A stretch of DNA of 27,685 nucleotides, taken from the IMG/VR virus record IMGVR_UViG_3300032084_001178, positions 1 through 27,685 of that record, one strand, 5' to 3'. The DNA is from a virus. Position numbers and translations under genes: made by a program. Below, one piece after another: positions 1-27,685 of this stretch (position 1 is the first letter of the stretch; every line of letters begins with the position of its first letter). The notes under the pieces are model-generated. The model ran no database searches, was not told the origin of the DNA, and worked only from the letters and a program-made list of their open reading frames with translations.

Positions 1-254
1 GGTTTGTAGACTTCGCCAGTCTTTTTATCAACAAAAGCATGAATAGAACGGGAACCAGCACCAGTTTCCATCCAGATCTTGTGATACTTACGTCCACCAT
101 CAATGTAGAACTTGTAGTCGCTGGTGCCACCATTGTTGCGACGTTTGAAGTTATCAAGCAGAGCATCACACAGCATCAGGCAATACTTACGGATGTTAAG
201 CTGAATAGTGTTTTGTGCATCCTGTTGAGCAGCGAAGTCAGCAAGTGCAGTCAT
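1..254 (-). CDS. Small conserved cyanophage protein, 3' end outside window
   Basis: Reading frame opens with ATG at 254 (MTALADFAAQ...) and runs without a stop to the window edge (84 codons visible). It is preceded by AAGGGA about 8 nt before the ATG, a good ribosome-binding site. The visible part is polar with a basic segment (NFKRRNNGG) and ends ...HAFVDKKTGEVYK. No catalytic motif is evident. The sequence resembles a small hypothetical protein that I recall from many cyanomyoviruses; function unknown. A candidate promoter lies just upstream (280-308), giving a leader of about 19 nt. The real length cannot be judged because the C-terminus is missing. Confidence 0.75.
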   Translation of the reverse strand, partial: MTALADFAAQQDAQNTIQLNIRKYCLMLCDALLDNFKRRNNGGTSDYKFYIDGGRKYHKIWMETGAGSRSIHAFVDKKTGEVYK

Positions 255-279
255 GTGGTCATCCCTTGAGAACATGGCC

Positions 280-308
280 AATATACAGCAGCCACAGCAC
301 CATGGGGA
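280..308 (-). promoter_or_regulatory. Candidate sigma70-type promoter for the small cyanophage gene
   Basis: TATATT at 285-280 on the minus strand is placed to give a leader of about 19 nt carrying the AAGGGA site. The -35 position at 17-bp spacing (TCCCCA) matches TTGACA at only three positions, so the case rests on the -10 and on GTATATTGGCCATGT, which matches the start region of the stronger promoter at 6708-6736 at 14 of 15 positions. Confidence 0.4.
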
Positions 309-332
309 GAATGGTGTGCAGCTCAACAACTG

Positions 333-1070
333 TCACGCGATAACTTGATTTTCTGGAATTAAGTGCATATATTTTCTCATGATATTGTAACGCTTTTGTC
401 TGAATAAAACATGAGGATCATACACATATTCATCCAATTTATCACATATTGGTTCATCATGCTTATCGGCAAGTTCTCCCCAATAATTCCATTCTCTCAA
501 ATCACCTAAGTTGTGTATGTAGCTGGTTGTCCAGAATACCATTGCAAGACGATCTCCGCGTGTTACTTCATTCACACGATGACCAATACCAGTCTCATAA
601 GTTATACCCCATCCAGCCTCTAATTTGAATTGAACTTCTTTACCATCCAACCAAAAAATCAATTCTCCACCATCATATTCCGATGGGTCATTCATAAAAA
701 TAGTCGTACTGAAATGACCATTATCAACCATGTCAAAATGTGGTTTGTAAAATCCTCCGGTTGGAGTTTTGGTAATCAATGGAGATGTGCTTTTCTTTGG
801 ATATGTGAAACGAACAAACTCTTTATTACCGTCAATGGCAGGCCAAATCCTGGTATTATTCAACTCTACATTTTCTGGTAGTTGATAATTTCTTTTTATC
901 TTAGACTTATCTCTGTTAGATTCTGGTGGAGCAATAAGTGATACTTTACCATCTATCCAATCAAAGTCTGTCGTTGCATCATCAACCATATCATTTATAT
1001 CTTTAACTAGAGACTTAATCTCCCATTTAGTAAAGAACTTAGAAATATGAAATCTTGTAGATAGTGTCAT
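333..1070 (-). CDS. 2OG-Fe(II) oxygenase, PiuC/PKHD-type
   Basis: Predicted non-haem iron dioxygenase using 2-oxoglutarate and O2 to hydroxylate an unknown substrate, of 245 aa. The double-stranded beta-helix motif is complete: H111-x-D113 (in YKPHFDMV), distal H164 (GIGHRVNEV) and R171 (TRGDR) for the 2OG carboxylate, followed by LAMVFW. The stretch YDGGELIFW between them is typical of the PKHD-type group. The frame can be extended to a TTG at 1079, but the ATG at 1070 overlaps the upstream stop as ATGA, so I choose it; there is no Shine-Dalgarno sequence and translation is probably coupled. It is the last gene of the helicase-led operon. The substrate (protein, nucleobase or small molecule) cannot be read from the sequence. 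Confidence 0.88.
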   Translation of the reverse strand: MTLSTRFHISKFFTKWEIKSLVKDINDMVDDATTDFDWIDGKVSLIAPPESNRDKSKIKRNYQLPENVELNNTRIWPAIDGNKEFVRFTYPKKSTSPLITKTPTGGFYKPHFDMVDNGHFSTTIFMNDPSEYDGGELIFWLDGKEVQFKLEAGWGITYETGIGHRVNEVTRGDRLAMVFWTTSYIHNLGDLREWNYWGELADKHDEPICDKLDEYVYDPHVLFRQKRYNIMRKYMHLIPENQVIA

Positions 1071-2266
1071 TTGAACCAAGTAACTAATGAATAACGTGTA
1101 CCACTGGTGACAGGCATCACACGATGAGAAAATACAAAGTTTGATGGAAATGCTACGATAGATCCTTTCTTAAGTTTTGGAATATAACTTCCATACAAGA
1201 AAGCAAGATCTCCGCCTTCAAAATCATCTGGATCACTCAACAATGCAACCATTGAAAGTTCTCTGTGCTGTCGAGTTCCTGAATCAGCATGACAAACATA
1301 TTGTCCTCCAACATCATATCTCAACAGGAAATATCCTTCATCAGCTTGAACATCAACGAAGTCGTATAGTTTAGCATACTCTTGCGAAACTTTATTTACT
1401 GCTTCATACAAACTCATGTCAATAAGTTTTGCCGCATCATCTTTGAGTCTACTGATTTCCAGAATATCATTAACTCTTTGTTTTGATTTTTTATTGCCAT
1501 CCATTTCATCACCAGCAGTTAAAGCTGGAGTCCATGCTTTATGGTCTCTATCAAAATACTCAACAATATGGTCACAAAGATCTGGATCTATTGCATCATG
1601 AACTACATGAATATAATCTGATACTAATACTTCAGTCTTTCCGTATTTTGGTTTGTTGCACCGCCATCCAAGATCTATGAGTTCATTTCGCAATATCTTT
1701 GATCGTATTCTTCCTTCATGACATTTAATATCAGGAACGAAAACATCATCATTTACAAGTCTTGCACCATAACTATTCTCTCTCACATAATGTAAGAAGA
1801 ATGCAGTGTAATTATTTCCCTCAAACTTCTCTCTCCAATGCTCATTGTGAACGCCAAGAAAAATCAATGCGTCTCCAATTTCCAACTCAATTTCTTGAGG
1901 ATTATTGTCCCAATCTTCGATGTAAATTGGCCAATCATGATCTTTATTAAGTATTACACTCACAGATATTTCACATGCTGGTCTGTCAATGTGTTTTTTT
2001 AATTCCTCACCATTGCCATACACTCTAGAATATGAATATGTTGGTAAGAGAGGCTCTTCTACGAGGAGAGATAGTTTATCTAAATTATCAGACAATTCTT
2101 TCTCTGCTAGTGCATACTTATATTTTGCTGGTGATTGTGGACATTGACCATCTGGTTCCCACTCTTCACAATCTTTCAATACTTGTTGATAAAGAAAATC
2201 TGCATGTTCCGCGCTAATAAAATTAGGAACATGCAGATAGTTTTTAGAAAGTAAATCAGCGTTCAT
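1067..2266 (-). CDS. Tandem two-domain 2OG-Fe(II) oxygenase
   Basis: A 399-aa protein made of two dioxygenase units. The N-terminal unit (about 10-165) has H92-x-D94 in KKHIDRP, then a GVHNEHWRE segment with H140/H143 as candidates for the distal iron ligand, and ends FFLHYV. The C-terminal unit (about 215-399) has the textbook PKHD pattern: H326-x-D328 (CHADSG), FEGGDLAF, H381 (SHRVMPVTSG) and R391, ending YSLVTWF. Each unit alone is the size of a normal phage 2OG oxygenase, so this is a fusion or internal duplication, though the two halves are quite divergent. It starts 27 nt after the 46-aa gene without a clear ribosome-binding site and overlaps the next oxygenase gene by ATGA. Iron and 2OG use are inferred from the motifs; the substrate is unknown. 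Confidence 0.87.
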   Translation of the reverse strand: MNADLLSKNYLHVPNFISAEHADFLYQQVLKDCEEWEPDGQCPQSPAKYKYALAEKELSDNLDKLSLLVEEPLLPTYSYSRVYGNGEELKKHIDRPACEISVSVILNKDHDWPIYIEDWDNNPQEIELEIGDALIFLGVHNEHWREKFEGNNYTAFFLHYVRENSYGARLVNDDVFVPDIKCHEGRIRSKILRNELIDLGWRCNKPKYGKTEVLVSDYIHVVHDAIDPDLCDHIVEYFDRDHKAWTPALTAGDEMDGNKKSKQRVNDILEISRLKDDAAKLIDMSLYEAVNKVSQEYAKLYDFVDVQADEGYFLLRYDVGGQYVCHADSGTRQHRELSMVALLSDPDDFEGGDLAFLYGSYIPKLKKGSIVAFPSNFVFSHRVMPVTSGTRYSLVTWFK

Positions 2267-2293
2267 GACAAAGATAAGATTTTAATTTTTAGA

Positions 2294-2434
2294 TTAGTGG
2301 GAGTGAACTACACCACTGGCATGAACATGTGGAATAGCACTGTTATAGATGTGGAATGACCCATGTTGAAGTCCTGCGCCAAGCAAAGCTCCTGCAACAA
2401 TTAAAGGAGCAAATCTTAAGATTCTCAAAGCCAT
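2294..2434 (-). CDS. 46-aa membrane-segment protein with His-rich tail
   Basis: The ORF starts MALRILRFAP, has a hydrophobic stretch at residues 8-22 rich in L, A, G, V and I, and a C-terminal tail containing HGSFH, HVHASG and HSH, with seven His in the last 23 residues. It starts 5 nt after the stop of the 44-aa gene (TAG then ATG at 2434) and fills the space before the two-domain oxygenase gene. The tight spacing, the single helix and the resemblance in plan to the preceding mini-gene argue that it is real. A late-promoter-like CATAAATA (2460-2467) sits 25 nt upstream. No family recognised; metal binding by the tail is inference. Confidence 0.6.
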   Translation of the reverse strand: MALRILRFAPLIVAGALLGAGLQHGSFHIYNSAIPHVHASGVVHSH

Positions 2435-2439
2435 GAATA

Positions 2440-2574
2440 CTATTGTTGAATGACTGGTGTATTTATGTGAGAATGTTCGTGAGTGTCAAAAAACATCTGA
2501 TGAGTAGATTCCCACAAAACAACAGATGCGACTGCAATTAAAATGTATTCAGATAATTTATAGAATTTTTTCAT
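2440..2574 (-). CDS. 44-aa single-helix membrane protein with HEHSH tail
   Basis: The ATG at 2574 overlaps the stop of the upstream oxygenase gene as ATGA, the same coupling used elsewhere in this operon, which supports it as a gene. The product begins MKKFYKLSEY, has a hydrophobic helix at about residues 10-22 (ILIAVASVVLW), and a polar tail containing HQMFFDTHEHSH. Predicted topology is a basic N-terminus in the cytoplasm and the His tail on the far side. Function unknown. Its neighbours are iron-dependent oxygenases, so a role with iron or another metal is possible but unproven. Confidence 0.65.
   Translation of the reverse strand: MKKFYKLSEYILIAVASVVLWESTHQMFFDTHEHSHINTPVIQQ
2460..2467 (-). 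promoter_or_regulatory. T4-like late promoter octamer (candidate)
   Basis: CATAAATA followed by C, read on the minus strand, lies 25 nt before the ATG of the 46-aa gene. It fits the NATAAATA late element known from T4 and cyanomyoviruses. It lies inside the 44-aa gene and could allow late expression of the last three genes. Such octamers also occur by chance in AT-rich DNA. Confidence 0.35.
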
Positions 2575-3224
2575 GGATTTGGTTTCTTAAATGGTTCGTT
2601 AAAAGTTTTGTCATATAGCCAACCAGTGACTATGTATTTTGTTTCCGTTTTAGGAGGAAATCCTCTATGTAAGTATGTCCAGGTAGCAGGAAACAATAAC
2701 AGTTTACCACATTCTGGTTGGATTTTGGTGCCATCAATGAACTCAGTGTATCCATCCTCTTTTATATCATTTAGATACCAAATAAAAGTGAGTAGTCTGA
2801 CACCAAACTCTTTTTCAAGATTGTAATCCGTGTGCCAATGATAATATCCTCCAGGTTTTGTTCTCTGTATTTGATAACCTCTATCCACAAATGGTGGCAT
2901 ACTCCAAAAGTATCCACTTTCAGGATGGCAAAATCTATCACACCAATCATCAAGACCTTTATTTAAAGCCGTGTAGAAAACCTTGTCTTCATCTTTCCAA
3001 TTATTTGTTGAGATAAAAAGATCATCTGAGGTTTTTATAGTTTGATCTACAATCCATTTTGTACCAATAGATCCAGGAGCAACGTCTGGATCGTTTTCAA
3101 ACTTTTCAATACAGTGTTCGCAAAAATCTCTATCAAGGTTATTTGGGTATGTGAGAATAAAATCACTAGAGGCAAATTGCTGTTTTTCCTCTAATGGAGC
3201 ATTTTTAGTTTTGAACCGAGGCAT
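2571..3224 (-). CDS. 2OG-Fe(II) oxygenase, prolyl-4-hydroxylase-like
   Basis: A 217-aa dioxygenase. Iron ligands H131-x-D133 occur in YYHWHTDY and H186 in YLHRGFPP; K196, ten residues after the distal His in ETKYIVTGW, takes the 2OG-binding position as Lys, as in prolyl-4-hydroxylase-type enzymes, whereas the PKHD-type neighbours use Arg. LLTFIWYLND and GKLLLFPATW are the expected core strands. The start overlaps the deaminase gene by 20 nt and has GAAGG about 9 nt upstream. It is followed by the 44-aa mini-gene through an ATGA overlap. The substrate is unknown; cyanophages commonly carry several 2OG oxygenases. Confidence 0.88.
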   Translation of the reverse strand: MPRFKTKNAPLEEKQQFASSDFILTYPNNLDRDFCEHCIEKFENDPDVAPGSIGTKWIVDQTIKTSDDLFISTNNWKDEDKVFYTALNKGLDDWCDRFCHPESGYFWSMPPFVDRGYQIQRTKPGGYYHWHTDYNLEKEFGVRLLTFIWYLNDIKEDGYTEFIDGTKIQPECGKLLLFPATWTYLHRGFPPKTETKYIVTGWLYDKTFNEPFKKPNP

Positions 3225-3591
3225 ATAAAAAACCTTCGTTAGTGCTGTAATATACGTTAGTTATACCTGCTTCTTTGATAGCCATTTCACAGATAGGACA
3301 TGGTTTTGCCATGCGTAATTTGCCTTGGGGATTGACCCTTGCAACAACTATTGTATCACATTCTTTCTTTGCTTTCACAAGAGCTGAAACCTCTGCATGT
3401 AGATAAATCTTTTCCCGTAGACCAACACGTTCAGCAAGACTTGCCTGCAATGGATGAGTCTTTTTATCTTTATTGACTCCAATGCTAACAACCTCATTCT
3501 TCTTAAGTAGAATAGCACCAACCTGTTTGCTTGAGTCGGACATCTCCGCAACACAAATAGCTTTGTCAAAGAACTTTTCGTCAATCGGCAT
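3205..3591 (-). CDS. Cytidine/dCMP deaminase-like zinc enzyme
   Basis: A 128-aa protein with the zinc-dependent deaminase signature: H65-A-E67 (YLHAEVSAL), where the Glu is the proton shuttle, and P97-C98-P99-I100-C101 (KPCPICEMAI) for the other two zinc ligands. The spacing and length fit the small cytidine/deoxycytidylate deaminase superfamily. A role in pyrimidine nucleotide supply is likely, but tRNA or free-base substrates are not excluded. The N-terminal part (VAEMSDSSKQVGAILLKKNEVVSIG) is the usual first beta-hairpin. It overlaps the upstream oxygenase by 11 nt and the downstream one by 20 nt, so it is translated within the oxygenase operon. Confidence 0.85.
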   Translation of the reverse strand: MPIDEKFFDKAICVAEMSDSSKQVGAILLKKNEVVSIGVNKDKKTHPLQASLAERVGLREKIYLHAEVSALVKAKKECDTIVVARVNPQGKLRMAKPCPICEMAIKEAGITNVYYSTNEGFLYASVQN

Positions 3592-4147
3592 TGAAGTTGA
3601 AGTTAATTACAGAGCGAAGGTTGTTACTAGGTTGACTGCTAGCATGAAAGTGGTTCCCATCAAATATGATATATTTTCCCTTTTCAGGTTCTATCTCTTG
3701 CATGATAGTGCAACTATTCTTTATAGTACCATCATACTTCTCTTCAAAGAAATATGTTGGGCCGTCACTATCATTGACATAGTATAGTAGAACTGTGTGC
3801 TTATCAGTAGAGTCAACATGTGGGGTATGCCACATATAATCAACATCTCTAGGTAGGAGCATGTTGATCTTAATTCTTGATAAAAGTTCCTCGTCTAAGT
3901 TAAGTTCCCTAATGATAGGTCTACAAAAATTGTAGTATATCCAAGTATCAGACTCAAATTCATTATCGCAGAATACTGGACGGACAAGCTGCGGACCTTC
4001 ACCCGCATTTTGAGTAAAAATGATAGCGGGATCGTCTGGTGGTGCAAGAGAGGTTTCCGTATCCAGAAGCCATTGGATTTTTGCATCTTTCATAATAGCA
4101 GTCTCAATATAGTCTGCTAATTGAGAACTAACCCTTCCTATTTTCAT
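3581..4147 (-). CDS. 2OG-Fe(II) oxygenase
   Basis: A 188-aa dioxygenase with H110-x-D112 (HTPHVDST), a distal His in GNHFHASS (H168 most likely, H166 the alternative) and R178 (NLRSVINFNF) for 2OG binding. HTVLLYYVND and GKYIIFDG are the flanking core strands. It resembles short 2OG oxygenases that I associate with cyanomyoviruses and probably differs in substrate from the three others in this operon. The ATG overlaps the helicase stop by one base (TAATG), so it is coupled to helicase translation. Confidence 0.85.
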   Translation of the reverse strand: MKIGRVSSQLADYIETAIMKDAKIQWLLDTETSLAPPDDPAIIFTQNAGEGPQLVRPVFCDNEFESDTWIYYNFCRPIIRELNLDEELLSRIKINMLLPRDVDYMWHTPHVDSTDKHTVLLYYVNDSDGPTYFFEEKYDGTIKNSCTIMQEIEPEKGKYIIFDGNHFHASSQPSNNLRSVINFNFNAD

Positions 4148-5394
4148 TAAACGTAACCAACAGCGGGGACACCTTTGATAAAGATGGTATCAACAATGCT
4201 TTGCAGACGACGTGCAGTTGCTGCCTGAGACTTGCCATAGACAGGAACAGTGATGTGACCGCATGGTTTGCGATAGAATTGCATCTCACCAGCAGGAATA
4301 CGACCGGAAGCAATATCAGCAGCATCATCGTGATCAACACGAATGACACGGCCGATAGTCTGTGCCATCTCAATCACAGGCAGTTGGCGAAGAAGAACAG
4401 CGTGAGTCAGACCAGGCACGTTGATACCCTCAGACAGGATGCTGTAGTGAAACAGAACAAACTTGCGTGACTTGTCTTTACCCCATGCCTGAAGAGTTTC
4501 AAAGAACTGTTGACGAGTCACTTTGTTCTGATTAACATAAGCACCGTGCTTGCTAGTGATATGTAGCACGTCAAAGCCACGCTCACGCAGTTGATACAGA
4601 AGGTCAGATTTGCTGATGGTATTCCACAGCACGCGAGTATTAGGTGCAGCAACTAGAACTTTGCCGATACCTTTGATGTCATCGAGCACGTCAAGCACAG
4701 TGTCACGATCAACACGGTGAGCATTGTGCTTGTCACGGGTGACATCACGCTCATAAGGAACAATCTGAGGAGGAATGATGCTACCGTTGCTGATAAGCTC
4801 TGGAGCAGGAACATTCATGATTGTGTTACCGAACACAAGAGAGTTATTCATACCACGACCAGCACCATTGCGAGAGAACTTAGGAGTCGCAGTGAAGAAG
4901 TATGCGTTGTCAGCATCCATGGACGTTGCAGCTACACCGACAAAGTGAGCACGTTGAGTGGCATTGTGTGCCTCGTCAAAGTATGCAATGTTGACATCAA
5001 TGCCAGAATCAACAACACGACCAAGAGAATGATAGGTGGTGAAGATAAGTTCGTGAACACCAGCAGTCTTGCAAACCTCGTGATGGCACTCAATTTGTTG
5101 TGCTTTTGTGGTACGATTGCCAACAACGTCACCACTGTGAACGTGCAGAACACAGGCATCAACAACACCGTTGAGAGCAGCTGTGAACTCTTCAAACAGT
5201 TGAACAGCGAGCAGGATGCGAGGAGCAACCACAACGACAGTCTGACGCTCCTGAGAGGCGCTCAGACGACGCTTAAGATCTTCGATCATGATGAAAGTCT
5301 TGCCGCCGCCTGTAGGGCAGTAGATGGTGCCTTTGGAAGCAGACTCAAGGGCATCGAGAGCGCGTTGCTGGTGGGGGCGAAGAGTGATGGGCAT
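4147..5394 (-). CDS. uvsW: SF2 DNA helicase, UvsW-like
   Basis: A 415-aa ATP-dependent helicase of the UvsW/RecG-like SF2 type, which in T4 unwinds branched recombination and origin R-loop structures. Motifs in order: LRPHQQRAL near the N-terminus (Q-tip), Walker A PTGGGKT at 27-33, VVAPRILL (Ia) at about 55-62, DEAH at 140-143, TATP at 168-171, motif V SEGINVPGL at 321-329 and motif VI QTIGRVIR at 345-352. SD-like AGGA lies 5 nt before the ATG, and an extended -10 promoter (5416-5424) gives a leader of about 15 nt. G+C is clearly higher than in the oxygenase genes it leads (48% in 4561-4620). T4 UvsW is longer, so accessory domains may be reduced; the symbol is by family similarity. Confidence 0.85.
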   Translation of the reverse strand: MPITLRPHQQRALDALESASKGTIYCPTGGGKTFIMIEDLKRRLSASQERQTVVVVAPRILLAVQLFEEFTAALNGVVDACVLHVHSGDVVGNRTTKAQQIECHHEVCKTAGVHELIFTTYHSLGRVVDSGIDVNIAYFDEAHNATQRAHFVGVAATSMDADNAYFFTATPKFSRNGAGRGMNNSLVFGNTIMNVPAPELISNGSIIPPQIVPYERDVTRDKHNAHRVDRDTVLDVLDDIKGIGKVLVAAPNTRVLWNTISKSDLLYQLRERGFDVLHITSKHGAYVNQNKVTRQQFFETLQAWGKDKSRKFVLFHYSILSEGINVPGLTHAVLLRQLPVIEMAQTIGRVIRVDHDDAADIASGRIPAGEMQFYRKPCGHITVPVYGKSQAATARRLQSIVDTIFIKGVPAVGYV

Positions 5395-5415
5395 CGGTGT
5401 CCTGTTGATGTGGCC

Positions 5416-5424
5416 ATTATAGCA
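5416..5424 (-). promoter_or_regulatory. Extended -10 promoter of the helicase-oxygenase operon
   Basis: Minus-strand TGCTATAAT is a perfect extended -10 (TG-n-TATAAT). No convincing -35 is present, as is common for extended -10 promoters. Start of transcription is expected near 5409, leaving about 15 nt that contain AGGA before the helicase ATG. GGCCACAT follows the -10 directly, resembling other promoters in the window. Confidence 0.65.
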
Positions 5425-5427
5425 GAA

Positions 5428-5453
5428 TAGGGCCCCCTGTGAAGAGGGCCCTA
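5428..5453 (-). terminator. GGGCCC stem-loop between ParB-like gene and helicase promoter
   Basis: An 8-bp perfect stem (TAGGGCCC paired with GGGCCCTA) encloses a 10-nt loop (5436-5445). It follows the stop of the 388-aa gene by about 25 nt, the place for a terminator, but no U-run follows (TTCTGCT). It ends 4 nt before the TG of the helicase extended -10, so a role as operator or as a transcription pause site is equally possible. Confidence 0.5.
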
Positions 5454-5478
5454 CCAGTTGTCAGATTGTCACATGGAC

Positions 5479-6645
5479 TCAGGGTTGAGTCAGAGTGAGG
5501 CAATCACCTTGTGGGTTGAAAGTGATAGTTTCGCCGTACATATCGACGATGTTCTGTTCAGTAGGACGACCCTGATCTTTAGGGTCAGGCTTGATGTACT
5601 GTGCCTTAAATCCTGCGAGTTTGACTTGAATACGAGACTCATCAAACTCACCACAGTCATCGAAGATGCTCATGGCAAACTTCACCCAAATCTCCTTCTG
5701 CTCATTCCATTCAGCGATGAACTTGTCACGGAACTCTTCAAGATCCTCCACACGATTCTGGGAGTAACCTACAACCCAGACAGGAACTCCATACTTGATA
5801 GAGTTACTGATAGCACGAGCCCAGACGGACTTGTTGTTACCAGCACCAGAGCAATAGACGATGAATCCTTGCTTCTTGATGTCAGAAGCCGAGCGTCCAT
5901 CAATACCTTGCTTGGGTAGTCCTTGAGCAGAGATGAAACCATTCAGAGTGTTCTTACCGTGCCCAGTAGAGTTGTAGGTACGGAAGTTAGCGAAAGTTTC
6001 ACACTGAGACAGTGAAGCCTTAAGGATCTTACCACGTTGTTGTGGAGTCTTGTCAGCAGCAATGATGTCAATGAAAGAAGCGATTGCTTCCTCAGTGTTC
6101 TCAATCAGACCACGTTCCTTGGCATTGACAACCTCCTTCACTACGTCGGTAGTCTTCTGCTCCAACTGAGGATTACAGTGGTGGTTGCTCACATTACGAG
6201 CAACTACTTCGGCATACTCACTCTCATAAGAGTAGATGTCGAAGATGTAACACTCTTGACCCAAGATGTCAAGAGCAGCACCACGGTTGAAACCAGCTTG
6301 TGCTTTCAGACCATACTGACTAGCATTAGCAGCATCGAAACATGCGATGGGTGGTTGTGCATCAAGACGATAACCAATCGTCTCAAAGTTGTTAGCGAGG
6401 TTACGAACGTGCTCCGTTTCGTTGTTCTTATCACGGGGCTGTTCTGACTCATCATATCGTACAAACTGACGAGGGATGATATAGCGACCGAGAAACTCAG
6501 CACCAGGAAATTCCTTGGGAGGTGCAGCTTCAAGAGATTCCTGCAAGATTTCCTCAGTTAAACCGAGAGGGTTGTTACAGGTTAGCAACACTTTAGCCCA
6601 CATAGAGAGGACTTCAGCATTGACATTGGAAGTTGAAATGTTCAT
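5479..6645 (-). CDS. ParB-like domain protein of unknown role
   Basis: A 388-aa protein. Residues about 85-165 look like a ParB/sulfiredoxin-type fold: PPIACFDA, then LKAQAGFNRGAALDILG (113-129) in the place of the ParB G-x-R box, then CYIFDIYSYES and EVVARNVSNHH, comparable with the conserved A..EN..R segment. ParB-like domains bind CTP or act as small nucleases; which applies cannot be told. The C-terminal half (GFIVYCSGAGNNKSVWARAI, PVWVVGYSQN) matches no family I recognise. The gene has its own strong promoter and a hairpin leader, higher G+C than its AT-rich neighbours (47% in 5761-5820) and ends before a stem-loop. The ATG at 6645 has no Shine-Dalgarno; no better start is seen. Confidence 0.7.
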   Translation of the reverse strand: MNISTSNVNAEVLSMWAKVLLTCNNPLGLTEEILQESLEAAPPKEFPGAEFLGRYIIPRQFVRYDESEQPRDKNNETEHVRNLANNFETIGYRLDAQPPIACFDAANASQYGLKAQAGFNRGAALDILGQECYIFDIYSYESEYAEVVARNVSNHHCNPQLEQKTTDVVKEVVNAKERGLIENTEEAIASFIDIIAADKTPQQRGKILKASLSQCETFANFRTYNSTGHGKNTLNGFISAQGLPKQGIDGRSASDIKKQGFIVYCSGAGNNKSVWARAISNSIKYGVPVWVVGYSQNRVEDLEEFRDKFIAEWNEQKEIWVKFAMSIFDDCGEFDESRIQVKLAGFKAQYIKPDPKDQGRPTEQNIVDMYGETITFNPQGDCLTLTQP

Positions 6646-6664
6646 TAAATGAATAACAGTTGGA

Positions 6665-6704
6665 CATGTGACCTCGGGAGTTGAACTCCTGTCCCGATCA
6701 CATG
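6665..6704 (-). other. Hairpin at the 5' end of the ParB-like mRNA
   Basis: Minus strand CATGTGA (6704-6698), one unpaired base, CGGGA (6696-6692), a 12-nt loop containing AGGAG, TCCCG (6679-6675), three unpaired bases, TCACATG (6671-6665). That is 12 bp in two blocks. The predicted transcription start is near 6701, so the RNA would begin in the outer stem. The hairpin ends 19 nt before the ATG. Likely roles are mRNA stabilisation or control of translation. Confidence 0.65.
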
Positions 6705-6707
6705 GCT

Positions 6708-6736
6708 AATATACGATGGTTTGCCTGGCCTGTCAA
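6708..6736 (-). promoter_or_regulatory. Strong sigma70-type promoter of the ParB-like gene
   Basis: TTGACA at 6736-6731, a spacer of exactly 17 bp, and TATATT at 6713-6708, read on the minus strand. The -35 hexamer contains the TGA stop codon of the upstream 166-aa gene (6735-6733). Start expected near 6701. Confidence 0.8.
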
Positions 6737-7233
6737 CCCTTTTCCCAATCTTTTTTGAGTCTCACGCCGAGAACCCTCTTACATAACTCAAGAGATACCT
6801 GTTGTGGCCTGCCTTTCCACCCATACCATTTAGTTTTCTTTCCCGTATCATATGGTGGATTCTCTCCTACTTCCCAGTATTGTTCTGCCGTACAATCATA
6901 CACAGTCTCACCATGTTGAGCCCACCAATGTTTCTCACCACGATAATCTTCTCCACTATATGATACTAACTCATCACTATCAATGAGATAGCACAATGCT
7001 TGTGTGGCATGATAACAATGACCATAGAATCGATTGAATCCCTTATCTTTGGGATACATCAATCTCTTTCCTTTTAATAGATCTACAGTCAGATGTGTCT
7101 GAATCAGATATAATACTTCCTCAACATCATCAAGGGACCAGGGCTCAAACTCAAGAACCCTAGTCCCTATGATAACATCACCATCATAACGATGTCTTTC
7201 TATAATCTTCATAGAGCCATCTGTCTCATTCAT
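6733..7233 (-). CDS. Phage protein with possible Cys-His-Asp triad
   Basis: A 166-aa protein counted from the ATG at 7233; a TTG at 7242 in the same frame is nearly at the expected transcription start and is less likely. The core YGHCYHATQALCYL (C73), KHWWAQHG (H102) and VYDCTAEQYW (D113) has the order and spacing of a papain- or transglutaminase-like Cys-His-Asp catalytic set. This pattern recurs in hypothetical proteins of many phages as far as I recall, and no activity is known to me, so the catalytic reading is inference. The C-terminus is basic. The gene sits directly downstream of the 893-aa fibre but has its own strong promoter. The leader would be only about 8 nt, with AGG touching the ATG. 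Confidence 0.75.
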   Translation of the reverse strand: MNETDGSMKIIERHRYDGDVIIGTRVLEFEPWSLDDVEEVLYLIQTHLTVDLLKGKRLMYPKDKGFNRFYGHCYHATQALCYLIDSDELVSYSGEDYRGEKHWWAQHGETVYDCTAEQYWEVGENPPYDTGKKTKWYGWKGRPQQVSLELCKRVLGVRLKKDWEKG

Positions 7234-7247
7234 CCTGGACAAGCCAG

Positions 7248-7276
7248 ATTCTACACATATTTTAGATACTTGTCAA
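7248..7276 (-). promoter_or_regulatory. Strong sigma70-type promoter of the 166-aa gene
   Basis: TTGACA at 7276-7271, 17-bp spacer, TAGAAT at 7253-7248, minus strand. It starts 4 nt after the stop codon of the 893-aa fibre gene (7282-7280). Start expected near 7241, so the mRNA leader is very short. Confidence 0.75.
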
Positions 7277-7279
7277 GTA

Positions 7280-9961
7280 TTAAACGGCACTCGTTACAGT
7301 CTCCCAATCTGTTCCATTATAGAATTGAAGTTTATTCAGAGTCGTGTTGTAAATGACAGCACCAGCAATTAGAGCGATACCAGTAATTTCCGCATCTCTT
7401 TCAGTTGTGGTTAGCTTTGGTGGATACATCGCACCATCAGCAACTCTAGAACAGTCAATCGGACCTAAAGGTAGATTGGCATCATTGATGAGTCCATTGC
7501 TAGCTGGATTTGCAAAACTAATTCCCTTAGTGTAATCTATAACAAAATCACTATTTGATAGAAGAGCATTGATTGGATCATCAATTATTGTAATTAGTGA
7601 GTTAATATCATATTGATTTGCACCACTAAAAGTAAATACTGTGGATCCTGCTCCAGTATATTGACTTATAGTTGATACTGATAAGGAATTACGAACCTCA
7701 GCAGTATCAAGTACCGTGAGTTGATTGAACTGAGTAACTCCACTTGTTGTAGTAAAGTTTTGACTATTAGGAACAGTTATGGCTTGATCAAACGTAACTG
7801 GACTTGTAAATGTACTGGAACCACCAACATTTATTCCACCACCAAGAATTTGAAGTTGATAGAAAGTGCTAATACCAGCAGTAGAATTGATGTAAGAATT
7901 TCCGTTAGCTACGAATAGACCATCTACTTGAAGTTGTTGGTCTATTCTAACATCTTGCTGTGCGATTAGATTTTGAAATGTAGAAATTCCACCCGATGCA
8001 CTTACTTGATGAATTGCAAAGTCACCATTCTCAGGTGTAAATTGACCTCTAACATTTAATTCATTGAAGGTTGTAATTCCAGTAGTTGTGTTATGATTGA
8101 AGTCGTTGAGTTGATCAATATTGAGACTGTTTGTAATCTCGACATTAAAGAATGTTGAAATGCCACTGGATTGGAATGTTGGACTGTTATCGGGTATCTT
8201 AATAAATGTCGGGTAGACATTATTAACTGTTAAATCGCCATTAACATCAAGATCATAGAATGTTGCAATACCAGCGGTTGCATTTGCAAATAATTCTCCT
8301 TTACCAAATATAGTTCCATCAATTACAACATCACCAAGAATGTATAAATCATCGGTTACATCAAATCTAAAAGCTGTAGAGACGCCAGCAGTAGAGTTAA
8401 ACGTAACTCCTCCACCTATATTAACATCTCCTGAAATATCTACGCTTTGAGTAACATTTAATCTACCACTAACATCTAGATCAAATGCAGTAGAAATGCC
8501 AGATACTGTATTATATCTAACTCCACCTAGAATCTCAAGATCGCCACCAGTGATTGCAGCTGCACCATTTACAATTAGATCATTTCTAATGATTGTGCTT
8601 CCATTTACATCTAGTTTGGCAGTAGGAGCGGATATACCAATACCAATTTGGCCAGTATTATCAACGGCAAGCCATTCAACTGCTGGATTGCCTCTTCGTA
8701 GGAAGAATCCACCATTGCCCGTATCATTTTTATTGACATGAAGAATGATATCACTATCACCTTGGTTCGCTATTTCTAATGCTCCAGTATCATATGTTAG
8801 ATTTGCTCTATCAACACCAGCAGCCTTACTATTTCCAAAATAGATTGCAGCAGAACCACTATCAGCAAGTAGTTCAATATCTGCATCGGATGCAGCTCTT
8901 ACATTTAATGATGTGCTTGGATCTGCACTACCAATACCAATTAAAGGATCATCATTAGAACCACCAACTTTGAGGATTCTATCTCCTACGATTACAGGAT
9001 ATGGTTGAGAACCAACAGTGTCAGTTACAGTCAGAATACCAGTAGAAACATACTCTGTTGAATTTGTTCTTGCAACTGTCATTGCAATGCCAAGTTCGGC
9101 ATTGTTTGCACTTACCAAACCAACACGAATGTCAGGTATTCCAGTGAGTCCTCTTGCAGTTGATGCTGTTGCAGTAAGAGTATCTACAACTACTACATCA
9201 AAGAATGTAGATATACCTGCCTCTACAAATACGTTTGAGAATACAAATGGTTGTTGATCTCCTGGTGTTGGGCTAATACTACCAATGAATCCACCAAGAG
9301 CAGTGAGAACACCTGTAATTTGTAGATTTTGTTCTAGTTTTGTATCTGGAATTGTGGGAATCTTTGATAACTCAAGGACTGGAATCCGAGCATTATCAAC
9401 AGTACCAAATGACAAATTAGTTGCATTTAGACTTGTGAGAAATTGTCCACTACCATTGTATGATGATGCAGTTACAACGCCAGTAAGAATAATATCACCA
9501 TAGTTAATACCTACACCACGATCAGTAGGTCCACCACCCTCAGCATAATCCCCTACCTGAAGTTCATACTGAGGTGAGGTGGTTGCGATACCAACATTTC
9601 CGCCATTGTATACACTAGAAACGCCAATACCAGTATCTACATCAACCCATTGGGATGTTGGAATGTTAGTTAGTAAGTTACCATCACCAACGAAAGTAAC
9701 AACTCCGCTTGTGGCTTGAACAACACCATCCTCGAACCTAAAAGTTCCAACATCTAGTCTATCACTAAATGTACTAGCAGCACTGATGAATACATTATTA
9801 GATGCAGTAATAACTCCAGAGAAGGAAGAGTTATTTCTAACATCAAAGAACTCTGATGGAAGGGAAGTTCCAATTCCCACCAGAGAACCATTTACTACAA
9901 ATGTAGTTTCATCAACTTGTACACCTTCTCGGAAGTTGAATACCTTTCTGATATTAGCCAT
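7280..9961 (-). CDS. Tail-fibre-like repeat protein
   Basis: An 893-aa virion fibre protein. It starts MANIRKVFNFREGVQVD, followed by GSLVGIGTSLPSEFFDVR, a type of beginning I associate with cyanophage fibre-like proteins. From about residue 249, and regularly from 488 to 745, G-[IV]-[SAT]-T-[FA] recurs (positions 249, 488, 526, 564, 600, 628, 658, 696, 741), mostly followed by a strand such as DLDVNGDLTV, as expected for a repetitive beta-structured trimeric shaft. Residues 435-455 (GQIGIGISAPTAKLDVNG) are another fibre motif. The C-terminus (YNTTLNKLQFYNGTDWE) looks like a small foldon-type cap; there is no S74 peptidase. A late promoter octamer overlaps the stop of the upstream fibre gene. 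No Shine-Dalgarno precedes the ATG. Confidence 0.85.
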   Translation of the reverse strand: MANIRKVFNFREGVQVDETTFVVNGSLVGIGTSLPSEFFDVRNNSSFSGVITASNNVFISAASTFSDRLDVGTFRFEDGVVQATSGVVTFVGDGNLLTNIPTSQWVDVDTGIGVSSVYNGGNVGIATTSPQYELQVGDYAEGGGPTDRGVGINYGDIILTGVVTASSYNGSGQFLTSLNATNLSFGTVDNARIPVLELSKIPTIPDTKLEQNLQITGVLTALGGFIGSISPTPGDQQPFVFSNVFVEAGISTFFDVVVVDTLTATASTARGLTGIPDIRVGLVSANNAELGIAMTVARTNSTEYVSTGILTVTDTVGSQPYPVIVGDRILKVGGSNDDPLIGIGSADPSTSLNVRAASDADIELLADSGSAAIYFGNSKAAGVDRANLTYDTGALEIANQGDSDIILHVNKNDTGNGGFFLRRGNPAVEWLAVDNTGQIGIGISAPTAKLDVNGSTIIRNDLIVNGAAAITGGDLEILGGVRYNTVSGISTAFDLDVSGRLNVTQSVDISGDVNIGGGVTFNSTAGVSTAFRFDVTDDLYILGDVVIDGTIFGKGELFANATAGIATFYDLDVNGDLTVNNVYPTFIKIPDNSPTFQSSGISTFFNVEITNSLNIDQLNDFNHNTTTGITTFNELNVRGQFTPENGDFAIHQVSASGGISTFQNLIAQQDVRIDQQLQVDGLFVANGNSYINSTAGISTFYQLQILGGGINVGGSSTFTSPVTFDQAITVPNSQNFTTTSGVTQFNQLTVLDTAEVRNSLSVSTISQYTGAGSTVFTFSGANQYDINSLITIIDDPINALLSNSDFVIDYTKGISFANPASNGLINDANLPLGPIDCSRVADGAMYPPKLTTTERDAEITGIALIAGAVIYNTTLNKLQFYNGTDWETVTSAV
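7727..8500 (-). repeat. Repeat of about 38 residues in the 893-aa fibre
   Basis: Eight copies of a G-[IV]-[SAT]-T-[FA] motif between residues 488 and 745, spaced 38, 38, 36, 28, 30, 38 and 45 residues apart. A typical unit reads TAGISTFYDLDVNGDL. Copies differ at the DNA level, which argues for old repeats kept by selection. A related unit (LNVLGVSTFQGIIEG) occurs once before the collar domain of the neighbouring 2006-aa fibre. Confidence 0.75.
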
Positions 9962-9984
9962 TAACGTAGGTAGGGCGTTTAGAT

Positions 9985-9992
9985 GTATTTAT
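9985..9992 (-). promoter_or_regulatory. Late promoter octamer of the 893-aa fibre gene
   Basis: Minus-strand ATAAATAC, preceded by TA, overlaps the TAA stop of the 2006-aa fibre gene and lies about 24 nt before the ATG at 9961. It matches the NATAAATA late element of T4-like phages. Confidence 0.55.
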
Positions 9993-12900
9993 TACTTACA
10001 CCGAATGACGTAGTAAATTCCATAATAAGGAGGTAGATTTCTGTTTGTTCCAGAACTACCAGTTGGTGCAGCAGTGGCGTTGTGATTATGACCCCCATTC
10101 TGACTCATCGTATGGTTGTGATTAGCCTGGGTTGGGATGTCATGGATATGTGAACCAGCATTTTGAGTAGTATGAGTGTGCGTTCCACCAGCATTTGTTT
10201 GGTGAACGTGAGCACCCTGCGTCCCAGCAGTGGCACCCCCATGATCATGACTACCAGAGGCATTTGTTGCGTGAGTGTGAGTACCATTCGCTCCCGTTGC
10301 GGCACCATGGGAGTGACCACCACCCGGATTGGTATTGTGGGCATGTTGTGTTGACTGGTTTATGTTGTGAGCATGGCCACCAGCGGCCCCTGTGGCAATA
10401 TTCTGACGGGCGTTGCCAGAAGCGTTGCCGCCTCTATTACCATACTCTACACTGTTGCTTCTGCGAGTATAGTTGTGTGAATGAGATCCACCAGATACCG
10501 CAGTATGGCCATGAGTACCGCCCTGAGCAGTGGCACCATGGGCATGGGCAGGTTGTGTGTTAATAGTATGTGTATGGTTGGCAACAGGATCTACTTGAGC
10601 ATGATCGTGATTAACTTCTATATCGATAGTGTGTCCGTGAGCTCCCTGAGAATCTGTATTTCCATGGTCATGGTTGCCAATAGGATCAACAGTATGTAAG
10701 TGAGTGCCTGCTGCTACAGTTTCGCCCCCATGAGCATGAGAACCAGCAGCATTATTGGTGTGATTGTGATTCGCTACAGCAGTATTTGTTATCGTATGTG
10801 TATGAGTCACTGTAATTGCATCAGCAAATCCACCAGTTCCACCAGTTGTGTATGCCAAACCAGCTGCAACAGGGAACCTATCAATGAGGTTTGGAATTAC
10901 AAATGTTGATCCAGATGGATTCGGTCCATATGGGAATACTGTTCCACCAGATGTTAGCGCATCATATAGTTCTGGGAATTCCGCTTGATTGAGAGTCTGA
11001 CCATCACAAACTCTGTAATATGTGGTAAGTCCAGTAATTGTTCCCGCCCACATTTGAATAGATCCAATCGGGGGAATGTTGGGAACATTCAGGAACTGTG
11101 CAGATAGTGTTCCAACAACATCAAGATCGCCATAATTTCTAGTTAAATTGGTGCTAGATCTTAGAGATAGGTCATTTGTAGTGGATTCAATTTCATTTGT
11201 TGATGTACCTGCACCAACTTCAATATCACCTAGTTTTGCACCAGCTTGACCCTCAATTATTCCCTGGAATGTAGAAACGCCAAGTACATTAAGTGATCCA
11301 CTAATATCGAGAGATCCAGAAGCATTAAGGCTTCCAGTAACTTCTAAGTTTGCGTCAATCTTGGTATTACCATTGATGTTCATCACATTGTTGACGGTCA
11401 ATGGGCCATCAAATTGTGATAGTAGTGTCTTGGATGCGCCACCTTCGACAACTAGTCTCTCTTTGATGATTACTTCATCAAAGATAACACTTAAAACTGA
11501 AGGATCTTCACCACGAACTGTGGGGATAGGAGCATTGAATGTAGATTCTTCACCAGTGGAAGGATTGATAATCTTGTTACCAATGAAGAAGTCACCATCG
11601 TTGTTCATTGCAGTATAAACTACAATACCACCACCTCTTTGTTGGGATTGTGTTAGGAACTCCTCTTTAGGTGTAAGTGTGATATTCTGAACTTGAGGCA
11701 ATCCAGTTGAGTAGTTACCAGGACCATAACCTAGATATTCAAATGTATGGCCAGATGCACGAAGAATAGATGGTCTACGAAGTTCTGTGCCATAGATATT
11801 GATCTTACGAATCTGAGTTCCATTTTTGTGTGGTTTAGTATCAGATCCAAGATAACCACGAATTACACCAATTTCATCATTTGCAGGACCAAGTAGAGTC
11901 TTGGTCGTGATTCTCATAATCTCACCATCTACATCAATATAATCTCCTAAAGAGAATCTCTCAGCAGTTCCAATGCCAGAATTGGGTAGACTAATCTTAA
12001 ATTGATTATCTGCCTCACCATCACCAATGTCCTCAACTAGGAGTGCAGATTCATTTGCAAAGAAGTTAAATCCGCGAGATCCTAGATTCTCACCCTCAAC
12101 AGTAATTGTTCCACCTTTTGCATCATATGCTGTAGGTACAACATAGTTTGGATTTGTTTGTAGATCAATAGTTGTACGAGCTGTAAGAGTTAGAATACCA
12201 ACCCTTTCCAACACGTTGAATTGTCCAACATTATTATTATTTGTATCCAAAATCTGGAAACTATTTCCAGAAATTAAACCATGAGCATCATTTGTAGTAA
12301 TAGTAGCCACACCAGTGAGATTTCCACTATCTGATGTGAAGACAATCGTATTGATTCCGATTGATCTACCAACATTTACCATGTATTGGCCTAATACAGG
12401 CAATGGATCTCCACCAGTGTATGCAAATGACACCTCAGTAGTAGAGGGAATTGCAGAAATTCTATATGAACCGTCAGATGTAGATCCAATACCAGTAAGT
12501 TGAATAGAGTTACCGATAGCGGTAGAAATACCAGATGTGTTGATGGTGATTTCTGCACCAGTAAATCCAGATAGATCTAGAATCTCTCCATTAGTGTATG
12601 CACTACCAGGAGCTTGAACTTCAACACTTTCTACAGCACCGCCAGAACCAACAATAACTTTGGCTGTTGCGCCATCATGAGTTGATGTTCCATCATTTAG
12701 AAGTTTGACATTATAGTATTCACCTTCAGTAAATCCACTTCCCGCAGTTAAAGAAGTATAAGTTGAAATACCAGAAAGATTGTGTGGTCTATCAAGAGTT
12801 ATTGTAGCAATACCAACTACACTATTAGTTTCAATTTGAATGATTGTTCGGCCAATACCAATAGTTCTATAGACGGTATCAATGCTTTCTCTTGTAATGC

Positions 12901-15900
12901 TATTTTCAGGATCATCAACTACTACATCTCCAATAGGATCTCTCTTAGCATATGATTTTGCTGCATTTGGATTGGTGTTTGGATTATCTCTATCCAATTG
13001 AGGATAGAAATTCTCAATTCTAGGTAGATATCCAAGTTGAGTAAACTCTTCTTCAATGTAATTATCAGCGGTTAAGATATTGAAGTGATAGACACCATCA
13101 GAGATGTTTGGGATGTGTTCTTGAATAACCTCAGAACGATAGATGGTAGCATTGATCTGGTTGTTTACTCTCTGATAGCGAGCATTGAGAGAATCTCTAG
13201 TATCGACATCAGTATTAAAATCGCCAGGCAATCTAGAATCACCATCAATATCTGTAGTGTTATATTGAAACTCTAGTTCATTGTTTACTGTAGTTACAAC
13301 AAAATCTCCATTATATCCACTTTTTGCTATTCCAGCTAAGTTTGTTGTACTCTTGGCATCAACAATTTTTACAGTATCACCAACTCTAATGTTGTGAGGA
13401 AGTTCAGTCTGTACAGTTACTACACTACCAGCAGCTGTACAGGTTGCAATGTATCTGGGATTGCGTTGGAAATCGTAATCATCTAGATCAATGGTTGTGA
13501 TTGTAAAGTCTTGATCATTTCTAAGATTAGTTGTATTACTATCCTGCAAAACAAAGTTTTCTACAGGGTTTCTTCCAAGAGTTGCCTCTTTAGGAACAAA
13601 ATATCTAAGTTTATAAATTTTATCACCAAGACTTCTATTGTCTGGATTTCTACGAATATAAGATTCATTAGTTTGATCACCAAGACCAGCAACACCCTGA
13701 CCAGCTGCTAATAAACCATTGTAGATAGCATTGTTTGCTTCAACGTGAATAAACCAGTTGTTGTGATTTGGATCATATAAAATTGGACAACCAATCTCGT
13801 TCTGATCATGATCAGATACTCTACTCTCTACTCGTAAGTCTGTACCACCATATACCGTAATAGAAACACCCTTCAAAGCATCAGATAGAGTAGATGCTAC
13901 CTTAAATTCACTATTACTTACTTTAATACAATAATAAATTGTTTCTGGCTCTAGATTTTCAGGAAGATCGCCATCTGCGGATATAATACGAATCTTTTCA
14001 CCGGTAACTAAATTGTGATTAAATCCGGTGTTAAACTCACTAGCAGCACTGAGACTCGTAATCTTTGTAATTCTTTCCTTAGACCCTGTTCCCGTAGCAA
14101 CTGTGCTGGATGTAGATACTAAAGCATCACTAATTAAAATACTTGCTTGATATGTTGTGGTATTGGATCTATCACCGACATTGCTAAGATCAACAAATAA
14201 TTGGTCATTTTGTTTAGCACCAATTCTATAACCCTGAACAATATTTTGTGGTGGATTATCAGCATCTTTGAACCCAAAGAGATATAGATGACTAGAAACA
14301 CCAACGGCCGTTGTCAAGCCAACATCAAGAGTTACAAGGTCAATCTTTCTACTAACAGATCTATCGATCTCTTGTGGAGCAATAATAGAAGTTACATATC
14401 CTTGATCATCTTTTGCAAATGCCTCAGCTTTAAATCCACTAGAGATAAGTGCAATCTGACCAAAGTTTGAGTTGGAGTTGGTAATAGATGCGTCACCACC
14501 AGTCTCACATAAGAAGTGAGCATTGAAACCAATAGCGAACACAGACACCACCTGAATGATGGAATCATTACTCATTTTAATATGAGCAGTTTCCCATCCA
14601 GTTCTATAAATTGCTGTGCTATCTAAGTGATAAACCGTATTCGTATTTGTAGAACTTGATCCAGAAGAAAGTTCAGCACCTGTTACTTTGGCAATGGGAA
14701 TACCATCATAAGTTCTAGATACAGGGTTATATTTAACAAATGCACGGTCATCCTTTTGTAGAGATACAGCAGTGTACTGTGCAACAACCATTGAACGGAA
14801 ACCGGTGGATTTTTTACCATCGGCAAGCATACCATTCATTCCATATACGCTTCTCAGAGAGCAGTTGAAAACGTATGGAGATGCACCAGTAACTGTATCA
14901 GTCTCGATAGTTACATTTGCGCCAGAGACGATTGCAGTGGCAACTAGGGTTGGGCTTACAAATGGTAACAGATATGTAAACTGATCAGTCGCAGGTACTG
15001 ATCTTACAAATGTGGAGATGTTGTAATCGCTGGGAGATGCTCCGCGAATCTTTACAGGAGTACCTACAGTAAGCCCGTGTGGACCTTGTGTTCTGACAGT
15101 AACTAACTGAGTTGCTACAGCACCATCACCAGAAATAATGCTTTCAATTTTAACTGGGTCAGAAGCAAATGCACCTACAATTTCATATTCAATTCTAGAT
15201 TTAGAGAATCCTTGTGATTGTCCAGGGAATTTCTGGTCAATATTTCTACCCGAAGATTCATTAAAAGCATTAGATAGTTTACTATAGTACATGTCAAGGT
15301 CAGATAGACCTGTTTCTTGTACTACAGTTATTCCATCAGCAAACTCAAATCCAGTAAGTTTATGGTGAGAGAATGTAGGAACTGATTGATTTGTTGCAGA
15401 GAAGTCTTGGTTGTCAGTATATACTCTTCTTTCTTGTGGACCGTCAAAGAGAGTAAAGTCTCTAAAGTAACAAGTACCAGTTAAACGAATCAGAGCTGAC
15501 TTGGGTACATCAGGGTCAGTTGGGTTGGGAACATATAGCGGCCGAATCTTTGTCTTTCTTAAATCTAGACCAACAATTGATGTGCCTCTTGGAAGAATAC
15601 ATCCACCATTTACGCTGTTAAACTTGTACAGCATATTGTCTTCGACATCCAAATCGAAGACAGATTCTAAAGATAGAGTGAGAGTAGATTGTGCTAAAGT
15701 CTCTACACCCGAAGGAGAAATGGCTCTTGCAATTCCCAAACTATCCTTAATTTTGAAACCAGGACGGTTATCAATTAAGTGTTCTCCAGGAAACAACAGA
15801 ATAGTAGTTCTATCAAATAGATCATTATCGTTTCCCCTTACATAAGAGAAACGAGCTGATTCTATTAAAGCCCTCTGAATAGTCTTAAAGGGTTGAGATA

Positions 15901-16012
15901 ATGAATTACCCTGGTTATCAATGCTATCGGTTGCGCCAATATCGTTAGGGTTAACGTAAAGAATCTTACCCTCAGTGTTCTTGATAAAATTCTGTAGCTT
16001 ACTAAGAGGCAT
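9992..16012 (-). CDS. Giant tail fibre with collar domain and His-x-His tip
   Basis: A 2006-aa virion protein. Residues about 15-80 (ILYVNPNDIGATDS, PFKTIQRALIESARF, TTILLFPGEHLI) look like the start of a pectin-lyase-type beta-helix. The middle has repeated PHGL/PHNI segments (PHGLTVGTPVKI, PHNIRVGDTVKI, PHNLSGIST, AHGLISGNSFQI). Residues 1595-1630 carry fibre strands, and a phage collar domain occupies about 1650-1718 (GSIQMWAGTITG, CDGQTLNQAEFPELYDAL, IPNLIDRFPVAAG). Residues 1737-1977 hold 21 His-x-His motifs, and the end (NRNLPPYYGIYYVIRCK) is the classic collar-fibre terminus. By analogy with T4 gp12 and gp37 it is a receptor-binding fibre whose tip is built around metal ions. The ATG at 16012 lacks a Shine-Dalgarno; a late octamer lies about 30 nt upstream. 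Confidence 0.87.
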   Translation of the reverse strand: MPLSKLQNFIKNTEGKILYVNPNDIGATDSIDNQGNSLSQPFKTIQRALIESARFSYVRGNDNDLFDRTTILLFPGEHLIDNRPGFKIKDSLGIARAISPSGVETLAQSTLTLSLESVFDLDVEDNMLYKFNSVNGGCILPRGTSIVGLDLRKTKIRPLYVPNPTDPDVPKSALIRLTGTCYFRDFTLFDGPQERRVYTDNQDFSATNQSVPTFSHHKLTGFEFADGITVVQETGLSDLDMYYSKLSNAFNESSGRNIDQKFPGQSQGFSKSRIEYEIVGAFASDPVKIESIISGDGAVATQLVTVRTQGPHGLTVGTPVKIRGASPSDYNISTFVRSVPATDQFTYLLPFVSPTLVATAIVSGANVTIETDTVTGASPYVFNCSLRSVYGMNGMLADGKKSTGFRSMVVAQYTAVSLQKDDRAFVKYNPVSRTYDGIPIAKVTGAELSSGSSSTNTNTVYHLDSTAIYRTGWETAHIKMSNDSIIQVVSVFAIGFNAHFLCETGGDASITNSNSNFGQIALISSGFKAEAFAKDDQGYVTSIIAPQEIDRSVSRKIDLVTLDVGLTTAVGVSSHLYLFGFKDADNPPQNIVQGYRIGAKQNDQLFVDLSNVGDRSNTTTYQASILISDALVSTSSTVATGTGSKERITKITSLSAASEFNTGFNHNLVTGEKIRIISADGDLPENLEPETIYYCIKVSNSEFKVASTLSDALKGVSITVYGGTDLRVESRVSDHDQNEIGCPILYDPNHNNWFIHVEANNAIYNGLLAAGQGVAGLGDQTNESYIRRNPDNRSLGDKIYKLRYFVPKEATLGRNPVENFVLQDSNTTNLRNDQDFTITTIDLDDYDFQRNPRYIATCTAAGSVVTVQTELPHNIRVGDTVKIVDAKSTTNLAGIAKSGYNGDFVVTTVNNELEFQYNTTDIDGDSRLPGDFNTDVDTRDSLNARYQRVNNQINATIYRSEVIQEHIPNISDGVYHFNILTADNYIEEEFTQLGYLPRIENFYPQLDRDNPNTNPNAAKSYAKRDPIGDVVVDDPENSITRESIDTVYRTIGIGRTIIQIETNSVVGIATITLDRPHNLSGISTYTSLTAGSGFTEGEYYNVKLLNDGTSTHDGATAKVIVGSGGAVESVEVQAPGSAYTNGEILDLSGFTGAEITINTSGISTAIGNSIQLTGIGSTSDGSYRISAIPSTTEVSFAYTGGDPLPVLGQYMVNVGRSIGINTIVFTSDSGNLTGVATITTNDAHGLISGNSFQILDTNNNNVGQFNVLERVGILTLTARTTIDLQTNPNYVVPTAYDAKGGTITVEGENLGSRGFNFFANESALLVEDIGDGEADNQFKISLPNSGIGTAERFSLGDYIDVDGEIMRITTKTLLGPANDEIGVIRGYLGSDTKPHKNGTQIRKINIYGTELRRPSILRASGHTFEYLGYGPGNYSTGLPQVQNITLTPKEEFLTQSQQRGGGIVVYTAMNNDGDFFIGNKIINPSTGEESTFNAPIPTVRGEDPSVLSVIFDEVIIKERLVVEGGASKTLLSQFDGPLTVNNVMNINGNTKIDANLEVTGSLNASGSLDISGSLNVLGVSTFQGIIEGQAGAKLGDIEVGAGTSTNEIESTTNDLSLRSSTNLTRNYGDLDVVGTLSAQFLNVPNIPPIGSIQMWAGTITGLTTYYRVCDGQTLNQAEFPELYDALTSGGTVFPYGPNPSGSTFVIPNLIDRFPVAAGLAYTTGGTGGFADAITVTHTHTITNTAVANHNHTNNAAGSHAHGGETVAAGTHLHTVDPIGNHDHGNTDSQGAHGHTIDIEVNHDHAQVDPVANHTHTINTQPAHAHGATAQGGTHGHTAVSGGSHSHNYTRRSNSVEYGNRGGNASGNARQNIATGAAGGHAHNINQSTQHAHNTNPGGGHSHGAATGANGTHTHATNASGSHDHGGATAGTQGAHVHQTNAGGTHTHTTQNAGSHIHDIPTQANHNHTMSQNGGHNHNATAAPTGSSGTNRNLPPYYGIYYVIRCK
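10082..10804 (-). repeat. Array of 21 His-x-His motifs encoding the fibre tip
   Basis: Residues 1737-1977 of the giant fibre. Eleven motifs form a first block, with starts spaced 12,10,12,10,11,10,11,10,11,10 residues apart; ten form a second block spaced 10,10,12,10,13,10,10,10,10. The blocks are separated by a His-free insert of about 33 residues with Arg, Asn and Gly (NYTRRSNSVEYGNRGG...). In a trimer each motif would give six His around one axis position, the octahedral iron site seen in the T4 gp37 tip. Confidence 0.85.
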
Positions 16013-16026
16013 GGATATAAGATGGC

Positions 16027-16057
16027 AGACTTGCTTTATGTTGTATTTAGCAAGTCT
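16027..16057 (-). terminator. 8-bp stem-loop after the tRNA cluster
   Basis: AGACTTGC (16057-16050) pairs with GCAAGTCT (16034-16027) on the minus strand, enclosing a 15-nt AT-rich loop that contains the late octamer. It could end tRNA transcription, but no U-run follows. It may instead shape the leader of the fibre mRNA. Confidence 0.35.
16043..16050 (-). promoter_or_regulatory. Late promoter octamer of the giant fibre gene
   Basis: Minus-strand CTAAATAC, a variant of the T4-type late element, about 30 nt before the ATG at 16012. It lies almost wholly in the loop of the 16027-16057 inverted repeat. Confidence 0.5.
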
Positions 16058-16080
16058 TATCTATAAAGCCACTCATTGGA

Positions 16081-16165
16081 TGCGAGTAGGGAGACTTGAA
16101 CTCCCACGACCGTAATGGTCAACAGATTTTAAGTCTGGTGCGTCTACCGATTCCGCCATACTCGC
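16081..16165 (-). tRNA. tRNA-Leu(UAA)
   Basis: An 85-nt class II tRNA. Acceptor GCGAGTA pairs with TACTCGC and the discriminator is A. Anticodon stem CAGA/TCTG holds loop CTTAAAA, so the anticodon is TAA. The long variable arm has a GACC/GGTC stem, and the T-arm is GGGAG-TTCAAGT-CTCCC. CCA is not encoded. Complete and probably functional; reads UUA/UUG leucine codons common in the AT-rich genes here. Confidence 0.95.
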
Positions 16166-16345
16166 AAGGCATTACACTTATCCGAATGCTTGCTATGGGG
16201 CAATTAAACCCAACATTCTGATAGTTTGTAATGGAGTAGGACAGGGGTCCACCCTGAACATCCAAAGGGGGCTGATTCCCAACTACAGGGTTTCGGTATA
16301 TCCGAACCGCTGGGCACCTTTGGTTGGAACGTCTCAAGTTCCTTA
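16166..16345 (-). ncRNA. Structured spacer RNA between tRNA genes
   Basis: This 180-nt spacer has no credible ORF but dense complementarity. Main pairings (plus coordinates): 16262-16268 with 16317-16323 (CCAAAGG/CCTTTGG, 7 bp) encloses 16278-16283 with 16309-16314 (6 bp with one G-U in the minus-strand RNA), which encloses 16289-16296 with 16302-16308 (7 bp with one bulge, 5-nt loop). Separate hairpins are 16242-16246/16252-16256, 16326-16330/16338-16342 and 16166-16173/16185-16191. The nested three-helix element is unlikely by chance. It would be co-transcribed with the tRNAs, comparable in position to the stable RNAs C and D in the T4 tRNA cluster. Family not identified. Confidence 0.55.
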
Positions 16346-16418
16346 TGCTTCCTGAGAGGATCGAACTCTCCTTAGGCGAATTATGAGTTCGCTGCATTCA
16401 CCAGATTGCTAAGGAAGC
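16346..16418 (-). tRNA. tRNA-Met(CAU), possibly tRNA-Ile2
   Basis: A 73-nt tRNA. Acceptor GCTTCCT/AGGAAGC, discriminator A, anticodon stem GCGAA/TTCGC with loop CTCATAA (anticodon CAT), T-arm GAGAG-TTCGATC-CTCTC. CCA is not encoded. The full seven-pair acceptor stem argues against an initiator tRNA. A CAT anticodon can be modified to lysidine and read AUA, but an Ile(UAU) tRNA lies next door, so elongator Met is the simpler reading. Confidence 0.9.
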
Positions 16419-16421
16419 AAA

Positions 16422-16493
16422 TGGTTCTGCCGAGAATTGAACTCGGTTCACACGCTTATAAGGCATGGGCTTTAACCAATAAGCAACAGAACC
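16422..16493 (-). tRNA. tRNA-Ile(UAU)
   Basis: A 72-nt tRNA. Acceptor GGTTCTG/CAGAACC, discriminator A, D-stem GCTT/AAGC, anticodon stem CATGC/GCGTG with loop CTTATAA (anticodon TAT), T-arm CCGAG-TTCAATT-CTCGG. CCA is not encoded. It decodes AUA, a codon rare in GC-richer picocyanobacterial hosts, which are thought to read it with a modified CAU tRNA. Confidence 0.88.
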
Positions 16494-16500
16494 ATCAAAC

Positions 16501-16695
16501 TCACCAATCAGTTGTGAGAGCAATCTCCGCCCATTCAACATCTGCACCGCAGGCATAACAATAATTTAGAACTCGTTGAAATTGTTCTCCGTTTTCACAC
16601 TCTAGAGCCCTTTCGGATCCTTCTTCACCGACCAAAAGAAAACTGAGAGTACAAATGTCTGCCACAACGCCCAGAAGAGTTTCGTTGGTGTTCAT
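16501..16695 (-). CDS. 64-aa orphan protein at head of tRNA operon
   Basis: A short acidic protein (MNTNETLLGVVADICTLSFL...ADVEWAEIALTTDW) with four Cys, two of them in YCYAC. It has a mildly hydrophobic N-terminal stretch (VVADICTLSFLLV) but no clear membrane helix. It is not recognised. The gene is supported by a strong promoter with a leader of about 16 nt and by filling exactly the space before tRNA-Ile. The ribosome-binding site is weak (CAAGACT before ATG). Confidence 0.65.
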   Translation of the reverse strand: MNTNETLLGVVADICTLSFLLVGEEGSERALECENGEQFQRVLNYCYACGADVEWAEIALTTDW

Positions 16696-16717
16696 AGTCT
16701 TGGTTGATTACAGGCCT

Positions 16718-16746
16718 AGTATAGCACCACCGGGCCCCCGTGTCAA
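16718..16746 (-). promoter_or_regulatory. Strong sigma70-type promoter of the tRNA operon
   Basis: TTGACA at 16746-16741, 17-bp spacer, TATACT at 16723-16718, minus strand. The -35 contains the TGA stop of the upstream 260-aa gene. The spacer holds a near-perfect dyad centred on GGGCCC (16728-16742, seven of eight arms paired if the centre is ignored), a possible operator. Start expected near 16711. Confidence 0.8.
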
Positions 16747-17525
16747 GCCCCTTGCTGGAACGTTCTTACTTGTGCCAAACGAGTCTCTGTTTCCTTCTTT
16801 CCAAAGGTGAGAGTCCATCTCTCCTTCAACAACTCTTCTCTTTCTGCTTTAATTGCATCGGATCTCGATTTAGCAGAAGATCTTATTGGATTACTTCCTT
16901 CAGTAGCTAAATCTGCAAGAGCTTGTGTCTGTTGATTGTACAGATTGATACAGTTTCCACAAGAAATTAGTGGTTCTACATTTTGTAAACGATAGTATTC
17001 AACTTGATCTCCATCTGCAATAAATGTATCCTGTCCGTCTCCTAGATTTCCAGACTGAATGGTTGTGGGACTTGCTGCACTTACAATGTTTATACTCCCA
17101 ACGTCTTTTAATGGTTCAGTTCCACCATATGTTCCACTGTTTAAATTCTTTTTATCGGCTTGACAGACATCATAGTTCACAAATTGTGTTGTTCCAATGC
17201 TAACAGTCGTAACACCAACAAAACTACATCCACAAGAAATACCATCATCTGATGCGGACTTAATTATATTAATGTATTGATTGTATGCAACTACAGACTC
17301 TGCCATTTGTCTGTCTGTCGGAGCTGCTCTAACTACTAATTCTTTTTGTATAGGATCAATATTTTTGATCTGATCTTGAAGAAATTCAATATCTCTTTCA
17401 TAACCCTCAGATTTTCCAATATAATAGTCTTTTAGGCTTGCATTCTTCTGATAACTTCCACCAACTGGTGAGATAATGTCCTCGATATTATCTACAAAAT
17501 CAATAGGAAATGTTGAAATTGGCAT
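16743..17525 (-). CDS. Virion-associated protein, unknown
   Basis: A 260-aa protein, last gene of the structural operon. The N-terminus (MPISTFPIDFVDNIEDIISP) and a long helical segment (about 30-95) precede a central strand-rich part with Cys pairs (ISCGCSFVG, VEPLISCGNCINLYNQQ). The C-terminus is a charged helix (SRSDAIKAEREELLKERW...ETRLAQVRTFQQG). It starts one base after the previous stop, and a late octamer (17555-17562) lies just upstream. Not recognised; position and late promoter suggest a tail or baseplate component. Confidence 0.7.
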   Translation of the reverse strand: MPISTFPIDFVDNIEDIISPVGGSYQKNASLKDYYIGKSEGYERDIEFLQDQIKNIDPIQKELVVRAAPTDRQMAESVVAYNQYINIIKSASDDGISCGCSFVGVTTVSIGTTQFVNYDVCQADKKNLNSGTYGGTEPLKDVGSINIVSAASPTTIQSGNLGDGQDTFIADGDQVEYYRLQNVEPLISCGNCINLYNQQTQALADLATEGSNPIRSSAKSRSDAIKAEREELLKERWTLTFGKKETETRLAQVRTFQQGA

Positions 17526-17526
17526 G

Positions 17527-18429
17527 TCAAGGCAGTGGATCTGGTCTTCTTACATATTTATCGTTAGCATAGTCACCATTTGCAAGAATTTTTGTAGATG
17601 ACTTTCTATAATCTTCTACACTAGTTCCTTCATACTCAACCACCAGTGGTTTAGTATCTTTTCTTTCTGCATGAATAATGTAATAATACTCTAAAGTTGT
17701 TGCCTGATGGCCAACATATACTTTATTGTCCTCAATTTTTTTGACATGTAATGTACTACATGCCTTTCCAATCGGAGTTAACTGTACTGTAATCGATTCT
17801 TCATGAACTAATCCTGTCCAATAATATGGCAATTCAATTACTTTTTCCGTAGTTTTTCCACGAAAATATACGCCCATTTCTGGACCTTCTAAGGCAGCAT
17901 ATACTAATCTGTAATTTTCTTTAAGTGGATGTGCAATATTAAATGTTTTGAATGGTGCGGCAACTGAAGCAAAAACTCCTAAACCTGCAACAGTGGTTGA
18001 AGCTGTGGTTGTTCCGGCAGTTGCTTGTGCAGAAGCATTTGCCTTAGGCCCTGCTTCTGCTTGAGCGCCAGCAACTGCTGTTACACCGGCAGAAGCATCT
18101 GCTCCAATAGTTAATGACACTCCAGTAATAGTTGTGGCACCATTTAGAAAGTTGATACCATTTGAAATCAGAGCACAAGGAGCTGCCGTAATCTCTAATC
18201 CGCAAACTCCGGGTAAAGGAATTGGTGCGATCGGGCCAGTAACTTTGGTTCCGATACTTACAGTGGCGCGATCAATTCCAAGACCAGGGCATAGTCCGAA
18301 GTATGCTGGTCCAGAAGTTGTAAATAGTCCAGGGAGAACCTTCCCCAAAGTAATTCCAGAGAGAATATCTCCAGATACATTACCTACATTTAATTTTTTT
18401 GTGTTAATTGCTTCGTTTGATAATGACAT
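17527..18429 (-). CDS. Tail/baseplate-associated structural protein
   Basis: A 300-aa protein. Residues 1-90 are Gly/Pro-rich with a conserved-looking start (SNEAINTKKLNVGNVSGD). Residues about 100-155 are an Ala/Thr/Gly-rich low-complexity stretch (ASAGVTAVAGAQAEAG...). Residues about 160-245 form a domain I associate with phage tail and some bacterial proteins: FKTFNIAHPL, YAALEGPEMGVYFRG, IELPYYWTGLVHEESITVQLTPIG. It is coupled to the upstream gene by TAATG. Its place after gp5-like and spike genes fits a spike- or fibre-associated role; the function is inferred. Confidence 0.7.
   Translation of the reverse strand: MSLSNEAINTKKLNVGNVSGDILSGITLGKVLPGLFTTSGPAYFGLCPGLGIDRATVSIGTKVTGPIAPIPLPGVCGLEITAAPCALISNGINFLNGATTITGVSLTIGADASAGVTAVAGAQAEAGPKANASAQATAGTTTASTTVAGLGVFASVAAPFKTFNIAHPLKENYRLVYAALEGPEMGVYFRGKTTEKVIELPYYWTGLVHEESITVQLTPIGKACSTLHVKKIEDNKVYVGHQATTLEYYYIIHAERKDTKPLVVEYEGTSVEDYRKSSTKILANGDYANDKYVRRPDPLP
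17555..17562 (-). promoter_or_regulatory. Late promoter octamer before the 260-aa gene
   Basis: Minus-strand GATAAATA inside the 3' end of the 300-aa gene, about 30 nt before the ATG at 17525. It matches the NATAAATA late element. Confidence 0.4.
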
Positions 18430-19028
18430 TAGAGTAAACTACCTGAACCTGTTCTAATAGCAGTGGCAACGTCAGTGAGTGTTTGCATCCAATTTCCACT
18501 AACGAGATTTTTAATTGAACCAATAACTGATGGGTGGCCAGAATTTTTTACATCTCCAATGAGATATAAGAAACCATTACCATCAAGAACTAATTTATTT
18601 TCTCCTGCGATAATAGTGTTGCCACCGTGAATTCTAATCTCCTCATCAGTTTTAATTGTGACAAATCCATTACCAATAATATCAACATTACCTCCAGGCG
18701 AAATGTCACTGGCTTCAAGTAAAATATTCTTCGCCTTTACCTTAAAATTTCCTTCCGCAATTAAAACAATATCACCATTTGCAGCATGGATCAATTTGCC
18801 AACCATTTCCTCCTTAACACTTTCTGGATCCGTATGAACTTTTTCAATTGATGCTCCAGAAATTTTTTGAGTATATGCTCCGTTACTCCAGTGAGTCATA
18901 AAGTTTCTAACTTTATTCACCCATATCGTAAACGATCTTCCAGTATCTAAATCTTGGCGACCAGAACCACCGAACATAGTAACATGTTCAGTATCAGCAA
19001 TTCTACGAGTTCTTGATTGATTTGCCAT
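18429..19028 (-). CDS. Beta-helical baseplate spike candidate
   Basis: A 199-aa protein. Residues about 85-170 are runs of short alternating strands (GDIVLIAEGNFKVKAKNILL, GNVDIIGNGFVTIKTDEEIR, NKLVLDGNGFLYLIGDV), the pattern of the triple beta-helix needle at the C-terminus of T4 gp5 and VgrG spikes. The N-terminal part (TEHVTMFGGSGRQDLDTGRSF) also resembles spike proteins. The ATG follows directly on the stop of the gp5-like gene with no gap, so the spike may be a separate chain of the gp5 complex. The function is inference from strand pattern and position. Confidence 0.65.
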   Translation of the reverse strand: MANQSRTRRIADTEHVTMFGGSGRQDLDTGRSFTIWVNKVRNFMTHWSNGAYTQKISGASIEKVHTDPESVKEEMVGKLIHAANGDIVLIAEGNFKVKAKNILLEASDISPGGNVDIIGNGFVTIKTDEEIRIHGGNTIIAGENKLVLDGNGFLYLIGDVKNSGHPSVIGSIKNLVSGNWMQTLTDVATAIRTGSGSLL

Positions 19029-21377
19029 TTATATAACGCATTTAATAATTTCGAGTGGGCCACCTAGAACTTTATTATCATTCTGATCAAGGATCACATC
19101 ACTCGATTCATTTAAATAATCATCCAAGATAATGAAAGTGAGTTGAGCGCGAAGTTGTGCTCCAGCACCAGTCTCACTATTTATTCTAATCTCTGGAATA
19201 CCAATAAATCCACAAACCCTACCAGTTATCTCGACGCCAACTATTTGACCAAACTCTGTAAACAATCCTTTAAGTTCTAGTCCAGGAATTTCTGGAATGG
19301 TTACAAGTTCATCATCCGAAGAATATCCAAATCCAGTATCCAAAACTGTAATAGACTCTAAACAACCAACAACTGATGTTGTAATAAATCCAGGATTGTC
19401 AGAGCCAGGAGATGGTGCTGGATATACTACATCAACTGGATTATCAGGATCAAAAGGCCAATCACCGCCTGGTTCCACACCAACATTTCCTCCAGGAGGA
19501 ACATATTCATAACCTCCAGTTGGAGGACTATCAGGATCAAATGATTGTTCTGGATTTGGACCAACAATTGGAGAGCTTGGATAAGTGATTACCTCTCCAT
19601 CATTACCAATATAAATTGCAGTGGTGATTCCGGGATCTCCAATCGGATTTCCAGGATCTGTTATTACTGGGCTGAAAGAGTTTGATCCATCTGGTACTGG
19701 TAGATAACCATAACCAGGATGAGTTATTACAATCCTATCAATTCCACCATCATCAGGATTAACAACGCAATAACCAGCAGCTCCATAACCACGTCCACAC
19801 CTATCATCAAAAGTTACAAATGGGGTACTTTTATATCCTTTGCCACGATCCAATCCAACAGCACCAACAACTTGTCCGTATTGATTAACTACAGCACTGT
19901 ATCGTGCCTCAACCACTGGAATACCAGCAAAAATATTAACTTCTGGCGGACCACATTGTTCTGGTTCCTTATTACATCCAAGATCAGCTCCTTTCTTGAA
20001 TCCTACCTTATCTAACCAATTAGATGCAGTAGTTCTAAGATTTGGAGGCAAATCAAAATCGTTCAAAAAATCCTTATAATCATCTCTCAGAGCTTTGGTC
20101 GGACCAGCCCAAGGACTAGCATTAAATTGTACGATCTCGATACACTTTTTCTCTAGACATAAGAATCCAAGTAATCCCAATATCGCATCAACAGCACCAA
20201 AAATCTCTCCACTAATTTTTGCAATTTCTCCAAATGCAGTGCCGAGAGCATCTAATGCTCCCTTAAGTAATTCATCAAGTTTTGATGCGATATTGTTTAG
20301 TAATGCATTTAAAAATTGTTCCGCAGCGCAGACCGGAGCACTTGCAAGTTCTCCAATAATTCCAGCAATAAAATCTCCAATTAAAGATGGAAGATCTTCA
20401 ATTACTTGCTGGAAAATACAAAATATTTGATCCAGAATTACCGCAAGAATTCCATCTTTTAAATCTTTTAATTCATCTCCAAAAAAGATTTCAAAAATAT
20501 CCTTAATACCTGCCTTAATTTTTCTAAGAATATAATTTCTAGCTCTCTGAACTAAAGTTCTTGCAACAGCAGCTATATCCCTAATAGCATTACGAATCTG
20601 ACCAATTACATCAGTAATTTTATTCAGAGTTCCAACAACATAAAACTGATAGTATTTCTTTACTCCTTTAATAATAGAGACAATTTTTGCTAGAGCTATT
20701 CTAACCCTAGCTACGTCACTTTTTCCACAATTGTTCGGTCCAATAATAGGTTCATCTAGTTTATCTCTTTCTTCTGAATCTGAATTACTAGGAACTGGTG
20801 CTCCACCATCATCTCCTCTTTCATTGGATGAATTATCTTTGCCAGAGCTTTCAGTCACCCTTCCCTGATTATTACCATCACCACCACCGGCAACTGTTTG
20901 GAGTGTCTCAGATACTGGTTCTGGATCTGGATTTTTCTGTGCCGCAGAAACTCTCCATGCTGGAATATTGTTTTGTGAATAATAATTTGTAGAGAAAAAT
21001 CCAGTAGATTTTCTGTTATTTGCATCTGTTGATGATATCTCTGATCGAGATACACTTTTGTCGATAACTCCAGTAATTATAGGTTGCTGCCCATCATCAC
21101 CGTCAAGAAAGAAACCAATTACAAATTCTCCACCCTCAATGGCACTACTAGCTCTATTTCCAGCTCCAGCAGTTGTTGGTTTTGAAATCAATGCAAGTGG
21201 TAATTGATCATCAGGCAATATGGATCCATCTTCGGGATGATAGCCAAGTATCCTTACAGGAACTCTTTCTCCCCAAGTATCTTGCGATGGAGTTGAATTT
21301 GGAGGAACTTGTCCTAACCACCACCTATATCCATCTCTACCAATGAAGCTACTCTTTAATATTGCTTGATCAATCAT
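19029..21377 (-). CDS. gp5-like baseplate hub protein without visible lysozyme domain
   Basis: A 782-aa protein. The N-terminal ~110 residues fit the gp5/VgrG OB-fold (RDGYRWWLGQVPP, WGERVPVRILGYHPEDG, QLPLALISKP, GEFVIGFFLDGDDGQQPIITG). A disordered acidic linker covers 150-210. Residues about 220-410 are one long run of hydrophobic and amphipathic helices where T4 gp5 has its lysozyme domain; no E-D-T lysozyme triad is seen. The C-terminal part is beta- and proline-rich with repeats such as GKGYKSTPFVTF and FGYSSDDELVTI. It is coupled to the CP12-like gene by TAATG and adjoins the spike candidate. In the virion it should sit on the gp27-like ring as hub centre. Confidence 0.78.
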   Translation of the reverse strand: MIDQAILKSSFIGRDGYRWWLGQVPPNSTPSQDTWGERVPVRILGYHPEDGSILPDDQLPLALISKPTTAGAGNRASSAIEGGEFVIGFFLDGDDGQQPIITGVIDKSVSRSEISSTDANNRKSTGFFSTNYYSQNNIPAWRVSAAQKNPDPEPVSETLQTVAGGGDGNNQGRVTESSGKDNSSNERGDDGGAPVPSNSDSEERDKLDEPIIGPNNCGKSDVARVRIALAKIVSIIKGVKKYYQFYVVGTLNKITDVIGQIRNAIRDIAAVARTLVQRARNYILRKIKAGIKDIFEIFFGDELKDLKDGILAVILDQIFCIFQQVIEDLPSLIGDFIAGIIGELASAPVCAAEQFLNALLNNIASKLDELLKGALDALGTAFGEIAKISGEIFGAVDAILGLLGFLCLEKKCIEIVQFNASPWAGPTKALRDDYKDFLNDFDLPPNLRTTASNWLDKVGFKKGADLGCNKEPEQCGPPEVNIFAGIPVVEARYSAVVNQYGQVVGAVGLDRGKGYKSTPFVTFDDRCGRGYGAAGYCVVNPDDGGIDRIVITHPGYGYLPVPDGSNSFSPVITDPGNPIGDPGITTAIYIGNDGEVITYPSSPIVGPNPEQSFDPDSPPTGGYEYVPPGGNVGVEPGGDWPFDPDNPVDVVYPAPSPGSDNPGFITTSVVGCLESITVLDTGFGYSSDDELVTIPEIPGLELKGLFTEFGQIVGVEITGRVCGFIGIPEIRINSETGAGAQLRAQLTFIILDDYLNESSDVILDQNDNKVLGGPLEIIKCVI

Positions 21378-21604
21378 TAGTCTTCATAAATCCTACATTC
21401 ATCTGCTTCTGGATTTGCGTCACAATATAACTCAAGTGGTGTAGGATCATGATGATCTCCTGCTTCAATATCTGCTTTATGATTCTCTGCGTATTCTTCT
21501 AGTTCATGCAATTCTCCCTCAATATGCCGACGTTGTTGAGGAGAAATAGTGGGATCGTGAAGAATCTCTCTATCCTTCTCAATGTGCTTTTCGATGCTTT
21601 CCAT
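21377..21604 (-). CDS. CP12-like small protein
   Basis: A 75-aa protein. The C-terminal 19 residues (LELYCDANPEADECRIYED) fit the CP12 signature: two Cys eight residues apart (C61, C70, with the E-C-R-x-Y-[ED]-D end), the part of CP12 that enters the active site of glyceraldehyde-3-phosphate dehydrogenase and locks GAPDH/phosphoribulokinase. The N-terminal Cys pair of many plant and cyanobacterial CP12s is absent; residues 1-45 are a charged helix (IEKHIEKDREILHDPT, HELEEYAENH). Cyanophage CP12 is a known inhibitor of the host Calvin cycle. Here it sits between gp27-like and gp5-like genes, one base after the former and sharing TAATG with the latter. Confidence 0.75.
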   Translation of the reverse strand: MESIEKHIEKDREILHDPTISPQQRRHIEGELHELEEYAENHKADIEAGDHHDPTPLELYCDANPEADECRIYED

Positions 21605-21605
21605 T

Positions 21606-22862
21606 TTACTTTTCGTTGTAGGTGTCTCTTACGAGTTTTAAATAAGTAAGCGATTGATTCATTGGACTAATGAAATGACACAATTCCTTAATCAAATACT
21701 TACCACTTAATTTATCGTCCTTTTTGTTTTTGTCAAGTTCTGGAAAATTGCAAATAATACATTTTCCAGCAGTTAGATTGAAGTTGCTAGATACTACAAT
21801 ATTTATAACGTGTCTTAGCAAAATATTATATCGAAGAGGAGATATTGCCATATAATCATCTGGTTCAATATTAACTTCTTTTAACTCCGTTCGATTTAAA
21901 GCTCCAATATCCCTAACACCAACAAATATACGAGAGGGACTTGTAGCTAAAGTGCCTTCAGGAGATATTGAATCTTTTCCCAATTTAGCGATCTTTTTAT
22001 CCAAGTTTCCAGAAGTGATGACATTATTAGATCGTGTAATTGTAGTTCTCAGTGGATCAAACACATATGAAATCGAAGAATACACTCCAAGTTGAAGTGC
22101 CTCAAAGGTATCATATATTTTTTCCATATTAAAGGCGTGAATCTTAGTCGCATTCACTTGATTTAATTGATCCGAATCATTTACATTAGTGTATATGTAT
22201 TCTTGGACTGGTTCCTGAGCCGATAAAGAATCAATCGATCTGTAATTAAAACCCTCGGAAGTTTCATAGAATAGAAATCCAGAAGATTGTCCTTCGGATG
22301 CTACTGTTCTAGCGGCAAGACTCATAATCACAGTAAAAGGTTTTTTCTGATTACCCTGCCATGCCATTTGTGTGGGCGTAGTATCTGTAATTACTCTTTT
22401 ATCACTCTGCAGTTCTTGCCTCACTATACTTTCCACATTGATATGTGTTCCTACTGGAGGTAATCTTCTCCCCACTCTAGAAAATTCATTTGTAAATGCT
22501 TCTCCAGAAATCATGTTTAGAGTAATAACTTGTTTCTGCTGATCTCTTTGTGAGCTGGAGATACGACTCACAAACATATTACCAGGATTTAATTTCAGGG
22601 TTTGTTTTGCTGGATTTATAATTTCAATTTCACAAGTCTCGTTTGTTCTGAGTGGTAGTCCTGTAGCTACGTTAGTTCTTTTTCCATCAAGAAATACGTT
22701 ACCGGTGTCTAAAAAAGTAACACTTGCAGTAACTGTTGGTGAAAATATATCCTCATAATAATAAAACCCAGATACACCTTCAATAATATTTACTTGCCTT
22801 CCAGATGTATCGGCAGCAAATAATGTAAATGTTTTTAAATTTGACTTCTCAGATGCAGACAT
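21606..22862 (-). CDS. gp27-like baseplate central hub protein
   Basis: A 418-aa protein resembling the gp27/VgrG-N hub family: early GVSGFYYYEDIFSPTVTASVTFLDT, a strand-rich first half (ETCEIEIINPAKQTLKLNPGNMFVSRI), GFLFYETSEGFNYRSIDSL in the centre, and a C-terminal strand pair (KYLIKELCHFISPMNQSLTYLKLVRD) typical of phage hub proteins. In T4, gp27 forms the trimeric ring that joins tail tube to the gp5 spike. It starts directly after the 661-aa stop and is followed by the CP12-like gene. The gene order (hub, then gp5-like) supports the call. Confidence 0.78.
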   Translation of the reverse strand: MSASEKSNLKTFTLFAADTSGRQVNIIEGVSGFYYYEDIFSPTVTASVTFLDTGNVFLDGKRTNVATGLPLRTNETCEIEIINPAKQTLKLNPGNMFVSRISSSQRDQQKQVITLNMISGEAFTNEFSRVGRRLPPVGTHINVESIVRQELQSDKRVITDTTPTQMAWQGNQKKPFTVIMSLAARTVASEGQSSGFLFYETSEGFNYRSIDSLSAQEPVQEYIYTNVNDSDQLNQVNATKIHAFNMEKIYDTFEALQLGVYSSISYVFDPLRTTITRSNNVITSGNLDKKIAKLGKDSISPEGTLATSPSRIFVGVRDIGALNRTELKEVNIEPDDYMAISPLRYNILLRHVINIVVSSNFNLTAGKCIICNFPELDKNKKDDKLSGKYLIKELCHFISPMNQSLTYLKLVRDTYNEK

Positions 22863-24848
22863 CTATGTATAAGCTAGGATAACCCTTGATATACTATTTA
22901 ACACACTTGCAGTATCATCTCTTTGTACCCTATACATGGTACTTCCCGGTGCTGGTGCTGGAGATTCCATTCTCGGAGTTCCAATGACAACTGCGTTTCT
23001 TCCTCGTCTATCTTGAACTGTTCTTCTTATCTGAGGTCTTTGTCTTGATCTAGCTGCAACACTATCTTGAGATACCAAACTAGCTTGAGATCCTGGAGCT
23101 CCATGAGATACAGTTATATTATTTGTACCAATAATAACTGCTTCTCGACCATATCCAGATCTCCAACGCCACTGCCTTACGGCAAATGGGAATGTTGTTT
23201 TTGATCCAACCTGAGATGGGAAAGTTTGAGGAGCTGTTGGGTGATGTTCTTGAATATCAACAGCAGCACTACTTCTTCTTCCATGAGCTTGCTGCTCTGC
23301 TGCAATTAAAGATTTGAGATCTTGATCTGATATACCTCTCCTAGCATCTCTTCCAATACTTCCAAAATGTACCCATGATCCTCTGGCAAACATTGCCTTA
23401 ACTGCACGGAAAGCAACGTCCCTAATTTCTGCCAGTTGTGACGCAGACGGATTTCTTGGGCCATCAATATGAAAATGTGTCCCATATTCTGTTTCAGACG
23501 AATCACTAGATCCACCTTGAATAAATCCAGGTTCTCCCATTCTTACTGGTATTAAACCTGTTCCAGCAATTGGAGTTCTTCTCCGTACAGGTCTCTGTGT
23601 AGTTTGCCTCCGTGTAGTTTGCCTCTGTGTGGTTTCTGATGTGCCAGTATTGAATCGTCTAAGTTGTTCTTCACCACCTGTAAGTTTTATAAAGTTTATA
23701 TACTCTTCCAATGAGATACTTCCATCTTTATTGCCATAGATCAAATCAATATTTTTATTTTCCACATATGCGGCGCTGGGTGATGAATATAATGCTGAAT
23801 TCATATTCAGTTTACCAAGATCTGCTGGTCGTATGTTAGCCAGTGCAAGATTTCCCATCCCACCTGCAGTTCTAAAGAATCCAGCGTCTTGTAAATATTT
23901 TTCATGAATCGCTACTTGATCTGCCCTAGACAATCTTCTAAATTGTTCTTGAGTATATCCATATCTAACATCCCCAAATGATCCACCAAACATTAGTTGG
24001 AATAATCCAGTTGCAGCATCATTCTCTGGATTGACTATGCTGGGGTCTAATCTAGACTCTGCATTATATAAAGACATCAATTCGGATGGATTTACTTTTG
24101 CTCTCGCTGCTAGTTTCCTCACTGCCTCCTGAAACTCAACATCTTGTTCTATATCTTCAACTGGAGCAGATCCAGTTACATTTAACAAAGAACCACCTGC
24201 TGTTGGATCATCAGGATCCTCAGATGCAAGATCCTCAGCAAGTTTCTTTACCTCAGCCGTCATCTCATCCCATTGCTTATTCAAATCATCAAAACTTTTA
24301 TTCATTTCATCAATTTTTTCTTGTATCTTTCCTTCACTATCCCAAAAATCAAGTCTTTTCCAGTTCTCTATAGTTTGAGTCACAACAGCTGTCATACTAT
24401 TAAATACTGTTCCCATTTGCATAACAAGTCTTTTGATAGATGCAAAGATCTTCTGTATTCCAGAGAAGAAAATCTTTACCTTTTTGATAAAAGAAGGGAT
24501 AAATTTAATCAACCATCCAATACCAATCATCACCAAGGCATCAAGAATATTGCCCATAACACCTGCTTTGCCACTCACACCTTTCGGGTTCTTCTTAAAT
24601 AATTCTGTTTTTGATTCTAATTTTGTCTCTCGATCAAATTTTCTTTGCTTATCTCTAGCAATTATTTTATCTCTTTTTTGTTTTTTTACTAACTGTTCTT
24701 CTCGCTTTTTTTTATCAAAATAAAATTTATATAATTTTGCTGTAGATTGCTTTACTAAAACTGTAGACTCAATGACATTGGCCAAGCTATTGCTAATCGA
24801 ATCACTCGGTTTGGATCTTGGTAAAAACTTCTGAGTATTAAGAGTCAT
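22863..24848 (-). CDS. Tail protein with lysozyme-like domain
   Basis: A 661-aa protein. Residues about 30-90 are a basic coiled coil (KKKREEQLVKKQKRDKII) and 97-127 a hydrophobic helix with GIGWL. Residues about 240-345 look like a transglycosylase/lysozyme domain: NPSELMSLYNAESRLDPS with candidate catalytic E264, then NDAATGLFQLMFGG. Residues 366-387 (YGNKDGSISLEEYINFI) resemble an EF-hand/dockerin loop with Y in place of the first Asp. A Thr/Gln/Arg linker (403-425) leads to a part with GTHFHIDG (456-463) and HGRRSSAAVDI (522-532), suggestive of a peptidase but not assignable. It probably cuts peptidoglycan at infection; position between 727-aa and gp27-like genes. Confidence 0.72.
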   Translation of the reverse strand: MTLNTQKFLPRSKPSDSISNSLANVIESTVLVKQSTAKLYKFYFDKKKREEQLVKKQKRDKIIARDKQRKFDRETKLESKTELFKKNPKGVSGKAGVMGNILDALVMIGIGWLIKFIPSFIKKVKIFFSGIQKIFASIKRLVMQMGTVFNSMTAVVTQTIENWKRLDFWDSEGKIQEKIDEMNKSFDDLNKQWDEMTAEVKKLAEDLASEDPDDPTAGGSLLNVTGSAPVEDIEQDVEFQEAVRKLAARAKVNPSELMSLYNAESRLDPSIVNPENDAATGLFQLMFGGSFGDVRYGYTQEQFRRLSRADQVAIHEKYLQDAGFFRTAGGMGNLALANIRPADLGKLNMNSALYSSPSAAYVENKNIDLIYGNKDGSISLEEYINFIKLTGGEEQLRRFNTGTSETTQRQTTRRQTTQRPVRRRTPIAGTGLIPVRMGEPGFIQGGSSDSSETEYGTHFHIDGPRNPSASQLAEIRDVAFRAVKAMFARGSWVHFGSIGRDARRGISDQDLKSLIAAEQQAHGRRSSAAVDIQEHHPTAPQTFPSQVGSKTTFPFAVRQWRWRSGYGREAVIIGTNNITVSHGAPGSQASLVSQDSVAARSRQRPQIRRTVQDRRGRNAVVIGTPRMESPAPAPGSTMYRVQRDDTASVLNSISRVILAYT

Positions 24849-24850
24849 TT

Positions 24851-27034
24851 TTAGAACAGAACATTATAGATCGATCTCGAAAGCATTCTATAAGGATTTG
24901 AAGTATCATAAGTTTTCAAATTAGGAACCGTACTTCCACCACTAGGAGTGGGTGGTTGTATTGGTTGTGGTATCTGCATTGTACTTACATCAACCGTTAC
25001 CTGTTGCCCCTCATATTCTGCATTTAATGCAACATTCCTTGTATTGGATGTTTCTCTTCCGTCCAACGAACCATCAAGGCCTGCATAGGCTGAGTCAGGA
25101 AATACACTAGGAGTCATAGCGTCAAGTTGATCCTGAGTATACATATCAAGATTTTCCTGATCATAAGGAATTGTAGGAGTATCACCATGAGCAGGCATCA
25201 CTGGAGTCGTGGGAGTAACTGGTACTTGTTGCCGCCGAGCAATATCTGCAGGAGAACTTGTGTTATCATCTGCATCTCCTCCTCCTCTGGGAGGAGAAAT
25301 TGGAGTTGTAGGTTCAACTGGTTGCTGAGTCTGCTCTTGATTTCTCTTCTCTTCTTCCGCTTCTTTCTGGAGGCGACGCCGACGGGATCTATAGATCCCG
25401 TGGAAGTCATTTTTAGTTATTGGATTTCCAGAAACATCGAAATATTTATCCTCAGGAAATCCAAACATGTTTCTTCCAGCTACTACGGTTCCCACACCTG
25501 GGAATCTTACATTCTTCCCAGCACCAGAAGGGGTACTTCGTACCTCTTTGTGGGCTTCTGAAAGTTCAAGAAGTTGCTGCTGAGCACTTTTTGGTGCTGG
25601 AGTTTCAACATTCCCTCCTTTTTCCGTAAGTTGAAATGTATCCTCATTGTTTACTGTTACTTTTTTGAGCAATCCTTTCGTCTGACCAACTTGAAATAAT
25701 GCATTTAAATTTGTAAGTCGATTCTTAGTTTTAAGTTCTTCATCGTCGGGTAAAAATGCACCAAACAGTCCTTTCGTCAGGTATTCTCCATAATTTTTAT
25801 AATATCGTTTATTTACAGGATCGTAATAACCTCCGGCCGCTTTTAATTCAGCCTGTCGTTTTTCGTCTTCTTTTGCAGTTCTATCAAGTTGGATAGTAAG
25901 ATTTTCTATTTTTTGCAATACTTCAAGGTCACTCAAATTAGAGAACTTTGCAATTGCAATTTGATCAAGAACAACTGGTTCTAAAAGTTCCGCCGTCATC
26001 AAGGCCAACATGGCGTAGCCTGCGCCACCACCCATACCCGGTCCACCTGATCGACCCACCCCAGGTGTTCCTGTCGAAACTCCTCTCCCAGTCCTAGTAA
26101 ATCCTTGTCCAAATCTTTGAAATCTTTGCCGGAAAGTATTTCCACCTCTACCTTGGGTAACATTCGGTTTCGTTCTAAGAGGATTACGGAACTGACCACT
26201 TTGAGTTACTCCTCTATTAAGGCCTCTAGGATTTCTACTTGCAGGTAGATTTCCCCCTGGGCCGGGTGGAGTTACTGGGCGTCGTAAGACACCAAATCTT
26301 TGTAGTATACGCCTACCAATAGCTTGAAGTGGTTTTAACACTAACCATTTAAAAGGTTTCCAAACTAACCACTTTGCAAGTTTTTTGCCAAATACTCCCA
26401 AACCAAAAATAATTGCGCCGAGACCTCCAGATGCCAGAGCAAGGGATGATCCCATAACTGCAAGACCTGCCGTTATTTCTCCCTTTAATTCTTCTAGTTT
26501 ATCAAAATCACCTTCTCGTTCTGCTTTGAAATACTTGACAAACTTGTCAGTTAACCATCCAATTCCTAGCAAAAATAGAGCATTTTTGATTTTCTCGAAG
26601 GGATTTCCCAAGGCATTATTCACAGCCTGGAATGGTGCTTTCAGTGCTTTCTTTAATAAACCACCACCTTCTAAAAGTTTCTCTGATGCCGAAGATTTTT
26701 TCTTCTCTTGTAATATACGAGCATCTTTTTGTTGTTTTTTATATTGTTTGCTCTTATTCTTTTGATCTTTTATTAATACAGTATAAATTTTGGTGATATT
26801 CGCAGAAACATCACGAAGATTATTATTGACTTCTTTTAATTGATCATTTACAATCTCATTATTAGCAGTCGGAACACTTTGAGTTATCTTCCTGAAAGAG
26901 TCTGCAAAGCTTCCCTTTGGTTTAACAGGAATAGTTGTGGAATTAATTGGAGACGCAAAGCCAGCCGACCGTTTTTTCTCTTGGAAAAAACTACCAAAAT
27001 TAAAACTGGGTCGTGCTGGACTTTTAGATACCAT
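24851..27034 (-). CDS. Large tail protein, tape-measure-like plan
   Basis: A 727-aa protein. A basic disordered N-terminus (1-55) is followed by a coiled coil (about 60-118, KNKSKQYKKQQKDARILQEKK). Hydrophobic segments lie at about 151-170 (NALFLLGIGWL) and 186-215 (Ala/Gly/Leu-rich), then a basic amphipathic stretch (KWLVWKPFKWLVLKPL). An Arg/Gly-rich linker (250-340), a helical region (340-400) and a long Pro/Thr/Gln-rich tail complete it. The N-terminal plan is shared with the 661-aa protein. Position right after the gp26/gp51-like frameshift pair is where tape-measure genes lie in many phages, so a tape-measure or inner-tail role is inferred. The start overlaps the frameshift extension by 11 nt. 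Confidence 0.65.
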   Translation of the reverse strand: MVSKSPARPSFNFGSFFQEKKRSAGFASPINSTTIPVKPKGSFADSFRKITQSVPTANNEIVNDQLKEVNNNLRDVSANITKIYTVLIKDQKNKSKQYKKQQKDARILQEKKKSSASEKLLEGGGLLKKALKAPFQAVNNALGNPFEKIKNALFLLGIGWLTDKFVKYFKAEREGDFDKLEELKGEITAGLAVMGSSLALASGGLGAIIFGLGVFGKKLAKWLVWKPFKWLVLKPLQAIGRRILQRFGVLRRPVTPPGPGGNLPASRNPRGLNRGVTQSGQFRNPLRTKPNVTQGRGGNTFRQRFQRFGQGFTRTGRGVSTGTPGVGRSGGPGMGGGAGYAMLALMTAELLEPVVLDQIAIAKFSNLSDLEVLQKIENLTIQLDRTAKEDEKRQAELKAAGGYYDPVNKRYYKNYGEYLTKGLFGAFLPDDEELKTKNRLTNLNALFQVGQTKGLLKKVTVNNEDTFQLTEKGGNVETPAPKSAQQQLLELSEAHKEVRSTPSGAGKNVRFPGVGTVVAGRNMFGFPEDKYFDVSGNPITKNDFHGIYRSRRRRLQKEAEEEKRNQEQTQQPVEPTTPISPPRGGGDADDNTSSPADIARRQQVPVTPTTPVMPAHGDTPTIPYDQENLDMYTQDQLDAMTPSVFPDSAYAGLDGSLDGRETSNTRNVALNAEYEGQQVTVDVSTMQIPQPIQPPTPSGGSTVPNLKTYDTSNPYRMLSRSIYNVLF

Positions 27035-27212
27035 GTTTCTGCTTATACTTGAGTTCTTCCTGTTCTAAGAAATTAACTAAAAGAGAAACATAAACTTCTC
27101 TTTCCCACGGCATCATTTCTTCTAACTCTGTCAAGCTATATTTATGGTGCTGCATTAAAGCGAAATTAGTTTGATAATAGCTCCCCAACGACTCATGCGC
27201 TAGGGCTATGCG
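27024..27212 (-). CDS. gp51-like segment reached by -1 frameshift
   Basis: A 62-codon open frame without an in-frame ATG before its conserved part; upstream it is closed by TGA. Read after a -1 shift at 27212-27218 it continues the gp26-like protein as RIALAHESLGSYYQTNFALM, then QHHKYSLTELEEMMPWER and EVYVSLLVNFLEQEELKYKQ, a well-formed segment resembling T4-like gp51/tail chaperone C-terminal parts. It ends at TAA 27026-27024, inside the start of the 727-aa gene. By analogy with lambda gpG/gpGT, the long form would carry the tape-measure-binding part. A non-canonical start within the segment is the alternative. Confidence 0.72.
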   Translation of the reverse strand, partial: RIALAHESLGSYYQTNFALMQHHKYSLTELEEMMPWEREVYVSLLVNFLEQEELKYKQKHGI

Positions 27213-27685
27213 AAAAAACTTGCTAGACCTTCCAGAACATGCTCACTTTTCTTCTTTGTTTTAGGATTAGTTACCTTAATTGTATGAGATAACTTTGGCA
27301 TCGTTGAGAAAAACTTCTCGACCAATTGAAACTGTGATGATGTTAGATCACCAACGAATTCTTCTAGTTCTTCTTTCGTACAATCAGAGGCTGCCCATGA
27401 TTCTTCTTCATTATAAACTTGCTCAATACACTGACCAATCATAGAAAATCCTTCATCAATTCCCAGATCTTCTCCTGTGAAATTACTCTCAACAAACTGC
27501 TTGAGAGAGGGATATTTCATTCTAAGTTTTAGACCTCCTCCTAGATCAATGTCTCTACTATGATCTTCGGATTCTTTCACTTTAATATCATCAATATTAA
27601 TCTTGAGATCAACCTTAGTTTCTCCATCATCAGGACAAGTGACAGTTACTTCAATAACTTCACCCACAGACTTTCCACGAACATT
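27206..27685 (-). CDS. 26: gp26-like baseplate/tail chaperone, 5' end outside window
   Basis: A partial protein of 159 visible residues; the frame is open to the window edge, so the GTG at 27667 is not the true start. It resembles the T4 gp26 baseplate family: VGEVIEVTVTCPDDGETKVDL, MKYPSLKQFVESNF, FSMIGQCIEQVYNEEESWAA, TKEELEEFVGDLTSSQFQLV, EKFFSTMPKLSH, and the end VLEGLASFFA. In T4 this product acts in assembly of the baseplate hub. The sequence ends four codons after an internal GGAAGG and two codons after a T-TTT-TTC slip site, with the gp51-like frame open in -1. Confidence 0.8.
   Translation of the reverse strand, partial: NVRGKSVGEVIEVTVTCPDDGETKVDLKINIDDIKVKESEDHSRDIDLGGGLKLRMKYPSLKQFVESNFTGEDLGIDEGFSMIGQCIEQVYNEEESWAASDCTKEELEEFVGDLTSSQFQLVEKFFSTMPKLSHTIKVTNPKTKKKSEHVLEGLASFFA
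27212..27218 (-). promoter_or_regulatory. Slippery heptamer T-TTT-TTC for -1 frameshift
   Basis: The codons AGT-TTT-TTC-GCA-TAG contain the heptamer X-XXY-YYZ as T-TTT-TTC in the correct zero-frame phase. GGAAGG (27233-27228), an internal Shine-Dalgarno-like stimulator, lies 9 nt upstream, the arrangement seen in the dnaX frameshift. Downstream is a short CGC...GCG stem with TA/TA pairs, a weak stimulator. The zero-frame stop TAG follows one codon later. Confidence 0.72.

Follow-up and report, generated by a model that had tools for sequence, protein, structure and literature searches.

Frameshifting in tail chaperone genes is classic. In phage lambda a short and a long product, gpG and gpGT, are made from one gene by a –1 shift near its 3' end, at the slip site G GGA AAG. 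The locus described here resembles this system in that one gene would encode both products, in its position just before a candidate tape-measure-type gene, and in that the products are expected outside the virion, and differs from it in the protein family (PF12322 here, another one in lambda), in the slip site, and in its hairpin and Shine-Dalgarno-like stimulators. Xu, Hendrix and Duda reportedly extended –1 frameshifting of tail assembly chaperones beyond lambda in 2004. The –1 cassette of dnaX in Escherichia coli consists of a Shine-Dalgarno-like element approximately 10 nt 5' of a slippery heptamer and a hairpin approximately 6 nt 3' of it; we observe the same three-element arrangement, while the dnaX heptamer is A AAA AAG and dnaX is a cellular gene.

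In Vandenendeviridae and Andersonviridae the short chaperone is also terminated at a poly-T motif with a –1 shift, although the motif there is GTTTTT, and these are other virus families (PMC12846349). A review treats the tail-chaperone frameshift as conserved and T4 as an exception (PMC5009743). Vladimirov, Gautam and Davidson (2022) are reported to have identified the T4-type tail assembly chaperone genes and to have proposed a mechanism other than frameshifting. A later paper attributes to the same authors the poly-T slip sites of T4-like phages (PMC12846349). According to the PRFect paper, a longer fusion gene accompanies a short one in some T4-like phages (PMC10885494). The idea of frameshifting in T4-type genes is hence not new in outline. 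In about 20 GenBank annotations of the locus, gp51 is either entered as a second gene or missing, and the two parts are never joined.

Reading frames at the locus

The window is the entire 27,685-nt stretch of the IMG/VR virus record IMGVR_UViG_3300032084_001178, from a marine cyanophage. The features considered below are all on its minus strand.

27209..27685, minus strand: gp26-like coding frame (0 frame), likely the short tail assembly chaperone; C-terminal 159 residues, the N-terminus lying beyond the window
27228..27233, minus strand: GGAAGG, predicted Shine-Dalgarno-like stimulator, with a 9-nt gap to the heptamer
27212..27218, minus strand: slippery heptamer T TTT TTC, phased X XXY YYZ with the gp26 frame
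27206..27208, minus strand: 0-frame stop TAG, one codon past the slip site
27183..27205, minus strand: predicted stem-loop, beginning 6 nt 3' of the heptamer
27198-27205 (CCCTAGCG) and 27183-27190 (CGTTGGGG), minus strand: arms of the stem-loop
27027..27212, minus strand: –1 frame extension of 62 codons (RIALAHESLG...KQKHGI), gp51-like, likely the C-terminal part of the long chaperone
27024..27026, minus strand: –1 frame stop TAA
24851..27034, minus strand: next gene, 727 aa, by its position after the chaperone gene a candidate for the tape measure or for one member of a pair
22863..24848, minus strand: second following gene, 661 aa, with an SLT lytic transglycosylase domain (PF01464, E 7.4e-5)

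The 3' end of the gp26-like frame reads ...GAG CAT GTT CTG GAA GGT CTA GCA AGT TTT TTC GCA TAG, and its translation ends with ...VLEGLASFFA-stop. The initial annotation suggested that the gp26-like and gp51-like parts are connected by a programmed –1 frameshift, and direct reading of the minus strand agrees with all its elements: the gp26-like frame ends at a T TTT TTC slip site (27212-27218), GGAAGG is located 9 nt 5' of the heptamer (27228-27233), and a –1 frame of 62 codons follows (27027-27212), closed by TAA. In accordance with the same annotation, no ATG precedes the conserved segment of the –1 frame: the first one is the M of NFALM (27153-27155, index 19), and a TTG is found at 27186-27188. 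The ATG of the next gene, at 27034, overlaps the end of the –1 frame.

The full-length short product comprises 238 aa, as read from a matching contig (L001). The gp26-like part matches the Pfam family T4_baseplate, PF12322 (E 2.9e-49; 168.1 bits, above the curated cut-off of 24.5), and phrog_150 (E 2.5e-50). For the –1 part, the PHROG search gave phrog_634 (E 9.7e-29), named “baseplate hub assembly catalyst”, and also the C-terminal end of phrog_150 (E 2.1e-5).

Two further features were observed elsewhere in the window. The C-terminal part (9992-10900, minus strand) of a 2006-aa fibre-like protein (9992-16012) consists of many short repeats rich in His, Asn and Gly (HTHT..., NHNH...), and several 2OG-Fe(II) oxygenase-like proteins, as judged by reading the translations only, are encoded in a row at 333-4147 (minus strand).

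Conservation of the slip site and the –1 frame

With tblastn, 557 phage records matched the 0-frame part and 550 matched the –1 part, with one place of gp26 per record. We analyzed 173 non-T4 loci, 160 from IMG/VR and 13 from named phages, the latter including ValKK3 (KVP40-type), P19 (Aeh1-type), phiN3, AF3, phiOC, BUCT-ZZ01, S-CREM2, Melnitz-3 and Nitratidesulfovibrio phage SRB7757. In all 173 loci (160 of 160 in IMG/VR) the shift to the gp51-like part is by –1 and occurs at the same position. The groups with this arrangement include distant Kyanoviridae, KVP40-type and Aeh1-type Straboviridae, Emdodecavirus, Pootjesviridae and a Nitratidesulfovibrio phage; S-PM2, S-N03 and phiM9 also fit. 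The heptamer is TTTTTTC in 167 loci, TTTTTTT in four, TTTTTTA in one and TTTTTTG in one, and the 0-frame stop is found one codon past the slip site in 167 of the 173.

The frame break might also reflect decay of the gene or an error of sequencing. Six T in a row are prone to such errors, and the initial annotation named one that restores a single frame among the findings that would refute the shift; still, the same –1 offset in 173/173 loci, coming from independent assemblies and isolate genomes, refutes both error and decay, whose probability we consider negligible.

The heptamer as such is ordinary: TTTTTTC occurs eight times in the window against 9.8 expected, so there is no excess and the count alone is uninformative, the excess over chance being in the conservation among relatives. 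Among 73 representatives selected at 80% identity, the codon preceding the Phe pair, which stands for Ser, Ala, Asn, Asp or Thr, ends with T in all 73 (log10 P about –16 given codon usage), and TTT is used for the first Phe, also in all 73 (log10 P about –11); these P values ignore kinship beyond the 80% clustering. Elsewhere in these genes, T_TTT_TTC occurs at only one of 70 Phe-Phe pairs. Synonymous variation at the two Phe codons is 0.00 and 0.25 of the expectation. Hence the wobble bases of the predicted slip site are fixed beyond what codon usage explains. Moreover, the residue immediately following the Phe pair is Arg in 56 of the 73 representatives when read in the –1 frame and is mixed in the 0 frame, with the entropy after the pair of 1.22 bits (–1 frame) compared to 2.83 bits (0 frame), and comparison of the relatives indicates that the –1 frame is kept as protein from the slip site onward.

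These data also allow us to weigh the possibility that gp51 is a separate small gene, having its own start codon or translated by termination-reinitiation past the gp26 stop. It is annotated so in GenBank for P-SSM2, S-PM2, S-T4, phiN3 and others, and in 121 of the 173 relatives the first ATG is at codon index 3, two bases past the 0-frame stop, so that in these phages some free gp51 part might additionally arise by reinitiation. However, no ATG is present in the window until index 19 of the –1 frame; three of its closest relatives (L003-L005) have no usual start until codon 26 (TTG); the first start in the extension of P19 is at codon 31; and SRB7757 has no ATG, GTG or TTG throughout the extension. 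The Shine-Dalgarno-like element, at approximately 26 nt from the index-3 ATG, is too distant to serve that start, and a separate gp51 would need neither the slip-site wobble bases nor the conserved residues before the ATG. T4 gp51, in turn, retains the C-terminal part fused to a full N-terminal part. We consider a separate gene very unlikely, and sequence comparison, with 173/173 loci in the –1 frame and fixed wobble bases, strongly supports a frameshift between the two parts.

In Ackermannviridae (Salmonella phage PhiSH19 and Vibrio phage 1.244.A), too, a gp51-like –1 extension with an MPWHL motif follows the gp26 frame (3180-3400 in L184 and 3160-3400 in L185), and the slip region, ATT TTC ATT TAA or CTT TTT CGC TAA, is devoid of T TTT TTC, and these phages may thus rely on another type of slip. 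In the record of Klebsiella phage KPV15 (L183, 2402-3159) the annotation breaks gp51 and the adjacent genes into fragments, apparently owing to sequencing errors.

Predicted stimulatory elements and the proposed mechanism

The Shine-Dalgarno-like stretch, located approximately 10 nt 5' of the slip site, is predicted to pair with the anti-Shine-Dalgarno sequence with the mean energy of –7.06 kcal/mol in the 73 representatives, compared to –5.57 for synonymous recodings (Wilcoxon P 1e-7).

The predicted downstream hairpin is a further element of the cassette, absent from the initial annotation. In the window its energy is –12.1 kcal/mol (synonymous-shuffle z –2.7). The post-slip stretch of the 73 representatives has the mean z of –2.28 compared to synonymous recodings, while a control stretch 60 nt further on has –0.12; with dinucleotide shuffling, z for the hairpin is –1.85. 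The hairpin occurs in two registers, one of them in the window and few relatives, and the other, with up to ten pairs, in 28 of the 73 representatives (110 of the 173 loci). The remaining 38 representatives matching neither register still have a negative mean z (–1.17). The register of the window was also considered as the general form and rejected, as it does not hold in most relatives. In the second register, one pair, traced in 34 aligned sequences, is U-A in 17, G-C in 11 and A-U in two, and two-sided changes number 14 compared to 5.5 expected, a value reached in none of 500 shuffles. Pairing was among the grounds on which these 34 sequences were selected, which biases the paired percentage and, to a lesser degree, the exchanges.

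A run of six T might also cause slippage of RNA polymerase instead of the ribosome, and some transcriptional slippage is compatible with the sequence. On the other hand, the run is short and is closed by C in 167 of the 173 loci, and stimulators of the kind that act on ribosomes flank it at their typical spacing, which makes this possibility highly improbable.

Ribosomal slippage, by which one gene would yield both forms of the tail assembly chaperone, is very probably the mechanism used here, as judged from the frames, slip site, stimulators and their conservation, which are read in the sequences. Most ribosomes would stay in the gp26 frame and stop just past the slip site, producing the 238-aa short form. 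A minority, delayed by the upstream Shine-Dalgarno-like contact and the downstream hairpin, would move back one base on T TTT TTC, with both Phe tRNAs re-pairing with TTT TTT, and read 62 more codons to produce a long form of 299 aa. By analogy with lambda gpG and gpGT, the short form may serve as a coat of the tape measure protein and the long form may recruit tail tube subunits through its C-terminal part, and both would depart before completion of the virion.

T4 counterparts, probable chaperone function and candidate tape measures

In T4 both gp26 and gp51 match PF12322, and the C-terminal part is found only in gp51. Residues 15-245 of T4 gp51 align to positions 21-281 of the fusion profile (E 2.5e-14), and gp51 matches the C-terminal part alone (E 2.4e-9) at its own end, while gp26 ends with ...GLKEFFELL, near the point where the slip site would be. 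Thus, gp26 corresponds to the short form and gp51 to the full long form of the same protein family. The initial annotation linked the T4 pair with short and long products, which holds, but gp51 is not merely the C-terminal part, as it spans the whole fusion. Unlike the single, probably recoded gene described here, T4 genes 26 and 51 are divergently transcribed and lack the frameshift, and Aeromonas phage 25 has the same two-gene layout.

Homology of T4 gp51 to the entire fusion indicates that the T4 gene was duplicated and not split. The simplest history compatible with these sequences would be that the T-even lineage exchanged the recoded gene for two copies, one short and one long; this direction of change is suggested by the wide spread of the recoded form and not by a tree. 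As the examined T4-like phages outside the T-even group keep the frameshift, T4 looks like the derived case.

The chaperone function of the two products is likely and is suggested by several lines of data. The short and long forms share the N-terminal domain, as follows from the geometry of the window and from the PF12322 matches of both T4 proteins. A T4 review lists gp26 and gp51 among the chaperones of hub assembly and places gp51 outside the final particle (PMC3004832). In S-CREM2, the only phage for which such data were used, ORF206 and ORF207, covering both parts of the locus, are absent from the virion proteome, which contains the neighbours 203, 204 and 208-213 (PMC10665884). The predicted fold is less telling: the AlphaFold model of gp26 (pLDDT 86.5) matches gp26-type proteins of many phages, and its similarity to a solved tail chaperone, that of HK97 (2ob9), which is among its top PDB matches, is weak and non-significant (E 2.1-3.7); a sequence search of PDB gave no match, and nothing useful matched in NCBIfam.

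The frameshift may be real and gp26 and the long form be structural hub proteins, as some T4 work puts gp26 in the hub (PMC3004832) and database names refer to the baseplate hub. This we consider unlikely, given the chaperone assignment in the same T4 review, the S-CREM2 virions lacking both parts, and the gene order, with the chaperone gene followed by tape-measure-like genes.

The tape measure is probably to be sought among the two genes that follow, although their matches to known tape measures are weak or absent. The 727-aa product matches phrog_3405, with no assigned function (E 2.3e-10), the 661-aa product has weak matches to tape-measure PHROGs, and the two are paralogous, with a related N-terminal region (E 6e-6); the corresponding pairs in S-CAM1, S-SCSM1 and S-SZBM1 likewise share a related N-terminal region. 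The products of both genes are virion proteins in S-CREM2 (PMC10665884). The initial annotation proposed the next gene as the tape measure, which is plausible, but with two paralogous genes following there is no single clear candidate, and either or both may have this role. In cyanophages the two may together form a two-chain tape measure. Comparison of the lengths of the two products with the tail length, 933/722 aa and 138 nm in S-N03, 950/1131 aa and 173 nm in S-SCSM1, and 1565/1456 aa and 418 nm in S-CREM2, reveals no clear proportion in these three phages for either gene or for the sum; both genes are very long in the 418-nm-tailed S-CREM2. A search with T4 gp29 yielded 1160 matching phage records, and the organisms listed for them did not include any cyanophage. 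The next gene has another in-frame T TTT TTC (26984-26990, minus strand) close to its start (FGSFFQE), probably by chance.

Taken as a whole, a history in which recoding, with a three-part cassette that includes a covarying hairpin, is ancestral in T4-like phages and their wider relatives, the gene was duplicated in T-even phages, and the following paralogs possibly make a two-chain tape measure, is offered as a tentative and rather doubtful combination. The locus is encoded in more than 500 records of cyanophages and related phages, where recoding would correct the reading of gp51, and it supplies a specific cassette for a reporter test.
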